From IMG/VR virus record IMGVR_UViG_3300029258_002750, positions 186,001 through 250,000 of that record: a stretch of DNA of 64,000 nt; one strand, 5' to 3'. Source of the stretch: a virus. The notes under the pieces are model-generated. The model was not told where the DNA came from. It worked only from the letters and a program-made list of their open reading frames with translations, and made no database searches. Position numbers and translations under genes: made by a program. Positions 1-64,000 of this stretch are shown piece after piece (the stretch's first letter is position 1; every line of letters starts with the position of its first letter).

Positions 1-56
1 GCTCGCTGAACATCTTCCGCAACCGGCTCAAGACCGCAATTGGAGGACAGTCGTGA
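1..56 (+). CDS. 3' end of an upstream gene, unidentified
   Basis: Only the last 17 codons are inside the window, reading SLNIFRNRLKTAIGGQS before a TGA at 54-56. The stop overlaps the GTG start of the next gene in a GTGA arrangement, the same coupling used throughout this operon. In T4-like phages the large terminase often lies just before the portal region, so this could be its C-terminus, but the visible piece carries no diagnostic motif and that is only an inference from position. Confidence 0.5.
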   Translation, partial: SLNIFRNRLKTAIGGQS

Positions 57-607
57 GTTTCTACGATCGCATCGTCGAAGGCGGCGGCTACGACGACCCG
101 CCCGACCTTTCCGAGTTCCAGCGCCAGGTGCTCAGGGCTGCGCGGGCGACGCCCAGCGTGAGTGGCACGGGCCGGTTTATCGGCGGAAAGGCGGCGGGTT
201 CAGTCATCAAGACCATGCGCAAGCAGGGCGTCACCGTGAAGGCGGCGGAGGGCAAGAAGAAGGTAGAGAAGGCGCTCGCCCAGCTCCACAAGCGCGGCCT
301 AGTCTGGACCCGGCGCGAGGGTACCTGGTCCGGCAAGGCAGGTGGCGAGGTCTTCCACACGCGCGTCTCCACGCCATCCGCAACCTCGATCAAGAGGGGC
401 GGCTACGTCGACCTGTTGCTCAAGAAGCTGAAGAAGGCTGGCATCAAGACGGCGACGACGTGCCAGCTCGACTACAGCAAGACCCTGAACCGGCGCGAGG
501 GGATCGGTATGTCCATCGCCGATGTCGTGAAGCTCGCCGCACTTCCGTCCTTCAAGCTCCCGACGAAGGACGAAGCCCGCGCCCACAGGCACGCGAAGGG
601 GAAGTAG
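53..607 (+). CDS. hypothetical basic protein upstream of the portal
   Basis: A 184-residue protein begins at GTG 53, preceded by a GGAGGA ribosome binding site and overlapping the upstream stop. It is rich in Lys and Arg, with a helical basic middle part (about residues 45-85) and a Lys-rich C-terminus, which is compatible with nucleic-acid binding. I do not recognise a family. Its stop TAG (605-607) shares a base with the GTG start of the following Hint gene, so the two are probably translated as a coupled pair. Position in the head operon suggests a packaging or head-related role, but this is not shown by the sequence. Confidence 0.7.
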   Translation: MSFYDRIVEGGGYDDPPDLSEFQRQVLRAARATPSVSGTGRFIGGKAAGSVIKTMRKQGVTVKAAEGKKKVEKALAQLHKRGLVWTRREGTWSGKAGGEVFHTRVSTPSATSIKRGGYVDLLLKKLKKAGIKTATTCQLDYSKTLNRREGIGMSIADVVKLAALPSFKLPTKDEARAHRHAKGK

Positions 608-1092
608 TGGTCCCGTACGGTCTGGCAGAAGGAGCGCTCATCTACGCGGCCGATGGTTCGATCATCATGCCAACGTCGATCGAGAAGCTCGCCAAGACCG
701 GGGAGCAGCCCGAGGTTCTCGCCTACCACAAGAAGAAGGACAGGATCGTCAAGGTTGTGGCGCAGTACCCACGGATGGCCAGTACCGAGGCCGAGATCGT
801 GGAGGTGACCCTCTTCAACATGCACAAGCTCCGATGCACGCCGAACCACAAGGTGCTCACGACGGTTGGCCTCATCGAAGCCAGGGACCTGAGGACGGGC
901 GACAAGCTCGTTAGTCCGTCTGCCGGAGCGGGCATTCCCGGCCAGTTCATGTTCACCGCCAACAGGGCCAATCGCGTGGCGGTCGCGGGCGACCCTGTCC
1001 CAGCTGGAAAAGCGCGTGTGTTCGACATCACCACCACGACGGGCAACTTCGTTTGCGAGGGTATCGTCGTCTGCGGCAAGGATGCGAAGTGA
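607..1092 (+). CDS. free-standing Hint-domain (mini-intein-like) protein, probably splicing-inactive
   Basis: The 161-residue product matches the Hint fold of inteins almost end to end. Block A-like LAEGALIYAADGS lies at residues 6-18, block B TPNHKVLT at about 78-85 keeps the Thr and His of TxxH, and block F VFDITTTTGNFVCEGIVV lies at about 138-155. The length fits a mini-intein without endonuclease. The residue aligning with the catalytic Cys1 is Gly5, and the terminal His-Asn is replaced by Cys-Gly, so normal protein splicing should not be possible. GTG 607 is the only sensible start and begins the protein exactly at the Hint domain with no extein. It overlaps both neighbours. Function is unknown. 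It may be a decayed intein or a Hint domain with another job. Confidence 0.75.
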   Translation: MVPYGLAEGALIYAADGSIIMPTSIEKLAKTGEQPEVLAYHKKKDRIVKVVAQYPRMASTEAEIVEVTLFNMHKLRCTPNHKVLTTVGLIEARDLRTGDKLVSPSAGAGIPGQFMFTANRANRVAVAGDPVPAGKARVFDITTTTGNFVCEGIVVCGKDAK

Positions 1093-1826
1093 GCATTGCG
1101 GGCGACACGGTTATCCACACCCTCACCGGCCCGCAAACCGTCACTCGCATCGCCAACACCGACAAGGCTGTTCACGTCTTCGCCTGGAACGGGGCGAAGA
1201 TCGCGGGCGGCCGGATCTACATTCCGCCGACACCGTGCCGCGCTCAGACGTATCGCGTCGTCCTCGACAACGGCCGCAGCTTGCGGGTCAGCGCCGACCA
1301 GCGCTTCCTGGTATTCACCAAGAGCGAACCGAAGGGCGTTGAGACCGTTCAGGCGATAGACCTCAAGCCGGGCACGAGCCTGCTCCCCCTCTACCTCGGT
1401 CGTATCAAGCAAGGTGGCTATCCGACCTTCAAGCAGGTGGGCGATCATTGGAAGCGATCGGCGTGCGCCAGCGACCGGAAAAGATGGCGGAGCGTCGCTC
1501 GAATGGTGTATGAATGGGCCTCTGGCGACGCTCTCGTTCCTGGGCTTCGGGTGAAGCACAAGGACGGCAATCCTGACAACTGCCACCCCAAGAATCTCTA
1601 CATCGACGGGACCCCACGGCCGGGGAACCGCAGCAAGCTCAATCGTCTTCTCGATCTCCAGAGGAAGATCATGCCAGGCAACCACAAGGTCGCCGGTTGC
1701 GAACCCTGGATCGAAGAGGAAGATGTATACGACGTCCTTCCACAAGACTGCTCGAGCGTTGCGGCGACCGAGGTCTTCTTGGGGGTCGGCGAGGAGACTG
1801 GAGGACTAGATGGCCCTCCGCGATAG
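1089..1826 (+). CDS. free-standing Hint-HNH protein (intein-like, degenerate)
   Basis: A second Hint-type protein of 245 residues starts at GTG 1089 in a GTGA overlap with the previous stop. Its first residues MSIAGDTVIHTLTGPQ match intein block A, with Ser2 in the place of the nucleophile. The block B region LRVSADQRFLV has Gln where inteins have His. An HNH_3-like nuclease motif, HKDGNPDNCHPKNL, sits at about residues 156-169, and a weak block F, VYDVLPQDCSSVAATEVF, at about 213-230, without a terminal His-Asn. The architecture is Hint-HNH-Hint as in endonuclease-containing inteins, but with no exteins and poor splicing residues. It overlaps the portal start by 17 bases. It could still be a functional HNH homing nuclease. 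Confidence 0.7.
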   Translation: MSIAGDTVIHTLTGPQTVTRIANTDKAVHVFAWNGAKIAGGRIYIPPTPCRAQTYRVVLDNGRSLRVSADQRFLVFTKSEPKGVETVQAIDLKPGTSLLPLYLGRIKQGGYPTFKQVGDHWKRSACASDRKRWRSVARMVYEWASGDALVPGLRVKHKDGNPDNCHPKNLYIDGTPRPGNRSKLNRLLDLQRKIMPGNHKVAGCEPWIEEEDVYDVLPQDCSSVAATEVFLGVGEETGGLDGPPR

Positions 1827-3711
1827 GGCGGTCAAGGCGCTCCGAAACGTGTTCGGCGCTCCTCAAGCGGAGCGCGCCAAAGCCGACTCGCCCTCGGTCG
1901 CGGCGATGCGGCATCACGTGCCCAGCATGTTCACGGTCTGGGGACGCGAGGACATCGGCGGCCTGCTCACCGTCTCCCAGTCCCTCATGGATCGGTTCGC
2001 CGACTACGAGGCGATGGAGGAGTACCCAGACATCAACTCGGCCTTCCACTACTTCGCTAATGACGCGACTCAGCCCTCGGTCAAGGACGGCCGATGCATC
2101 TGGGTCCAGTCGGAGGACAGTGCGATCAAGGGCCTGGGCGACGACCTGATGCATCGGACGCTGCGGGTCGAGGATGAGATCTGGCCGCAGGCGTACGGTC
2201 TCGGGATGATGGGCAACGACTATCTCGAGCTGCTCATCACCGAGAACGGCGTCGTCGGGACCAACACGCTCCCCGTGCCCACGATGAGGCGCGTCGAGCG
2301 GCTTGACGGCGGCCTGATCGGCTTCGTACAGGACGTGACCGGCCAGTTCACCGCGAACAGCCAAGAGCTGCGGCGGATGCTCGCAGGCAATGTCGAGATC
2401 CCCAGGAGCCTCGCCCTGTTCGAGGACTGGCAGGTCGCCCACTTCCGACTGCGCGCGACGCGGCGGCGCATTCCCTACGGCGTCTCCGTCGCCGAGGGCG
2501 CCCGTTGGATCTGGAAGCGCCTGGTGATGCTCGAGGACAGCGTGCTGATCTACAAGCTCACACGCGCGCCAGCTCGCTACGCCTACTACATCGACACGAC
2601 GGACGTGCCATCCGATCAGGTCGGGTCGTTCCTCCAGAAGGCGAAGAGGGACCTCAAGAAGAAGCGGATGGTCAACCCCCGCTCCGGTCGCCTGGATCTC
2701 CGCTACAACCCGCTGGCGAGAGACGAGGACTTCTTCATCGCCGTTCGCGAGGGCCGCGAGCTGGCCCGGGTGGACGTCCTCTCCGGTCCCGACTACCAGG
2801 CTGTCGATGACGTGGAGTACTTCAAGCAGATGCTCCATGCGACGCTGAAGGTCCCGCGCGCCTACCTCGGCAAGGACGAGGCTCCGCCGTCGAAGTCGAT
2901 CCTCTCGAACGACGACGTGCGGGCGGCCAGGGTGACCTTGAACCTCCAGCGCGAGCTGAAGATCGGCTGGGAGCGGATCATCCGCACGCACCTGGCCGCG
3001 CGAGGCGTGCGCGATCCCTGGAAGCCCGAGTTCACGATCGAGATGACCATTCCTTCGGGGATCTGGGAGCTGTCGGCCTACGAGACCCTCAATGCGGCGG
3101 CCGACTATGCGAGCCGGATCCAGCCGTGGGTCAGTACCCGCTGGATTCAGGAGAAGATCCTCAAGTTCTCGGAGGAGGAGATCAAGGAGATCGAGAAGCA
3201 GCAGAAGAAGGACTCCGAAGAAGAGCAGTCCGGCGACCTGCCCAGCTATGCGATGGGCGGTGCCCAGGGAGGTCCGCCGGAGGCTCCGCCACCTGGCGGG
3301 GAGGAAGAGCCCGAGGAACCCGCGCCCGAGGAGAAGGAGGGCGAGGAGGAAGAGGGGACTCCCAAGCCGAAGCCTGCGCCCAAGCCTGCGCCGAAGCCCA
3401 GGGCTCCTGCGGTCGGGAAGTCGAAGAAGGCGACGCCGGAGGAGATGAAGCGGTGGGACTATGAGCGGCGGCTCGAGGAGTGGAAGTACAGGGAGTCGAA
3501 CCGGCGGCACGCCGAGATCATGGACAAGCTCGGCCAGCTGACAAAGGATGATCCGGGCTTCGCCAGGCGCGATCGGGAGCGCCGTGCGTTCTTCGAGGAC
3601 GTGCGCGGCCTACTCCGGCGAACCAACGGCGGCGGCATCGCTGTACCGCCTGGGGGGAAGTTCTCCCGGAAGGAGCTGCTCTCGATGTCCCGAAGATTCC
3701 ACGGCCGGTAG
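1810..3711 (+). CDS. portal protein (T4 gp20-like)
   Basis: A 633-residue protein that begins at ATG 1810 behind GGAGACTGGAGGAC. The body resembles large myovirus portal proteins: an N-terminal FADYEAMEEYPDINSAFHYF segment, the clip/stem region with VPRAYLGKDEAPPSKS near residues 345-360, and a long helical C-terminus. In T4-like phages the portal forms the dodecameric ring at the packaging vertex and nucleates prohead assembly. Residues about 475-545 form an extra acidic and Pro/Lys-rich linker of Glu runs followed by PKPAP repeats, making it about 100 residues longer than T4 gp20. Core proteins, protease and capsid protein follow in the T4 order, supporting the call. Confidence 0.85.
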   Translation: MALRDRAVKALRNVFGAPQAERAKADSPSVAAMRHHVPSMFTVWGREDIGGLLTVSQSLMDRFADYEAMEEYPDINSAFHYFANDATQPSVKDGRCIWVQSEDSAIKGLGDDLMHRTLRVEDEIWPQAYGLGMMGNDYLELLITENGVVGTNTLPVPTMRRVERLDGGLIGFVQDVTGQFTANSQELRRMLAGNVEIPRSLALFEDWQVAHFRLRATRRRIPYGVSVAEGARWIWKRLVMLEDSVLIYKLTRAPARYAYYIDTTDVPSDQVGSFLQKAKRDLKKKRMVNPRSGRLDLRYNPLARDEDFFIAVREGRELARVDVLSGPDYQAVDDVEYFKQMLHATLKVPRAYLGKDEAPPSKSILSNDDVRAARVTLNLQRELKIGWERIIRTHLAARGVRDPWKPEFTIEMTIPSGIWELSAYETLNAAADYASRIQPWVSTRWIQEKILKFSEEEIKEIEKQQKKDSEEEQSGDLPSYAMGGAQGGPPEAPPPGGEEEPEEPAPEEKEGEEEEGTPKPKPAPKPAPKPRAPAVGKSKKATPEEMKRWDYERRLEEWKYRESNRRHAEIMDKLGQLTKDDPGFARRDRERRAFFEDVRGLLRRTNGGGIAVPPGGKFSRKELLSMSRRFHGR

Positions 3712-3773
3712 GCGCAAACCTAGTTGCGCAGGATAGATGTAGACCGTAGAAAGTTAGGAAGGGAGCGCCTGTC

Positions 3774-4607
3774 GTGAACGACGCAGCCATCATCAGTCTC
3801 CTGCGCAACGTGAGGCAGGCCGACGACGTCCTCTCGCGTCTGCGGGATGGGTCGCTCGAGGTCCGGCGGGAGCGGATCGCCGAGGCGTTAGCCAGCCCCG
3901 ACTGGGCTGCCGGACCGGCGCAGCTCCTTGCCACGTACCCGCACCACGCGCTCATCGAGAAGAACGACATCCTGATGCGCGTCCGGGTCGAGGAGGAGGA
4001 CGGCAAGATCGAGTTGGGCGAGGTGGAGGTGTTCGACATCCCCGACAAGGTGGGGGATGTCGGTGCCGAGGTCATGGAGACAGCCAAGGCGGCCGTCGAC
4101 CTGATCCTGGCGGACGACTACGACGCTGCGACCCCGCTTGTTGCGGGCATTGCCAACGCGCTCAACTACAAAGGCGATCTCGGCGAGCAGGTCGCGACCG
4201 AAGTGTCCAAGCGTTCCATCCAGCGGGACGCCTGGTGGCACAAGGTCGTGCGCGAGGGAGTCGGCGAGGACGCGCAGATCGAGATCCCTGCTCCTCGCGC
4301 GAACGACCTGCCGGGGAGTATCGACGATCTCCGAGAGGCGCTGACGACGGCCGCGAGGACCGTGGCGGAGGTCGTGCAGCAGATCCCCGGGGAGCGCGCC
4401 ACGAAGGAGATCGTGGAAGCGGCCCGGGACATTGCGGCAGACATGAAGTACGCCATTCAGGCGCTCGGTGCCGCGAGCCGTGACGACGAAGCCGAGCTGG
4501 CAGGCGTCTACGAGGGCGTGTCCGGCATGGCGAGCCACCTTCTGATGGGTGCCAAGTTCCTCGCGAGCCTGGCCGAGCAAGACACCGCGAACGCAACGAA
4601 GGAGTAG
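3774..4607 (+). CDS. hypothetical head/core protein between portal and protease
   Basis: A 277-residue protein starts at GTG 3774 after AGGAAGGGAG, 62 bases past the portal stop. It is mainly helical and acidic. Residues about 180-275 look like an amphipathic helical bundle with many Ala, Glu and Asp. No enzyme motif is visible. The slot between portal and prohead protease is occupied in T4 by prohead core proteins gp67 and gp68, so a core or scaffold role is plausible, but I see no sequence motif that proves it. It is followed after four bases by the acidic/basic protein at 4612, likely in the same transcript. Confidence 0.65.
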   Translation: MNDAAIISLLRNVRQADDVLSRLRDGSLEVRRERIAEALASPDWAAGPAQLLATYPHHALIEKNDILMRVRVEEEDGKIELGEVEVFDIPDKVGDVGAEVMETAKAAVDLILADDYDAATPLVAGIANALNYKGDLGEQVATEVSKRSIQRDAWWHKVVREGVGEDAQIEIPAPRANDLPGSIDDLREALTTAARTVAEVVQQIPGERATKEIVEAARDIAADMKYAIQALGAASRDDEAELAGVYEGVSGMASHLLMGAKFLASLAEQDTANATKE

Positions 4608-4611
4608 GACC

Positions 4612-5862
4612 ATGATGCTGGGAGACCAAGGACCCCAGACTTCGATCGAGGAGGATCTTCAGGCTCTCGGAATGGGTCACCTTCTCGCTGAGGCCGACAC
4701 TTGCCCGTCCAGCAAGGGCGACGGGGATGACGACGACGAGGACGAGGACGAGGGCAAGGAGGAACAGACCGAGGCGCGCGAGTACGACGAGGAGACCGGC
4801 CGTACCGAGATCGAGGTTCGCGCCGAGGACGAGGACGAGTACGAGATCGACGAGGACGAGTTCTTCGAGATCGTCGGCGAGTTCATGGAGTCGCTCGATC
4901 TGGACGAGGACCAGGTCGACGACGCCCTCGAGAGCGAGGAGTTCACGGACATCTTCGTCGAGGCCCTCGTGGCGAACGATGCCCTGGACGAGATCGACGA
5001 GGACGAGGAGGACGAAGAGATCGAGGAGGACGAAGACGAGATCGACGACCCCAGGATGGAGGCCGCTGCCGATCTGCTCGGCCTGTTCTACGATCATCTC
5101 CAGACCATGACCGAGGACGACGACAGGCCCAACTACGACGACCTGGTCGGAGTGATCGAGGCGTTCGAGTACCTCACGGACGGGATCCTCGACGAGACCA
5201 AGCGGACGATGGGTCTCCGCGCCCTCCGCAAGGCCCGCCGGACGAAGAGTCGCCTGGCCAAGCGCGGGAAGATGAAGCGGTCGACCTTCAAGGCCGCGAA
5301 GCGCGGCCGGATGATGATCGGCGGCCACGAGTTCAAGGCCGGTGCCGCGTCCCGCGCCCAGTTCCGCAAGCTGATGCGGAGCGCGAGCCCGAGGCGCCGG
5401 AAGGCCCTCAAGAAGCGGCTCAAGGCTCAGATGGGCGTGACCTCCAAGGACGTCAAGGCCCGGATCACCGGCAAGAAGATGGCAGCCGACGTGGAGCCCC
5501 AGGGCAGCCCGATCTCCGAGCTGGTGCAGCACCTCAACGACCTGCGCGAGGCCGTCCAGAGCGACGACTCCGCCGCCGAGGAGCTGGTCGACGGGCTCAG
5601 GAGCGTCTTCGAGACGGCGACCACCTTCTACGAGCGGATCGCGGAGGAGGTCAGCAGCGACGAGTCGATCGAGGAGGAGGACAAGGAGGACGACCCGCGC
5701 GTGGCGATGGGTCGGCACCTCGAGTCGATCGCCGAGGACTCGGCGGCCGTCGCCCAGCGGATCGTCGAGGGAGAGGCGGACATCAACGACGCGGCCGACG
5801 ACCTGCGCGCCCTGGCGGCGGACCTCGACGATGCGATGGAGGCGATGAAGGGGATCGAGTAG
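4612..5862 (+). CDS. acidic-basic head protein, candidate prohead core protein
   Basis: The ATG at 4612 lies seven bases after an AAGGAG site and gives 416 residues. An in-frame reading from farther upstream would overlap the preceding gene heavily and is unlikely. Charge is strikingly segregated. Residues about 35-150 are dominated by Asp and Glu, residues about 200-290 by Lys and Arg (RKARRTKSRLAKRGKMKR), and the rest is acidic and helical. Such blocks are typical of prohead core or internal proteins that are later cleaved or bind DNA. T4 gp67 is small and acidic in the same genomic slot, but length and the basic block differ, so this is an analogy only. Confidence 0.65.
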   Translation: MMLGDQGPQTSIEEDLQALGMGHLLAEADTCPSSKGDGDDDDEDEDEGKEEQTEAREYDEETGRTEIEVRAEDEDEYEIDEDEFFEIVGEFMESLDLDEDQVDDALESEEFTDIFVEALVANDALDEIDEDEEDEEIEEDEDEIDDPRMEAAADLLGLFYDHLQTMTEDDDRPNYDDLVGVIEAFEYLTDGILDETKRTMGLRALRKARRTKSRLAKRGKMKRSTFKAAKRGRMMIGGHEFKAGAASRAQFRKLMRSASPRRRKALKKRLKAQMGVTSKDVKARITGKKMAADVEPQGSPISELVQHLNDLREAVQSDDSAAEELVDGLRSVFETATTFYERIAEEVSSDESIEEEDKEDDPRVAMGRHLESIAEDSAAVAQRIVEGEADINDAADDLRALAADLDDAMEAMKGIE

Positions 5863-5915
5863 TCCAGCTGACCTGGTAACCTACTCGCTCAACATCTAGC
5901 CTTACGGAGATACCG

Positions 5916-8747
5916 ATGACGACAAACAGGCGCGTGCTGGTCGACCACTACGGTCCTCCCATGAAGATGCAGATCCTCGAGGGGAAGGACGGCGGCAAGC
6001 TCGTTGTCGAGGGCAAGATCGGCCACGTCGACAAGCCCACGGCGAACAACCGCGTCTACCCCCGCTCGGTCATGGAGAGGGAGATCGGAAGACTCCGGCC
6101 CCGGATCGAGCAGGGGTCCGTCATCGGGGCAGTCGATCATCCCGGTGATGGCAAGTGCCTCGGCCTGGGGACTCCGGTTCTCATGGCCGACGGTCGCGTG
6201 CTCCCGGTCGAGGAGATCGTCACCGGCGACCGCCTCATGGGACCGGATGGCAAGGCGCGGACGGTGCTGGCGACGACCGCTGGCACCGGCCCGCTCTACC
6301 GGGTTGACCCCAAGAAGGGCGATCCGTGGGTCTGCAACGACAAGCACGTCCTGACGCTGGTCCACACGTCCAACGGCGAGGTCGTGGACATCCCGGTCGA
6401 GGACTACCTCGACAAGAGCATCTACTACAAGAGCCGCTACAAGCTGTTCAGCACCGGCGTCGAGCGGTTCGAGGACGAGGCCGAGCCGCCCAGCGTCGAT
6501 CCCTACTTCCTGGGCGCCTGGTTCGGTGATGGTTCCAAGACGAAGATCAACTTCGTCGCGCCCGAGACGATGGGTCTGTCGGCTGTGCGCGCTGTGGCGA
6601 TCACGACCATCGACCCGGAGATCCGGGAGATGTGCGAGGACATCGCCGCCAAGTGGGAGGTTCGCGTCAACGAGGTTCCCAAGACCACGGGGACCGAGGC
6701 CGTCACGCTCTACCTGTCCACTGACAAGGGGCAGGACAACCGCCTGCTCCGCGCTGTGCGCGATCTCGTCGGGCCGGACATGCGCGTTCCCGATCAGATC
6801 GTGCGCGGGAGCCGCGAGACCCGTCTCCAGTTCCTCGCCGGTCTGATCGACACCGACGGGCATCTCCAGCACAACTGCTTCTACATCACCCAGAAGCGCG
6901 CCGACTACGCACAGGTCGCGCACCGGATCGCCAAGTCGCTCGGCTTCCAGGCCGTGCTCTCCACGCGCAAGGTGCAGGGCTACAGCGACGACTACCACAC
7001 GCTCACCATCTGGGGCGACGTGGAGCAGATCCCGACCCGTCTGGAGCGCAAGAAGGCCGAGCTGCGCGAGCAGCGGAAGGACGCGCTCAGGACCGGGTTT
7101 ATCGTCACGCCCATCGGAACCGGCGACTACGCCGGGTTCGAGCTGGACGGCGACGGTCGGTTCCTGCTGGGCGACTTCACCGTCAGCCACAACAGCCGGA
7201 TCCGGGAGGGTGGCTGCATCGTCCGAGGTCTCTGGATCGAGGACGATGGCACGATCAACGGCAAGTTCGAGGTCGTTGAGGAGGCCGACGCGGGTCGCAA
7301 CCTCGCCGCGTTCCTGCGGCGGGGTGCGGCCATCGGCATGTCCAGCCGGGGCATGGGTTCCACGTCCACCGGCCCCCAGGGCTGGGACGTGGTCGGCGAG
7401 GACTTCAAGCTCAACACGTGGGACTTCGTGGCCGATCCGGCCTGCCACGACGCCTACCCGTCCGTGATCTCCGAGGACGTGGACGGCGAGGGCAAGCCCA
7501 CCGGCAAGCTCGTGGTCAACCCCGAGGAGGTCAACGAGACGGTGCTGCGGCAGCACTTCCCCGACGCGGTTCGCGTGATCGAGCAGCACGCGATGCGCGT
7601 GGCCTCGGAGACGGCGGCCGAGGACGCCGACGACCGGGTCAACGGCGAGGTCGAGTCCCAGAAGGAGGAGATCTACAAGAAGGCGATCGACGAGCTGCGC
7701 GAGGACTTCGCGGCCAAGCTCGTCCGCGCGCTGGCCGAGATGCGCACGAAGGTCGAGGAGGACGTCCGCAGCGACTTCGCGAGCGACCCCGAGACGGCTG
7801 GCGCCAAGCTGGCCCTCAAGAAGATCGCCGAGATGGTCAACCCCTATGCCCCGTCGCCGGACGAGAAGAAGGTCTTGGACGAGAAGGACGCCAAGATCGA
7901 GGAGCTGTCCCAGGCAGCGGACGAGCAGGAGAAGAAGGCCCGCGATGCCGAGCTGCGCGTCGTCCGCGTCGAGGAGAAGACGCGCGAGCTGGCCTTCCAG
8001 CTCTACGTCGAGCAGATGATCGGCGGTCGCGAGGACCGCGAGAACGTCCGCGACCTGATCGGCGACCTCTCCGCGTGCAAGAACGCCGAGGAGCTGAAGA
8101 CGCGAGTCGAGTCTGCGCTGACCTCGATCGAGGAAGCCCAGATGTCGGCGAAGAACGAAGCGAACGAGGAGGCCGAGGCTGCGATCCGGCTCGCGGAGGA
8201 GCGAGCGAGCGACGCCGAGATCGCGCTTGCCCAGGCGGAGGCACGCGAGAAGCGCTACCGCGCCGAGGTCACCAAGCGGTTCGAGGCTCTGGAGTCCCAG
8301 CTGACCTCGGCCATCGAGAGCAAGGACGAGGAGATCGGTGCGGCCCGTGCCCGTATCGAGGAGCAGGCCGACATGCTGGAGCGGGCGGTCACCGCAGGCA
8401 CCCGCGCGAAGCTCCTGGCCTACGCGAGCGACCGCACGGTCGGTCACCCGCACCGCGACGCGATCATGGAGGACGTGAAGAACGACGAGCTGACGTCCAT
8501 CAAGGAGATCGATGCTCGCGCTTCCGAGACCGAGCGTCGAGCGCAGGAGCCGGGCGGCCCGATGGAGCGGGTGCGCCGGTCCATGAGTGCCGGTCGCGAG
8601 CACATCACCGAGGACGAGCGACGCGCGTTCGAGGCGAGCGAGAACCAAGGTTTCGTCGGTGGGGACGATGCTTCCCGGGACCTGGAGTACCTGGGAACGT
8701 CCTTGACCGAGCAGCAGCGCTTGGCCGGGAGGACCCGGCGAGCTTGA
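5916..8747 (+). CDS. prohead protease fused to coiled-coil scaffold-like domain, interrupted by an intein
   Basis: The 943-residue precursor starts at ATG 5916 after ACGGAG. Removal of the intein (residues 81-426) would leave 597 residues. The N-terminal extein resembles the T4 gp21 family of prohead serine proteases. VDHPGDGK carries the probable catalytic His75, and IGMSSRGMG carries the probable nucleophile Ser at precursor positions 476-477 (130-131 after splicing). In this family the protease cleaves core and capsid proteins at (I/L)xE sites during maturation. T4 gp21 is about 212 residues. Here some 350 extra residues form a long Glu/Lys/Ala coiled coil, consistent with a fused scaffold (gp22-like) function. 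The major capsid gene follows 14 bases later. Confidence 0.85.
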   Translation: MTTNRRVLVDHYGPPMKMQILEGKDGGKLVVEGKIGHVDKPTANNRVYPRSVMEREIGRLRPRIEQGSVIGAVDHPGDGKCLGLGTPVLMADGRVLPVEEIVTGDRLMGPDGKARTVLATTAGTGPLYRVDPKKGDPWVCNDKHVLTLVHTSNGEVVDIPVEDYLDKSIYYKSRYKLFSTGVERFEDEAEPPSVDPYFLGAWFGDGSKTKINFVAPETMGLSAVRAVAITTIDPEIREMCEDIAAKWEVRVNEVPKTTGTEAVTLYLSTDKGQDNRLLRAVRDLVGPDMRVPDQIVRGSRETRLQFLAGLIDTDGHLQHNCFYITQKRADYAQVAHRIAKSLGFQAVLSTRKVQGYSDDYHTLTIWGDVEQIPTRLERKKAELREQRKDALRTGFIVTPIGTGDYAGFELDGDGRFLLGDFTVSHNSRIREGGCIVRGLWIEDDGTINGKFEVVEEADAGRNLAAFLRRGAAIGMSSRGMGSTSTGPQGWDVVGEDFKLNTWDFVADPACHDAYPSVISEDVDGEGKPTGKLVVNPEEVNETVLRQHFPDAVRVIEQHAMRVASETAAEDADDRVNGEVESQKEEIYKKAIDELREDFAAKLVRALAEMRTKVEEDVRSDFASDPETAGAKLALKKIAEMVNPYAPSPDEKKVLDEKDAKIEELSQAADEQEKKARDAELRVVRVEEKTRELAFQLYVEQMIGGREDRENVRDLIGDLSACKNAEELKTRVESALTSIEEAQMSAKNEANEEAEAAIRLAEERASDAEIALAQAEAREKRYRAEVTKRFEALESQLTSAIESKDEEIGAARARIEEQADMLERAVTAGTRAKLLAYASDRTVGHPHRDAIMEDVKNDELTSIKEIDARASETERRAQEPGGPMERVRRSMSAGREHITEDERRAFEASENQGFVGGDDASRDLEYLGTSLTEQQRLAGRTRRA
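6156..7193 (+). mobile_element. LAGLIDADG intein inside the prohead protease
   Basis: An in-frame 346-residue insertion runs from Cys81 of the precursor to a terminal His-Asn, followed by Ser as the +1 extein residue. Block A CLGLGTPVLMADG, block B NDKHVLT and the C-terminal FLLGDFTVSHN are all recognisable, so self-splicing looks intact. Two dodecapeptide motifs of a LAGLIDADG homing endonuclease are present, YFLGAWFGDGS (about 6504-6536) and LAGLIDTDGHL (about 6834-6866). The insertion point is five residues after the presumed catalytic His75, a conserved stretch, which is the usual choice of inteins. The unspliced protease should be inactive or impaired. Confidence 0.92.
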
Positions 8748-8761
8748 TGAGGAGGTAGCCG

Positions 8762-10195
8762 ATGTTCACGGCTCGAGGCATGTTAGCCGAGAACCTCGGA
8801 GACTCGACTGCCATCGCGGACGAACCGGCCGTCAGCCGGTACGTGCGCAAGTGGCACAAGATGCTCCGGGGTCTCAACGAGGAGATGGGGCCGGGCTACG
8901 CGCCCTCCCACGTCAACTACGTTCGGGGCCTCTGCGCCCTGATGATCGAGCAGGAGGTGCGTCACCTCAAGCGGCTCAACGAGGAGACTCGCGCTCTCTC
9001 GGTCGGGCCGTTCATGAAGTACGTCCTGCCCGTCATCCGCCGGACCGCGATCCGCCTGGTCGCGACGCAGATCGCGTCCGTTCAGCCGATGACCGGCCCG
9101 ATCGGCGGCATCGCGTTCTACCGGCCCCGCTACGCGTCGGACAAGGGCTCCGTCGCCGCCGGGACCGAGATGAACAAGGTTCTGTCGAAGTGGTACAGCT
9201 CGAACTTCATCGACGGCGAGCGGTTCGGGACGGGCGACGGCGGGACCACCGTCTTCTCCCGGAACCTGGCGTGGCCGCGTCCTCGCCAGTCCACCGTCGT
9301 CGTGAAGGTCAACGGCGTCGTCAACGCGACCGACAACGGCGCTGGCGCGTTCACGGTCGTGGCGGGCACCCCGATGGCGGGCGGCAGCGGCACGGTCAAC
9401 TACGCGTCGGGCCAGATGTCGCTCACGTTCGGCACCGCTCCGGCGCTGAACGACGTCATCCTGGTCGAGTACCGCTACGACAACGAGCTGAACGCTCGGA
9501 TCCCCGAGGTCCAGCTCGACATCCAGCTCCAGAGCATCGAGGCCGAGAGCCGGAAGCTCAAGAGCCTGGCGAGCGTCGAGGCGGCCGACGACCTCCGCGC
9601 TCTGTGGGGCAGGGACATCGACGCCGACCTGGTCGCGCAGATGTCGGACGAGATGACGGCGGAGATCGACCGTGAGATCGCCGGAACGGCGCTCAACGCG
9701 GTCGAGCCCATCGCGGTCGTCAAGTGGGACCGGGCCACGCCCTCGGGCGTCAACGATCCCGACCACCTGAAGAGCCTCGTGATCCGCATGTCGCGGGCGA
9801 GCCACATCGTGCACCGTCGCACGCAGCGGGCTCCCTGCAACTGGGCGATCACCAGCTCCGAGGTGGCGAGCCTGCTCGACAACATCGACGGCTTCTCGGC
9901 CGTCGAGGAGGGTCACGTCTACCAGGGCGGGATCCTCAAGCAGGGCGTCCTCAAGAGGAAGTGGCTGATCTTCGTCGATCCGCTCTTCCCGGCCAACCAG
10001 ATCCTCATGGGATACCAGGGGCCGAGCATCCTCGACACGGGCCTGATCTACAGCCCGTACATCCCGATGGAGATCACGCCGAACTTCATCGATCCCAACG
10101 ATTTGAGCCTCCGGCGGGCGGTCAGGACCAGGCACAAGATCACCCTGACCCGCGCCGAATTCTTCGCCAGGGTGGAGATCGACAATCTCCTCTAG
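8762..10195 (+). CDS. major capsid protein (T4 gp23-like)
   Basis: A 477-residue protein starts at ATG 8762 behind GAGGAGGT. The segment RKLKSLASVEAADDLRALWG followed by ADLVAQMSDEMTAEIDREI closely resembles the corresponding helix of T4 gp23, and IGGIAFYRPRYASDKG matches the preceding strand of that family. It forms the hexameric shell of the capsid. Residues about 177-240 are a beta-rich insertion ending GTVNYASGQMSLTFGTAP, similar to modules in the sheath and a fibre gene of this phage. LAE at residues 8-10 fits the LxE cleavage pattern of gp21-type proteases, so the N-terminus may be trimmed. A strong terminator follows the gene. Confidence 0.88.
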   Translation: MFTARGMLAENLGDSTAIADEPAVSRYVRKWHKMLRGLNEEMGPGYAPSHVNYVRGLCALMIEQEVRHLKRLNEETRALSVGPFMKYVLPVIRRTAIRLVATQIASVQPMTGPIGGIAFYRPRYASDKGSVAAGTEMNKVLSKWYSSNFIDGERFGTGDGGTTVFSRNLAWPRPRQSTVVVKVNGVVNATDNGAGAFTVVAGTPMAGGSGTVNYASGQMSLTFGTAPALNDVILVEYRYDNELNARIPEVQLDIQLQSIEAESRKLKSLASVEAADDLRALWGRDIDADLVAQMSDEMTAEIDREIAGTALNAVEPIAVVKWDRATPSGVNDPDHLKSLVIRMSRASHIVHRRTQRAPCNWAITSSEVASLLDNIDGFSAVEEGHVYQGGILKQGVLKRKWLIFVDPLFPANQILMGYQGPSILDTGLIYSPYIPMEITPNFIDPNDLSLRRAVRTRHKITLTRAEFFARVEIDNLL

Positions 10196-10242
10196 GCCGA
10201 AGACGGTTCGATCGGCGATCTTATAGGTCGCACGTTCAACGG

Positions 10243-10277
10243 AGGGGCGACGGTTTCGGCCGTCGCCCCTTCTGCTT
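10243..10277 (+). terminator. rho-independent terminator after the major capsid gene
   Basis: AGGGGCGACGG at 10243-10253 and CCGTCGCCCCT at 10260-10270 form an 11-bp perfect, GC-rich stem with the six-base loop TTTCGG, followed by the T-containing tail TCTGCTT. It lies 48 bases after the capsid stop and before an endonuclease gene, so it probably ends the head transcript. Confidence 0.8.
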
Positions 10278-10304
10278 GTGAAGCGTCGAGCGCCGATCTA
10301 TATT
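10276..10304 (+). promoter_or_regulatory. sigma70-like promoter for the double HNH gene
   Basis: TTGTGA at 10276-10281 and TATATT at 10299-10304 are separated by 17 bases, a good match to bacterial housekeeping -35 and -10 boxes in an otherwise GC-rich sequence. It sits just after the terminator and about 19 bases before the GTG start at 10323, whose GGAGG site is at 10312-10316. It would let the endonuclease be expressed independently of the head operon. Confidence 0.5.
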
Positions 10305-10322
10305 AGTTGGTGGAGGTTCGCT

Positions 10323-11429
10323 GTGCCCACCAACTACCCCAAGTTCTCGCCGCGCGACCTGGAGCGATGGAACCAGAAGATCGAGCCCTCGGCCGTAGAC
10401 CGGCTTGCCGCTCCAGACGCCTGCGTCCTGTGGACGGCGAGCAAGAACGCGCGCGGCTATGGCGTCTTCAGGCTGGACAACCGCTCTCTGCTCGCCCACC
10501 GGGTGGCCTATGTACAGGCGAACGGTCAGATCCCGGACGGCGCGCTCGTGCGGCACACATGCGACGACCCGGCCTGCGTGAACCCACGACACCTGGTTCT
10601 CGGCACGCCAGCTGACAACTCGGCCGACATGGTTGAGCGCGGCCGATTCGCGGACCAGAGTGGGGAGAAGAACGGTCGCGCCAAACTCGACTGGGCGAAG
10701 GTGGACGAGATCCGCGCCCGGCTGGAAGCGGGGGAGTCCCAACGGGCACTGGCCGAGGAGTTCGGCGTCAGCCAGCCTCACCTGTCGGACATCAAGCTGG
10801 GACGGACCTGGCAGCGGCAGGACGTACCAGTGGTGCCGAAGAAGGCGCGATCGGATCGCGGGAAGAGGAGACGCGGCAGGAGCAGTCCGATCGAGGCAGA
10901 TGAGAAGACAACCAGGCGCTTCTGGAAGAAGGTCGCCAAGGCCGGACCCGACGACTGCTGGGAGTGGCAGGCCGCGAAGGACAGCTCGGGCTACGGCGCC
11001 TTCAACATCTGCGGCCGGGTCCGGGGCGCCCACCTGGTCTCCTACCTGATCGCCAACGGCAAGATGGCTGAGAACGACGTCGCCCACACCTGCGCGAACC
11101 GCGCCTGCGTGAACCCAGCTCACCTGAAGGACACGACCCGCACCAGCAACATGCAGAACCCGGAGACCCGCCGCCGGATCTCGAAGAAGGCGCGCGGCGG
11201 CCGGAGGAACACGAAGCTGACGGACGAGCAGATCAGGTTCGTCAAAGAACGGTTCAGGGACGACAAGCTACTCTCAGCTCGTAAGCTCGCCGACGAGCTG
11301 GGCAACGTGGTCACGCCCGAGTGCCTGGCCAACATCCGCAAGGGCAAGACCGGCCGCCACGTGAAGGTCCCTGGGTTCAGGGCGCGGAAGGTGACTCCGA
11401 AGCGGGCGGCGGCGATGAGGGCTTGTTAG
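10323..11429 (+). CDS. tandem double HNH homing endonuclease with helix-turn-helix repeats
   Basis: GTG 10323, six bases after GGAGG, gives 368 residues. An earlier in-frame GTG at 10278 has no ribosome binding site and lies in the promoter. Two HNH_3-type nuclease domains are visible at about residues 35-95 (RHTCDDPACVNPRHL) and 213-272 (AHTCANRACVNPAHL). Each is followed by a helix-turn-helix-like segment, at about 125-163 (QRALAEEFGVSQPHLSDIKL) and 299-342. The gene is thus an internal duplication of an HNH-HTH unit. HNH proteins of this kind are free-standing homing endonucleases common in phages. It lies between capsid and neck genes, a typical intergenic homing site. Its 3' end overlaps a minus-strand gene by 53 bases. 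Confidence 0.85.
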   Translation: MPTNYPKFSPRDLERWNQKIEPSAVDRLAAPDACVLWTASKNARGYGVFRLDNRSLLAHRVAYVQANGQIPDGALVRHTCDDPACVNPRHLVLGTPADNSADMVERGRFADQSGEKNGRAKLDWAKVDEIRARLEAGESQRALAEEFGVSQPHLSDIKLGRTWQRQDVPVVPKKARSDRGKRRRGRSSPIEADEKTTRRFWKKVAKAGPDDCWEWQAAKDSSGYGAFNICGRVRGAHLVSYLIANGKMAENDVAHTCANRACVNPAHLKDTTRTSNMQNPETRRRISKKARGGRRNTKLTDEQIRFVKERFRDDKLLSARKLADELGNVVTPECLANIRKGKTGRHVKVPGFRARKVTPKRAAAMRAC

Positions 11430-11835
11430 AGCCCCGGGCGCGCCCCTCGTGCACGCGCACTTCCCTTGCTCGGCGCCTACGACACAGCTCTTTAGGTGAG
11501 GGCGGCTTTGGGTCGCATAGTCCGAGAGCTTGGAGCGCGCGCTTTGCCTTGTGGTCATAGAGCCAGGTGTCGGGGGCGAATTGTAGAACGACTCTGCCTT
11601 GTGTTGACGGGCAGTTGCAGAGGAACTTGATGGACCAGATCAGACGGCCGTTGTTCTGTTTTCGCATGGCGATCGTGAGACCATCGTCATCGGCCGCCAT
11701 CTCGCAGTTGCCGGTATTGATGATTTCCACGAACTTGGCGACGCGGGTGCGCAGTCCGTTCCAATTCGTCTGTCCCGATTGAGGTTTGTCCTTGGTCAAT
11801 ACCAGCATGAGATCGATCGCCTCGTCCTTAGTCAT
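11377..11835 (-). CDS. hypothetical protein
   Basis: A 152-residue minus-strand protein. The start is ATG at 11835 with AAGGAG eight bases upstream. A longer reading from 11961 has no such signal. The N-terminal 110 residues look like a real small globular domain (KFVEIINTGNCEMAADDDG, then beta strands up to VLQFAPDTWLYDHKAKR). The last 45 residues are low-complexity Arg, Ser and Pro, and overlap the HNH gene in convergent orientation, so the C-terminus may be a read-through of non-coding sequence. No family recognised. The start region carries a GGGTAGAACAGT motif shared with the gene at 14174. Confidence 0.55.
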   Translation of the reverse strand: MTKDEAIDLMLVLTKDKPQSGQTNWNGLRTRVAKFVEIINTGNCEMAADDDGLTIAMRKQNNGRLIWSIKFLCNCPSTQGRVVLQFAPDTWLYDHKAKRALQALGLCDPKPPSPKELCRRRRAREVRVHEGRARGSNKPSSPPPASESPSAP

Positions 11836-11852
11836 AGAGATCGCTCCTTGAG

Positions 11853-11867
11853 ACTGTTCTACCCAGC
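11853..11867 (-). promoter_or_regulatory. GGGTAGAACAGT motif upstream of the gene at 11835
   Basis: On the minus strand this reads GCTGGGTAGAACAGT. The identical 15-mer occurs at 14178-14192 before another minus-strand gene, and GGGGTAGAACTG at 11919-11930 before a plus-strand gene. TAGAAC resembles a -10 box. No convincing -35 box was found at 16-18 bases upstream, so a phage-specific promoter or an operator is possible. Confidence 0.5.
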
Positions 11868-11918
11868 ACTTCGGACGCTCAGTGCAGGCCGAGAAAACCG
11901 GCGAGGTGTCGGAAGACC

Positions 11919-11930
11919 GGGGTAGAACTG
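11919..11930 (+). promoter_or_regulatory. GGGTAGAAC motif upstream of the CoiA-like gene
   Basis: GGGGTAGAACTG in plus orientation lies 24 bases before ATG 11955 and matches the core of the two minus-strand copies. Together with 11853-11867 it forms a divergent pair that would drive 11835 to the left and 11955 to the right. Confidence 0.4.
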
Positions 11931-11954
11931 ACCGATGAAAGCGGGCAGCTCGAC

Positions 11955-12551
11955 ATGCCATTCGTAGCCAAGAGCCGTAGTTCTGGAAAGCGCTTGGATC
12001 TGACGCAGATCGATGAGCCGCAAAGGCTCGATCGTCGGGATGTGATGTGCCAACTCTGTGGCGGAGACATGGTACTCAAGTGCGGCCAGATCATTCGGCC
12101 ACACTTCGCCCATCTGGCGCGAACGTGTTCCTCTGACTACAGGTTTCACCCAGAGTCGTTGGACCACCTGATCGCGAAACAGGTTGTAGTTTCCCTGCTT
12201 CGCCGTTCATATGCCGATTTCCTACCAGACATCCTGCTGGAGTACGCGATCGAGGATCGCAAGCGGGTGGCCGACGTCATGTGCATATGGTCGACCGGGT
12301 GGTGGCAGGCGCACGAAGTCCAGCTCGCGTCGATCACGCAAGGGGAGCTGGAGGAGCGTACTAATGACTACGCCGAGCAGGGTATCGACGTCCGGTGGTG
12401 GCTTGGGAAGAGGGCGGATACGCCTCGCAACCGCGAGTGGTGCAACCGCAAGTGCGGTGAAGTCGGTCTCGTCTCGTTCTACGAGGAAGACGATGTTGGA
12501 GAATCGCTTCCGGCACGCGCTGGTTGGGTGCGAATCAAGCACGGAGACTAA
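11955..12551 (+). CDS. CoiA-like nuclease-family protein
   Basis: A 198-residue protein with the architecture of the competence protein CoiA family. An N-terminal zinc-finger-like segment, CQLCGGDMVLKCGQIIRPHFAH, has C32, C35, H50 and H53. A restriction-endonuclease-like core follows, with PESLDH (E68), RVADVMCIW (D107) and HEVQLASITQGELEERTNDY (E121, Q123, then R and Y). These are the conserved acid, aDv, E-x-Q and R...Y elements of that family. CoiA proteins are linked to processing of transforming DNA in Firmicutes, and relatives also occur as uncharacterised nucleases in mobile DNA. ATG 11955 has no strong Shine-Dalgarno. It overlaps the next gene by 59 bases. The gene is AT-richer than the head genes. 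Confidence 0.7.
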   Translation: MPFVAKSRSSGKRLDLTQIDEPQRLDRRDVMCQLCGGDMVLKCGQIIRPHFAHLARTCSSDYRFHPESLDHLIAKQVVVSLLRRSYADFLPDILLEYAIEDRKRVADVMCIWSTGWWQAHEVQLASITQGELEERTNDYAEQGIDVRWWLGKRADTPRNREWCNRKCGEVGLVSFYEEDDVGESLPARAGWVRIKHGD

Positions 12552-13245
12552 GGAGGGCGTTGTTCCTCCGGTATGCGCCAGCTGTGGTGATGCTGGGATG
12601 GTCGTTCGCTACAGGAGACGCGATGGTAAGGCATTCTGGGGGTGTTTTAGGTTTCCGCACTGCCGGTACACGCTTGAACTGCGACCCGGCGATCACGGGG
12701 TGGATGATGGCTACCTCCGTCAGCGAGAGCTTGCTATCCGACAGGCCATCTTCCGAACGCTTGAGCTGTGGGGATCGATGACCTTCAGCGAGTTGTGCAA
12801 CGCGCTGTCGGGCCGGTGGTGCCAGTTCGATGGTGGCGGTGAGGTTTGCTATGAGTGTCCGAACAATCTCCGCTTCGAGGTAGACACCGCCGTCGATGAC
12901 GCCGTCGATGACGGCTGGCTCTCAGAGAGTCCGGCTGGACGGCTCTCCTTACGATCTACCCCGGAGGGGATGATTCCATTATCGGCCGACGTCAAGGCGG
13001 CGAGTCTGGCGCGCGCAACTCATCCTGATCGCGAGAAGTGGCTGCTTAGATGCGGACGATGCGGTCGGCCGATTCCAGAGAGAGTTGCCGCTCAGTCTGC
13101 TGTCCAGCGCACGTCGTTGGATTGTTCGGGATGTGGAAGCAGATTCACGTCGTCCGATTCCCGAGAGGTGTTGTCGATCTTGAGCAGATGGCGCCTGCGC
13201 GTACAGCGGCATCCAGACTCTCATATCGCTCATGGTGTCACCTAG
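12493..13245 (+). CDS. zinc-ribbon protein with a topoisomerase-type C4 finger
   Basis: The ATG at 12493, preceded by GAGGAAGACG, gives 250 residues. A later AAGGAGGG site at 12550 has no start codon in frame behind it. The N-terminus carries C28-x2-C31-x19-C51-x5-C57 (CASCGDAG ... FWGCFRFPHCRYT), the C4 finger of type IA topoisomerases and many nucleases. A second ribbon with two CxxC knuckles, RCGRCG and DCSGCG, lies near residues 195-225. The middle (about 70-150) looks winged-helix-like. It probably binds nucleic acid. It overlaps the CoiA-like gene, suggesting a two-gene unit, and its stop shares the palindrome CTAG with the stop of the convergent gene. Confidence 0.65.
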   Translation: MLENRFRHALVGCESSTETKEGVVPPVCASCGDAGMVVRYRRRDGKAFWGCFRFPHCRYTLELRPGDHGVDDGYLRQRELAIRQAIFRTLELWGSMTFSELCNALSGRWCQFDGGGEVCYECPNNLRFEVDTAVDDAVDDGWLSESPAGRLSLRSTPEGMIPLSADVKAASLARATHPDREKWLLRCGRCGRPIPERVAAQSAVQRTSLDCSGCGSRFTSSDSREVLSILSRWRLRVQRHPDSHIAHGVT

Positions 13246-14174
13246 ATCTCGAACTCCCGCCTCCGCTTCAGCTCGCGCTCGATCGCGGGCGCAGCCCGCT
13301 TCCAGTCATCGCGGTGCATGAAGTGGTGGGAGAAGAACCCGGGCATACCGTTGATCGAGCGCGGGCCGCGCTTCTCGAACCACTCCCACACGATCGCGAT
13401 CTTCTCCGCGTAGTCCGGCGGTGGGGGCGGGGACAGCATCAGGCACATGAAGACCATCGAGCAGTCGCGGCCCCACCGCTCGGCGGCCCGCTGGGCCTCT
13501 TCCTCGGTTTCGGCGGCGGCCACGGCCTCCCAGGACGGAATGTGCCGGTCCGAGTAGACGCTGCCGTCGAGGAAGCCGAGCACGAACCTCTTCAGCTCCT
13601 CCTCGGAGAGGCGACCCGGCTCGAGCGGCCAGGTGCGCTCCATCACGGCCGCGCGGAAGCAGCGTGGGCACAGCTTCAGCTCGGCCGCGCTCTCGTAGGC
13701 TTCGTCGGGTAGCTCGCGGTCCTTGAGCGGCTCGCTGCGGTCGCTGTAGTCCAAGGCCAGTGCGGTGTCCTCGATCAGCTTCTTCCACGGATCATCGGAG
13801 CAGAATCCGCGCTGATGCACACGGAGCGGATCGACCTCGGCCTTTGGGCTGTGAAGCGACCACGGCTTGTGCTCGGTGTTGATCTTCCAGTCGCCGCAGT
13901 AGGTCGCCTTGGGGTGTCCCCGGCCGCCCTCGTAGCACTCGATCAGGTGGGACAGGTGCATGACGATCGGAGCCAGCTCCGCCAGCTGATCAACGCCAGA
14001 AGCGAGCCTCATCCTGGTCGGGCTGAGTGCTACGTGCTCCTCGAGCTGGAGCCGACCGAGCACATCGTAGGGCCGGACAACCAGCTCGCCGTCGCTGTCA
14101 CAGACCCGACCTCGCCGTCGCTCGTCCTTGTCGTCGTACCAGAAGACCTCGTCGCCGACCTCTAGTTCTCTCAT
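13242..14174 (-). CDS. hypothetical protein
   Basis: A 310-residue minus-strand protein starting at ATG 14174. There is no Shine-Dalgarno. A GGGTAGAACAGT motif ends three bases before the ATG, which would produce a leaderless mRNA if TAGAAC is a -10 box. The N-terminal GDEVFWYDDKDERRRGRV segment looks like a small SH3-like barrel. A single CPRC knuckle occurs near residue 168, and the C-terminal half is helical and Trp-rich (KIAIVWEWFEKRG). I do not recognise a family. It forms a minus-strand block with the next two genes and converges on the zinc-ribbon gene, sharing a CTAG stop. Confidence 0.65.
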   Translation of the reverse strand: MRELEVGDEVFWYDDKDERRRGRVCDSDGELVVRPYDVLGRLQLEEHVALSPTRMRLASGVDQLAELAPIVMHLSHLIECYEGGRGHPKATYCGDWKINTEHKPWSLHSPKAEVDPLRVHQRGFCSDDPWKKLIEDTALALDYSDRSEPLKDRELPDEAYESAAELKLCPRCFRAAVMERTWPLEPGRLSEEELKRFVLGFLDGSVYSDRHIPSWEAVAAAETEEEAQRAAERWGRDCSMVFMCLMLSPPPPPDYAEKIAIVWEWFEKRGPRSINGMPGFFSHHFMHRDDWKRAAPAIERELKRRREFEI

Positions 14175-14177
14175 GCC

Positions 14178-14192
14178 ACTGTTCTACCCAGC
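14178..14192 (-). promoter_or_regulatory. GGGTAGAACAGT motif directly upstream of the gene at 14174
   Basis: Minus-strand GCTGGGTAGAACAGT is identical to the copy at 11853-11867. TAGAAC ends six bases before the ATG. A related, weaker TGGTAGAGC lies just upstream and overlaps the stop of the preceding gene. The identity over 15 bases outside coding sequence argues for a shared regulatory role. Confidence 0.5.
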
Positions 14193-14193
14193 T

Positions 14194-14850
14194 CTACCAG
14201 TCGTCGATGGTCGCGTCATCGCCGACCAGGTCCATCAGCTTCGGCAGCCGCTTGCGAACGGCATCGACGATCTCTGGGGGCCTGGTCTCGGTCGCCTCGG
14301 GCTCGGCCGGTTCCTGCTCCCCGTCGTCATCCTCCTGGGGGAAGACCTCGCTCGGAAGCAGGGTCGGCTTGTCCTTGCCCTTCAGGGCGGCGTCTCGGCG
14401 GACGAGACGGTCCATTCGCACGTGGGCCGTCTTCTCGGTCACGGGCTCGCCTGACCGCGCATCCACGCGCTTCGCCGTGGCCCAGACGCGGGCCGGGGTG
14501 ATGATCGTGACGGCCGACCAGCCGGAGCCGCCCCACGCGGCCCAGGCGGTCGTCCCCTTGCAGACCGACCAGTCGGCCAGGAAACGGTCGCATCGCAGCT
14601 CCGCCAGGTGCTTCGCCCGGACCTCCTCCTCGGTGGGAGGGGGCGGCGGCGGGGGAGGTGGCGCGTAGGGATCGGGCGGCACGTCGAGCTGGCGGGCGTC
14701 GGCCTCGGCCAGCGCGAACTTCAGCTTGCGCCGCCACGAGCGCAGCTTCTTGGCGCACGACGGCTCCTTGTGGAACGGCTTGTAGTGAGCGACCCACTTG
14801 CGGGCCGCCCGGATGGTCTTCAAGACGTCGCGGTCAGTTGGACTGGGCAC
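14194..14850 (-). CDS. hypothetical protein with polyproline tract
   Basis: A 218-residue minus-strand protein starts at GTG 14850, four to five bases after GAGGAG, and overlaps the upstream gene by 17 bases. The N-terminal 60 residues are basic and helical. Nine consecutive prolines at about residues 61-72 separate them from a C-terminal part with SVCKGTTAWAAWGGSGWSAV and an acidic, Pro-rich region before a helical end (VDAVRKRLPKLMDLVGDD). No family recognised. It may bind DNA through the basic N-terminus, but that rests on charge only. Confidence 0.6.
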   Translation of the reverse strand: MPSPTDRDVLKTIRAARKWVAHYKPFHKEPSCAKKLRSWRRKLKFALAEADARQLDVPPDPYAPPPPPPPPPTEEEVRAKHLAELRCDRFLADWSVCKGTTAWAAWGGSGWSAVTIITPARVWATAKRVDARSGEPVTEKTAHVRMDRLVRRDAALKGKDKPTLLPSEVFPQEDDDGEQEPAEPEATETRPPEIVDAVRKRLPKLMDLVGDDATIDDW

Positions 14851-15118
14851 GGGTCTCCTCGGTGATCCTCCGGGCGCACTTGGCGATCCGGGTCGCCACC
14901 GACGTGCGGCCGGTCAGCTTGAACGAGCGGTCGCGGTTGCGCGCGGCGGCGCGGCCAGCGGTGCAGAGGCGGAGCCCGGAGGAGTTGGTCCTGGTCCTGA
15001 TGTCCACGTGCAGCCACTTGTTGATGCGGAAGACGAGGCCATGGCAGTCGGGGCCGGTGCGATCGTCGGCCAGGTCGCGGCACAGGTCGCGGATCTCGAT
15101 CAGGTCAGGGTCGGTCAT
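14834..15118 (-). CDS. small hypothetical basic protein
   Basis: The best start is ATG 15118, five bases after a perfect AAAGGAG, giving 94 residues. Upstream in-frame ATG and GTG codons at 15157 and 15163 lack such a signal. The protein starts MTDPDLIEIRDLCRDLADD and becomes basic toward its end (RAAARNRDRSF, RIAKCARRITEE). It has three cysteines and no recognisable domain. It is the first gene of the three-gene minus-strand block and diverges from the neck operon at 15239, so the 120-base gap must hold promoters in both directions. Confidence 0.6.
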   Translation of the reverse strand: MTDPDLIEIRDLCRDLADDRTGPDCHGLVFRINKWLHVDIRTRTNSSGLRLCTAGRAAARNRDRSFKLTGRTSVATRIAKCARRITEETRAQSN

Positions 15119-15208
15119 GAGGCTCCTTTCATCCCTCTCAACAATCTCGCCCGCCATTCTCACACCGTTCCCCTAAGTAGCGCTGTAGCCCGGCCCTCCA
15201 CCGCAAGT

Positions 15209-15214
15209 TAGGAT
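15209..15214 (+). promoter_or_regulatory. putative -10 box (TAGGAT) of the neck/tail operon
   Basis: TAGGAT followed by G lies 24 bases before ATG 15239, whose AGGAG is at 15229-15233, in the divergent gap after the minus-strand block. A promoter is required here because the preceding genes point the other way. No clear -35 box is visible. Confidence 0.4.
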
Positions 15215-15238
15215 GGAAGCGGACCCCAGGAGCAACCC

Positions 15239-16075
15239 ATGACCCAAGCTCCAGAGCCCCCCGTTCCCGACGACCTCCCGGCGATCTCCGGCCAGGGCAA
15301 GAGCGAGCCCGAGCACTGGCGCTGGGTGCTCCGTAAGCTCGGCGGCGGGATCGTGGACATCGAGTTGACCTCGCCCGGCGATCTCGACCCGCTCACCGGC
15401 CAGCCGTTCCCGCCCGGCGAGACCCACTACGACGACTGCATGGAGGAGACGAAGCGCTGGTACTGCGAGCGAGTCGGCTTCCGCAAGGTGCTCCAGATCC
15501 CTCTCGCCAACGGGCAGACCTCCTACCTGCTGCCGCCCGACATCATCGAGGTGATCCGCATCGACTACCCGAACTACCAGCTCCCGACGCTCGACGCGGA
15601 CCAGTTCAGCTACACGTACTTCTCGCTCCTGTTCGGCCAGTGGACGAACCCGAACGTCGCGCCGCTACCCTACTCCGACCTGGTGCAGCGGCTCCAGTAC
15701 CTCGAAGAGATCGGCCGGATCTTCTCGACCGACCGGGACTGGGAGTGGACGAAGGAGACGCGCACGCTCGAGATCATGCCGCCTCCCGCGTCCGTCAACT
15801 CTGGGCTGGACCAGGCGCTCGTGACCGTCTGGTCGTGGAACATCGACACGCGCGTACTCGATCCGCAGGAGACGGGCTTCTTCAGGCGGAAGCTCCTGGC
15901 CGAGGCGATGGGTACGCTGGGGAACATTCGCATGACTGTGGACTCGTGGCCGTCGATCGCTGGCGATCGGACGATGAACGGCACCGACCTGATGTCCAAC
16001 GCCGAGACCGTCATGGAGAAGCTCAACCAGGACATCCTCAACTGGAAACGCGCCGTTCCGATCATCACCGGGTAG
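15239..16075 (+). CDS. putative head-tail connector/neck protein
   Basis: A 278-residue protein that starts at ATG 15239 behind AGGAG. The segment VLQIPLANGQTSYLLPPDIIEVIRIDYP and later DWEWTKETRTLEIMPPP resemble adaptor proteins that bridge portal and tail in large myoviruses (the T4 gp13 slot). This is a judgement from style and position, not a firm family assignment. It is the first gene of the plus-strand block that runs through sheath and tube, and the next ATG follows its stop by three bases. Expected location is the neck of the virion. Confidence 0.55.
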   Translation: MTQAPEPPVPDDLPAISGQGKSEPEHWRWVLRKLGGGIVDIELTSPGDLDPLTGQPFPPGETHYDDCMEETKRWYCERVGFRKVLQIPLANGQTSYLLPPDIIEVIRIDYPNYQLPTLDADQFSYTYFSLLFGQWTNPNVAPLPYSDLVQRLQYLEEIGRIFSTDRDWEWTKETRTLEIMPPPASVNSGLDQALVTVWSWNIDTRVLDPQETGFFRRKLLAEAMGTLGNIRMTVDSWPSIAGDRTMNGTDLMSNAETVMEKLNQDILNWKRAVPIITG

Positions 16076-16078
16076 CCG

Positions 16079-16537
16079 ATGGCCAAAGAGCCTCAAGAGA
16101 AGTTCGATCCCTACGTCGCGATCCGTGATCCCGATAGTCTGCCGCCGCTGGTGATCTCGGGGATCTACTCGCACATCATGCGCGAAGCGTCCGGCAATGA
16201 CCCGACTGAGGACGACTTCGTCAAGGCGTTCAACGTCGTTACGTGGGGCCTGCTCACTGCCGGTCCCAGGCGAGATGGCTCTGAGGCCCGGATCAAGACG
16301 AATGCCCAGGACGAGAGCCGTGTCCAGCTGACGAACGCGGGGAAGCAGCGCGAGCGCGAGATGTTCGTGCGCGAACGGCAGCCGCTCCGGCATAGGAAAC
16401 GTCGCGGCGGGAAGCGGCCTCCGCCGATCGTCAAGTTCTCGGTCAAGGTCAGGAAGGTGCGGGGCTGGGCCAAGGGGCTCTACGAGGATGCGCCCGAGAG
16501 GTTCTCTCGGAACTGGTGGGAGGTGAACCGTGGCTGA
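16079..16537 (+). CDS. hypothetical neck-region protein
   Basis: A 152-residue protein starts at ATG 16079 three bases after the previous stop and overlaps the next start by eight bases. The C-terminal half is strongly basic (RHRKRRGGKRPPP at about residues 103-115), followed by a short strand-rich end. No recognised family. Its place between two candidate neck genes suggests a virion or assembly role. Confidence 0.6.
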   Translation: MAKEPQEKFDPYVAIRDPDSLPPLVISGIYSHIMREASGNDPTEDDFVKAFNVVTWGLLTAGPRRDGSEARIKTNAQDESRVQLTNAGKQREREMFVRERQPLRHRKRRGGKRPPPIVKFSVKVRKVRGWAKGLYEDAPERFSRNWWEVNRG

Positions 16538-17315
16538 CGTGCGACCCCCCACTCCTCCCTCCTACGAGTACGGCCAGTTCAAGAACCTCGCTGGTACCAA
16601 GGGCACGGCCGGTGTTCCAGACACGTTCATTGGCCCGCGCAACAAGGCGTACGCGGACTTCATCTCGCGGCAGCTCACACGGCTTCGCGGCATGAACGCC
16701 TACTACTACGTGCTCGAGGACCAGAACAGGCGGATCGACGGCGACCATCCGCTGTCGAACGCCGGTCACCGCAGCAAGATCGCAACGCCGGAGACCGAGC
16801 CTGACGACCCGTTCGCGAGGAAGAAGCACGCGGGCTATGCGCTCTATGGAGAGCGCGTAATCATCAAGAGCAGGCTCGACTCGGCCCGCCGAGAGATCCA
16901 GCCGGATTGGCCGTACTTGCAGCCGATCCTCGTTCGCGGCCGAGTGGACAACGTCGAGCACGAGCAGGAGCCGGACGAGCGCGGCGTGATCTACGTCCGC
17001 CGGTGCGAGTACTTCCTCGCCCGAGTGTTGTGCGAGCGCGAGTGGGATCTCCAGCCGCGCCCCGGCGACATCGTCCGGTTCACCAAGCTGCTCGATATGT
17101 ACATGGACGTGGAGGATGTCGATCGTGACACCGAGGGCCGCTTCGGCGGCGATGGATTCTTCGTCTCCTACAAGCTCATCCTCGTGAAGTCCTCCAAGTA
17201 CGAGCCGCAGCGCAAGCTCGCCGAGAGGAAGCTCTCGGAGTCGCCGCCTGACGGGTCGACGGGTGACACGACGCCGGGGGACCTCTCGCCGGACTCGCCG
17301 CCGCCGAGAGCGTAA
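16530..17315 (+). CDS. putative neck protein (T4 gp14-like position)
   Basis: A 261-residue protein begins at GTG 16530 after GGGAGGTG. Features are LRGMNAYYYVLEDQNRR near residue 55, a beta-rich middle (residues 90-215) containing PRPGDIVRF and a Tyr-rich region, and a disordered Pro/Asp/Ser-rich tail of about 30 residues. T4 gp14 has a similar length and gene position before the sheath, but I can only call this likely. The next gene starts immediately at TAAGTG. Confidence 0.5.
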   Translation: MADVRPPTPPSYEYGQFKNLAGTKGTAGVPDTFIGPRNKAYADFISRQLTRLRGMNAYYYVLEDQNRRIDGDHPLSNAGHRSKIATPETEPDDPFARKKHAGYALYGERVIIKSRLDSARREIQPDWPYLQPILVRGRVDNVEHEQEPDERGVIYVRRCEYFLARVLCEREWDLQPRPGDIVRFTKLLDMYMDVEDVDRDTEGRFGGDGFFVSYKLILVKSSKYEPQRKLAERKLSESPPDGSTGDTTPGDLSPDSPPPRA

Positions 17316-18074
17316 GTGGCTAAGTTCATAAAGATTACGACGACTGGCGGGATCCCCAAGACCTTCCGGCGGGACGTGCACAAGCGCGCGCGAGCTGCGG
17401 CCACAGCTGCCGGTCGGGCCATCGCCAAGGGCATTCAGGAGGACGTACAGGAGAGAATCCCGAAGGGAGAGAAGTGGCTCGACCTCTACCGTGACGCGAT
17501 CAAGTTCCTCGAGAACGACAAGAAGGACGAGTGGGCCATCGCGGGTCTTTCACGAACGAAGCTGACCACGGTTCCGGCCGAGAGCACCCAGATCAAGATC
17601 GGTGGCTCGAACCCGATTGCGATCGAGATGGCGAAGCACAACCCATGGACCGTGGACACGCTCCCGCCGATCTCGGGCGGTATCCCAGCTGAGGCGGAGG
17701 TTCGGCCTGCTTCGCCTGCCGAGATGGACGGCCATCGCCGTCGTCTGCGCGAGGTCTACGCTGACCTCGTGAGCAAGATCACGAAGCTCGGCGCAACAGT
17801 GACCGATGGCGTGAAGCCGTCGATCAACGGGAAGGTCTTCATCGACCTCGTGTTTCTCCAGATGCGCCTGGAGCACGGCCTGGGCGGTTTCCCCCGTGTT
17901 CCGCACTGGCTGAAGACGGCTAGGGCGGCGAAGAACCAGGCCCCGAGATGGGTCGCGGCTGCTGGCCGAGAGATCAGAGAAGCGCTGGCCGGTGGTCGGC
18001 TGGACGAGGTGGACAAACTGACCGAGGATCTCAGGAAACGCCTGGAGAAACGGCGGGACGAGAGCTGGCTGTAG
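17316..18074 (+). CDS. hypothetical tail-completion or neck protein
   Basis: A 252-residue basic protein whose GTG start directly abuts the previous TAA. The N-terminus (KRARAAATAAGRAIAKGIQEDVQERIP, long basic helix) is reminiscent of tail-completion proteins of the HK97 gp10 type, which also start with an Ala/Arg helix. The middle has a Pro-rich loop (LPPISGGIPAEAEVRPASP) and the C-terminus is helical and basic. The family assignment is weak. Position before the sheath supports head-tail joining. Confidence 0.5.
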   Translation: MAKFIKITTTGGIPKTFRRDVHKRARAAATAAGRAIAKGIQEDVQERIPKGEKWLDLYRDAIKFLENDKKDEWAIAGLSRTKLTTVPAESTQIKIGGSNPIAIEMAKHNPWTVDTLPPISGGIPAEAEVRPASPAEMDGHRRRLREVYADLVSKITKLGATVTDGVKPSINGKVFIDLVFLQMRLEHGLGGFPRVPHWLKTARAAKNQAPRWVAAAGREIREALAGGRLDEVDKLTEDLRKRLEKRRDESWL

Positions 18075-18101
18075 TTTATGGCGGCCAGCGGCCCTCCGCC
18101 G

Positions 18102-18107
18102 TAGAAT
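18102..18107 (+). promoter_or_regulatory. putative -10 box (TAGAAT)
   Basis: TAGAATG lies in a short gap after the stop at 18074 and seven bases before ATG 18115. If used, the transcript would be nearly leaderless. No -35 box is obvious. Confidence 0.3.
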
Positions 18108-18114
18108 GTGTCCC

Positions 18115-18909
18115 ATGCCGTCGCTCGAGTTCGGAGAACGGACCGGCCACATCGACCTGATCGACTTCGATCAGGGCGTGGTCGAAGGTCTCGGCGCCCA
18201 GCTCGATCCAGAGAAGAACCAGTACTACCTTCCGCTCGAGGGCGTCTTCGTCGAGCCTGAGAACAGCAACGACGCGCCGATCAAGATCGAGCGCGCGTTA
18301 GTCGGGTTCAAGCAGTCCGAGCCCACCGACCAGGAGTGGGAGCTGCCATGCGTCCTGGTCATTCGCGACGACGCAACCCCGTCTCAGCAGCGCGTCTGGT
18401 CGCCGACGCTGTCGTACCGCCTTCCCGCCGAGGGAGCCACTCCGATCTCGGTCGGCCCCGACCTGGGCTGGTCTCACTACGAGATCAAGGAGAAGGAGTG
18501 GCCCTACGACTTCACCTACACGATCGAGTGCTGGAGCCGCCATCGGACCGTCGCCCAGGTGCTTCTCCAGATGGTCATGGTTCGGTATCCTCTCTACGGT
18601 GATGTGACGGTGGTGGATGGGCTCGGGGTCGAGCGCACTTACCACACGTTTCAGGAGGGGACAGCGGATCTCACGGAGATCAACTCGCTCGTCGATCGGG
18701 TGTGCGGGTACAGTGTGTCGCTTCGCGTCGAAGGGGAGCTGACGCTCGACAAGGTGCCCAAGGTCGTTCCGGGATTCGTCGGAGGGACGCAGCCTGATCC
18801 AATCGAGCCGGTCGATCCGAACAACCCTGGACCTGATCCGGGAGGCGGCGGCCTCTACGGTGATGGCCAGCCGATCAAGCGGGTGACCGCCATAGGGAGA
18901 GACGAATGA
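18115..18909 (+). CDS. putative tail terminator/sheath-stabilising protein (gp15-like position)
   Basis: A 264-residue protein, starting at ATG 18115 or in-frame ATG 18106. Neither has a good Shine-Dalgarno. Residues 1-215 are beta-rich (WELPCVLVIRDDATPSQQRV, DFTYTIECWSRHRTVAQVLLQ), in the style of tail terminators. The last 45 residues are a Pro/Gly/Asp linker. T4 gp15 lies just before the sheath gene and caps the tail, and this gene has the same neighbourhood. The stop overlaps the next ATG by four bases. Confidence 0.5.
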   Translation: MPSLEFGERTGHIDLIDFDQGVVEGLGAQLDPEKNQYYLPLEGVFVEPENSNDAPIKIERALVGFKQSEPTDQEWELPCVLVIRDDATPSQQRVWSPTLSYRLPAEGATPISVGPDLGWSHYEIKEKEWPYDFTYTIECWSRHRTVAQVLLQMVMVRYPLYGDVTVVDGLGVERTYHTFQEGTADLTEINSLVDRVCGYSVSLRVEGELTLDKVPKVVPGFVGGTQPDPIEPVDPNNPGPDPGGGGLYGDGQPIKRVTAIGRDE

Positions 18910-19226
18910 GGACTCAGTACTACCAGGTCACCGGGCGCGGTCCGTGGATGGTGGACTTTCCCGGAGGCGTGACGAAGGCGCACCGTCCCGGCCAGATCTT
19001 CGAGGCCAGCCCCTCCAACAAGGGAGTCGTGCGCGGCCTGCGCGCGAAGCGCCTCCGCAAGCTGTCCGATCGCGAGGCCAACGCCCTCCGCGCGACGAAG
19101 CAGGCGACCGTGGTCAAGCCGAAGCCCGCACCAGCTCCCAAGAAGACCTCACCGGCCCGGCCGACCAGGGCGGCCAGGCCGGACGACACCCCCATCGTGA
19201 TCACCGACGACGACGAGCCCAAGTAG
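18906..19226 (+). CDS. hypothetical small basic protein
   Basis: A 106-residue protein in ATGA overlap with the previous gene. Residues 1-40 form a small strand-rich unit (YYQVTGRGPWMVDFPGG). Residues 40-90 are Lys, Ala and Pro rich, and the end is acidic (VITDDDEPK). Small proteins of this kind before sheath genes are frequent in large phages, but the function is unknown. Confidence 0.6.
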   Translation: MRTQYYQVTGRGPWMVDFPGGVTKAHRPGQIFEASPSNKGVVRGLRAKRLRKLSDREANALRATKQATVVKPKPAPAPKKTSPARPTRAARPDDTPIVITDDDEPK

Positions 19227-19269
19227 GGTGCTCGGTCCGCAATCAGCCAAGAGAGCTTAGGAGAGCGCC

Positions 19270-22050
19270 GTGGCCCAACTCGAAATCCTCAGCCCAGGTG
19301 TCTACGGCTTCGAGAAGGAGCCGTCCCGTGCCCCCGAGGGCATCTCTCCCGCGAAGGCCGGGTTCGTCGGCTGGACCGACGAGGGTCCGAGCAATACGCC
19401 AGTCGAGGTTCGCTCGACCGTCGAGTTCGAGCGTGTCTTCGGACCGATCTCGTCGTTAGGTCTGGTCCCGATCGGGATCCAGGGCTTCTTCGGGAACGGT
19501 GGCCAGCGGGCCTACATCGTCCGCGTGGTCCCGTCCGACGCCATCTCGGCGTGGGCGGACATCGACCCGACGCCCGGTCCCACCAAGTGGACCTTCACCA
19601 TGAAGGGGGAGGGGACCTGGGGCAACGACACCCGGATCCACATCCGAGGGAACCGCAACTTCCTCGATCGGACGGCCGGTGCCGAGCAGTGGGAGAAGTT
19701 CGACCTGCTCGTCCTCCGTCCTTCGGAGTACGACGCGTCGATCCTCGTCTCCGAGGAGACCTACGAGGCGGTCCAGTTCACCGACCCGGACGCGGCCGAC
19801 TACGTCACCACCGTCCTGACCGATCCCCGGAAGCCGTCTCAGCTGGTGGAGATCACCGAGGGCGCGGGCGGCACGCCCAGCGGGCTGATCCCCTCCTACG
19901 AGGAGGACGAGGTGCTGGTGGCCGGTGGCTCGGTCAACGGCATCGACACCAACTTCTCCGGGACGCTCGCCCAGGGCGCCTGCCTGGACAACACGCTGCG
20001 GATCGTCGCGGCCGACGCCCAGGTGGACGACGAGGCGCAGACGCCGACACCGGCGATCGACGGGATCGTGACGACCTTCGCGATCACCCTGCCGACGACG
20101 CCGGTGCTCGACGGCAGCCTGCGGATGTTCTACGCCAAGGTCGGCGACCAGGTCGACAACCTCGGCAGTGGTCCGTTCGCGGTCGGCACGGTCAACGGCA
20201 TCGACACGGCCTTCCAGATCGCGGCCGGTGCGCTGACCGCTCCGGTCCACCGGGAGAACACCGTCTTCCGTATCCGCTACGCGGTACCGGCTGGCGGATC
20301 GCCGTGGGTGCCCATCGGCGCGGCCACGCCCGGCCAGATCTACGACCTCGCCTCCACGCCGATTCCAGGCGTCACCCCGTCCACTCCGGTTCACCCTGGC
20401 ACGCTGGCCATCGCGGTGACGACTGTGGACGACGGTGCCCAGGTCATCCTCGACGACGGCGCTGGGAACCTCATCAACCCGCTCGTCTTCCAGGGCGGCA
20501 CCGGGACCATCGACTACACCACCGGCGCCATGACCGGGCAGACGCTCGGCTCGCTCGGCGGCGGCCTCGCCGGTGGCTCCCCGGTGACGGTGACCTACGA
20601 TGAGTCGGACATCATCACCAAGGCGGCGGCCACCGACAACATGGCCCAGGCGGTGGCTCTCGCGGGCGCGATCGGCGCGGGCACGAACGCGATCGACCTG
20701 GTGGACAGCGTCACGGCGCCTACCCAGAGCGGCCTGATCGACTTCACGACCTCGACTCCGCCGCAGAGCGGCACCAACATCCTGGTGGACTACGTGCCGC
20801 TCGGGATCGTGAACGGCGACGTGGCCGGGGATCTGACCGAGCTGGGCGGTGTCGCGGGCGCGGCCGGGTCGGCCGACTACGTCACCGGCGCCGTGGCGCT
20901 CACCACGCTGCTGGCTCCGAGGGCAGCCACCACGATCGACGCCGACTACCAGTCGGGCCAGGTCGCGACCGACGACGGCCTCGGCAACCTGGTCGGGGAT
21001 GTGGACGCGGCCGGGACCAACACGATCGACTACGACACTGGCGCCTACGACATCACCTGGGACAGCGCACCCACGGCGGGCACCGACATCCTGGGCAACT
21101 ACACCGGCCTCGCGAGCGACGTCGAGTGGCAGATGTCCGGCGGCGTCAACGGCTCTGCCGTCACCCGCGCGGACATCTCGGCCGCCGCGCTCGAATCCAG
21201 CAAGCAGGGCATCTACGCCCTGGATCTGGTCGAGGAGCCGCTCAACGTCGTGGTGCCCGACTTCGAGGGTTCGGAGTTCGTCCAGTTCGACATGGTGCAG
21301 TTCGCCAAGAACCGGCCCGACCTGCGCTACCTGATCATGGGCTACGCCAACGGGACGACCGTGAGCGAGGCGATCAAGTACATCCAGGTGGACCAGGCGT
21401 GGGACGAGAAGATCGGGGCGATGTACTACCCCAACGTCTACTTCGTCAACCCGCTCACCGATCGGGTCGAGCTGGTGCCGATCACTCCGCTCGTGGCGGG
21501 CGTCTACGCACGCACGGCGAACACCAAGAACGTCGGGAAGGCTCCGGGCGGTGTCGAAGACGGCGCGCTCAACGCGGTTGGCGTCGTCGCCGCCGAGTTC
21601 GTGCTGGAGAAGTCGGACCGGGACAACCTCTACCAGTCGCGGATCAATCCGATCATCTCCAGCGACGCGACCGGGATCGCCGTCTGGGGAGTGCGCAGCC
21701 TCTCGCGCGAGACGCGCTGGCGCTACATCAACGCGCGCACGCTGCACAACTTCCTGATGTACGCGACCAGCCTGAACCTCCAGTGGGCGGTGTTCGAGAA
21801 CAACGGCCCGCCGCTCTGGGCGAAGATCGAGACCGCGCTGAAGGGCTACTACGGCAGCCTCTTCCGGCTCGGCTACTTCGCAGGCCAGAACGAGGACGAG
21901 GCGTTCTTCGTGACGTGCAACGCCACGAACAACAACGCCTCGACCGTGGCGGAGGGCAAGGCGATCATCGACATCGGATTCAACCCCGGCACCCCGGCGG
22001 AGTTCATCACCTTCACCCTCCAGCAGCCGGTCGGCACGCAGACCTCGTAG
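19270..22050 (+). CDS. tail sheath protein with a large beta-rich insertion
   Basis: GTG 19270 follows TTAGGAGAG and gives 926 residues. The N-terminus (LSPGVYGFEKEPSRAP ... VGWTDEGPSNTP ... FGNGGQRAYIVRVV) and the C-terminus (INARTLHNFLMYATSLNLQW ... GYYGSLFRLGYFAGQ ... FNPGTPAEFITFTL) are classic contractile-sheath domains. The protein polymerises around the tube and contracts on infection. T4 gp18 has 659 residues. Here residues about 215-630 form an extra region of repeated units ending in motifs such as TIDYTTGAMTG, SADYVTGAV and TIDYDTGAYD. These probably form surface Ig-like knobs. The tube gene follows 29 bases later. Confidence 0.9.
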   Translation: MAQLEILSPGVYGFEKEPSRAPEGISPAKAGFVGWTDEGPSNTPVEVRSTVEFERVFGPISSLGLVPIGIQGFFGNGGQRAYIVRVVPSDAISAWADIDPTPGPTKWTFTMKGEGTWGNDTRIHIRGNRNFLDRTAGAEQWEKFDLLVLRPSEYDASILVSEETYEAVQFTDPDAADYVTTVLTDPRKPSQLVEITEGAGGTPSGLIPSYEEDEVLVAGGSVNGIDTNFSGTLAQGACLDNTLRIVAADAQVDDEAQTPTPAIDGIVTTFAITLPTTPVLDGSLRMFYAKVGDQVDNLGSGPFAVGTVNGIDTAFQIAAGALTAPVHRENTVFRIRYAVPAGGSPWVPIGAATPGQIYDLASTPIPGVTPSTPVHPGTLAIAVTTVDDGAQVILDDGAGNLINPLVFQGGTGTIDYTTGAMTGQTLGSLGGGLAGGSPVTVTYDESDIITKAAATDNMAQAVALAGAIGAGTNAIDLVDSVTAPTQSGLIDFTTSTPPQSGTNILVDYVPLGIVNGDVAGDLTELGGVAGAAGSADYVTGAVALTTLLAPRAATTIDADYQSGQVATDDGLGNLVGDVDAAGTNTIDYDTGAYDITWDSAPTAGTDILGNYTGLASDVEWQMSGGVNGSAVTRADISAAALESSKQGIYALDLVEEPLNVVVPDFEGSEFVQFDMVQFAKNRPDLRYLIMGYANGTTVSEAIKYIQVDQAWDEKIGAMYYPNVYFVNPLTDRVELVPITPLVAGVYARTANTKNVGKAPGGVEDGALNAVGVVAAEFVLEKSDRDNLYQSRINPIISSDATGIAVWGVRSLSRETRWRYINARTLHNFLMYATSLNLQWAVFENNGPPLWAKIETALKGYYGSLFRLGYFAGQNEDEAFFVTCNATNNNASTVAEGKAIIDIGFNPGTPAEFITFTLQQPVGTQTS

Positions 22051-22079
22051 GGGTCGGGCAGACGAGATAGGAGACTGAC

Positions 22080-22565
22080 ATGGCTCGTGCAGCGTCCACT
22101 GATCCGTATTTGAACTACAGGTTTCACGTGGTCGATCCGGCCGGGGGGCATCTCGATCCCGTCGCCGGGTTCTCGACCGTCTCGACGCCCGAGGTCAGCA
22201 TCGACCCGGCGGAGTACCGCGAGGGCGTGTACCGCTGGACCCGGAAGTACCCGGGCATCCAGACGGTGGGCGAGTGCCAGCTGATGAAGGGCACCGTCCA
22301 GCGCGAGAGCGACTTCTACAAGTGGCTCATCGACGTGATCAACGGCGCGGCGGACACCTACCGCTCCGACCTGATGATCATGGAGTTCCACATCACCGAC
22401 GAGTTCGGGATCGACGGGTCGCCTTCCCGGATCATGCGCCTGCGCGAGTGCTGGCCCTCCACGGTGAAGCCGATGGCGGACAAGGACGCCACCGGCTCCG
22501 AGGTCGCTCTCCAAGAGCTGACCCTCACCGTCGAGGAGCTGGAGGTGGAGATCATCTCGGCGTAG
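22080..22565 (+). CDS. tail tube protein (T4 gp19-like), copy 1
   Basis: A 161-residue protein starts at ATG 22080 after AGGAG. Its length, the opening DPYLNYRFHVVDPAGG, the middle YPGIQTVGECQLMKG, the end CWPSTVKPMADKDATGSEVALQELTLTVEELEV, and the position right after the sheath gene, all fit the T4 gp19 tube family. It forms the hexameric inner tube. A second, divergent homolog is encoded at 23761. Confidence 0.85.
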   Translation: MARAASTDPYLNYRFHVVDPAGGHLDPVAGFSTVSTPEVSIDPAEYREGVYRWTRKYPGIQTVGECQLMKGTVQRESDFYKWLIDVINGAADTYRSDLMIMEFHITDEFGIDGSPSRIMRLRECWPSTVKPMADKDATGSEVALQELTLTVEELEVEIISA

Positions 22566-22606
22566 CGTCGAGGTCAGCGCAGACCAGACACCAGAAAGAG
22601 GACGTG

Positions 22607-22915
22607 ATGAGCCACTTCGACAAGCTGGCGGGCCTGACCGAGCAGGAAGAGCAGGGCGATCAGGACGACGGCCGGAACCCGCTGCACGAGATGATGGGCA
22701 TGATGCCCCGCCGCTACCTCAACAAGCGCGACCTCCAGTACGCGCTCGAGGATGCGGCGACCACGTGCGATCGGATGTGGAAGGAGAAGAAGCGCTTCGC
22801 GAAGGGCGACGAGCTGGGAAAGATGAAGCCCAAGTACGACGCCCTCGTTTCCGCGCTCAAAGCCGCCGCAAAGGCGGCCGAGGCGTGCGCCGACGCCCAG
22901 GACGACAAGTACTAG
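22607..22915 (+). CDS. hypothetical small acidic helical protein
   Basis: A 102-residue protein starts at ATG 22607, preceded by AAAGAGGACGTG. An upstream in-frame reading overlapping the tube gene is not credible. It is highly charged and helical (LQYALEDAATTCDRMWKEKKRF ... LKAAAKAAEACADAQ), with a Met-rich HEMMGMMPRRY at residues 27-37. No family recognised. It lies between the tube and the kinase genes. Confidence 0.6.
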   Translation: MSHFDKLAGLTEQEEQGDQDDGRNPLHEMMGMMPRRYLNKRDLQYALEDAATTCDRMWKEKKRFAKGDELGKMKPKYDALVSALKAAAKAAEACADAQDDKY

Positions 22916-22920
22916 GCGTC

Positions 22921-23751
22921 GTGAGTCTGTTCGAGCGGGTCGTTCCATCTGACGCCCGCCTTCTGCACGAGGGCATCTTCGATCCGCATATCCTGAAAGC
23001 GATCTTTCTGGGCGGCGGCATGGGATCCGGCAAATCGTGGACTGCCGGAACGATGTTCGGGAAGCTCGGCAGCCAGCTCGGCGGAGCCTTCGGGCTCAAG
23101 ACCCTGAGCGTGGATGAGATCTACGCTTGGCGCGTCAAGCAGAAGGGCCTCGATCTCAAGACGGCCTTCGAGGTGCCGACCGACAACCCGAAGTTCCCAT
23201 CGATCGGGAAGGAGCTGCACGACCGCTCGTGGTACACGATGATGAATCAGCGCGCGCACTTCGCGCGTGGGCGACTCGGCGTGATCGTCGATGGCACGGC
23301 CAAGAACCCCACCTACATCCTGAAAGGCAAGAAGGCGCTCGAAGACCTCGGCTACGACTGCTCGATGGTGATGGTGGTCACACCGATCGAAGTGGCTCGC
23401 GAGCGCAACCAGGCGCGCGGCCGGACCGTCCCGGATGCGGACGTGGTCGCCTCGCATCAGGCGGTCGCGAAGGCTGGTCAGACCTACAAGAAGAAGTTCG
23501 GCCATCGCTACTACGAGATCGAGAACAAGGGGACGTACGACACGGGCAGCGCCGAGTTTCGTACCGAGATCGAGCCGAAGATGCACCGGATGGCCTCGAA
23601 GATTCTCGCCAAACCGCTAGAGAACCCGAAGGGGAAGGCGTGGGTCGAGGGCCAACTGGCCGGAGCGCCTGAACACCTCAAGCGGAAGGTCTACTCCGGC
23701 CTGGGCATTCGGCCGAAGAAGAGGAAGCGGCGGAAGCTCAAGACGCGGTAG
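22921..23751 (+). CDS. P-loop kinase (zeta-toxin/AAA_33-like)
   Basis: A 276-residue protein starts at GTG 22921, five bases after the previous stop. The Walker A motif GGMGSGKS is at residues 32-39. A hhhDG motif (GVIVDGTAKNPT) follows near residue 125. ARERNQARGR near residue 165 looks like an Arg-containing lid. The last 20 residues are Lys/Arg rich. This layout is that of small nucleotide or sugar kinases and zeta-toxin-like phosphotransferases. Whether it phosphorylates a nucleotide, a metabolite or a virion protein cannot be said. It sits between two tail-tube genes, an odd place for an enzyme, though it is cotranscribed. Confidence 0.75.
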   Translation: MSLFERVVPSDARLLHEGIFDPHILKAIFLGGGMGSGKSWTAGTMFGKLGSQLGGAFGLKTLSVDEIYAWRVKQKGLDLKTAFEVPTDNPKFPSIGKELHDRSWYTMMNQRAHFARGRLGVIVDGTAKNPTYILKGKKALEDLGYDCSMVMVVTPIEVARERNQARGRTVPDADVVASHQAVAKAGQTYKKKFGHRYYEIENKGTYDTGSAEFRTEIEPKMHRMASKILAKPLENPKGKAWVEGQLAGAPEHLKRKVYSGLGIRPKKRKRRKLKTR

Positions 23752-23760
23752 GATGGGCGC

Positions 23761-24288
23761 ATGGCCAGATCGGTGAACTCAGACCCGCTCTTGAGTCACA
23801 ACTTCGCGCTGCTCGACGTCCCCGTCGCTGGCGTCTTCCCCACCGCGTTCCCACTGAAGTCCGCCCAGTCCGCCATCAACAACGGGAGCTACATCGGCTT
23901 CCAGTCGATCTCGATCCCCGAGATGACGATGGACGTGAAGGACATCCGCGAGGGGAACTGGCCGTACGTGCACCGGGTGCCGCAGGGCTACGTTACCGGC
24001 GGCGACTGCACGCTCCGGTTCGCGGTCTTCAACACGAACCTTGATATGTACCTCTGGTTCATGCAGGTCGTCTGGGGCCGCGTCGCGCCCCGGCGGAGCT
24101 TCATCGTCGTGCAGACGAGGAACCAGAAGGTCATTCCACAGCGGATGCTCTGGATGCGGGACGCCATTCCCACTACGTGGAAGCCCGCGACCGACCTGGA
24201 CGCCTCGGGTTCCGAGGTCGTGATGGAGGAGCTGACTCTCTCCGTTCAGCGGGTCACGGTCCTGCCGCTTCCCGTGCCCCAGGTCTAG
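23761..24288 (+). CDS. tail tube protein (T4 gp19-like), copy 2
   Basis: A 175-residue paralog of the protein at 22080. MARSVNSDPLLSHNF matches MARAASTDPYLNYRF, and DASGSEVVMEELTLSVQRV matches DATGSEVALQELTLTVEEL. It has an extra loop (FPLKSAQSAINNGSYIGF) near residues 30-50. Two different gp19-like proteins suggest either a mixed tube or that one forms a tube-initiator or distal ring. ATG 23761 has only a weak GGATGGG upstream. Confidence 0.8.
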   Translation: MARSVNSDPLLSHNFALLDVPVAGVFPTAFPLKSAQSAINNGSYIGFQSISIPEMTMDVKDIREGNWPYVHRVPQGYVTGGDCTLRFAVFNTNLDMYLWFMQVVWGRVAPRRSFIVVQTRNQKVIPQRMLWMRDAIPTTWKPATDLDASGSEVVMEELTLSVQRVTVLPLPVPQV

Positions 24289-24292
24289 GGGG

Positions 24293-24340
24293 TTGCGCCG
24301 TCCAGCTGCGTGAGGCAGAATGCCTCCTCAAGTGAGGAGG
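24293..24340 (+). promoter_or_regulatory. promoter and palindromic operator/hairpins ahead of the ribbon-helix-helix gene
   Basis: TTGCGC (24293-24298) and CAGAAT (24316-24321) are 17 bases apart. Two inverted repeats follow and overlap each other: GAGGCA-GAA-TGCCTC (24312-24326) and CCTCCTCA-AG-TGAGGAGG (24323-24340). The right arm of the second contains the ribosome binding site for ATG 24349. As DNA this is a good dimer operator. As RNA the two hairpins exclude each other, and one hides the Shine-Dalgarno. Confidence 0.6.
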
Positions 24341-24348
24341 TCTTCCTC

Positions 24349-24834
24349 ATGGAAGCCAGCTTGAAGCCCCGTCTCAACTTTGTCATTCCAGAGGACTTAG
24401 ACGACACGCTCGCGTCCTACTGCGAGGAGACCGGCCGCTCCCAGAGTGAGGTCATCCGCCAGGTCGTGCTGGAGTGGCTCGACGGGGACAGGCGCCTGCC
24501 CGCGCCCGCGCGTGTGCACCCGTCTGGTCGACGTACCAACATGCAGCTCTCCCACGTCCTCCGGGGCGCTCTGGAGGCCAAAATCAAGGAGGAGGGCCAC
24601 GGGACCATCTCCGCCGTGATCGAGGCTCTCCTGCGCTCCTACGTGGCCCACAGGGGCAACGGAGGGGACGGCACGACCATCGTTCGGGTCGCTCTCCCGA
24701 CCGGGGTCTACGACGAGCTGTTCGTCTTCTGCCAGCGTTGGGGATGGACCGTCGCAGACGGTCTCAAGGTGCTGGCCGAGAGTCCAGAGAGGTTCGAGCG
24801 CTTGGTGAGGTACGCGCTCGAGAAGGAGGCATAA
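24349..24834 (+). CDS. double ribbon-helix-helix DNA-binding regulator
   Basis: ATG 24349 lies eight bases after GAGGAGG and gives 161 residues. A GTG at 24310 would place the start inside the palindromes and is less likely. Residues about 5-45 read LKPRLNFVIPEDLDDTLASY, then ETGRSQSEVIRQVVLEW, a typical ribbon-helix-helix. A second copy-like unit follows at about 110-150 (TTIVRVALPTGVYDELFVF). Such proteins bind palindromes as dimers and often repress their own genes, and the palindrome over its own Shine-Dalgarno fits autoregulation. The gene ends four bases from the remnant start of the tail-chaperone gene. Confidence 0.7.
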   Translation: MEASLKPRLNFVIPEDLDDTLASYCEETGRSQSEVIRQVVLEWLDGDRRLPAPARVHPSGRRTNMQLSHVLRGALEAKIKEEGHGTISAVIEALLRSYVAHRGNGGDGTTIVRVALPTGVYDELFVFCQRWGWTVADGLKVLAESPERFERLVRYALEKEA

Positions 24835-24894
24835 GTGCCAGGAATTGTTGATGTTCCGGGGGTAGAGGTGTTCGGCAAGGGCCGTGGGCGATGA
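24835..24894 (+). pseudogene. orphaned 5' end of the tail assembly chaperone gene
   Basis: GTG 24835 abuts the preceding TAA and has a perfect AAGGAGG five bases upstream, the usual operon arrangement of this phage. It encodes only VPGIVDVPGVEVFGKGRGR before TGA. The same peptide with one Lys to Arg change begins the intact gene at 26240, but 14 of the 17 shared codons differ, nearly all at the third base. I read this as the original 5' end, cut off by insertion of the cassette. It may also act now as a leader peptide coupled by ATGA to 24891. Confidence 0.75.
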
Positions 24895-25226
24895 AGGACT
24901 ACGCCCGGGACGACAACGGCGACATCGTGCTCCGCGCCTACGAGATTCCCTATCGGCCGCAGTACGTGCTCACGTTCACGCCGGGCGAGTTCGGCCCGGA
25001 CGCTAGCTCGCTACCGTCTGGGGAGTGGGACCAGGACTACCCCGGCTTTCGCTTCCACCTGTCGCCCGAAGCGCTGGCGCTGGTCGCCGAGCAGGGCGCC
25101 AACCGAGATGACGGGTTCCAGCGGATCGAGGTCATCTGGGATGCCACGGACCCCGGTCCGGTGAAGCTCCGAGCGACGCAGGCTGTGACCGAGGAGCAGC
25201 TCGCTTCTTTGGGAGGGGGCGACTAA
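24891..25226 (+). CDS. hypothetical acidic protein in the homing cassette
   Basis: A 111-residue protein whose ATG 24891 overlaps the stop of the orphaned 5' end in an ATGA, so its translation is probably coupled to the old ribosome binding site. It is acidic and strand-rich (YVLTFTPGEFGPDASSLPSGE, FQRIEVIWDATDPGPVKLRA). No family recognised. It could be cargo of the cassette or a resident gene captured between the two copies. Confidence 0.6.
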   Translation: MKDYARDDNGDIVLRAYEIPYRPQYVLTFTPGEFGPDASSLPSGEWDQDYPGFRFHLSPEALALVAEQGANRDDGFQRIEVIWDATDPGPVKLRATQAVTEEQLASLGGGD

Positions 25227-25236
25227 GTGCTACTAT
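25209..25236 (+). promoter_or_regulatory. putative promoter of the cassette endonuclease
   Basis: TTGGGA (25209-25214) and TACTAT (25231-25236) are 16 bases apart, overlapping the end of the 111-residue gene. ATG 25260 with GGAGG at 25250-25254 lies just downstream, so the endonuclease may have its own promoter. Confidence 0.4.
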
Positions 25237-25259
25237 GTCTGCGGAAACGCGGAGGTAGT

Positions 25260-26255
25260 ATGGGACGCCCGAGGACCAACGTGTCTGCGGCGAAGCGTGC
25301 CGAGGTGCGCTGTCGATACAAGGCCGGAGCTACGCTGGATGAGGTCTCGGCTGCGACTGGGTTGTCCGTCTGGCTCGTCCGTCGCGAGCTGGGGCGCACG
25401 CGCCGTCATCCGGCACGCAAGCGGCATCTGTTCGCGGATGATCCGAGCGCGCGGGCCGAGATTGTCAGTCGCTACGAGGCCGGGGAGTCGGTCAACTGGT
25501 TGGCCGAGTGGTTCGAGTGCTCGGCGAGCCCGATCAAGCGCGTGCTGCTCGAAGAGGGTGTCGATGTTCGCGGACGAGACAGGTGTCGCGGCTTCACCTT
25601 CCGCGATCGGCTGGGTCGCGTGTTCTTCTTCCGATCTTCGTGGGAGGCGAAGACCGCCGCCTGGCTCGATGCGCGCAGGTTCAACTGGGACTACGAGGTC
25701 GAGCAGTTCGACGACTACCTGCCGGACTTCTGGATCTACAACAGCGGTGGCGAGATCGACTACTTGATCGAGGTCAAAGGCTGGCTCTCCCCGGAGGGTG
25801 CCGAGAAGATCGAGCGCTTTCGGGAGAGGCATTCAGAGATCAGATTGAAGCTGTGGCGCAAGGCCCAGCTGAAGAGGCGCGGGATCTTGGACCTACGACC
25901 GGAGACGCTAGTCGATCACAGGTTCCGCACGCGCATGAATCGGGCGGTGCGCAAGCAGATCATCAAGCTCTACGAGAGCGGCATGTCGGCGATCGAGGTT
26001 GGACGCGAGGTCGGGCGTGCGAAGTCGAGTGTGCTGCGTGTGCTCCACATCGCCGGTGTGGTTCGCGGTGTGTCCGAAGCCAAGCTGCTCAACTCCAGCT
26101 TCGCACCATCGAAGAGAAACAAAGCGGAACAGCTCTACAGGAAGGGGCTGTCGCTGAACGAGGTGTCAGAGAAGATCGGTGTTCCGTTGGGCACCGTCTA
26201 CGACGAGTTACGCAAGCGAGGCGTGGTCAGGAGGAAAGCGTGCCGGGGATCGTAG
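25260..26255 (+). CDS. PD-(D/E)xK homing endonuclease with four helix-turn-helix units
   Basis: ATG 25260 is six bases after GGAGG and gives 331 residues. An upstream GTG at 25227 lacks a binding site. The nuclease core is at about 112-200: FRSSWEAKTAAWL with E129, DDYLPDFWIY with D156, and LIEVKGW with E171-x-K173. This is the pattern of the PD-(D/E)xK or Vsr-like homing nucleases. Resolvase-like helix-turn-helix units lie on each side, at about 9-45, 64-100, 228-265 and 286-320, and would read a long DNA site. The last five codons overlap the start of the tail-chaperone gene. Expected target is the uninterrupted chaperone gene near codons 18-19. Confidence 0.8.
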   Translation: MGRPRTNVSAAKRAEVRCRYKAGATLDEVSAATGLSVWLVRRELGRTRRHPARKRHLFADDPSARAEIVSRYEAGESVNWLAEWFECSASPIKRVLLEEGVDVRGRDRCRGFTFRDRLGRVFFFRSSWEAKTAAWLDARRFNWDYEVEQFDDYLPDFWIYNSGGEIDYLIEVKGWLSPEGAEKIERFRERHSEIRLKLWRKAQLKRRGILDLRPETLVDHRFRTRMNRAVRKQIIKLYESGMSAIEVGREVGRAKSSVLRVLHIAGVVRGVSEAKLLNSSFAPSKRNKAEQLYRKGLSLNEVSEKIGVPLGTVYDELRKRGVVRRKACRGS

Positions 26256-27139
26256 ACGTACCGGGTGTTGAAGTATTTGGGCGTGGTAGGGGGCAGTACC
26301 AACTCCCCTGCGGTTACGTGGACGAGCAGGGCAAGGTCCACAAGACCATCGTCCTCCGTGAGATGACCGGCACGGAGGAAGACATCATGGACGATGACGA
26401 GCTGCCTGTTCACGAGCGGACAACCATGCTCCTCTCGGCCTGCTGCGAGAAGATCGGCAACGAGACCGATCCTGAGAAGATCAAGGCGATCATCGGTGAC
26501 GACCTGAAGGCGGGTCTGCCGATCACGTCGTCGGACCGGCTGGCGATGCGGATCTTCCTCCGCCGCTGCTCCTGCGGTGACGTCTACAAGTTCGAGCGGA
26601 CGTGCCCGCGCTGCGGCCACCTGAACAAGAACAAGCAGCTCGACCTGCGGACGATCGAGATGACCGAGGTCCCCGAGGATCGGGTGTCGAAGCGCCGCGT
26701 CGAGGTCGTGCTCCGCCGGTCCGGCCGGAAGGCGATCGTGCGCGTGCTGACGGCCAGCCACGAGGAGAAGCTCACGGGCCTGAGCCTGAACCAGAAGGAT
26801 CTGCGGTCCTACGCGATCCTCGCCAGGCTCGAGCAGCTCGAGGTCGAGACAGAAGTTCCTGGGGCTGACGGTCAGCCACCACAGAAGCAGAAGCAGATGA
26901 TCACGCTCGGCGATCCGAAGCGAGACCTGGATCTGGTGAAGGCGCTCCCGAAGGACGACCGGAACCATCTCCGCGAGGTCTACAACGCGATGGAGGCCGA
27001 CGTGGACACGAGCGTCCAGGTCAGCTGCCAGGGCCGCCTCTGCAACTGCGAGTTCGAGTTCCCGCTCGACCTGGGGCAGGCTTTTTTCTCGAACACGGGA
27101 GCCGAGCCTGTTACGGCCGAGGGGCTGAACTGGTTGTAG
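26240..27139 (+). CDS. tail assembly chaperone (T4 baseplate gp26/gp51-like), unshifted form
   Basis: GTG 26240, five bases after AGGAGG, gives 299 residues. A longer in-frame reading runs back into the endonuclease gene and is not credible. The protein has the layout of myovirus tail chaperones related to T4 baseplate proteins. The N-terminus has LREMTGTEEDIM, then DRLAMRIFLRRCSCGDVYKF and TCPRCGH form a zinc ribbon at about residues 105-128, and a Cys cluster CQGRLCNCEFEF lies near residue 262. It precedes the tape measure gene, as expected. A slippery T TTT TTC near its end allows a longer product. Its first 18 codons are the recoded copy described at 24835. Confidence 0.8.
   Translation: MPGIVDVPGVEVFGRGRGQYQLPCGYVDEQGKVHKTIVLREMTGTEEDIMDDDELPVHERTTMLLSACCEKIGNETDPEKIKAIIGDDLKAGLPITSSDRLAMRIFLRRCSCGDVYKFERTCPRCGHLNKNKQLDLRTIEMTEVPEDRVSKRRVEVVLRRSGRKAIVRVLTASHEEKLTGLSLNQKDLRSYAILARLEQLEVETEVPGADGQPPQKQKQMITLGDPKRDLDLVKALPKDDRNHLREVYNAMEADVDTSVQVSCQGRLCNCEFEFPLDLGQAFFSNTGAEPVTAEGLNWL
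27082..27088 (+). promoter_or_regulatory. -1 ribosomal frameshift site (T TTT TTC)
   Basis: In the chaperone frame the sequence reads GC T TTT TTC TCG, a canonical XXXYYYZ heptamer. The -1 frame is open from here to 27423 without a stop, crossing the zero-frame stop at 27137-27139. Tail chaperone genes upstream of tape measure genes (lambda G/GT, P2 E/E') use such a site, so position and sequence agree. Confidence 0.8.
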
Positions 27140-27423
27140 GACCGCGCTTCCATGCGTTCCTACCTCTTGGTTCCCGGGCGAATCTGGAGCACGACATCGT
27201 GTTCCTCATGGAAGCCTACAATCAGCCGTACGACGCCGTGATGAGTATGCCCTCGTCACGAAGGCATCGGTTGGTGAAAATACGAGAGGAGATCGTCCGA
27301 ACGCGGAAGACGGGTGGCGGCGGTGGGACTCAGCGCCAGGTGACATACTCGACTGGTCTGAGCCCTCACGCCTCTCAGCCGGTCGCAGAGAGGCCATCTG
27401 CTGGAGCTGCCTGGGGAGTCTAA
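27088..27423 (+). CDS. -1 frame extension of the tail assembly chaperone
   Basis: Reading in the -1 frame after the slip adds 111 residues, giving a fusion of about 394 residues instead of 299. The extension contains MEAYNQPYDAVMSMPSSRRH and a Gly-rich stretch, then a Ser/Pro/Ala-rich tail. An independent start at GTG 27199 or ATG 27208 would give a 60-70 residue protein, but neither has a good Shine-Dalgarno. In the lambda and P2 systems the shifted product binds the tape measure and shaft protein at a low fixed ratio. The stop abuts the tape measure GTG (TAAGTG). Confidence 0.7.
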   Translation, partial: LEHGSRACYGRGAELVVGPRFHAFLPLGSRANLEHDIVFLMEAYNQPYDAVMSMPSSRRHRLVKIREEIVRTRKTGGGGGTQRQVTYSTGLSPHASQPVAERPSAGAAWGV

Positions 27424-30400
27424 GTGGAACTCTATAACCTCGGAATCGGCCTCACAGTTGTCGATCACGCGACGAAGCCGATCAAATCGGTTGACGCGGC
27501 GCTGGTGTCGTTGGCCTCGTCGACCGAGGCGGCGACGAAGGCGGCTGGGGGACTCGACCACGCGTTAGTCGGCGGGTCCGTCGCTCCGGCGATGGACGAG
27601 GCGGCCGAGGGTGGCGAGGATCTGACCATCAAGATCACCGAGACAGGGCTGGCCTTCAACAGGTTTACCGCGTCGGCCGGTCTCCTCAGCAAGGCGCTGG
27701 GCCTGGTTGGTACCGACCTTCAGGGGTTGCCCCGGTGGATGAGCCAGGTCCGGGATGAGCAGGGCCGGTTCACCTCGGTGACGTGGGAGAACATGGACGC
27801 GCTCGAGCGCGTTGCGCTCGGGGCCGGGAAGACGGTCGGCTCATTCAGGGAGCTTCTCAGTACGGCCACGAAGGTCCATCCCGCGTTCTCCGCACTCGCC
27901 CGGGAGCTGAAGGAGAGCGGCCAGGCGATCTCTGGTTTCGTGCAGGACGTCGAGAACCTGGAATTCCTCGGCCGGGAACGGGACACGTTCCTCGAACTGG
28001 AGGACTCGTCACGGAAGATGGCGGCAGGATTCGGCGAGGGGCGCGAGGCCGCGTTCGAGCTTCGCAGCGACATGCTTCAGCTGGTCGGTACGACACAGTT
28101 CAGCATTGGCGAAGTCACCCGGATGACCCAGGGCTTGGCGGCGGCCGGTGTCTCTCTCACCGAGCTGTCCGAGGACCAGCAGCAGGCGTTCATCGCGCTC
28201 AACGACCTATATGGTGTGTCTGGTCAGGAGATCGCGAAGGCCGATTCCGCTATGCGGACGTTCGGTGGCTCGATGGTCGGGGCGCTGGACGATGCCACCA
28301 AGTTCCAGTCGGCGTTCCGAATGCCGGGGATGATGGAGCAGCTCCCGGGCGTGATCGAGGGCGCAATGGACGCCACAGTCTCGTTCGGCAAGGCCGTGGT
28401 CGGCTCCGGCGCTGGGATCGTGAAGAGCGTCTCCCAGACGGCCGGTGTCTACGCCAAGGCGTTCGGCAAGACGATGGCCGAGGCTGTCCAGGCCGCCCAG
28501 CGCACGTTCGAGCGCTTCGCCAGGGCGTCGCAGACGCAGCGGCGCGTGTTCCTCGGTCTCAGCGACAGCTTCGACCCGCTCCAGATGGCAATGATGGAGA
28601 CCGGGATCTCGCTCGACCAGAGCGGCGCACTGATGCGTCAGGCGCAGACGGACACGCTCGGGTTCGTCACATCCCTGCGCGGTCACATCGACTCGATCCC
28701 GTCCCAGTTCCTCCGTGACAGGTTCATGGAGCAGCTCCGTGACGAGCTGCCCGCAGAACTCATGCGAGCGATCGAGCACACCGAGGACTACAACGCGATG
28801 GTGCGCGAGCAGGAGGAAGCCGAACGGCGTCGCGCGCTCGGGACTGCTGCCGGAGTCCAGTCGTTCGACGAGCTGACGTCTGGAATGCTCGACACGACGA
28901 AGGAACTACAGAAGATGTGGTTCAACGTCAAGCAGCTCGGCATCGCGTTCCTCACGCAGACCGGACTGATCGACGTGCTGAAGGACGCCTTCGGTGGGGC
29001 GAAGGACACGCTCGCCAGTCTCAGCTTGACGATCAAGGACTTCATCGAGAGCGAGCGGATGCGCGAGTGGGGTCAGGCCCTTGCGCCGATCCTGGGTACT
29101 GTCGGCAAAGGCGTCCTGCTCCTGGGGACAGCGTTCGGCACGCTGCTGGGCGTGGCTGGTGGTGCTACGGGGGCCATCGGCAAGCTGAATGCGATCGGCA
29201 AGTTGTTCGGCCGGTTCCCCAAGCTCGCCGGGGCGTTGCGAGCGATTGGCCCCAGGCTCCTCAAGATCCTGGGACCGATCGGGCTGATCGTCTCCGGGAT
29301 CGACGCGGTGATGGACGGGATGGATCGCATGAGCAAGGTGCTCTCCGATCCCGAGGCGTCCGGGCTGGACATCTTCCAAGGCGCTGTGGAGACGGCCATC
29401 GTCACTCTCGGTACCTTCCTCGACAACATCCTGCTTGGCATCCCCAGCTGGCTTGCTGAGAAGTTCTTCCCGGAGCTAGGCGACATCTGGGAGCACGGCC
29501 TGAGCGACATCATTGGGGGGATCGGACTCAGCTTCAAGGTCTCGTTCTTCGAGATCAAGAGCCTCGGCATCACCGTGGGCAAGTTCCTGCTCGAGCACAT
29601 GGGCGGCATGTGGGTGTCGGTCGCGCAGATCGCTCTCAGCTCGTTCGAGAAGATCTCCAACGCGATCGTGGCGATCAAAGGTGTCGGACAGTTCGTTGTC
29701 GATGCCTTCAGTGGAAGCTGGGAGAAGGGCTGGGCGGCGATCAAGGTGGCCGGGCTCACTGCCGCGAAGGCCATCTCCGACATGCTGCTGGGAGAAAACG
29801 GCATCCTTAGCGGAGCGCTCACCGCTGTTGAGAAGCTATTGGACTACGCATACAACTACGGACCACGCGGGGCGTCGGACATGGCGCTGGAGGCGCTTAC
29901 CGCTATCCGTGGCGTGCGGTCCAGTGCCGTAGGCTTCGGTAGGGACATGGCCGCGTCCCTGACGGCCGCCGCCGACGAGCAAGCCAGAATATCCGGGCTG
30001 GGCGCCGACTGGGAGACCACGCAGCAGCGAATTGCGGCCGAGCAGAAGGCCGTGACGTCGGGTGTGGCCGGTATGAAGGAGGGTCTAGACGACGCCCACC
30101 AGTCGGCGCTGAAGTTCATGGACGACCAGAAGGTCATCGCCGAAACGGAAGTGGCCAATTCGCGCGCCGAGTTGGAGCTGAACAGGCGGAAGCGCAAGGA
30201 GAACAACGAGAACTTCGGCGAGGCCGCCGAGTTCCGCCGCCGGGCGAAGAGCCACACGGAGCAGGCTCTCCGAGAGCTGGCCGAGAAGGGTACCGCTCTC
30301 AGCGCGTCCGGTATGCGCGAGGCCGAGCGCCGCCTCAGGTCGCACATGGAGAAGTCCCTGAGCGACATCGCATCGTCGGTCGCCAAGGGCGAGATCGAGC

Positions 30401-30669
30401 TGGACGAGGGGATCACGAGATTTGCCGAGGCCAAGCGCCGTGGCCTGGAAGCTGCCATGAAGGGCAAGGCCCCGGGCGAGGTCGCGGATAGCGCGGGCAA
30501 GGGCGCGGGCGCGGGCGGCATCCCAGCTGAGGCGTGGGCCGCGCTGGTTAGGAAGCTCGAGGGGCGCGGCGGCGGCGATCAGAAGGTGCGCGTCGTGTTC
30601 CGGGGCGTCGGCAACGGCATCGATGAGCACATGGCTCGGAAGGCGTCTGTTGAGGAGGCGCAGATGTAA
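27424..30669 (+). CDS. tape measure protein
   Basis: The longest protein of the window, 1081 residues, starts at GTG 27424 directly after the shifted chaperone. It is mostly helical. Hydrophobic Gly/Ala-rich stretches lie at about residues 545-620 (APILGTVGKGVLLLGTAFGT, then GLIVSGIDAVMDGMDRM) and 660-760. Coiled-coil, highly charged C-terminal helices lie at about 880-1040. This architecture and position fit a tape measure that sets tail length and is ejected at infection. At about 1.5 angstroms per residue the tail would be near 160 nm. The stop overlaps the next ATG. Confidence 0.88.
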   Translation: MELYNLGIGLTVVDHATKPIKSVDAALVSLASSTEAATKAAGGLDHALVGGSVAPAMDEAAEGGEDLTIKITETGLAFNRFTASAGLLSKALGLVGTDLQGLPRWMSQVRDEQGRFTSVTWENMDALERVALGAGKTVGSFRELLSTATKVHPAFSALARELKESGQAISGFVQDVENLEFLGRERDTFLELEDSSRKMAAGFGEGREAAFELRSDMLQLVGTTQFSIGEVTRMTQGLAAAGVSLTELSEDQQQAFIALNDLYGVSGQEIAKADSAMRTFGGSMVGALDDATKFQSAFRMPGMMEQLPGVIEGAMDATVSFGKAVVGSGAGIVKSVSQTAGVYAKAFGKTMAEAVQAAQRTFERFARASQTQRRVFLGLSDSFDPLQMAMMETGISLDQSGALMRQAQTDTLGFVTSLRGHIDSIPSQFLRDRFMEQLRDELPAELMRAIEHTEDYNAMVREQEEAERRRALGTAAGVQSFDELTSGMLDTTKELQKMWFNVKQLGIAFLTQTGLIDVLKDAFGGAKDTLASLSLTIKDFIESERMREWGQALAPILGTVGKGVLLLGTAFGTLLGVAGGATGAIGKLNAIGKLFGRFPKLAGALRAIGPRLLKILGPIGLIVSGIDAVMDGMDRMSKVLSDPEASGLDIFQGAVETAIVTLGTFLDNILLGIPSWLAEKFFPELGDIWEHGLSDIIGGIGLSFKVSFFEIKSLGITVGKFLLEHMGGMWVSVAQIALSSFEKISNAIVAIKGVGQFVVDAFSGSWEKGWAAIKVAGLTAAKAISDMLLGENGILSGALTAVEKLLDYAYNYGPRGASDMALEALTAIRGVRSSAVGFGRDMAASLTAAADEQARISGLGADWETTQQRIAAEQKAVTSGVAGMKEGLDDAHQSALKFMDDQKVIAETEVANSRAELELNRRKRKENNENFGEAAEFRRRAKSHTEQALRELAEKGTALSASGMREAERRLRSHMEKSLSDIASSVAKGEIELDEGITRFAEAKRRGLEAAMKGKAPGEVADSAGKGAGAGGIPAEAWAALVRKLEGRGGGDQKVRVVFRGVGNGIDEHMARKASVEEAQM

Positions 30670-30977
30670 TGGCGAGTCCGATCAGACGAAACCCAAAGGG
30701 TCCGCTGCGTTTTTCGACGCTCGTCAAGTACGAGGAGGTGATCTGGTGGGACAAGACGCGCCCACCGGCCCTCAACCCTCACTCGGACGACCACGAGTAC
30801 GTCGTCCACTACCTCGACCGCCCAGACAGCCTGGCTGACGAGGAGCTGGGCGACGACGCGACCGGCCACCTCATCATGCTCCGCAACGACATGCGGCTCT
30901 GGCCGAACGACTTCCTTCCCGGCCTCCGTATCCAGGTTCCGACCAGGCTCAGTCTCAGTGAGAGGGGCTTCCTCTAG
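30669..30977 (+). CDS. LysM-like baseplate protein (gp53-like)
   Basis: A 102-residue protein in TAATG overlap with the tape measure. The second half, YVVHYLDRPDSLADEELG followed by LIMLRNDMRLWPNDFLPG and LRIQVPTR, has the LysM layout (DSL...N...PG..I.iP). LysM modules occur in T4 gp53 and in gpX-like baseplate proteins that lie next to the hub. It probably attaches near hub and wedge. The family is likely but the protein is short. Confidence 0.6.
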   Translation: MASPIRRNPKGPLRFSTLVKYEEVIWWDKTRPPALNPHSDDHEYVVHYLDRPDSLADEELGDDATGHLIMLRNDMRLWPNDFLPGLRIQVPTRLSLSERGFL

Positions 30978-32497
30978 TGGGCGACGGGCGCTACAACCCG
31001 CTTTCCGGCGCCGAAGGTACAGGTGACTTCTTCGCGCCGTTCTTCACGTTGAAGTTCCTCACCGTGGAGCAGCTCGAGGGGAACGTCAACGTCGATGGCG
31101 AGCAGGTTGGCAACAACGAGCGTCAGCCCATTGAGGAGTCCAAGGGCCAGACGAGCAGCGGTGACATCACGCTCGAGTTCGACTACAGCAGTTGGCTGCG
31201 GAGCTTTTCCCCATCGATCGAGATCAGGCTCGAGGGCGGCGGCTTCGCCGAGGCGACGGTGACGCTCGAGCCGCCGTTCGCCGACGCGGTCAAGATCGTC
31301 GATGACCGCGCGATCCAGAGGAACGGCGTCATGGTGATCGAGTGGGGCTGGCTGCCGAGCACGCCCACCGCGAAGAAGCTCACCAGCGACAAGCACATCT
31401 TCATGATCACGAAGCCGGGTCTCGATATGTCGGGCACCGACATTCGGGTGACAATCCACGGCACGGACCTCCTCAGCGGCAGCGGAATTGCCAGGCAGGC
31501 GAAGACAAGCTACGCGAGGAACTCGGGAGCTGCTGCTAGGGCTGAGGAGAACGGGACGTTCGCTACCGATCTAGCCGTTCTCGAACACCTCGCCAGGAAG
31601 ACCAACCTGGAGCTGGATGTATCGCAGGTCGGCGCTGACTCGCCGCTCCGCCAACAGAGGCCGCTCAACAAGGAGGAGCCGGAGGTACTCGAGCAGAACT
31701 CTAGTGACTGGCTCTTCTTCAAGGAGCTGTGCGATACGAACCGCTGCTCGTTCTTCGTGCTCGGTGACAAGGTGATCGTGGGCGACATGAACACGATCAA
31801 GAAGGTGGACGCGTCCTACAACCTGCTGTTCATGCAGGCGCCCGAGAACGACCGCGACATCCCGATGGAGGCGTTCTCGACGAGGGCGCTGGAGACCTTG
31901 TTCTCGACTCCGGCCGGTCGAGGCATGACGCACTCGTACGCCGACCCGGATACGGGAGAGGTCACTACACTGGTGCTCGATCCACTAGACATGGCGGACG
32001 AGGAGCACACCGGCCAGCTGAATGCGGCCGGTGCGAGGAACGCAGATGGAACCACCTACCAGGTAGATCAGCAGGGGACAGCGGTTACCCCGAATCCGGC
32101 CATGACGGGGAACACGGTCGGTACGCACAAATCAAACTCTAATGCTATCCCGAACCGCGATGAGCACGCCAAAAAGCCTGTCCGGGACGGGAACACCTGG
32201 ATGAACACGGAGGCAACGGCCACGGTCCTCGGTCACCCGGATCTGGTGCCGATGATGATCGTGCGCGTGCTGTGCGGTAGCGAGACGTTCAGCGGTGCCT
32301 ACCGGATCATCGAGGTGACGCACCGGATCGGGATGGACGGCTACTCCACTGATCTGAAGCTGAAACGAGAGTCCTCGAGCGGTGACAAGAACACCGGAAC
32401 AGGGAAGGTTCCGATCACGGGCGGGCAGGATCCTCCCACGAGGGAGGGCGGGGGCGAGGCTGTAGACCCGGAGCCGCAGGAAAGGGTCGACAGCTGA
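30977..32497 (+). CDS. baseplate hub protein (gpD/gp27-like)
   Basis: A 506-residue protein starts at GTG 30977 sharing a base with the previous stop. Features of late-control-D or gp27 hubs are seen: an N-terminal beta domain (residues 20-190), the central NKEEPEVLEQNSSDWLFFKELCDTNRC segment (about 225-260) with FFVLGDKVIVGD, and a C-terminal barrel with VRVLCGSETFSGAYRIIEVTH at about 430-460. Disordered tail at the end. It forms the trimeric hub connecting tube to spike, whose gene follows in a TGATG overlap. Confidence 0.8.
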   Translation: MGDGRYNPLSGAEGTGDFFAPFFTLKFLTVEQLEGNVNVDGEQVGNNERQPIEESKGQTSSGDITLEFDYSSWLRSFSPSIEIRLEGGGFAEATVTLEPPFADAVKIVDDRAIQRNGVMVIEWGWLPSTPTAKKLTSDKHIFMITKPGLDMSGTDIRVTIHGTDLLSGSGIARQAKTSYARNSGAAARAEENGTFATDLAVLEHLARKTNLELDVSQVGADSPLRQQRPLNKEEPEVLEQNSSDWLFFKELCDTNRCSFFVLGDKVIVGDMNTIKKVDASYNLLFMQAPENDRDIPMEAFSTRALETLFSTPAGRGMTHSYADPDTGEVTTLVLDPLDMADEEHTGQLNAAGARNADGTTYQVDQQGTAVTPNPAMTGNTVGTHKSNSNAIPNRDEHAKKPVRDGNTWMNTEATATVLGHPDLVPMMIVRVLCGSETFSGAYRIIEVTHRIGMDGYSTDLKLKRESSSGDKNTGTGKVPITGGQDPPTREGGGEAVDPEPQERVDS

Positions 32498-33789
32498 TGA
32501 GTCCCTTCTTCCGATTCGTGAAGAACATCCGAGATCGCGGCCTGGAGTACGTCACAGGCAGGCACTACTCGAAGTATCAGGGGACCGTCGTCGACAACGA
32601 GGATCCGCAGGGCCAGGGCCGAGTCAGGGTCAGCTGCGAGTCGGTGACCGGCCGCAAGGGTGAGCTGAGTATCTGGGCCTACCCCAGCTCGGACTTCGCT
32701 GGGCCGGACAAGGGTATCTTCTTCCCCCCGAACAAGGACGACAAGGTCTGGGTCTGGTTCGACTACGGCGACCTCCGTGTGCCGAGGTTCTCCGGGTCCT
32801 GGTGGGGGAACAGGGACCAGGACAAGGGCGCGAACGGCGCCCAGGTGCCGAAGGAGTTCGCGACCGAGGGCGGCGAGCCCACGAAGCGCGGTATCAAGAC
32901 GAAGGCGGGTCTCGGACTCCTGTTCGAGGACAAGGCTGGCGAGCAGAAGGTCCAGGTCTGGACCGGCGCCCAGGGAGAGGCGGGAACCGAGGCCGAGAAG
33001 CACCACCAGATGACCCTCTCCGACAAGAGCGGGGAGGAGCAGATCGTTATCGCGTCGTTCGGGGGGCGTCAGTCCAGTTGGATCGACATCTCCGGCCAGG
33101 AGGCGATCGAGCACAGGTCCGCGAACGACCACTTCATCAAGATCAGCGACGCCCAGGACAACATCGTCCTCCAGCTCGCGAACGGGAACACGATCAAGAT
33201 CGAGACGAACCCCAGCAAGATCACCGTGCAGACGACCGGCCAGCAGAAGGCCGAGTTCTTCGACTCGCCTGCCTCGATCAACGTGCAGGACGCGAACGGG
33301 AACATCGTCAACATGGGTCCGACCGGCGTGAACGTCAATGCAGCCGCGCTGGTGAACGTGGTGGCCGGAACGACCGCGAACGTCACGGCTGGCGGGGCTG
33401 CGACCGTGACGGCCGCCGGTCTCCTGACGCTCGCCGGTAACGGTCTGACGATGCAGAGCACGGGGTCAGCGCCGACCCAGATCACAGGCGGCGGGGTCGC
33501 GAATGAGACGTTCGCCGGGGCCAAGACGTCGCAGGATGGGGGCTCGATCCACACGTCCACAGGCCCGTGGCGGGTGACTGGCGCAGGGGTCGAGCTGATC
33601 TCGGCCCTCGGGTCCTCGACCTGCTTCGTGGGCGCGAACGGGGTCAAGTACCGGCTCGTCGATGAGCGGTTCTTGGTCTGGGCCGAGAACCACACGCATC
33701 TGCTCGGCTTCAGCGGTGCGCCGACTGGCAAGCCGATCCAGCCGGTCATACCGAACCTCATGGCTACCGACGCGCTGAGGGGGAACTGA
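32497..33789 (+). CDS. baseplate spike/puncturing protein (gp5/gpV/VgrG-like)
   Basis: A 430-residue protein. Residues about 22-105 form an OB-fold domain: YQGTVVDNEDPQGQGRVRVS, WAYPSSDFAGPDKGIFFPP, and GDLRVPRFSGSWWG are typical of gp5 N-termini and gpV. Residues 230-330 are a repetitive beta-helix (short Asn/Val/Thr repeats such as GVNVNAAALVNVVAGTT) forming the needle. No lysozyme domain is visible, unlike T4 gp5. The protein caps the hub and pierces the envelope. The C-terminus has a NHTHLL histidine motif that could bind metal at the tip. Confidence 0.82.
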   Translation: MSPFFRFVKNIRDRGLEYVTGRHYSKYQGTVVDNEDPQGQGRVRVSCESVTGRKGELSIWAYPSSDFAGPDKGIFFPPNKDDKVWVWFDYGDLRVPRFSGSWWGNRDQDKGANGAQVPKEFATEGGEPTKRGIKTKAGLGLLFEDKAGEQKVQVWTGAQGEAGTEAEKHHQMTLSDKSGEEQIVIASFGGRQSSWIDISGQEAIEHRSANDHFIKISDAQDNIVLQLANGNTIKIETNPSKITVQTTGQQKAEFFDSPASINVQDANGNIVNMGPTGVNVNAAALVNVVAGTTANVTAGGAATVTAAGLLTLAGNGLTMQSTGSAPTQITGGGVANETFAGAKTSQDGGSIHTSTGPWRVTGAGVELISALGSSTCFVGANGVKYRLVDERFLVWAENHTHLLGFSGAPTGKPIQPVIPNLMATDALRGN

Positions 33790-34169
33790 TGGCCACGATC
33801 AAAGGGCTCTACGGGCCAATCAGGTTCACCTCCCGAGGCTACCCGGAGGCGGCCACAGACATCGACCTCCTGGGAGTGTCGATCAACACGATCCTCAAGA
33901 CCGGGATCGGTGAGCGTGTTCGTCGGCCGTTGTTCGGCTCCGGGCTCAAGCGACTCCTGTTCTCCAACGTGTCTCGGGCCACGGCTCTCCGGGCGAAGGT
34001 CGAGGCGCGGCGGGCGATCGAGCAGTGGGAGCCCCGTGTTGTGGTGGACGAGATTCTCGTTAGGACCGAGGAGAGTAGAATCGTGCTCGAAGTCATCTGG
34101 CGCCAGCGTGGGTCGATCGGCGACGCTCGACGGACGCAGGTTCCATTTGACGCGGCGGGGGCGCGCTGA
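33789..34169 (+). CDS. baseplate wedge protein (gp25-like)
   Basis: A 126-residue protein in TGATGG overlap with the spike gene. SINTILKTGIGERVRRPLFGSGLKRLLF followed by ARRAIEQWEPRVVVDEI is the hallmark of the gp25 family, present in every contractile injection system. It forms part of the inner wedge that starts sheath polymerisation. Next gene gpJ-like, also overlapping by one base, completes the standard order. Confidence 0.9.
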   Translation: MATIKGLYGPIRFTSRGYPEAATDIDLLGVSINTILKTGIGERVRRPLFGSGLKRLLFSNVSRATALRAKVEARRAIEQWEPRVVVDEILVRTEESRIVLEVIWRQRGSIGDARRTQVPFDAAGAR

Positions 34170-35785
34170 TGAGCAACGGCATTTCGCTGAGTACGACCGC
34201 ACGGGATCTCGTCAGATCGGGTTTATTTGGCAAGGACTTCGAGACCAACCGAGACGAGATCATCTCGTTCCTCCAGCTCCGCTTCGGCCCCGAAGTTTCC
34301 TCCAACATCGTCGCGTCCGAGAAGGGCATCGAGCTGATCGAGATGTTCGCCTTCGGACTCTCGACGATGAACTGGTACGGGGACCGGCAGGCGGACGACA
34401 CCAACCTGCGCGACGTGCGTCTGCGAGCTGCGGCCGTCACAATCGCCCGCCAGCTGGGCTACAAGCCTGCGGCGGCCGTTCCACCTGCCGTGCGGATCAC
34501 GATGACGTTAGCTGCCCCAGCCCCGAGCCGGTTTACGATCGAGAAGGGACGTAAGCTCCAGGGGCCGAGCGGCTTGATCTTCGAGGTCGTGGACGAGACC
34601 ATCTTCGATGTCGGGGAGTCGGGTCCCAAGGAGTTCGACGCCAGGCAGGGCGAGTCGCTCGAGTCGGTCTTCGTCTCCACCGGCGAGCCCGCCCAGATCT
34701 TCCAGATCACCAACGTCCCGGATGGGTTCTCGATCGCTCAGGACAGCCCGCAGCTCTTCGTGTCGGCTGTCGAGTGGGACGAGAACCGCTTCATGGAGTT
34801 CGAGCAGACCAACCAGTTCGAGTTCCAGTACGGCTTCTCGCCGCCCCGCGCGGTGATGGGCGATGGTGTGGCCGGAAACATTCCACTGAAGGACGCCGAG
34901 CTGCGCTTCAAGTTCTTTGTGACGAGCGGTACCGGCGGTTCCGTGGCCGCGAACACGGTGACGGCCTTCATGGAGCCGGTCGTGGCCGGTACGACCCTGA
35001 TCGAGCCGATCCTGGTCCACGACGAGCCCTCCACGCCCGGGTCTGACCGGGAGACGATCGACGCGATCAAGGTGAACGCGCCCCTGGTCTTCCAGACGGC
35101 CCAGCGAGCCGTCACCCAGGTGGACCTGGACGGATGGATCAACTCCTTCTCCGACCCGACGTGGGGCAGCGTGGCGATCGGCCGCGCGACCACACCCAGG
35201 AGTGTCGAGCAGGACGCCGAGGCCCTCACGATCCTCGAGGAGATGGCGAATGCGGGGGTCCCACAGGACACAATCGACCGGCTCTACAACTACTGGAACC
35301 GGGTCCTGGCGTCGAACGGGCAGGCGGAGATCATCCTGGCCCAGATCCTCGCGGAGGACGACGTTGGGCGCTACGTGACTGCTCCGGTCGGGCTGGCCCA
35401 GGCGCTAGAAGTCTTCCTCGACGAGAAGGCGGTCAGCACGGCGAAGGTCCACGTCACCGACGGGTCGGTCAACCTCCTCTCGGTCGATCTGACGGTCTCG
35501 ATCACGACGACCGAAGACTACAGCAGCCAGGAGCAGAAGGAGACCGTGCTTGCCGAGGTACGGTCACAGCTAGAGGACGAGCTTCTGGGCAGGGCCTACG
35601 GGGAGTCGATTCGCATCAGCGACATCTACCAGCTGATCAACGGCATCACCGGGGTGAGCTGGAGCCATGCTGCTATCACCGGCGATACCGAGTCGCTCGG
35701 CCGCGTCAACGGCTTCGGCGATCTGGAGATCGAGGACTTCGAGGTGATCACGATGGGCGCGATCCCAGCGGTCACGGTGCAGTAG
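34169..35785 (+). CDS. baseplate wedge protein (gpJ/T4 gp6-like)
   Basis: A 538-residue protein directly after the gp25 homolog. The N-terminal ELIEMFAFGLSTMNWYGDRQ and RLRAAAVTIARQLGYKP are typical of the gpJ family (early helices and the LGY.P motif). Residues about 280-330 (SDRETIDAIKVNAPLVFQTAQRAVTQVDLDGWI) match the conserved APL...RAVT..D motif. The C-terminal region is beta/alpha with a DIYQLINGITGV segment. It builds the wedge arms that control baseplate opening. Confidence 0.85.
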   Translation: MSNGISLSTTARDLVRSGLFGKDFETNRDEIISFLQLRFGPEVSSNIVASEKGIELIEMFAFGLSTMNWYGDRQADDTNLRDVRLRAAAVTIARQLGYKPAAAVPPAVRITMTLAAPAPSRFTIEKGRKLQGPSGLIFEVVDETIFDVGESGPKEFDARQGESLESVFVSTGEPAQIFQITNVPDGFSIAQDSPQLFVSAVEWDENRFMEFEQTNQFEFQYGFSPPRAVMGDGVAGNIPLKDAELRFKFFVTSGTGGSVAANTVTAFMEPVVAGTTLIEPILVHDEPSTPGSDRETIDAIKVNAPLVFQTAQRAVTQVDLDGWINSFSDPTWGSVAIGRATTPRSVEQDAEALTILEEMANAGVPQDTIDRLYNYWNRVLASNGQAEIILAQILAEDDVGRYVTAPVGLAQALEVFLDEKAVSTAKVHVTDGSVNLLSVDLTVSITTTEDYSSQEQKETVLAEVRSQLEDELLGRAYGESIRISDIYQLINGITGVSWSHAAITGDTESLGRVNGFGDLEIEDFEVITMGAIPAVTVQ

Positions 35786-35795
35786 GAGAATCGAG

Positions 35796-36779
35796 ATGGC
35801 CGATCTCACCCCGCGTCTTTCGATCCCGGTTCCCTCGGAGTTCGAGGAGCCCTACTACGAGACGTCCCGCGACGGGTCGCTGGCCTTGGACTCCATCGGT
35901 TACAGCAACGCCGAGAACAGTCAGCTCCAGTTCCTCTCCACTGGCTCGGTCGGCTGGGACGTCGCCGGGGCGCCGCCGAATGGCCTGGTCTACTGGACCG
36001 AGGACATCGATGTCACCGGATTCTCCGACGCCTTCAAGGCTTACATCGCAGGCGGGGCCTCGGTCGAGATGCAAGACGGGGAGGTGCTGTTCTTCCTCCT
36101 CCCGCGCGCGCTCAGGGCCAGGACGGAGCTGACGCTCTACCGGAGCAACCGGATCTTCCTAGAGGGCTCTCGGCTGCCGGATCTTCGACTGTTCTGCGCC
36201 CGGGTGGGCGACAAGCTCTACTTCCAGAATGGCCTGAGCCTCAAGGACGGCCAGGAGGGGGAGTTGTTCGGTGGCGGCCTGTTTCCCTCCACCATCACGC
36301 CGATCCACCAGCACGAGCCAGCGCTGATCATCCAGCCGCCATCGGCCGGGGTCTCGACGCTCGATGCGGGCATCACTGCCCCAGACCTGATCAAGGTGGA
36401 GGTCTACCGGAACGGCCAGCTTCTCGCCGCACCGGACGACTACACGATCAACCTGGGAACCGGGATCGTCACGCTCGTCATCCCCACGGTGCACGGCAGC
36501 GAGCGCTTCGTGCTCCTGCGCGAGACCCGTGACCCGATCTCGCTCACGCTGGGACACTCGCACCTCTCGACGCTCGTGCTCAAGCCAGCCCCGGCCACGG
36601 CACTGCTCGACATGCTGGTGACCGCCCCTGTGCTGGACGCTGTGGACCTGTTCCGTGGCGGTGCCATCCTGGTCGAGCCTGACGACTACACCCTCGATAC
36701 CGGCACCGGCTTTGTCACACTCGTGACGCCAACCGGGGTTGGTGAGGTCTTCGTGGCGCATCGGAGGATCAACGTCTAG
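35796..36779 (+). CDS. baseplate-associated structural protein with two similar beta modules
   Basis: A 327-residue protein after TAGGAG, between gpJ-like and gpI-like genes. Two C-terminal units resemble each other: VEVYRNGQLLAAPDDYTI ... TGIVTLVIPT (about 205-245) and VDLFRGGAILVEPDDYTL ... TGFVTLVTPT (about 285-325). The N-terminal 130 residues are beta-rich, acidic and unrecognised. It is probably a virion protein that decorates the wedge or holds fibres. Confidence 0.6.
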   Translation: MADLTPRLSIPVPSEFEEPYYETSRDGSLALDSIGYSNAENSQLQFLSTGSVGWDVAGAPPNGLVYWTEDIDVTGFSDAFKAYIAGGASVEMQDGEVLFFLLPRALRARTELTLYRSNRIFLEGSRLPDLRLFCARVGDKLYFQNGLSLKDGQEGELFGGGLFPSTITPIHQHEPALIIQPPSAGVSTLDAGITAPDLIKVEVYRNGQLLAAPDDYTINLGTGIVTLVIPTVHGSERFVLLRETRDPISLTLGHSHLSTLVLKPAPATALLDMLVTAPVLDAVDLFRGGAILVEPDDYTLDTGTGFVTLVTPTGVGEVFVAHRRINV

Positions 36780-36781
36780 TC

Positions 36782-37711
36782 ATGGGCAAGCCGTCGAGAA
36801 TCGGTTACGGCCACAACCCCTTCGGGCATCCGCACGGCGGCGCCTTGTTCAGCGTCCCCGGCGGCGGCCCGTACTCGGTCAATGCTGGGTTCGGCCGAGG
36901 CGACTGGGCCGAGGAGGTCACCTGGCGGATCCTCCCCGACGACACGCGGGATGAGGACGGGCTCGGCAGCGACGTTCCAGAGCCGCTCCGGGGGATCATT
37001 GAGGCCGTCAAGCCGCTCCTGAACGAGCTGCTCGCCAAGTGGGCGATCTTCCCGAGCTTGTGGGACGCGGTCACCTGTCCGATCGACCAGCTGCCGATGC
37101 TGGCCTACAACGTGGGGATCACGCTCGATCCCACGAAGAACGAGCGGCTTCAGCGCTCGGAGGTGCTCAACGCTCCCCAGCTGTTCCTGCACAAGGGAAC
37201 CGACCTGGGCTACACGATCCTCGCTGCCTTCGAGGATCTCCTGGTCGAGATCATTCCGCTCTGGGCCGAGAGCGCCGACCCCAGCGCCGCACTGACCCCG
37301 GTCGACCCGACCGTGTTTATCCCGTACTACAACAGCGAGGTCACCGACGTGGTGCCCCTCGACGCGGAGTACGACGACCGCTTCGCGCTGTGGCCCAAGT
37401 ACCTGGGTGTCAAGGACGAGAAGCGGTCCCACTTCCTGCGGCTGATCTTCTATCCGACAGATGACCCTTCGCAGGACTTCGACCCCGATGTGGCCGCGCG
37501 TCTGGCCGAGCGGCTGCTGCGGTTTAAGCCGATCTACGTGGAGATCGACAGGATCGTGTTCGACGGCCTACGCGGGTCGAGTCAGACGTGGACACAGAGC
37601 ATCGAGGCTGGCGACCACGCCGCCGGAATGTGGATGAATGGCCCAATCGTCGCGATGTTGACCGCAGCCAGCCAGACGTGGACCGGCGCTGTCGTGGCGG
37701 ACACGGTATGA
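36782..37711 (+). CDS. baseplate protein gpI-like
   Basis: A 309-residue protein begins at ATG 36782 three bases after the previous stop. The segment LPMLAYNVGITLDPTKNERLQRSEV ... LFLHKGTDLGYTILAAF (about residues 103-150) has the gpI pattern L.yLA...gv ... KGT....l...f, and the gene order gp25, gpJ, gpI is the P2-like order. C-terminal 50 residues contain two SQTWT units (SSQTWTQ and SQTWTGA). Likely links baseplate to tail fibres. Confidence 0.7.
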   Translation: MGKPSRIGYGHNPFGHPHGGALFSVPGGGPYSVNAGFGRGDWAEEVTWRILPDDTRDEDGLGSDVPEPLRGIIEAVKPLLNELLAKWAIFPSLWDAVTCPIDQLPMLAYNVGITLDPTKNERLQRSEVLNAPQLFLHKGTDLGYTILAAFEDLLVEIIPLWAESADPSAALTPVDPTVFIPYYNSEVTDVVPLDAEYDDRFALWPKYLGVKDEKRSHFLRLIFYPTDDPSQDFDPDVAARLAERLLRFKPIYVEIDRIVFDGLRGSSQTWTQSIEAGDHAAGMWMNGPIVAMLTAASQTWTGAVVADTV

Positions 37712-37905
37712 GCGAGCTGACGATGGCGAGGATGGAATACGCCAAGCGAGTTGCCCCATTCGTGTCAACGAGCTGGCTCGCAAAGACGATTCTCGATCTC
37801 AGCGAAGATGAATACCAGGCGCTCAGGCGCAAGGTGATCTACGAGACGCTCTACGAAGAGAGCGCAGTTGACCTGCTCGGCGCTCTCGCGGAGAGGAAGA
37901 GCTAG
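37708..37905 (+). CDS. small hypothetical protein
   Basis: A 65-residue protein with an ATGA overlap. It is helical and charged (MARMEYAKRVAPFVSTSWLAK, LSEDEYQALRRKVIYETLYEE). It ends immediately before the next ATG. It may be a chaperone or small baseplate component. No recognised family. Confidence 0.6.
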   Translation: MSELTMARMEYAKRVAPFVSTSWLAKTILDLSEDEYQALRRKVIYETLYEESAVDLLGALAERKS

Positions 37906-39309
37906 ATGGCGAAGGCGCTAGCGTTCAGGCGAGACACCAGCACGGTCGTCACGATCGACACCATCAACAACGTCGTGGCCGACGTTGGAATCGCGATTCC
38001 CGGAGCGCTCACGACGACGGTGTTTCCGGGGCGTACCAGGAACAACATCGCCGTCTACAACGGCGATCCCTACCTGCTCTACATCCACTCGTCAGGCGAG
38101 GCCCGTGTCGCGGTATACCAGAGCGGCTCGTGGTCCGACGTTCCATCGGCCGCTTTCCCTCCTGTGTCGGGAACCGTCGTTCCGATCAGCCTGGAGGTCG
38201 TCCAAGACTACCTCGTGATGAGCGTGTGGCGGCAGAACTCCGCCAGCGTGGATGGTCTGATCGTGAAGCGGACGGCCGATGGCTCGACGTGGGACGCGCC
38301 GGTGGCACTCGGCGCCCCTGTGCAGCCCACGGTCTCGGAGGGCTGCGCCTCGATCGCCTGGCGACAGGTCATGTGGTACGCCACGGCGAGCGGGATCGCC
38401 TACTACAACCCGATCACCAACACGATGTCGGCCGCCTTCGATGACGGGGACGACGGCAACCTCGACGGTCCAGAGGTGCCCGTCGGCTCGTTCGCGTTCT
38501 GGAACAACAACCTCTACGTCCTGAAGCCTGGGACAGCCCTGTCCCTCTACCAGCTCGACACCGCGTGGCAGCCGACAGCGCCAACCGCCCCGCCCTCGTG
38601 GACCAAGCTCTCGGCTACCGGCATCCCGAGCTTGGGATCGCTCACGATCGTACCGGACACGCCACCTGCGCTGCTCTTCGTCAACAGGGTCGATGAGTTG
38701 TGCATCCTCTACTCGGCCGCGCTTGGCTCGAAGCTCGTCAAGACGGACGCGGCGGCCTTCCCAGTCTTCGCCTTCACGGACGTGACGACCAGCCTGCTAC
38801 CCTCGGCCATCCAGGGCATCTCGGACGGCGGCTTCACGCTCTACCAGGACGACCGGCGACGGGTCAACGAGGTTCAGAACATCCTGATTCACAGTAGCTC
38901 CACCACCCAGCTGGCTACGTGGGATGGCGTGTCGGAGATCAACGTCCGAACGACATTCTCCCATCGGGTCATGCCGCCCGATGAGCGGTTTGGCGCGCTG
39001 CGGACGTTCACGAACCTCCAGCCGACGACTTCGATTACTGGCGTCGCGCAACCGTGGGACGGTCGCGTCGTGATCGACTACGACGTCAGAGATGCCAGTT
39101 CGCGGCCGGTGGACATCTTCGGCGAGTACTCGGTCGATGGCGACGAGTGGTCGCCGATGACCCAGGGCGACGGGGATGACGGCAACGAGCAGCTCGCGAC
39201 AACCCCGGCAGGCAGCAGCTACCAGTTCTACTGGGACGCCTGGGCCGACCTGACCGGCACGTACCCCAACATGAACATGCGGATCGTCTCCCGGATCTCC
39301 GGGGTCTAG
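37906..39309 (+). CDS. virion protein with beta-propeller-like repeats
   Basis: A 467-residue protein starting at ATG 37906 directly after a stop. It shows repeated strand pairs ending in short signatures such as PYLLYIHSSGEARVAVYQ, DYLVMSVWRQNSASVDG, QVMWYATASGIAYYN and FWNNNLYVLKPG, suggesting a propeller-like fold in residues 1-330, and a separate beta domain with RVVIDYDVRDASSRPVD at the C-terminus. Proteins of this style form appendages or receptor-binding parts. Specific family unknown. Confidence 0.55.
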   Translation: MAKALAFRRDTSTVVTIDTINNVVADVGIAIPGALTTTVFPGRTRNNIAVYNGDPYLLYIHSSGEARVAVYQSGSWSDVPSAAFPPVSGTVVPISLEVVQDYLVMSVWRQNSASVDGLIVKRTADGSTWDAPVALGAPVQPTVSEGCASIAWRQVMWYATASGIAYYNPITNTMSAAFDDGDDGNLDGPEVPVGSFAFWNNNLYVLKPGTALSLYQLDTAWQPTAPTAPPSWTKLSATGIPSLGSLTIVPDTPPALLFVNRVDELCILYSAALGSKLVKTDAAAFPVFAFTDVTTSLLPSAIQGISDGGFTLYQDDRRRVNEVQNILIHSSSTTQLATWDGVSEINVRTTFSHRVMPPDERFGALRTFTNLQPTTSITGVAQPWDGRVVIDYDVRDASSRPVDIFGEYSVDGDEWSPMTQGDGDDGNEQLATTPAGSSYQFYWDAWADLTGTYPNMNMRIVSRISGV

Positions 39310-39381
39310 GAAGATAGAGGCACTCGGTCGGTGAATGGTGGTAAGTTCGCTCTCTGGCACGCTAGGTGAGGTGGAGAGCAA

Positions 39382-39651
39382 ATGCCGAAGATCGAACTGG
39401 ACGAGTTAGGAGAGGCCCACGTCAAGCTGCTCATGGAGACGAGAGGCAGGGCAGTGGCCGAGGCCGAGAGGAAGTTCAACGAGGGCCTGGAGATCGTGCT
39501 GCGAGCGAGCAACCACGAGTGGCCCGGCACAGACCTGGGTGTCCGCAAGAAGGAAGGCAAGATGCTCCTTGTGTGGGGGGATGAGCTGACCAAGGAGAAG
39601 GGGGCCATCGCGGCCAGCGGTGGTCCGCCGGAAGATACGCCGCCCTACTAG
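39382..39651 (+). CDS. small hypothetical protein
   Basis: An 89-residue protein, ATG 39382 after GGTGGAGAGC. The preceding gap of 72 bases holds no gene. It is a helical, charged protein (VKLLMETRGRAVAEAERKFNEG) with a short Trp-containing strand (LLVWGDELT) and a Gly/Pro tail. Unknown function. Confidence 0.6.
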   Translation: MPKIELDELGEAHVKLLMETRGRAVAEAERKFNEGLEIVLRASNHEWPGTDLGVRKKEGKMLLVWGDELTKEKGAIAASGGPPEDTPPY

Positions 39652-39661
39652 GAGGCGATGA

Positions 39662-40129
39662 ATGAGCACCCTGATTCGACAAGGCGACACGCTTCCGCTG
39701 TCGTTGCAGCTCCCGGACGGGGTCACCTCGAAGTACCCGCAGGCGGACATCTACTCGGTGGCCGGGGCACTCCTGACCACCGTGGACCTCGTCCACCGCG
39801 CCACCGGGCTCTACACGGTCGACACGGAGAACATGCCTGCCCAGGACTTCGTGACGGTCGTCTACACCGTCTACGATGACGCCGGTCACACGATCGTCTC
39901 TGCCACGTACGACCGGACGTCCGAGGTGTTCGTTCGGGCCGCGTTCATCGCGCTGGGCGACCTCGTGGACGGGACGGTCACCGTCCAGACAGCCCTGGCT
40001 CGCGCGAACGCGGCTGCGGCCGGGAAGGTCGTCAGAACGATGGGTAACCGTTACGAGTACCGCAATGACGCGGACACGGGCGCCCTGTTCACCAACATCG
40101 ACAACGACACGGAGCGGACCCCGGTGTGA
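39662..40129 (+). CDS. hypothetical structural protein
   Basis: A 155-residue protein. The N-terminal half is beta-rich with a lead-in (TLIRQGDTLPLSLQLPDG) and FVTVVYTVYDDAGHTIVS, like small immunoglobulin-fold virion domains. The C-terminus has an Ala-rich helix (VQTALARANAAAAGKVVRT). Its stop overlaps the next GTG. Confidence 0.6.
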   Translation: MSTLIRQGDTLPLSLQLPDGVTSKYPQADIYSVAGALLTTVDLVHRATGLYTVDTENMPAQDFVTVVYTVYDDAGHTIVSATYDRTSEVFVRAAFIALGDLVDGTVTVQTALARANAAAAGKVVRTMGNRYEYRNDADTGALFTNIDNDTERTPV

Positions 40130-40401
40130 CGACGGTCAGGCGCGTCTACACTTTCGGATGGGATGGACCTCCGCCCTCAGGCGAGGAGGACGAGCCCACG
40201 TTCGTCTTTACCGGCGGCTGGTTCGGACAGTCGTACGACATTCCGCTCATCGAACCGCTGGATCCATCGATCGTGGCTCACGAGCAGAAGATCACCGGCC
40301 AGCTGACGACGTTCTTCGCACAGGGCACAGGCTCGACGATCAGTCCCGGCACCAGGGGCGTGGAGAGCGGAGACGCGAGGGTTGGTGAGGTGGTGCTGTA
40401 G
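40126..40401 (+). CDS. small hypothetical protein
   Basis: A 91-residue protein starting at GTG 40126 in GTGA overlap. Beta-rich N-terminus with several Trp and Phe (RRVYTFGWDGPP, FVFTGGWFGQSYDIP), helical end. It abuts the first of three paralogous fibre genes, sharing a base with its GTG start, so it may be part of the fibre set. Confidence 0.55.
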   Translation: MTTVRRVYTFGWDGPPPSGEEDEPTFVFTGGWFGQSYDIPLIEPLDPSIVAHEQKITGQLTTFFAQGTGSTISPGTRGVESGDARVGEVVL

Positions 40402-42596
40402 TGGCTGTCTTCCCGACGAGCACGATCAACAAGCAGAACGTGAAGTTCCGGTACGGGGAGCAGTACGTCTCGGAGGCCGCGAACCGGAAATTCCTCGCGA
40501 TCCCGAGAGGCGTCTACTACGGCTTCATCCCCACGTTCGAGAACGACGTGCTGACCCTCGCGCCGGACCCGACCTACGGAGTCTCTCAGGCTCGGCTCAC
40601 GTCGTCCGACGATCCGCTGATCGCGCTCGATGTCGTGACCACTGAGTCGATCACGCTTGACTTCACCGGTCACTCGAGCTACCCGGTGAACGTGGTCCTC
40701 AAGGCCAACGGGGCGCTGGGGCTGGCGCACTCAGCCCAGGTCTTCACCAAGGTCGGGGCCGCGACTGATCCGACCGAGCTGCTGCTCGGCGAGGTCACGG
40801 CCGCGAACACGATCGACGTGACGCTGCCCGCCAAGAGGAGCAACCCCTACGCCTACGCCGGGGCGCCTCTCGGCTACGGCTTCATGCCCTCGGGGTCGGT
40901 CGAGGATCTCATCGCCGCCGTCTCCCTGGTGCAGGAGGTCGAGAACGCCAGAACCGATCTGACTGGCTTCACGCACCCGACCCTGCGTGAGCGGCTCGAC
41001 GCCGACGCCACTGGTCCGGCCATCGCCGAGCGGCTGGGGAAAGAGCTGCGGACGATTGTCAGCGAGGACATCACGCTGCCGTCTGCGCCTACCGGCAGTA
41101 TCAACGTGAGCCGGTCGTTCTCGGCCCTCTACCGATCGTCCTCGCCTGTCGAGAACATCCCCGGGTTCGCCTCCGAGGACCGCAACGGTGCGATCACGGG
41201 TGGAACACTCCCAGTTCTGGTGCCGCCGGGTGCGCTGTCTGACTCGGAGCGCAACGTCTGCATGGTTATCGATACCTCGACCGAGCGCCGGATCCAGAAC
41301 ACTGCCAAGGTGGCGGCCTACGGGCGGCTGACGCTCTCCGAGGTCGTGCTCACGGGCACGCTCACGTTCGTGGCCGCAAGCGATCGGGTCAGCGGAGCTG
41401 GAACCGACTTCCCGAACCAGGTAGAGGTTGGGGACATCGTCCAAGATACGGCCGATGACTACTACGAGGTGACCGCGATTCCCCAGACCGTGACAGGCGA
41501 GCTGCTCGCGACGATCGGCGGCTCACCCGCTCCGCACGATCTCTCGACGACTCCGCTCTCGAACCCAACGGCGATCATCCCCGGCTCCGTCTCGATCGAC
41601 GTCGTGGTGGACGGTGTAGGGTCCGACGTCATCATCGACGACGGGGCCGGGAACCTCACGAGCGCCGCGCTGACCGCACCCGGGACGATCAATTACACGA
41701 CCGGGGCAATGACCGGAGTCACGGTCAACCTCCAGGCGGCCTCGCTGGTCCAGGCCAACTACACCACGGTGACCAACGAGATCCAGATCTCGACGCCAGC
41801 TGCCACCCCCGGCTCGTCGGCTACATTGCTGAGGCGGCGGTTCACTCTCTCCTTCTACGTTCGCACCGGCATCGGAGCCGAGTCCGGCCTGGCGCTCGAC
41901 GGCGGCCCGACGCTTCGGTTCTTCTTCCCGCTCTGGGACACGATGGAGACGTCGCAGTTCGACTACCTGCCGTACCTCTTCAGGAACGCGGACGCCGAGC
42001 CGGTGATCGACGCGACGACCGTGATCTCAGGCCGCGCGCTGGTAGCCGCCAACGCGGGTGATGGGAAGGCCGGGGCCATCAACGAGATTCAGGACACGGG
42101 GAACCCGCTGCCGGACGGCTTCTACCACACGCTCAACTTCAACGGCGCATCCGATGGCGGGAGCGGCGTTGCCAACATCACGCAGCGAGGGCCGACCGGG
42201 CCAACAGGGCCAGACGCATCTGGCGGGCCGGTCGGACCAACTGGTCCGAAGGGCGATCAGGGACCCGGCTTCGAGCGATCGTCCGGCGACAACCCTGGAA
42301 CCTATCCGATCGTAGAGACATTCAACGTACCCCAGGGCTACTTTGGGTATACGCCAGGGACGACCTGGACCGACACGCACGACTTCAGTGCCACTCACAG
42401 CATCTCGGAGATCTTGTTCGGAACGACGGGGCTCTCGAAGTGGAACCCGAACGACGACCATGGGGACGACCGCTGGCAGATCGAGCTGCTCGAGAAGATC
42501 TCGGCTACGACGTTGCGGGTGACCGGCTATGTGCCGCTCGGCAACCCGGATGTCGCCGGTATCCGATTCCTCTTCAACGCTGCGGGGCTTGACTGA
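40401..42596 (+). CDS. tail fibre/appendage protein 1 with collagen-like segment
   Basis: A 731-residue protein, first of three paralogs. The N-terminus has IPRGVYYGFIPTFENDVLTL and SITLDFTGHSSYPVNVVLKA, which align with the other two. A central unit carries INYTTGAMTGVTVNLQ (about 41690-41740). A collagen-like GPTGPTGPDASGGPVGPTGP lies near residue 600. The C-terminal 120 residues form an acidic beta domain, probably the tip. The shared N-terminus probably attaches to the baseplate. Likely host-binding appendage, but no receptor-binding motif is known. Confidence 0.7.
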   Translation: MAVFPTSTINKQNVKFRYGEQYVSEAANRKFLAIPRGVYYGFIPTFENDVLTLAPDPTYGVSQARLTSSDDPLIALDVVTTESITLDFTGHSSYPVNVVLKANGALGLAHSAQVFTKVGAATDPTELLLGEVTAANTIDVTLPAKRSNPYAYAGAPLGYGFMPSGSVEDLIAAVSLVQEVENARTDLTGFTHPTLRERLDADATGPAIAERLGKELRTIVSEDITLPSAPTGSINVSRSFSALYRSSSPVENIPGFASEDRNGAITGGTLPVLVPPGALSDSERNVCMVIDTSTERRIQNTAKVAAYGRLTLSEVVLTGTLTFVAASDRVSGAGTDFPNQVEVGDIVQDTADDYYEVTAIPQTVTGELLATIGGSPAPHDLSTTPLSNPTAIIPGSVSIDVVVDGVGSDVIIDDGAGNLTSAALTAPGTINYTTGAMTGVTVNLQAASLVQANYTTVTNEIQISTPAATPGSSATLLRRRFTLSFYVRTGIGAESGLALDGGPTLRFFFPLWDTMETSQFDYLPYLFRNADAEPVIDATTVISGRALVAANAGDGKAGAINEIQDTGNPLPDGFYHTLNFNGASDGGSGVANITQRGPTGPTGPDASGGPVGPTGPKGDQGPGFERSSGDNPGTYPIVETFNVPQGYFGYTPGTTWTDTHDFSATHSISEILFGTTGLSKWNPNDDHGDDRWQIELLEKISATTLRVTGYVPLGNPDVAGIRFLFNAAGLD

Positions 42597-44578
42597 TGGC
42601 GATCTACCCCGTCGAGTTCTTCACCCTGGGCAACGCGCTACTCAACTACTCCGACGAGTGGCAGTCGGCGCCGCTCGTTCAGAAGTTCGGGGGGATGCCG
42701 AAAGGCGTCTACGTCGGATTCACGCCAACCGTGGCCTCGCCGGTGCTCAACCTGGTGACCGACGCCGCCGAGGGCTTCTCGCTCCTCAAGACAGCATCTC
42801 AGGACGATCCGGGAGGACTGACAGTCGCTCTGGACTCGAACATCTCCCTGGACTTCACGGGTCAGCCTCCAGGCGACTTCCCGCTTCACGTGATCGCGCG
42901 AGCCTCGTACACAGCCGACGGGTCAGCGCCGACCTCGGCCGAGATCATCACCAGGTCAGCTGGACCAGTGGCCCACGACGAGGTGCTAGTCTGCATCGTG
43001 ACCGGGAACGCCGGGGCGATGACGATCTCCTACCGGCTTGTGCTGAACTTCGGCCACTCCCACACGGTCGAGCTGGACGCCAGCCTCAACGGCACTTCTT
43101 CGATCGACGACAGCCACTCCCACACGGTCGTCGCCGGGGTCGTGCAGATGGCGTCCGGCCACACGCACTCCCTGGATATGCTGCGGGATGCGCCGCTGGC
43201 CTACGACGGTGTCGACTTCGGCTTCATGCCCGCCGGATCTGTCGAAGACCTCGCGACGGCCGTCGAGATCGTCAACGAGATGGCCGCAGCTCGGATCGGG
43301 CTGGATTCGACCGTCTACGACACGCTCTCCGAACGACTCGCTGCCGACCAGAGCGCGCCCTCGATGGGCGGTCGGTTGGGTTTCATCCTCGCGGCGCTAC
43401 GAAGCAACGACTACCTGGTCGAGTCGGGCGATACCTCGGTCAACGTCTCGGGATCGTTCTCCGAGGTCAACCGGCTCCACAAGCCCGAGATCACTCTCGA
43501 CGGCCAGGGCGCCGAGGGTGTGCGCGGGGCCGTCTCGTCGCCCAACGACGACGTACGCAACATCGCGGTGGTGCTTGACGCGGTGACCGGATACCGGCTC
43601 CTCGACGATGACGACACTCGGCGAGTGATCTTCGGCCGCGTGACCGGCCCAGAGGAATCCACGCTCACCGGGACCTACAACTTCCTGAACGCCCAGAAGG
43701 CCGTGTCGATCACGGACGGCCAGGCGGTCGGAGAGCTGGAGGTTGGGGACACGATCATGGGTGTTGACGGCCTCTACTATGAGGTCGGGACGATCTTCTC
43801 TGACGAGCTGATCGAGCTGGTCGACGAGTACCAGGGGCCAAACGCCGCGTCGGGCGGCCTGACGAAGCGGCGCTGGACGCTGGAGCTGAAGAAGATCTCG
43901 GGCACGCTCGAGATCGATGCCGAGGCTGATGCGGCGACCACCATCCGGTTCATCTTCCCCGCCTTTGTGCCGCTCGAGACAGGCATGGCCGATCAGCGGC
44001 TCATTCACCACATGCCGGGCGGTAAGCCGCCGCTGCCCGACGCGACTACGACGCAGCGAGGCCGCGTGCTCTTGTCTCAGTCTGGCGCGAAGCTGGGCGC
44101 GATCAATATCCAAAACGCGGGTGCACCGCTGGTTGGCGGACCGTTCCACACGATCAACTTCCGTGACGGAGGCGGCCAGGTCATCGAGACCGGCGATGGT
44201 GAGGTCACAGTCGGCGAGATCGGACCGACTGGACCAACAGGCGACCCCGGCATCCCGGGAGCCCCAGGACCAACCGGGCCGGATGGTGTTGGATTCGACG
44301 AGATCAACGTCTGGGAACTCAGCGGGTGGTTGCCCAGCTCCGGCTACAACTCGGGTGGCCCGAACACCTACAGCTTCCAGACGGGGATGGGGCACACGAT
44401 CAGGGCCTTGTGCGGCGGCATCGCCTCGTGGGATGACGATGGCGTCTTCGAGACCAGTACGCCGGACGAGATCGAGATCATCGACATCACCGGCGTAGGA
44501 ACAGGCACCGGCCGGATCGAGATCACCCTGCGCAACGACACGCGCGCGAAGCTCTTCTTGTCATCGGCGGGGTCGTAA
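42596..44578 (+). CDS. tail fibre/appendage protein 2 with collagen-like segment
   Basis: A 660-residue paralog of the preceding protein. Matching blocks: MPKGVYVGFTPTVASPVLNL, NISLDFTGQPPGDFPLHVIA and the domain VGELEVGDTIMGVDGLYYEV. It has an insertion with two HSHTV repeats (GHSHTVELD and DSHSHTVVAG, near residues 155-190) that may bind metal. The collagen-like GPTGPTGDPGIPGAPGPTGP lies near residue 550. The C-terminal domain of 110 residues differs from that of fibre 1. Stop and next ATG are adjacent. Confidence 0.7.
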   Translation: MAIYPVEFFTLGNALLNYSDEWQSAPLVQKFGGMPKGVYVGFTPTVASPVLNLVTDAAEGFSLLKTASQDDPGGLTVALDSNISLDFTGQPPGDFPLHVIARASYTADGSAPTSAEIITRSAGPVAHDEVLVCIVTGNAGAMTISYRLVLNFGHSHTVELDASLNGTSSIDDSHSHTVVAGVVQMASGHTHSLDMLRDAPLAYDGVDFGFMPAGSVEDLATAVEIVNEMAAARIGLDSTVYDTLSERLAADQSAPSMGGRLGFILAALRSNDYLVESGDTSVNVSGSFSEVNRLHKPEITLDGQGAEGVRGAVSSPNDDVRNIAVVLDAVTGYRLLDDDDTRRVIFGRVTGPEESTLTGTYNFLNAQKAVSITDGQAVGELEVGDTIMGVDGLYYEVGTIFSDELIELVDEYQGPNAASGGLTKRRWTLELKKISGTLEIDAEADAATTIRFIFPAFVPLETGMADQRLIHHMPGGKPPLPDATTTQRGRVLLSQSGAKLGAINIQNAGAPLVGGPFHTINFRDGGGQVIETGDGEVTVGEIGPTGPTGDPGIPGAPGPTGPDGVGFDEINVWELSGWLPSSGYNSGGPNTYSFQTGMGHTIRALCGGIASWDDDGVFETSTPDEIEIIDITGVGTGTGRIEITLRNDTRAKLFLSSAGS

Positions 44579-46444
44579 ATGGCGAGCTTCCCTACATACG
44601 ACTTCACCGAAGAGTTCGTGAAGACTCGCTTCTTGGAGCCGTTCGCGGGTGATGCCATCAACGTGCGCGCGCTCGCCCTTCCGCGAGGTGTGTATCTGGG
44701 CTTCATCCCGCAGACGACGCCAGGCTCCGACATCCTGGTGCTGGCCACCGACCCGAACCACAACTTCTCCAAGCTGTCGGTCGGTTCCCAGACCAGGAAG
44801 ATGAACGTCGACCTCTTCACGGCCAACGATGTGGACCTGAACTTCAACGGACACACCGTGTTCCCGGTCTACGTGATCGCAAGGGCGGACTACCGAGACA
44901 AGATCGCGACCCAGGCCAAGATCCTGACGAGGGCGACGACCGCCTCCGGGCCACAGGAGGTGCTGATTTGCAAGGTGGACAAGGTCGGCGCTGACCTTAC
45001 GGTCACGTACGACTTCCCGGACACGCGTCAGCCGCCGATCGCGTTCGACGGGCAAGTGGTCGGATTCATGCCTGACGACGCGATCACCGACCTGGAGATC
45101 GGCAACTCGACGCGGGCCGAGGTTACCGACGCGCGGCTGTCGGCGCACACGACGCCCGCGCCGCACCCGAGCCTGGCCGATCGTATCGAAGCCGATCTGG
45201 TCGGTCCGTCGATGGCCGACCGACTCGGCTACCGGCTCAGTCTCCTCGTCGGCAACCTGGTAACGGGGGTGGCCGGAACAGCGACGAATGTGTCCGGTTC
45301 GTTTGCGGCCACGAATCGCGAGTTCGCTCCTCTGATCGACGTCGTCCCCGGCGGAACAGAGACGGACGAGGGCGCGCTCACCGACCCTACCGACACGCTC
45401 CGCAACCTGTGTTTCGTCGTGGACGGAGGCACCGGCCAGCGGGTCGTCGACTCGACCAGCCGGGAGCCGATTTACGGCAGTCTCGTGTTCACGGAGTCGG
45501 CCCCCGGCTCCGACATCTCCGGCAACGTGTCCGGGACGATCAACTTCTACAACGGCACAACCACCGTCGATGGGACCGGCAACCCGTTCGCCTCCATCCA
45601 AGAGGGCGACCTGGTCAAGGCGACGAGTCCGCCTGGCGACGACAGGTGGTACGAGATCGCCGAGATCGACGACGCGAACAACGCCACGCTGGGAGCCGCC
45701 TTCCAAGGCGGGACGCCTGGAGGTCCGGCCATTCCCGTCGTCAATCCGCCGTTCCGTCGGTACACCCTGAACTTCTTCACCGTGTCGGGTGGTGCTCACT
45801 CGATGCCGGGTGGCAGCTCGATCAGGTTCCTCTTCCCGGCCTTCTACCGCGCCGACAGGTCGATCTTCGATGGGTGGCTGCTCCTCAAGCGGAACGGTGA
45901 GCTGCCGCCGGTGCCCGATGCGACCGAGTCCACGCCCGGCAAGGCGCTGCTCGCAGCCCCAGACGGCAAGGTGGGCTCGCTCAGATCGGTCGAGAACAAC
46001 GGAACGCCGGTTGGCAACGACTACCACACGCTCAACTTCGTCTACGGCGGTGCCTCGGACGCTGGTCTGGGCGTGGCCGAGGTGTCGGTAATCGGCGCGA
46101 AGGGGCCGAAGGGGGCTGACTCGAACCCGGGTCCAACGGGGCCGCAGGGAGACCCCGGCTACGGCTTCACGAACTGCAACCCGTTCGAGAAGGATTCGTT
46201 GTGGGTCGGCCCTGGCCCGACGGTCTCGAAGTCGTTCACGGTCGATTTCAGCTCGGTGTCCCCGTCGATCTCTTCGATCCGACACGTCTGGGGCGGCCTC
46301 GCCGGATTGCGAGGGTTCAACCAGGGGAGAGAGATCAGAATCGACCACCTCAGCTTCTCCGGCTCGACGGGCCGGATCGACGGTCGCCTGATCGGCGCGG
46401 CCGAAAACATCTACTTCAAGCTATGGTTGGGGGCCTGCGAATGA
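44579..46444 (+). CDS. tail fibre/appendage protein 3 with collagen-like segment
   Basis: A 621-residue third paralog, with LPRGVYLGFIPQTTPGSDIL, DVDLNFNGHTVFPVYVIARA and the IQEGDLVKATSPPGDDRWYE module. The collagen-like part reads GAKGPKGADSNPGPTGPQGD. The variable C-terminal domain again differs from the other two. Three tandem copies with a common base and different tips look like a gene family made by duplication, giving three adsorption specificities or a mixed fibre. Confidence 0.7.
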   Translation: MASFPTYDFTEEFVKTRFLEPFAGDAINVRALALPRGVYLGFIPQTTPGSDILVLATDPNHNFSKLSVGSQTRKMNVDLFTANDVDLNFNGHTVFPVYVIARADYRDKIATQAKILTRATTASGPQEVLICKVDKVGADLTVTYDFPDTRQPPIAFDGQVVGFMPDDAITDLEIGNSTRAEVTDARLSAHTTPAPHPSLADRIEADLVGPSMADRLGYRLSLLVGNLVTGVAGTATNVSGSFAATNREFAPLIDVVPGGTETDEGALTDPTDTLRNLCFVVDGGTGQRVVDSTSREPIYGSLVFTESAPGSDISGNVSGTINFYNGTTTVDGTGNPFASIQEGDLVKATSPPGDDRWYEIAEIDDANNATLGAAFQGGTPGGPAIPVVNPPFRRYTLNFFTVSGGAHSMPGGSSIRFLFPAFYRADRSIFDGWLLLKRNGELPPVPDATESTPGKALLAAPDGKVGSLRSVENNGTPVGNDYHTLNFVYGGASDAGLGVAEVSVIGAKGPKGADSNPGPTGPQGDPGYGFTNCNPFEKDSLWVGPGPTVSKSFTVDFSSVSPSISSIRHVWGGLAGLRGFNQGREIRIDHLSFSGSTGRIDGRLIGAAENIYFKLWLGACE

Positions 46445-47043
46445 GGCACTACTTCGGATACCTGGCAGACGGCGCCTTGACCTCGATCGAGACCCACACG
46501 CCCGGCGGCTGGCCGCCCTGTGACTGCTCGCCTGGCTGCGAGGGTCTCTCCAACCCGGACTGCAAGCACGAGAATTCGACGACGCTTCGGGCGAGTCGGG
46601 CCAAGCACCGGCCGGACATCGTCGGCTACATCGCCTACGATTGTCCATGCCCAGCTGAGATGAAGCACTGCGCAGGTCACGTGAGCGTAGTCTTCGCCGA
46701 GAACTGGGTCGTGGACGGCAAGCTGACCCCCAAACCTGTGACGAAGCACTACATCGACGGCGAGGAGGTCACACAGGGCCAGACGATCGCGAGGCCGCCT
46801 GGCACCGAGCTGGAGTACAAGCTCGCGTCGCCTGGGATCCCAGATGGCACCAAGGTCAACTGCTCACAGGCCCGGTCTACGTGGGTTGCCCCCGAGGCCG
46901 AATGGGAGATGGTCTTTACCAACGGCGAGACGCCGGTGAAGAGGCTGGTTGTGCCTGCCCAGGGCGCTGTCGGTATGGTCAAGGCCGCCGGGATGCTGGC
47001 GCGCGGCACTCGGTTTAGGATTCTCGGCTGGGCAGTAGGGTAA
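46441..47043 (+). CDS. Cys-rich hypothetical virion-associated protein
   Basis: A 200-residue protein in ATGA overlap with fibre 3. The N-terminal region is Cys-rich (PPCDCSPGCEGLSNPDCKH, YDCPCP and AEMKHCAG, residues 25-80), probably metal-bound or disulphide-linked. The rest is beta-rich (VTKHYIDGEEVTQGQTIARP). No recognised family. It follows the fibres and may be a small tip protein or cargo. Confidence 0.55.
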   Translation: MRHYFGYLADGALTSIETHTPGGWPPCDCSPGCEGLSNPDCKHENSTTLRASRAKHRPDIVGYIAYDCPCPAEMKHCAGHVSVVFAENWVVDGKLTPKPVTKHYIDGEEVTQGQTIARPPGTELEYKLASPGIPDGTKVNCSQARSTWVAPEAEWEMVFTNGETPVKRLVVPAQGAVGMVKAAGMLARGTRFRILGWAVG

Positions 47044-47087
47044 GCTGTTCGGCCCCAACAATCAGCCCACTGTGGGAGGAGGAAGAC

Positions 47088-47405
47088 GTGAGACGAGTTC
47101 TCGCTATGACGGTGCTGGTGGGCGTTCTGTTCTTGAGCGCCTGTGCTTGCGATCGTCATCCGGTGACGATGGTGAGCATCGACAGCTACGTCGAGTCCAT
47201 CGAGAAGATCAAGGACAACCTGGAGAAGGACATCCGCCCCGGCTACTCGGAGGCGCTGGACGCGGCCGTCGAGGCCGAAGCGATCATCCCCGAGCTGAAG
47301 GAGGGACGGCTGGACGTCGTGGACGCCACGATCCTTCTCTGCGACGACTGTCTGACAGGCGCCGTCGAGGAGAAGAAGGCCGCCGAGGGCGGAGGTGACC
47401 AGTGA
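47088..47405 (+). CDS. small lipoprotein
   Basis: A 105-residue protein starting at GTG 47088 after GGAGGAGG. It has a clear signal peptide (MRRVLAMTVLVGVLF) and lipobox LSAC with the modified Cys at residue 19, followed by a helical, acidic body (residues 30-90). Phage lipoproteins often act in lysis (o-spanin), superinfection exclusion or surface modification. The body lacks the Pro-rich spanin signature, so the role is open. Overlaps the next gene by four bases. Confidence 0.7.
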   Translation: MRRVLAMTVLVGVLFLSACACDRHPVTMVSIDSYVESIEKIKDNLEKDIRPGYSEALDAAVEAEAIIPELKEGRLDVVDATILLCDDCLTGAVEEKKAAEGGGDQ

Positions 47406-47923
47406 GCGACGAGTCCGCCCCGACCCCCGACCTGAAGGAGCAGGTCATCGCCATCGCCGAGCCGAAGCTCGTCGAGGCAGCCGACCGGATTCGCGGCAAC
47501 TTCATGACGAAGTTCGGCGAGTTCGTCGAGGCAGCTCACAAGGACGAGCTGGAGGATCTGTTCAAGGGCGCGGCCGACGCCAAGGTCAAGTGTCTCGTGC
47601 AGACGGATCCCGAGAAGGCCCGGCAGTGGGCGCAGGTCTACGAGTCCAAGGTCCGCGCGATGGAGACGCTGGGCCTGGGCGCGAAGGTTGTCGCGGATGC
47701 CAAGGCCGCGAGCTTCCTGATGGAGACCGTGAACCTCGTCCTCGACACACTCGAGGACATCGCGATCAGCATCATCAAGGGCGTCACGGCCGGACTCGTG
47801 TCCGGCGCGATCAACGCCCTCACCGGCGGCGCAGCCGGGGCCGTGGGAGGAGGGATCGCGGGCGCGGTCGATTCCTTTCTCGACGCTGCTGGAGACGCCG
47901 CCACCGGACCCTCTGAGAGCTGA
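47402..47923 (+). CDS. membrane protein, possible holin-like or lipoprotein partner
   Basis: A 173-residue protein in GTGA overlap with the lipoprotein gene. The N-terminal 110 residues are soluble and helical (DLKEQVIAIAEPKLVEAADR). Residues about 115-165 are Gly/Ala-rich and hydrophobic (IIKGVTAGLVSGAINALTGG), giving one or two membrane spans. Paired with the lipoprotein it might be a membrane unit. No specific family recognised. Confidence 0.55.
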   Translation: MSDESAPTPDLKEQVIAIAEPKLVEAADRIRGNFMTKFGEFVEAAHKDELEDLFKGAADAKVKCLVQTDPEKARQWAQVYESKVRAMETLGLGAKVVADAKAASFLMETVNLVLDTLEDIAISIIKGVTAGLVSGAINALTGGAAGAVGGGIAGAVDSFLDAAGDAATGPSES

Positions 47924-47942
47924 CGGGCTCAAGGACAGAACG

Positions 47943-48326
47943 ATGGCAGAGTTCACGATCGAACAGGTGGAGCAGCACGCCAAGGACGTGCTCGAGGTGT
48001 TCGAGGACGGCTGGCAGTGGACCGATCTCTTCGAGATCGTCCCGAAGGTGATGGAGATCGTCGAGGCGGTCGAGGGCATGACCGGCGCAGAGAAGGCTGC
48101 GGCGGCCGAGCAGATCCTCGACTACGTGATCGATGAGACCGACATCCCGTGGCTGCCGGACAGCCTCATCGACCCGATCCTCAAGAAGGGGGTCCGCTAC
48201 ATGATGCCCGTCATCTGCAAGGCGGCGAAGGGCGGCGAGGACGGCTACGCGATCAACAACGACGCGGTCACCAGGCTGGGCGACCTCGCCCGCGACCCGG
48301 AGACCGGGGGCGCGGCCGAAGGGTAG
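47943..48326 (+). CDS. hypothetical small helical protein
   Basis: A 127-residue acidic protein. Helical N-terminus with Trp (VLEVFEDGWQWTDLFEI), then ILDYVIDETDIPWLPDSLID, a pattern seen in several phage and bacterial small proteins of unknown function. A moderately hydrophobic region around residues 60-85. It forms a three-gene block with the lipoprotein and membrane genes. A gap of 124 bases follows, with a -10-like CATAAT. Confidence 0.55.
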   Translation: MAEFTIEQVEQHAKDVLEVFEDGWQWTDLFEIVPKVMEIVEAVEGMTGAEKAAAAEQILDYVIDETDIPWLPDSLIDPILKKGVRYMMPVICKAAKGGEDGYAINNDAVTRLGDLARDPETGGAAEG

Positions 48327-48424
48327 GACTCATCCCGTCTTGGGACAGCTTGGGGCGGCTCGCGGGGTACTCGGGCCGTCCCTTGTTGTTCGGGCGCGTC
48401 CTGGTGCTCTCCCGCCTTGGGGCG

Positions 48425-48430
48425 CATAAT
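48425..48430 (+). promoter_or_regulatory. putative -10 box (CATAAT)
   Basis: CATAATG lies in a 124-base gap (48327-48450) that otherwise holds only GC-rich sequence with no gene. It is 20 bases before ATG 48451. A -35 box is not convincing (TGGTGC at 17 bases upstream). Confidence 0.35.
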
Positions 48431-48450
48431 GGGGCACGGAGCTTCGGCTT

Positions 48451-49200
48451 ATGTCGATCAACACGCGCCTGAGCGACACGCAGGACATCTTCCGCGACGG
48501 CGAGCCGCGCGCGGCCTATATGTTCCCGGAGATGGTGAGCATCGCCGGGAACAAGAGGACGGGCGCGATCAGCGACGAGACGTTCGTCTTCCAGTACTGG
48601 CCGGAATCGCTCGACGACACCTACAACGTCGAGTACGCCCAGAAGCAGGTTCCGGGAGCGAGCCATCCGCTGCTTCAGTGGATCGGCGGGAGCGGCCGAC
48701 AGATCACCTTCACGGCTCAGTTCACGGCCGAGTTGGACATGGGCGAGGAGCGCGGCGGCCTGAGCGTGCAGGCCAGCATCAACCAGGGGTTAGCTCGCAT
48801 CGGGATGATGCCGTCCGACCGATACACGGTGGACATCCGAGCTGCGCTCTCGCGCCTGCGCTCGTTCATGATGGCCGACTACGGGACCCAGGCGAGCGGC
48901 CTCAACTCGTTAGCCAGCCCGCCCAAGAAGCTCTGGCTCGTGCTCGAGGGCTCGCTGCTCGGTGGCACCGACGACGCGATCCTGGTGGTCCTCCGCAGCG
49001 CCCCGATCACCTACGAGTCCTGGTTCCCGAACGGCCACCCGCGCATGGTCCAGGTCTCACTCACCTTCGACGAGATCGTCCAGCACTCGTCAGCTGGCAG
49101 GGGTCAGTCGTCGATCAAGTACATCGGCCGGACTCCGTTCGAGCAGGACGGCCGCAACTACCAGTACAGGGGCACCGTCGATAGGGTGCTGGGGCAGTAG
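48451..49200 (+). CDS. tube-end or baseplate protein related to contractile-injection-system tube proteins
   Basis: A 249-residue protein, ATG 48451 after GGAG nearby. The segment VFQYWPESLDDTYNVEYAQK ... VPGASHPLLQWIGGSGRQIT followed by FTAQFTAEL is the characteristic N-terminal domain of tube-like proteins (CIS tube) that often carry a C-terminal LysM, absent here. The domain could join baseplate and tube, as T4 gp48 and gp54 do. Its position far from the tail operon is unusual. Confidence 0.6.
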   Translation: MSINTRLSDTQDIFRDGEPRAAYMFPEMVSIAGNKRTGAISDETFVFQYWPESLDDTYNVEYAQKQVPGASHPLLQWIGGSGRQITFTAQFTAELDMGEERGGLSVQASINQGLARIGMMPSDRYTVDIRAALSRLRSFMMADYGTQASGLNSLASPPKKLWLVLEGSLLGGTDDAILVVLRSAPITYESWFPNGHPRMVQVSLTFDEIVQHSSAGRGQSSIKYIGRTPFEQDGRNYQYRGTVDRVLGQ

Positions 49201-49216
49201 ATCCCAGGGGGCTTGA

Positions 49217-49534
49217 ATGGCAGGCACAGGCGAGACGAGCATTCGCTCCTACAACTACTTCGTGGACTCCACGATCCAGGGCGCTGGCACCTACACCGAC
49301 AACGTGTTGGTGTTCGAGGATCTGGACACGACCAACCCGTTCACGAGCCACTCGATCATGCTGGCGAACGACGCGGGATCCGACATCTACTTCCGCGTCG
49401 CGCCAGACACCGGCGGTCTACCGGACCACGGACGCGTGAAGGCTGGTGAGTCGCTGGTGCAGGACTTCCGGCGGCTGAAGGCCATCTACCTCAAGGGGAC
49501 TCCGGGAGCCGCCTTCCGCTTCTGGGCCTGGTAG
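49217..49534 (+). CDS. small hypothetical structural protein
   Basis: A 105-residue beta-rich protein (TYTDNVLVFEDLDTTNPFTS, HGRVKAGESLVQDFRRLKAI). The style is that of small jelly-roll-like virion proteins. No enzymatic motif. It lies between the tube-like gene and fibre cluster. Confidence 0.6.
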   Translation: MAGTGETSIRSYNYFVDSTIQGAGTYTDNVLVFEDLDTTNPFTSHSIMLANDAGSDIYFRVAPDTGGLPDHGRVKAGESLVQDFRRLKAIYLKGTPGAAFRFWAW

Positions 49535-49548
49535 CGTCAGGAGGACCC

Positions 49549-50088
49549 GTGAGCGGTATCGGCAAGCGTGGCCCCGGGGGCTTCACCGTTGGCGCGCTCC
49601 AGGGCGTGCACGGCAATGAGCGCATCTTCGTTGCGGACATGCTCCAGGTGCCCGGCGGCACGTGGCCGGTCTCGTCCAACGCCCCGGTGGTCGCCGACTC
49701 CCCTTACTCGGCGTCCGGGCTAGCTCGAGCCTTCGTGGACTCCGGCGAGACCGGCGCCGGGTTCTCGCTCCAGATCCCGTCCGGCGTGACGACGATGGTC
49801 GTGAGGATGCCGGGCCGAGCCGGGGACGCTCCCGCTGTGGCCGGTGACGTCGTTGTACGCCTGCACGCGCGGGTGGGAGCTGGCGCGTGGTCAGGTCCGG
49901 TTGCCTTGGGGATCCTCGCTGTGCCCAACGACCTGGCGCAGAGCTGGTCGTTCTCCACGACGCTCGCTGGTCTGAGCCTGAGCCCGGGTGACGATGCGCA
50001 GTTCATCGTGAGTAGGAATCCGGCCTCAGGCTCGGACACCCTGGTGGGCCGTTGGTTCCTCTACGAGCTGGGGGTCAACTTCGCATGA
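49549..50088 (+). CDS. hypothetical fibre-region protein
   Basis: A 179-residue protein, GTG 49549 after AGGAGGACC. Beta-rich, Gly/Ala/Val-rich, with RVGAGAWSGPVALGI and LSPGDDAQFIVSRNP. Probably a small jelly-roll domain. It overlaps the next gene in ATGA, which suggests both act together in fibre assembly. Confidence 0.55.
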   Translation: MSGIGKRGPGGFTVGALQGVHGNERIFVADMLQVPGGTWPVSSNAPVVADSPYSASGLARAFVDSGETGAGFSLQIPSGVTTMVVRMPGRAGDAPAVAGDVVVRLHARVGAGAWSGPVALGILAVPNDLAQSWSFSTTLAGLSLSPGDDAQFIVSRNPASGSDTLVGRWFLYELGVNFA

Positions 50089-50930
50089 GCAGTCTCGGCA
50101 GACCCGGCTACAGCACGCTCGGCACTCCAGTCGATCCTGCTTCGCCGTCTGGCATCCTGATCGACCCGACCACCGAGATCGGCGGATCTCCCGCGCTCAA
50201 CGATGTCCTCAAGGGCGACGGCCTGGGCGGCTGGACCGTTGGCCCGGCGCCCGGCGCTGGCGGCATCACCTACAAAGGCACGTGGGACGCTTCTACGAAT
50301 ACTCCCGCGCTCGCTTCTGGTGTTGGCACCCCGGGCGAATACTACATCGTCGCGGTCGGCGGAACCACGACCCTCGACGGTGTCAGCCTGTGGACCGTGG
50401 GCGACTGGGCTATCTTCAACGGGACCGCCTGGCAGAAGATCGACAACGACACCAGGCCGGACTACGGACCGCTTGCTGCCGATCCGGCAGGGACTTCGCC
50501 GGACGGCTCCAAGTACTACAACACCGCGCTCGACATGGAGATGCGCTACGACGCCACCCGCGCGAAGTGGGTCTCTGTTGAGGCCAAGGTGTGCACCTTC
50601 TCGAACTCGGGCTTCTTCGGAACAGCGGCCGGGGCTTACTACCGTGGTATCGGGGCCGTCACCGGGGCAGGCGCTACGGGGTACCTCTTGCCGCACAACG
50701 CAACTGTGGTGGCAATGGGCTACACCAGGACGGACACGGATGCGGCAACCTTCGAGGTGATGGACGATGGGGCCTCGGTCGCTACACTGGCGTCCTCGGC
50801 CGCGTCTGGCAAGAGCACCGCACTGAACGTGGACATCGCCTCCGACAGCGTGCTGTCCCTGCGGAACCAGTCCGGGGGGAACACCACCTCCGGGGTCCAG
50901 GCGTGGGTGAAGGTCCGGTGGAGGGCGTAG
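50085..50930 (+). CDS. tail fibre protein with a C-terminal tip domain shared with the next gene
   Basis: A 281-residue protein starting at ATG 50085. The N-terminal part contains the phage motif ITYKGTWDASTNTPALASGV (residues 60-80). The C-terminal 130 residues (SKYYNTALDMEMRYDATRAK ... VQAWVKVRWR) are homologous to the end of the gene at 50932. The duplicated C-terminal domain is probably the receptor-binding or trimerisation tip. Confidence 0.65.
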   Translation: MSSLGRPGYSTLGTPVDPASPSGILIDPTTEIGGSPALNDVLKGDGLGGWTVGPAPGAGGITYKGTWDASTNTPALASGVGTPGEYYIVAVGGTTTLDGVSLWTVGDWAIFNGTAWQKIDNDTRPDYGPLAADPAGTSPDGSKYYNTALDMEMRYDATRAKWVSVEAKVCTFSNSGFFGTAAGAYYRGIGAVTGAGATGYLLPHNATVVAMGYTRTDTDAATFEVMDDGASVATLASSAASGKSTALNVDIASDSVLSLRNQSGGNTTSGVQAWVKVRWRA

Positions 50931-50931
50931 C

Positions 50932-53085
50932 GTGACGACCATCATCGCGAAGAACCAGACCGCAGGCGACCTCGCGCTCACGCGCTTGGTTGCGCCCGAT
51001 GCCAAGATCCCGGCGAGCGGCCAGGCCCAGCTGACCGACTGGAACGCGCCCTACGAGATCACGATCGACCCGGAGCTGGTCGCCTACATCAACGCCGACC
51101 AGGTGCTCCTGAACATCGACGGCGTGGACCTGACCAAGGCGGAGAGCCTGACGGCCGCCGAGCAGAAGGTCGCGGGCACGAACATCGGCAACCTGGTCGA
51201 GGTTGTGGATGTTGGCGGAAGTGTCGCCGGACTACCGGCGCTGGACGGCTCCTTGCTCACCAATCTGGCGGCCTCCGGCGCCTACCGGCTTCCCCCGAAC
51301 CTCGTGCTGGTGGATCCAGCCCAGCCAGCCCTGGTCGGGGTTCGATACCAGACATGGGCCGCCGCCGACACCTACGTGGCAACGCAAACACCGTCCTCCA
51401 CGAACAGGTGGGGCATCCAGATCACCGGCACGAACAGCGAGAACATCGTCGTGCGCCCGTGGGTGGTCATCGTGGGGATGCCAGAAGGGTCCACGAGGCT
51501 CACCGGCAACCTGACCTCGACGGTCAGCTTCAACGGCACAGGCGACCCCACCATCGGGCTCGTGCGCGAGTGCGAAGTCGCCAGTCTCGCTTTCTCGGCC
51601 GCGAACGAGTGGACCATCTTCCACAACTGCAAGCTGACGGGAGGAACTCCCACCGGAGGTTGGTGCCGACTCGACCATTGCCGCGTGGATGGCGGCAACT
51701 ACTTCAACATGGATCTGATGCAGATCTACCGCAGCATCGTCGATGGTTCCGGCGGCGGCTTCCCGGACGTGGTCCAGGCGCACTGGACCAGGTTCGCGTC
51801 GAACTACACCCTGCGGGGCGGCAACTTCAACTTCTGCGAGATCTTCATCGGCGGCACCACAACCTACCTGGCCGGGAGCTACACGCTCTGGAACTGCGTC
51901 AGCTACGCTGCGCTGAACGCGGCCAGCGCCGGGCATCGGATCAGGATTCTCAACACCATCCTGGTGGGAAACCCCACGATCACCCTCAACCCCGGTGACC
52001 TGACCACGCGCTCGGTCGTGGGGGACTTCGCCGTCTCTAACACAGGCGGCAACTGGACCAACGAGGGCGACTTCTACGACAACACGGCCTCCGGCCTCGC
52101 GGCGGATGAGGTCCAGGCGGCCATCGACGAGATCGTGGCCGGTCTGCCCACTGGCGATGTCGTCGGGCCGGGAAGCTCGACTACCAACAACGTGCCCCAG
52201 TTTGCGGACACGTCCGGCAAGCTCCTGAAGGATGGGCTGACGCCTGGCGGCGCAAATGGTCTGGCCACGCTCAACTCGGGCAGCAAGGTACCGCTGATCC
52301 AGCTCCCAGCTTCGCAGACGCCAGCTGTGGACACGATTCCCGTCTCTGGCTCGGTTCAGCCCACGATCAACCCAGGTTGGCTCCCGGGCGCGTCCGAGAG
52401 CGCGCAGGGCGCTATCGAGATCGCCACCCAGACCGAGACCGACACCGGCACGGACAATACGCGTGCTGTTACTCCGCTCAAGCTAGCTGGTCGAACGGCT
52501 ACAGAAACGCGCGCTGGTATTGCCGAGCTTGCGACTCAGGCCGAGACGGATACCGGTACAGACGATGCCAGGATCGTCACCCCGCTCAAGCTCAAGGGAA
52601 GGGTGCCGCGCACGGACTTCGGCGCATCGGCCAGTGACCCAGCCGGGTCTCCTGTTGACGGGGACATCTACTACAACACGGCGCTCGACAAGGAAATGCG
52701 ATACGACGCGACGAGAGCTAAGTGGCTTTCGGTTGCCGAGGCCGCCTACCAGTTCGGCCGCAACGGAGACACGCCTAGCGGCTCGTTCTATCGCGGTATC
52801 AACGGGCTTGCGTTTTCTGCTACGCGGGGGCTGACTATGCCGCATGACGGAACAATTGTCGCCCTGGGCTATCACCGGGATGATTCAGATGCTGCAACCT
52901 TTGCGATTAGAAACAATACGACAGCAAGCGTCGTTGTGACAGTCGCCTCGACCGCTAACAAGGGAGTTGACTCGTCACTGAACGCTAACTTCTCGGCCCA
53001 GGACGTTCTCGCTCCCGGCAACAATACGGGCTCTAATACGACCTCCAATGTAATCGGCTGGTTCAAGGTCAAATGGAGGGTGTAG
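50932..53085 (+). CDS. tail fibre protein, probable beta-helix, with repeat region
   Basis: A 717-residue protein, GTG 50932. The N-terminal 60 residues are shared with the gene at 53089 (TIIAKNQTAGDL, VLLNIDG). Residues about 130-380 show beta-helix-like short repeats (FNGTGDPTIGLVRECEVASL, NFNFCEIFIGGTTTYLAGSY). Two units TETDTGTDNTRAVTPLKLAG and AETDTGTDDARIVTPLKL follow at about 500-560, and the C-terminal tip resembles that of 50085. The region from about 52450 on becomes AT-richer than its neighbours. Confidence 0.7.
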   Translation: MTTIIAKNQTAGDLALTRLVAPDAKIPASGQAQLTDWNAPYEITIDPELVAYINADQVLLNIDGVDLTKAESLTAAEQKVAGTNIGNLVEVVDVGGSVAGLPALDGSLLTNLAASGAYRLPPNLVLVDPAQPALVGVRYQTWAAADTYVATQTPSSTNRWGIQITGTNSENIVVRPWVVIVGMPEGSTRLTGNLTSTVSFNGTGDPTIGLVRECEVASLAFSAANEWTIFHNCKLTGGTPTGGWCRLDHCRVDGGNYFNMDLMQIYRSIVDGSGGGFPDVVQAHWTRFASNYTLRGGNFNFCEIFIGGTTTYLAGSYTLWNCVSYAALNAASAGHRIRILNTILVGNPTITLNPGDLTTRSVVGDFAVSNTGGNWTNEGDFYDNTASGLAADEVQAAIDEIVAGLPTGDVVGPGSSTTNNVPQFADTSGKLLKDGLTPGGANGLATLNSGSKVPLIQLPASQTPAVDTIPVSGSVQPTINPGWLPGASESAQGAIEIATQTETDTGTDNTRAVTPLKLAGRTATETRAGIAELATQAETDTGTDDARIVTPLKLKGRVPRTDFGASASDPAGSPVDGDIYYNTALDKEMRYDATRAKWLSVAEAAYQFGRNGDTPSGSFYRGINGLAFSATRGLTMPHDGTIVALGYHRDDSDAATFAIRNNTTASVVVTVASTANKGVDSSLNANFSAQDVLAPGNNTGSNTTSNVIGWFKVKWRV

Positions 53086-53088
53086 CGT

Positions 53089-54051
53089 ATGACTACGATC
53101 ATCGCTAAGAATCAGACGGCCGGTGACCTGTTGCTGACATTGCTGTCAGTACCAGACACTGTGATTCCAGCCTCCGGCCAAGTCCAGTTGACGGATTGGA
53201 ACACAGTCACAGAAATTCAAAACGATCCCGAACTGCTTGCTTACATTAACAGCGATCAGGTGCTGCTGAACATCGACGGCGAGGACCAGACCAAGGCGCA
53301 GAGTCTTGCGGCCCAGTCCACAGTGTCCTTTCCGGTTGACGACACGACCGAACTCGTCCGCGATCCTGTCGATACAACGAAGCGACTACGGCTAGACGCT
53401 GGGGCGGTCACGACAGGTACAACGAGGATAGTCTCTGTTCCAGACAAGAACGTCACGCTGGACGACGCGGCAGATTCCCGAGATCCGAACACGCACGCGA
53501 GTAGCCACCGGAACGGCGGCACTGACGAAGTAGCCACGGCAACCCCGGCCGCGAACGCGATCCCCAAGGCGGACGGTTCAGCCAAGCTCGATGGATGGGT
53601 TACTGCCGATGTCGCTGGACCTTCGTCAGCAACGGACAACGCTGTTGCTAGGTTTGACGGTACGACGGGGAAGGTGGTCCAGGGGTCGGACGTAGTCATT
53701 GACGACGACGGCGCTGTCTCCAACGTCGAGCGGATCGCCTACAAGACGGAGATCAACAACGGAAACAGCGGCGCGACGAAGACTATCGACTGGACAGCCG
53801 GTCAGAAGCAACGTGTGACCATGACAGCCGACTGCACGTTCTCCTTCACGGCGCCCGCCGGGCCTACCAACCTGTTGCTCAAGTTGGTACAGGATGTCAC
53901 CGGCGGACACGACGCGACCTGGCCGGGTTCCGTGCTATGGGCGAAAGGCAAGGCGCCGAACCTCACAAACGGCGGCGATGCCATCGATATCGTCACGTTC
54001 TACTACGACGGGACGAACTACTTCGGCGTGGCGAGCCTGGACTTCAGCTAG
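53089..54051 (+). CDS. tail fibre-like protein, paralogous N-terminus
   Basis: A 320-residue protein that repeats the N-terminus of the preceding fibre: TTIIAKNQTAGDLLLTLLSVP against TTIIAKNQTAGDLALTRLVAP, then VLLNIDGEDQTKAQSL. The middle contains a common fibre motif (DDAADSRDPNTHASSHRNGG). The C-terminal 110 residues (GPTNLLLKLVQDVTGGHDATW) match a widespread phage fibre end. The AT-richer composition continues through most of this gene, suggesting recent exchange. Confidence 0.6.
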   Translation: MTTIIAKNQTAGDLLLTLLSVPDTVIPASGQVQLTDWNTVTEIQNDPELLAYINSDQVLLNIDGEDQTKAQSLAAQSTVSFPVDDTTELVRDPVDTTKRLRLDAGAVTTGTTRIVSVPDKNVTLDDAADSRDPNTHASSHRNGGTDEVATATPAANAIPKADGSAKLDGWVTADVAGPSSATDNAVARFDGTTGKVVQGSDVVIDDDGAVSNVERIAYKTEINNGNSGATKTIDWTAGQKQRVTMTADCTFSFTAPAGPTNLLLKLVQDVTGGHDATWPGSVLWAKGKAPNLTNGGDAIDIVTFYYDGTNYFGVASLDFS

Positions 54052-55755
54052 ATGCCTACCTGGGGACGAACTACTGCCAATCCGACGGAAACGTCGGTCG
54101 ACTGGTGTCGAGCGATGGGCGGGACTTCGCCCAACGTCGACTACATGAAGTTGACCTCGGTCTCGGTCTACGTCGGGTCGCCGCACACCAACCAGGTCCG
54201 GGTCGCCGTGTACCAGGGCGGCGCGCTTGACGATCCGTCCGGCGCAACGCTGGTCTACGACTTCGGCCTCACGTCCGGTTCCGCTACCGATCAGTTCTTG
54301 ACGCTGTCTGTCGTTGGCGACATCGACCTCGCTGCGAACGAGGTCACCTGGATCGCGGTTAAGGGCAACGACAGCGGATTCGATGTCGTCTACCAGAACA
54401 GTTCCGCCGGGGCCGGTGACTTCCAGACGGCGCGAGGTAGGTTCGAGTCTAGCGGCATTTCCTCAAACGAGAACACCGCTTACCCGAGCACGTTCCCGGC
54501 TGGCGGCTCGTTCAGCGACTTCTGGTACAGCTTCTACCTGACCTACATGGTGGAGCCGCCCGATGAGCCTGACGAGCCCTCCAACATCCTGAAGACAGAG
54601 GCACTGACCGAGCAGAGCACGAGCAGTGGCACCTTCGTGGACGTACCTAATTCGTCGCTGACGGTGACACCTACGCGCGACGAGGATGTGTGGCTCGTTT
54701 TCGTGAGCGGGGTGATGCGCTCGTCCAGTACAGCCGAGACCTCGGCCGAGATGCGGCTGCTCATCGACGGGTCCGAGGTCGACTACTGGGGGCATCAGGT
54801 AGATCCGACCACCACGCCGAACGGCGCGGGGTTCTTGATCTTCGACCGTATTACCGGGGTCACGGGCGACCAGGTGATCCAGCCGCAGTTCCGGGCCGCC
54901 GCAGGCACCACGTACGTCAGCCAGCTGCGCGTGGTGGCGGCCCGGCTACCACATGGCGCCGATCTCCAGTTCGCTCGGTCGAACTCAACCGTTCAGACCA
55001 CGGGGGTGAATCAGCAGATCCAGGCTCTCACCTTCACGCCGTCGAGCGCTGGCAACTACTTCGTGTTTGGCAAGGCGTCCATCCAGGAAGCTCCGGGCGG
55101 GAGCACAGCACAGATCTGGGTGCTCGGGGCCGATAGCACTCAGCACCCGAACTCGCCGTCCGGCGTCCACTACTCGAACGCGAGAGACTGCTGGAGCCCC
55201 TTCTCCACAGCGTATCGTGAGAGCTTGGGTAGCGGCTCGCAGACCATCAGTCTGCGGTTCACGTCGAGCGCCTCGGGCACGGAGGGTAGTCAGCACAGGT
55301 ACCGGAAGCTGATGACCTTCCGCGAAGACGTGTGGGACCTGGTGCAGTACGACCTTGAGGCTGCGCAGACGACGACCACGTCCACGTCCTACGTGCAGAA
55401 GAACGCGATCACCACAACTGCGCCGTCAGAGGAGCGGGAGTACCTGGTGATTCAGTCCATGCGCATCTCGGGCGACACGACTGGATCGGGCCGCAAGTCC
55501 GGGGTGATCGCAGAAGACTCCTCCGCCGTGCTGCTCACGAATCATCGGATCAGCCGCAATGGCAGCGCCGACCAGGGCTACCACCACATCGCCGGGGTCG
55601 CGGACGTCAGGACGCGGTCGGTCTCGGCCATCTGCCGTAACGGCGGGATCTCCCCCGACGGCATCACGCTCCAGGCAGCAGAGAGCGTCATCATCGTACT
55701 CAGGTATCCCGCCCTCCAGCGGTGGAACAGTCCGTTCTTTGGAACGGTGGCGTAG
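54052..55755 (+). CDS. tail fibre-like protein with repeated beta modules
   Basis: A 567-residue protein whose ATG abuts the previous TAG. Residues 1-160 are a jelly-roll-like domain (SVSVYVGSPHTNQVRVAVYQ). Then about three related units of roughly 130 residues follow, each with a T....STSSGTFVDV or TTSTSYVQ entry, a long strand (WLVFVSGVMRSS, YFVFGKASIQEA, YLVIQSMRIS), and an RL or RY end. Probably C1q-like or carbohydrate-binding modules. Likely an adsorption protein. Confidence 0.6.
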   Translation: MPTWGRTTANPTETSVDWCRAMGGTSPNVDYMKLTSVSVYVGSPHTNQVRVAVYQGGALDDPSGATLVYDFGLTSGSATDQFLTLSVVGDIDLAANEVTWIAVKGNDSGFDVVYQNSSAGAGDFQTARGRFESSGISSNENTAYPSTFPAGGSFSDFWYSFYLTYMVEPPDEPDEPSNILKTEALTEQSTSSGTFVDVPNSSLTVTPTRDEDVWLVFVSGVMRSSSTAETSAEMRLLIDGSEVDYWGHQVDPTTTPNGAGFLIFDRITGVTGDQVIQPQFRAAAGTTYVSQLRVVAARLPHGADLQFARSNSTVQTTGVNQQIQALTFTPSSAGNYFVFGKASIQEAPGGSTAQIWVLGADSTQHPNSPSGVHYSNARDCWSPFSTAYRESLGSGSQTISLRFTSSASGTEGSQHRYRKLMTFREDVWDLVQYDLEAAQTTTTSTSYVQKNAITTTAPSEEREYLVIQSMRISGDTTGSGRKSGVIAEDSSAVLLTNHRISRNGSADQGYHHIAGVADVRTRSVSAICRNGGISPDGITLQAAESVIIVLRYPALQRWNSPFFGTVA

Positions 55756-55766
55756 CAGGAGTTTCA

Positions 55767-56840
55767 ATGCCCTCAACCGAATACCCGTTCGTCATTGCCA
55801 CGGACTTCCCAAACGGGAAGGTGAACATCCCACGTCTCTTGGAGGACATCCGCCAGTCGCCCATCAAGACAGCGGTGGACTACATCACAGCGTCGGGCGC
55901 CGCGTGCTCCGTCTGGTTCAAGGCCGAGTTGGACAGCACTGACGAAGGCATCCTGTACGGGGGCGTCTCGCCAGCCAGCGACGAGAGCATCATCGGCTCG
56001 CACTCTGGCGCCGTTCTGCTCGAAGCGGGCGTGACGAAGATCGTCAACGACGACCAAAGCACCGTCTGGAACCAGCCGCAGACGACGAACAAGACGCCGA
56101 TCTTCAACCCGGACGTCATTCCGCCGAGCTACCTGCTCTACCTGACCGGGGCCTTCGACGATCTCGGTGGCGGGCTGATCGGTGCCGGTGACCAGATCGA
56201 GATCGAGGCTACCTACGATGGCGGCCCCAAGACGGAGACGCTGGACGGCCAGTACCTCACGCACCAGTACATCGTCGGTGGCGAGATCGGCGTGATTGGG
56301 ACGATCGGCAAGGGGGACTGGGCATCGATGATGGCCTACGCTCCCGCGAGTGCGCCCGAGGACCGGACCGGCACGCACGACGGCAACGCGAACAAGGTGG
56401 CCACCGGCATGGGCTTCAACATCATCGTGCCAGCGCCCGGGAACGACGGCGACTGGAACGTGGATGGGTCAGCGCTGACCGCCGGTGAGATCAACACGGG
56501 CCTGGTTCCGGTGCCGAGCGCAAGCACACCGCAGACCGGCTACTGGAACTGGGACCCGGACGAGGATCCGTCGATCACGCCGGTCGCCAATCCGGGGGCT
56601 CCAGACGGCGCCTATGATCTCTACGACGTGGCAATGCCGCTCGTCCGCCAGGCGAACCGACTCGGTCTGGCGGCGGTGACCGGGAAGAACTGCTGCCCGC
56701 CGAACGTTCGCGGCAAGAAGTTCCTCCCGCACTGGAAGTGCCGGTTCTTCCTGCACCGCGAGACATCGGGCAGCATCGTCGCCCAGTTCAGCATGAAGTT
56801 CGGCCGCAGAAGCACCACGAACCCGAACGACCTGTTGTGA
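55767..56840 (+). CDS. hypothetical structural protein
   Basis: ATG 55767 follows AGGAG and gives 357 residues. An earlier in-frame codon overlaps the fibre gene and is not credible. The N-terminus (ATDFPNGKVNIPRLLEDIRQ) matches a motif common in phage virion proteins, and the middle is beta-rich and Gly-rich. A short Cys-containing segment NCCPPNVRGKKF near residue 310 is unusual. Probably a fibre or appendage component. Its stop overlaps the amidase gene GTG. Confidence 0.55.
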   Translation: MPSTEYPFVIATDFPNGKVNIPRLLEDIRQSPIKTAVDYITASGAACSVWFKAELDSTDEGILYGGVSPASDESIIGSHSGAVLLEAGVTKIVNDDQSTVWNQPQTTNKTPIFNPDVIPPSYLLYLTGAFDDLGGGLIGAGDQIEIEATYDGGPKTETLDGQYLTHQYIVGGEIGVIGTIGKGDWASMMAYAPASAPEDRTGTHDGNANKVATGMGFNIIVPAPGNDGDWNVDGSALTAGEINTGLVPVPSASTPQTGYWNWDPDEDPSITPVANPGAPDGAYDLYDVAMPLVRQANRLGLAAVTGKNCCPPNVRGKKFLPHWKCRFFLHRETSGSIVAQFSMKFGRRSTTNPNDLL

Positions 56841-57445
56841 TCGTCGTAGTCCTCTCGACCCCCAGGTCGTTCCACCTGTCCTCGTGGTTGATCAAGATCG
56901 GGACGGGCTACCCGGCCAGCCACGCGTCCCTGCACATCATGGGACGCGGCCTGTTCGAGGGCGAGCGGATGGTCTTCGAGGCAACTGCGCACGGGATCGG
57001 CCTGGTCCACCCGTCGCGGTGGGACAAGCTGAACCGGCCGGTCGCGGCCTACGAGATGGTCGAGCAGCACGAGGTCATCGGAAGGGCCGCGTTCCGGGAG
57101 ATGTGGAAGAACCTGGGCGCGGATTACGACTGGAAGGGCGCGTTCAGCTTCGCGTTGCGGATCATCGTCGCCAAGCTCTATGGCGTGACGGTCCCAGTGG
57201 AGGATACCCCAGAGAAGATGTTCTGTTCTGAGCTGGTGGCAAGGTGGCTGAACGAGGTGCAACTCCGGCTCGACCAACCCCAAGACGCGCTCCGCCCTGA
57301 CGACGTATCGCCAGCGGGATTGTCAGCCGTGCTGGAGCGTTCCGAGCTTTTTCGGAGCGTGCCATGCGAACCCTCGTTGTCAGCGATCTTCACCTCGGAG
57401 CCCCCGGACGCCTCCCCCAAGCGGACGGAGAACTCTGCAACTTGA
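56837..57445 (+). CDS. permuted papain-like amidase/peptidase (YiiX/NlpC-P60 type)
   Basis: A 202-residue protein starting at GTG 56837 in GTGA overlap. The motif order His29 (SHASLHI), Glu48 (FEAT) and Cys130 (FCSELVARWL), with ADYDWKGAF between, matches the circularly permuted papain-like hydrolases of the YiiX/YebB group, which cleave acyl or peptide bonds in cell-wall or lipid substrates. It could help lysis or entry, or modify host surface. Its 3' end overlaps the phosphatase gene by 82 bases, far more than elsewhere, so its last 27 residues may be dispensable. Confidence 0.7.
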   Translation: MIVVVLSTPRSFHLSSWLIKIGTGYPASHASLHIMGRGLFEGERMVFEATAHGIGLVHPSRWDKLNRPVAAYEMVEQHEVIGRAAFREMWKNLGADYDWKGAFSFALRIIVAKLYGVTVPVEDTPEKMFCSELVARWLNEVQLRLDQPQDALRPDDVSPAGLSAVLERSELFRSVPCEPSLSAIFTSEPPDASPKRTENSAT

Positions 57446-58056
57446 TCCACCGGGGCGACTGGGGGCAGATCGTCCTCCTGGGCGACGTCTTCGATCTGTG
57501 GGCCGCGCCCTTCCATAAGATCGCGAGGATGCACGCAGCGGTGCTGGCGGTGCTCGAGGCAGCCGAGTGCACCGTCACCTACGTTCCCGGCAATCACGAC
57601 GACGCGTTTCGCGGCCTCAGCTACCTCAACTCGTTCCAGACCGTCTGGCCCTACTATCGCTTCAGCTCGGGCGGGAAGTGGGTTGTCGCAGCGCACGGAG
57701 ATACCTACGACGAGTTTGAGGGTGTTCCGTCCAGGTTCGGTGCGTGGGCTTCTCGACTGGCCGACCGCGTTGCCCGCTGGTTCGCTGGCCCGGGTGTCTC
57801 GATCACCAGGAGCTTCCGGTACTCGTATGCCGAGCGAGGACCGGGGCGGTCGAGCTACGTTGCCCCGATCCACAGCAAGGCGGCGGCCGACCTCGACGGG
57901 GACATCGTCCTCATCGGCCATACCCACGTCCCTACGACCCGCGAGGAGCACGGCGAGAAGATCCTGGTGAACACAGGCGATTTCGGCCCGGAGCACATGA
58001 CCTACGTGGTCGTTGAGGACGGCCGGGCGGAGCTGCGCTCAATCGACCCGTCCTGA
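57364..58056 (+). CDS. metallophosphoesterase (LpxH-like)
   Basis: A 230-residue protein with all five metallophosphoesterase motifs: DLHLG (D8, H10), LLGDVFDLW (D41, D44), GNHDD (N77, H78), AAHGDTYD and GHTHVPTT. The DLHLG and FDLW details are those of UDP-2,3-diacylglucosamine hydrolase LpxH relatives, which act on lipid A precursors, but related enzymes have other substrates. ATG 57364 must be the start because the first motif begins at residue 7. A phage gene of this kind among fibres may alter host surface lipids or nucleotides. Not shown which. Confidence 0.8.
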   Translation: MRTLVVSDLHLGAPGRLPQADGELCNLIHRGDWGQIVLLGDVFDLWAAPFHKIARMHAAVLAVLEAAECTVTYVPGNHDDAFRGLSYLNSFQTVWPYYRFSSGGKWVVAAHGDTYDEFEGVPSRFGAWASRLADRVARWFAGPGVSITRSFRYSYAERGPGRSSYVAPIHSKAAADLDGDIVLIGHTHVPTTREEHGEKILVNTGDFGPEHMTYVVVEDGRAELRSIDPS

Positions 58057-58087
58057 TAGACAGAAGGGCACGCCGGGACGCGCTTTG

Positions 58088-58093
58088 TATAAT
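58088..58093 (+). promoter_or_regulatory. perfect -10 box (TATAAT)
   Basis: TATAATG at 58088-58093 lies in the 72-base gap after the phosphatase gene and 35 bases before ATG 58129, whose AGGAG is at 58115-58119. A perfect -10 in this GC-rich context is unlikely by chance. A -35 box is not evident. Confidence 0.5.
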
Positions 58094-58128
58094 GCCCGTT
58101 CGTAGCGGACGGACAGGAGTCGAGCAAG

Positions 58129-60543
58129 ATGCCGCCCTTCCCCACTGAGCAAGTACTCGACATCCAGAGCGACAAGACCCTCACCGACGCCAGGCTCCAA
58201 TCCACTGTCGAGCTGCAAGATGCGTCAGCGATCCGCAAGCTCATCATGGACTGGGACGAGCCCGCCACGGTCGATCGCGTGGTCAAGTTCACCGATCCCG
58301 GCCGAGACGCGGAAGTCGCCTACAAGCATGAGGTTGCGGCGGGCCAGGCTGGCTGGAAGGAGGTGCTGCTCACCGCGACCCAACTCGACAGCGTCAACGA
58401 CGGGATCCAGCCCGCGATCGTCTTTGCGCTCTCCGGTCTCCCAGCTGACGGCCAGACGCTCATCATCGAGAACGACACCGATGGCGCCGAGACCTTCACG
58501 TGGCGGGCCGCAGCGGCAGCTCCGTTCGAGGTGCAGATCGGCGGCGATGTTCCGACCTCGCACGCGAACTTGGCGTCCCAGATCGGCACGGACTCTACCT
58601 ACTGGGGAGCCGCCGTTCACACGAACCTGACCTCGATTGCGCCCAACGTGGTCGTGATCCGCAAGCTCATCCCCGATGACGGCGACAACGACCGCCTCTA
58701 CGGCTCGACCACGAACGGCCAGGTCGTGGACTACGGGACGATCCCCGACGACCTGGACTACGGAAACAAGTCGCTGACCGCGCTCCCGGCCGCCGACCCG
58801 GGGACCAGGAACTTCGGGATCAGCCGAGCCCTGGCCTCCCTCGATCCCGGCGAGCAGCACCTCGTCCTTGCCGAGGATCTCCAGTACGCCTGGGACGCGG
58901 ACGCGACCCAGTGGAACCAGATCGGGATCGTGGTGCCGGTCGCAACGTCAGGCTCGGGCGGCGGCACCATCGGCAAGCTCACGATGGACGAGGACAAGGC
59001 GCTCAAGATCACCGCTGGCGTCGCCGAGGTGCTGGTCGACGGCGTCACGATGACGATCGACGGGTTCGGCAAACTCGCCTCGCTTGGTACTGGTAGCGGT
59101 GCGCTGACAGCCGACGCGACCTACGCGCCCGTCTTCGTCAGGAACGCGTCGGGGATCACGCCCGCGACCCCCGGGACGACCGGAACCGACACGGACACTC
59201 TGGACCACCCGGCCGGGTCGGACACCGGCCAGCGCTTCGAGTACGTGGTCCCGGACGACTACGCGGGCGGCGATCTCACGGTCCTGGTCGTCTATCGGAT
59301 GGACAGTGTCGGCACGGCCGGGAACCTGCGGATGCGAGGGCAGGCCGAGGTCCACGACATCGACGCTGGCGGCACGACGCTTCTCTCAGCCGTGGACTAC
59401 GACTTCGCGCCCCTGGTCACCACGAACATCGACCAGGAATCGATCTTCGCGATCCCGGCCGCCAACGTGACGCGCGGGGACACGCTCCAGATCTTCATGC
59501 AGCGGATCGGGACGTGGGGCGGCGAGACCGACACCCGGGCCTTGAAGCTCATTGCCTACCAGGTCCGCTACAAGAGCGAGATCACCAATCGCGCACGCAC
59601 GATTCACGTGGAGGCGCTCCGCTCGACCGACGAGCCTGCTCCAACGTCCGGCACGATTGGCACGGACACGGATACCGAGGAGTTCCCGACCGGCTCCGAC
59701 ACCGAGGTGAAGTTCTCCTTCCACATCCCGGACGAGTGGGACGAGATCACGCCACCGGCCCTGCGCGTCGTCTACGCGATGAGTACCGGCGCTGGCGGAA
59801 CCGTCCGTATGGCCACCGAGGGCGAGATCATGTCCATCGGTGGTGCGGTTGTTCCCATCGGGATCGTGAACGCCGATCTCCTGGTTCCGGCGAACACGAA
59901 CATTCATCGGTCCACGATCATCAGGGAGCTGACGCCCACGGCCCTCCAGCGCGGGGACTTCGTCACCCTCAAGCTGGCTCGCCGAGTGGCGGTCGGGGGC
60001 AACTCGCCCGCGAACTTCCGTATGGTTGCGGTGACGATCACCTTCACGAACATTGCTCAGGGCGGGTTTACGACCGTCCAGACGGAGGAGAAGTTCCTCG
60101 AGCTGGGCGTCTTCAGCCAACCAGCTGACATCGACATCTTCGGTGACACGGCCTATCCCTCGTTCGGCGGCGACTTCCACGCGATGGACCACATCTACGC
60201 TACATCGAACGGCAAGCAGCTCGACGTCGCCTACCAGGGCCGGATCGCGGCCTATCAGGCCAACGGTCTGAAGTCGGTGCGGATCTTCATCAAGGGAGTC
60301 GGCCCCAGCCCACGCTACAAGCTGAAGATCTATACGGCCACGGGCGGGGCCACACCGATCTACGACAACAGCGGCGGCGGATCGCCCGTGGCGGCGCCGC
60401 TCACGCTTACTCCGATCGTCTTGACCAGCCCCGGCGACTTCTCGGCCACGACCGCGAACGAGATCTACCACGTCGTTGTCGAGGCTCACCTCGACAACAC
60501 CGAGGAACTCTACGTGAGCCGCCCGTGGGTGAGGCACGAGTAG
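58129..60543 (+). CDS. large structural/fibre protein with internal duplication
   Basis: An 804-residue protein. The N-terminus is helical then beta-rich. Two related units lie at residues about 345-480 and 505-640: TTGTDTDTLDHPAGSDTGQR ... DDYAGGDLTVLVVYRMDSVG and GTIGTDTDTEEFPTGSDTEV ... PALRVVYAMSTGAGG. The C-terminal region (ELYVSRPWVRHE end) is beta-rich with a VAYQGRIAAYQANGLKSVRI segment. Likely a virion appendage or baseplate-attached protein. No known family. Confidence 0.65.
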   Translation: MPPFPTEQVLDIQSDKTLTDARLQSTVELQDASAIRKLIMDWDEPATVDRVVKFTDPGRDAEVAYKHEVAAGQAGWKEVLLTATQLDSVNDGIQPAIVFALSGLPADGQTLIIENDTDGAETFTWRAAAAAPFEVQIGGDVPTSHANLASQIGTDSTYWGAAVHTNLTSIAPNVVVIRKLIPDDGDNDRLYGSTTNGQVVDYGTIPDDLDYGNKSLTALPAADPGTRNFGISRALASLDPGEQHLVLAEDLQYAWDADATQWNQIGIVVPVATSGSGGGTIGKLTMDEDKALKITAGVAEVLVDGVTMTIDGFGKLASLGTGSGALTADATYAPVFVRNASGITPATPGTTGTDTDTLDHPAGSDTGQRFEYVVPDDYAGGDLTVLVVYRMDSVGTAGNLRMRGQAEVHDIDAGGTTLLSAVDYDFAPLVTTNIDQESIFAIPAANVTRGDTLQIFMQRIGTWGGETDTRALKLIAYQVRYKSEITNRARTIHVEALRSTDEPAPTSGTIGTDTDTEEFPTGSDTEVKFSFHIPDEWDEITPPALRVVYAMSTGAGGTVRMATEGEIMSIGGAVVPIGIVNADLLVPANTNIHRSTIIRELTPTALQRGDFVTLKLARRVAVGGNSPANFRMVAVTITFTNIAQGGFTTVQTEEKFLELGVFSQPADIDIFGDTAYPSFGGDFHAMDHIYATSNGKQLDVAYQGRIAAYQANGLKSVRIFIKGVGPSPRYKLKIYTATGGATPIYDNSGGGSPVAAPLTLTPIVLTSPGDFSATTANEIYHVVVEAHLDNTEELYVSRPWVRHE

Positions 60544-60547
60544 GACT

Positions 60548-60976
60548 ATGGTCTTTTCCATCGACAAGGCTATCGAGTCGGGCTCTGCCGCAGCCGGTCT
60601 GCCCGAGGTCATTCGGAACTACACGGGCGGAGTGCAGATCCGCGATGTCGTCTACCAGAAGAGCGACGGCACCGTGGACCGGGCCGATGCCTCGTCGATC
60701 ACGACCGCCGAGACCGCCATTGGGCTAGTGATTGCCATCGACGACCCCGGCGCTGGCGAGTGCCGCGTCAGGCTCCACGGCGACATGGACGGTTTCACCG
60801 GCCTCACGGTCGGTGGGCTCTACGTCCTGGCGTCTTCGCCGGGCCAGATCGTTCGCGTTGACGACACCGGAAACCCCAACTACCCAGGGCCAGGTCACGC
60901 GCTGCGTGAGGTCGGGAATGCTGTTAGCACCACGAAGCTGTTCATCGAGCCCGGCAGGGATTTCGAGGTGCTGTAG
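60548..60976 (+). CDS. small beta-rich virion protein (decoration-like)
   Basis: A 142-residue protein of the style of head-decoration or tail-tip proteins: VVYQKSDGTVDRADASS, AIGLVIAIDDPGAGECRVRLHG and LTVGGLYVLASSPGQIV. Similar layouts are seen in phage proteins that combine an attribute-like barrel with a trimeric spike. The exact place in the virion cannot be told. Confidence 0.6.
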   Translation: MVFSIDKAIESGSAAAGLPEVIRNYTGGVQIRDVVYQKSDGTVDRADASSITTAETAIGLVIAIDDPGAGECRVRLHGDMDGFTGLTVGGLYVLASSPGQIVRVDDTGNPNYPGPGHALREVGNAVSTTKLFIEPGRDFEVL

Positions 60977-60984
60977 GAGGAAGC

Positions 60985-61233
60985 ATGGCAGACTACGACG
61001 TGGACGATCTCGTCGATGTGAGGGCCGACAAGACCCACTCATGGCGGGCTGGTACGGTCACGGCCGCCGAGGACACTCGCTACCAGGTGACGCTCGACAC
61101 GCCGGTTACCGCAGACACTTGGTCCGGGGCGACCCGGAAGTACGGAGGGTCGGACACGCTCTCCGTGGTCTACATTCTCAAGAACGCTGAGGTCGTCGCG
61201 GAAGGCGAACTCATCAGGACCCAGGGAGGCTAG
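60985..61233 (+). CDS. small hypothetical protein
   Basis: An 82-residue beta-rich, acidic protein (DDLVDVRADKTHSWRAGTVT, YQVTLDTPVTADTW), ATG 60985 after GGAGGAAGC. It probably forms a small barrel and is translated with its neighbours. Unknown function. Confidence 0.6.
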   Translation: MADYDVDDLVDVRADKTHSWRAGTVTAAEDTRYQVTLDTPVTADTWSGATRKYGGSDTLSVVYILKNAEVVAEGELIRTQGG

Positions 61234-61240
61234 GTAGGAG

Positions 61241-63334
61241 ATGGCAACTGCAACTCTCGTCAAGCGCACCTCTCGGGCGCACATGCAAGTGCTCCCGGAC
61301 ACGGACGATGCCGTCATCGGCAGCATCGTCCGGTCCACCGCTGGAGCGATGAAGATCGGTGACGACACGAACTCGACGTCGATCCAGCTCGGCGGCGCTG
61401 CTGCCGACAACGTCACGCAGATCGACATCGGGCAGGACTCGGGGATGACCTCCCTGACTACCCTGAACCTCGCCACCGTAGCCACCATGACCGCGCTGAA
61501 CATCGGCACGGGCATGGGGTCCGGTGACACGATCGCGATCGGTGCTACCGGGACCGCTGTGAACATCCCGGCTACGGTGACGATCACCGACCTGACGGTC
61601 AACGGAACGACCACAACGGTCTCGACCACGAACCTGTCCGTTGCGGACGACCTGATCATCCTCCGGGGCGACTCGTCGGCCCAGGCGGCGGCCGACTCCG
61701 GCATCGTGGTCGAGCGCGGTACGACCAGCGCGGACGACGCGATCTGGCTCTGGAGCGAGACGAACGATCGCTTCGAGCTGGGCTTGTTCGCCTCGAACAA
61801 CGGAGCCAACAGCGCGCCTTCGGACGTGACTACGGCGGGCTACAAGGATCTCAAGATCCTCAACCTGCTGCTGGATGGCACTGGCGTCACGTTCGATGGC
61901 GCAGGTACGGTCGCGGCCACAGGTGCGGTCCTCAGCCTCGACGGCACCGGGATCGAGACCAGCGCGGCCACGATCACGGCGGACGCAGGGCTCGACATCG
62001 TCACGACCACGACCGGCAACCTGGTCCTCGACAGCGGGACCACTGGCTCGGTTAGCTTGGGCGTGGACGCCGCCAACGCCAAGACCGTGACGGTTGGCGC
62101 GTCAGCTGGCGCTTCGACAACCGCCATCGAGTGCGGCACGGGCGGCCTGAACCTCGGAACCACGGCCAACGCTCACACGGTCACCCTGGGCAGCACGACG
62201 GGCGCGAGCGCGACCACGATCCAGTGCGGCACCGGAGCCATGACCTTTACGGCGGGCGGCGCCTTCGACGTCAACACCGCCGGTGCGGTCACCATCGACA
62301 GCTCTGGTGGGACGATCAGCATCGGTGCCGACGACGTCGATCAGGCGATCAACATCGGCGGCCAGGGCGAGCGCACTACAACGATCGGCAACAACGTCGG
62401 GGCCAACGGGATCGCGCTCGAGACTGGAACCGGTGGACTGGGCGTGGACGCCGATGGCGACTCCACCTGGACCATGTTCGACTGGACCATCACGCTCAAC
62501 GAGACCCAGACGGCCGGGTCCACCACGGCGGGTAACCCGTACGCGCTGACGGCTGGCGCTGGCGCAGCGGCCGATGCGGCTGCGGCTGGTGGTGTCGGTG
62601 GCGCGATCGGTCTGACGGCCGGTGTCGGTGGTGCGGGCGACGACAACCCGCAGGATGGCGGCGCGGGTGGCGCGCTCACGATCACGTCTGGTGTTGGCGG
62701 GGTCTCAGGCAACAACGCCGGTTCGACCTCGGGCGCTGGTGGCGACGTTCTGATCGTTGCTGCGGACGCAGGAGCGATCGTCGGTGCCGGAGCCAAGGGG
62801 AACCCTGGCCGTGTGGCCTTCACCTCCGGGACGACCCAGTACTACCTGACGGCTGCTGGGACCGGGCCTGCGCTCGCTACTACGGCACAGACGATCATCG
62901 AGGCGATCAACGAGGTTGCGGGCGGCACGTCCTCGGCCGCGACCATGATCACCACGACCTTCGCCACGACCGGGCTCACGGTCGGGGCTCCGTGCTACGT
63001 GTCGGCGCTCGACACGGCTTCGGAGTGCGACGCCGACGCGGTCGCCACGTCGGATGTGATCGGCTTCGTCAAGACGGTCGGCGCGGCCGGAACCGGCGAG
63101 GTCGTCCTGGGCGGCGTGACCAACATGGCCTTCGAGGTCGGGCTCAACGTCCTCCCCGGCGAGGTGATCTACCTCTCGACCGTCACCGGCCGCGTGACCA
63201 ACGTCGCCCCGTCTGGGACGGGTGATACGGTCTACGAGGTCGGATTCGCGAACGACTCCGAGGCGGGCGGCGCCACGACCGATGGTGAGGCGCTCGAGTG
63301 CGTCATTCACTTCGGTTCCCGGGTCGTCGTCTAG
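61241..63334 (+). CDS. tail fibre/structural protein with phage fibre core repeats
   Basis: A 697-residue protein. DLTVNGTTTTVSTTNLSVADD (about residues 115-135) is a signature widely shared among large-phage fibre proteins. Low-complexity repeats of Thr/Gly/Ala (GLNLGTTANAHTVTLGSTTG) follow at 270-400, then a Gly/Ala-rich region (AGAGAAADAAAAGGVGGAIG). The C-terminal 150 residues (VGAPCYVSALDTASECDADA) look like a small decoration-type barrel. A terminator-like hairpin follows. Confidence 0.7.
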   Translation: MATATLVKRTSRAHMQVLPDTDDAVIGSIVRSTAGAMKIGDDTNSTSIQLGGAAADNVTQIDIGQDSGMTSLTTLNLATVATMTALNIGTGMGSGDTIAIGATGTAVNIPATVTITDLTVNGTTTTVSTTNLSVADDLIILRGDSSAQAAADSGIVVERGTTSADDAIWLWSETNDRFELGLFASNNGANSAPSDVTTAGYKDLKILNLLLDGTGVTFDGAGTVAATGAVLSLDGTGIETSAATITADAGLDIVTTTTGNLVLDSGTTGSVSLGVDAANAKTVTVGASAGASTTAIECGTGGLNLGTTANAHTVTLGSTTGASATTIQCGTGAMTFTAGGAFDVNTAGAVTIDSSGGTISIGADDVDQAINIGGQGERTTTIGNNVGANGIALETGTGGLGVDADGDSTWTMFDWTITLNETQTAGSTTAGNPYALTAGAGAAADAAAAGGVGGAIGLTAGVGGAGDDNPQDGGAGGALTITSGVGGVSGNNAGSTSGAGGDVLIVAADAGAIVGAGAKGNPGRVAFTSGTTQYYLTAAGTGPALATTAQTIIEAINEVAGGTSSAATMITTTFATTGLTVGAPCYVSALDTASECDADAVATSDVIGFVKTVGAAGTGEVVLGGVTNMAFEVGLNVLPGEVIYLSTVTGRVTNVAPSGTGDTVYEVGFANDSEAGGATTDGEALECVIHFGSRVVV

Positions 63335-63351
63335 GAGACTAGGCTTCTTCT

Positions 63352-63400
63352 GGGGGCCGAGTAGGGCAGAGGCGATCCTACCGGCCCCCTGGGTTCTTCA
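63352..63400 (+). terminator. hairpin, probable terminator
   Basis: GGGGGCCG (63352-63359), a bulged A, GTAGG (63361-63365), an 11-base loop, then CCTAC (63377-63381) and CGGCCCCC (63382-63389) form a 13-bp stem, followed by TGGGTTCTTCA. The T run is short, so termination strength is uncertain. Confidence 0.55.
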
Positions 63401-63418
63401 ACTTCAGTGGAGAGAGAC

Positions 63419-63829
63419 ATGCCAAGCCGAGGAAAGCAGGGCAGGTTGCAGTCGATTCCCAACAACGCTCCCAAGGGTCCCAAGGTCCCCAAGATTGGGG
63501 GCAACAACGACGGATCCGACAAGAAGGAAGCGGACGATCGGATCCCGGCCACCGAGCTGGACTATCTGGGAGTGCAGCTTCACCAGGCCAGGGAAGACGC
63601 CAATCGGCTGCGCACCCAGTTGCTCGCGAGGGAGAAGGAGATCGTCGAGCTGCGGACCCAGCTGGGCGTCGCAAATCAGCGGATCCTCACGATGGAGATC
63701 GAGGACAGCGCGAAGGAGAACCAGTCGCTTGTCAAGGAGCGCAAGTTCGAGCTGGGGCGGTCCATCACGAAGGACGACAAGACCGGCGAGTTCTTCTGGG
63801 AGAAGGCGCGGGCACCGGCCCAGGGGTAG
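63419..63829 (+). CDS. hypothetical coiled-coil protein
   Basis: ATG 63419 behind GGAGAGAG gives 136 residues. An upstream GTG at 63407 is less likely. The N-terminal 45 residues are basic, Pro/Gly/Asn-rich and disordered, residues 45-105 form a coiled coil (REDANRLRTQLLAREKEIVE), and the end is acidic and helical. No family recognised. A new transcription unit may start here after the hairpin. Confidence 0.6.
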   Translation: MPSRGKQGRLQSIPNNAPKGPKVPKIGGNNDGSDKKEADDRIPATELDYLGVQLHQAREDANRLRTQLLAREKEIVELRTQLGVANQRILTMEIEDSAKENQSLVKERKFELGRSITKDDKTGEFFWEKARAPAQG

Positions 63830-63841
63830 GGAGGCTAGCAG

Positions 63842-64000
63842 ATGTCGTCCCTGAAGCTGCTCAGGCGGTACGGGACGAGGGCGTTCGGCCAAGCAGTGGC
63901 GGCTCCGTTCGTCCTCGAGACCGTGTCCGGCATCAACGCGCTGTCGGAGACCGAGACATCCCTCTATACAGTGCCCACCGGCGAGGAAGTGGTCGTCATC
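63842..64000 (+). CDS. 5' part of a gene, unidentified
   Basis: ATG 63842 is 12 bases after the previous stop and the frame is open to the window end (53 codons): MSSLKLLRRYGTRAFGQAV, then VLETVSGINALSETETSLYT, VPTGEEVVVI. It looks like the start of another structural beta-rich protein. Too short to assign. Confidence 0.5.
   Translation, partial: MSSLKLLRRYGTRAFGQAVAAPFVLETVSGINALSETETSLYTVPTGEEVVVI

Follow-up and report, generated by a model that had tools for sequence, protein, structure and literature searches.

A phage tail gene whose 5′ end is replaced by a synonymously recoded copy: a candidate homing endonuclease cassette

Engineered recoded-rescue, or cleave-and-rescue, drives combine a nuclease, usually Cas9-guided, with a recoded and uncleavable version of its own target. 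Mobile ORFs that replace the end of the gene they occupy are known from fungal mitochondria, at atp6 of Allomyces and at atp6, atp9, cox2, and nad3 of Glomus, and duplicated host-gene ends have also been described for introns of Tremella (PMC3630166, PMC7315562). In these fungal elements the native end is 91–98% like that of relatives, and the inserted end is 64–81% alike in DNA with a nearly identical protein (PMC3630166, PMC7315562). The free-standing endonucleases of phage T4 are intergenic, and their cut sites are hundreds to thousands of bp distant (PMC2988022). F-CphI, which together with mobE represents collaborative or trans homing, has an Endo VII-type catalytic motif, not PD-(D/E)xK (PMC6083498). 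The hidden HNH element of ShiLan, located in a phage methylase gene, is a homing insertion in a coding gene that is neither intron nor intein (PMC11855218). A first-pass annotation of the DNA treated here named the fungal mitochondrial elements as the known counterpart and stated that none was known for a phage 5′ end with this degree of recoding; the limited open-access literature searched likewise yielded no recoded gene end in a phage.

Here we describe such a locus in a 64,000-nt window of a 275-kb virus record (IMGVR_UViG_3300029258_002750, hereafter G000), which comprises the following features.

24310–24834, + strand: RHH/CopG-type gene (Pfam RHH_1, E 3.5e-10), the native upstream operon neighbor of the target gene
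24823–24829, + strand: AAGGAGG, the target gene's native Shine-Dalgarno sequence, which the orphaned 5′ copy now uses; the same AAGGAGG is found in L004
24835–24894, + strand: orphaned native 5′ copy, a 19-codon ORF with GTG start at 24835, reading VPGIVDVPGVEVFGKGRGR and then a stop
24883–26287, + strand: inserted cassette of 1405 bp between target codons 16 and 17, from alignment to the empty sites of L004 and L005, with boundaries ambiguous by a few bases
24891–25226, + strand: 111-aa ORF, cassette cargo, full-length only in contigs of the same lineage
25260–26255, + strand: gene of a predicted 331-aa nuclease, ATG at 25260, with its own GGAGG
26229–26234, + strand: new Shine-Dalgarno sequence AGGAGG of the restored gene, read from the sequence
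26240–26293, + strand: recoded 5′ copy, anomalous at codons 2–16 and from codon 17 as in cassette-free relatives
26240–27139, + strand: restored target gene, 299 aa, GTG start at 26240, PF12322-like, ahead of the tape-measure gene

Judged from this layout, the cassette would work like a fungal replacement-end mobile ORF without being a member of that group. Common to both are an endonuclease-type ORF inside a gene, the retention of both gene ends, a native copy resembling that of relatives, and an inserted copy diverged in DNA and not in protein. The fungal elements, however, are mitochondrial and carry LAGLIDADG or GIY-YIG nucleases, and those of Glomus and Allomyces replace the 3′ end, the foreign end being read as an import, whereas the window element occupies the 5′ end of a phage tail gene, encodes a predicted HTH/PD-(D/E)xK nuclease, and has taken over the start signals as well. 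With the Seg and Mob endonucleases of T4, known for intronless homing, it shares an intron-less nuclease-type gene, a phage host, and the use of a neighboring operon's expression signals; unlike those intergenic genes, the window nuclease gene lies inside the target coding sequence and comes with a recoded rescue end. The ShiLan element is also a homing insertion within a phage coding gene, but it is read through in frame and no duplicated or recoded gene end is reported there. The engineered drives have the same design of nuclease and recoded target, and differ in being engineered.

The TGA of the orphan copy (24892–24894) overlaps the ATG of the 111-aa ORF (ATGA), and the TAG of the nuclease gene (26253–26255) lies inside the recoded copy, where it is formed by recoded target codon 5 (GTA). 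The first-pass annotation had rightly placed an endonuclease-type gene between the two copies and reported TAAGTG and AAGGAGG at the upstream one, both of which are present, while overlooking the 111-aa ORF. This ORF has no Pfam, PHROG, or phage match, and its structure model is of low confidence (pLDDT 48), with a fold too poor for use. The target had been called a tail assembly chaperone, an identity that we replace: no tail-chaperone family reached the cut-off in the profile search, and the gene instead is PF12322/PHROG baseplate-hub-like (T4-baseplate-like) by a weak profile score (window, E 2.9e-5; distant homolog L050, E 8e-10). The restored protein carries zinc-ribbon-type CxC/CxxC motifs.

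A structure model (pLDDT 78) and profiles give the 331-aa nuclease the layout HTH-HTH, PD-(D/E)xK core (residues 112–206), HTH-HTH. Phage relatives, the majority of which have NUMOD3, all share the predicted catalytic residues E129, D156, E171, and K173. Fold matches, including T7 endonuclease I and NucS, are weak and none is significant (E > 0.1); the PD-(D/E)xK core may be T7-endonuclease-I-like. The core had no match in a genome-contig scan, and the phage collection contained no close relative of either the nuclease or the target protein; matches to BcepSauron and BcepSaruman were rejected because only the HTH repeats of a GIY-YIG protein match. Duplicated ends are absent from the NUMOD-type nuclease relatives L032–L046.

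Codon-by-codon comparison confirms that the first 18 codons of the target gene occur twice, at 24835 and 26240, with the codon differences described in the first-pass annotation. Seventeen of the 18 residues are the same (K15R is the sole exception), and 14 of the 16 identical residues beyond the start use different codons: 13 codons differ at the third base only, Arg17 is CGT upstream vs. AGG downstream, and only Val1, Pro8, and Gly18 share a codon. The longest exact in-register match is 5 nt. When G000 was scanned frame by frame for protein-level repeats of low DNA identity, the window pair ranked highest across the 275 kb (15/16 residues, 62% DNA identity), and the whole-genome scan returned no other recoded repeat; scan matches in L064, L010, and L017 were rejected as internal to longer ORFs. 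The peptide pattern, for which similarity in many unlinked genes had been considered, was found at this locus only among the viral contigs searched. The peptides at the start of two adjacent genes of the window, at 50932 and 53089, are almost alike (MTTIIAKNQTAGDL; 9 of 42 nt differ); the likeness extends past the start, and the genes are probably tandem paralogs.

Which of the two copies is native can be read from relatives lacking the cassette. In L004 and L005, whose target protein is about 90% identical, the RHH gene is directly followed by the target gene, which begins GTG CCA GGG ATC GTT GAT GTT CCA GGG GTG GAA GTG TTC GGC AAG GGC AGG GGG CAG TAC. At codons 5–16 the upstream copy agrees with this empty allele at 9 of 12 positions and the downstream copy at 1 of 12, as expected from the first-pass annotation, in which cassette-free relatives were to carry the upstream version. 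Measured against the empty allele, the downstream copy has 12 of 15 codons altered within codons 2–16, compared with 67 of 282 thereafter (Fisher P 1.4e-5), whereas the upstream copy differs at 5 of 15, near background; within codons 2–17, the downstream copy differs at all 10 codons where the upstream copy equals the empty allele. The upstream copy is thus native, and recoding is confined to the stretch before the junction. The change of codon pattern at 16/17 marks the insertion point and therefore defines the insert of 1405 bp, which moves the junction from the previously proposed codon 18–19. The same uninterrupted order, with the RHH gene immediately ahead, is seen in L050, whose target protein is 38% identical with strong residue differences in the 5′ region, and since this distant homolog shares it, the gene without insert is ancestral.

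Conversely, L004 and L005 carry a cassette where the window has none, at the tail-tube gene.

22080–22565, + strand: tail-tube gene of the window, the empty counterpart of the site that the second cassette occupies in L004 and L005; Pfam gp19 on the L004 ortholog

A nuclease homologous to that of the window (31% over 229 aa) sits at this gene in L004 and L005, starting with the native tube start ATG GCT CGT GCA GCG TCC, which matches the window's uninterrupted tube gene at 18/18 nt. Behind the nuclease, the L004 tube gene begins ATG GCC CGC GCT GCA AGT ACA and then follows the window sequence again, so that all 6 codons before the junction are changed, compared with 33 of 154 beyond it (P 1.5e-4); Ser6 shows a three-base change, TCC to AGT. 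Occupied and empty alleles of the exact same site are hence available reciprocally, the target gene being occupied in the window and empty in L004/L005. One could instead see in the window a chance tandem duplication followed by drift, or a leader peptide with a regulatory role, coupled to the 111-aa ORF, beside an ordinary resident nuclease gene, and the translational coupling of the orphan ORF through its ATGA overlap would fit the latter. The exact empty site in relatives, the ancestral state of the insert-free gene, the recurrence of the design with homologous nucleases at another gene, and the end of the recoding at the junction all speak against it; empty sites and recurrence largely refute this reading, which we regard as very improbable. 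A homing insert with a recoded 5′ replacement, as the first-pass annotation had proposed, is supported in substance by these same observations and strengthened by the recurrence. On L004 we also note an intein that interrupts an AAA/zeta-like ATPase gene in its P-loop (L004:2880–4916, + strand; Pfam Intein_splicing E 1e-8, just below cut-off) and holds on the opposite strand a 236-aa HTH + HNH endonuclease gene (L004:3358–4068, − strand); the phage to which the window belongs also has an apparent intein in its DNA polymerase A gene (L010:1799–4639, G000:C1 40799–43639; Intein_splicing E 1e-7).

A search with both nucleases gave 61 viral loci, the full-length relatives being mostly at the sheath-tube junction, and the same design was found in three more contig groups, in which the upstream copy is native-like. 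In L137, 5 of 6 codons are recoded, with Arg changed from CGC to AGG; in L074–L076, 6 of 8 (Arg AGA to CGT, Leu CTT to TTG); and in L077, 5 of 6 (Arg AGA to CGA). Native-type Arg codons elsewhere (AGA in L078 and L139; CGC in L134, L143, and L147) side with the upstream copy. The L137 nuclease (L137:3350–4189) lacks the region of the first catalytic Glu although its tube gene is still recoded, and is probably a dead or decayed element; it covered too few columns of the alignment to be included in the nuclease tree. Little-recoded duplications also exist (1 of 4 codons in L078, and 2 of 4 in L136, at the second tube gene), and in L081, L082, L092, and L094 nuclease relatives lie beside the tube gene without any duplication. 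The tree, in which some forks are modestly supported, places the window nuclease apart from those of L004 and L074/L077, so that the cassette design either arose several times or is old and has often been lost.

Group I introns (Rfam RF00028) do occur in the tube gene near codon 11–12, directly behind the nuclease gene, in L073 (5726–6012), L074 (5714–5990), and L077 (5570–5846), which lends some appeal to the idea that the window insert is a group I intron or an intein whose second copy takes part in splicing. In the window, however, there is no Rfam match, and the nuclease ORF ends within a recoded copy that has its own ribosome site and start and therefore needs no splicing; we give this idea almost no credence. 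The intron and adjoining nuclease gene sharing the tube-gene 5′ region in L073, L074, and L077 resemble, and possibly are, a collaborative homing arrangement, with the difference that L074 and L077 also carry a recoded 5′ duplication, L073 being without one. In L077 (4635–5579) the nuclease frame is open into the recoded tube exon 1, and an in-frame nuclease-tube reading exists.

We consider it probable that the window insert is a homing cassette that takes over the start of its target and restores the gene with a synonymous, site-destroying 5′ end. The cassette would be of the free-standing homing endonuclease type, and its nuclease would cut the uninterrupted phage tail gene near codon 16/17, where the cassette now lies. 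Repair from a cassette-bearing phage would copy the cassette in, guided by native homology, which on one side covers the upstream gene and codons 1–16 and on the other begins at codon 17. Expression of the cassette genes would then depend on the native start and ribosome site, and the 3′ end of the cassette, being the 5′ end of its own target in other synonymous codons, would restore the full protein. Insertion would split the nuclease site, its left half staying with the orphan and its right half with the gene. If native codons were used for the restoration, the complete site would re-form and the two copies would make a long repeat; a synonymous version would avoid both, which may be why recoding ends at the junction. 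Cleavage at the junction, its loss by recoding, and mobility are what the sequence suggests. Against this account, the carriers of the window cassette all belong to one lineage (99.9–100% identical), with no transfer seen between lineages, L078 and L136 are little recoded, and several tube-side nuclease relatives stand without duplication.

Recoding might alternatively be selected mainly against recombination between the direct copies, through cassette loss or cassette-skipping repair, rather than for escape from cleavage. Exact runs between copies are at most 5–8 nt in the five recoded pairs, and the least recoded duplications (L078 and L136) are also the shortest, at 15 nt too short for efficient recombination. 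Yet L004 and L137, with 18 and 21 nt, are hardly longer and are largely or fully recoded. Without recoding, the native site would in addition be re-formed across the junction, making escape from cleavage necessary anyway if the site is at the junction; we hold a mainly anti-recombination origin to be rather unlikely.

A more serious contender, which we place somewhat short of an even chance, is that the replacement 5′ end was imported from the homologous gene of a diverged phage, immunity being a by-product of ordinary divergence. The fungal precedent favors a foreign origin (PMC3630166), and the short tube copies differ no more than the native starts of unrelated phages (0.67 of same-residue codons; combined P 0.05); for these copies alone a codon saturation test was not significant and we do not claim selection for recoding. 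The window copies behave differently: with 17 of 18 residues kept, the 14 differing codons of 16 exceed the 9.5 expected from random draws of phage codon usage (P 0.01) and the 11 expected when conditioned on the upstream copy (P 0.05). No donor gene was found among viral contigs, where the peptide is confined to this locus, and the distant homolog L050 is strongly different in residues here. A combined test of instances 1–5 (P 0.001–0.02) was a post hoc choice to which we give no weight, and codon counts alone cannot separate selected recoding from the import of a diverged end.

Returning to the homing cassette, we see about an even chance that these loci represent a recurrent phage-specific class of natural recoded-rescue homing elements. 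Within such a class, HTH/PD-(D/E)xK nucleases would enter contractile-tail genes again and again at the 5′ end and appropriate the signals for starting them, and the synonymous replacement ends would have evolved because selection directly favored sequences that neither can be cut nor recombine. In some members a group I intron would share the gene. A basic problem of a homing gene inside an essential gene is to escape its own nuclease without a splicing ribozyme or an intein. The loci described here would show a third solution, the repeatedly used synonymous re-encoding of the gene end, as nature's counterpart to the engineered recoded-rescue drives. From the recoded block adjoining the junction one may then be able to read the probable target of each nuclease, and the design would also suggest a testable way in which endonuclease genes spread and persist in large phages.
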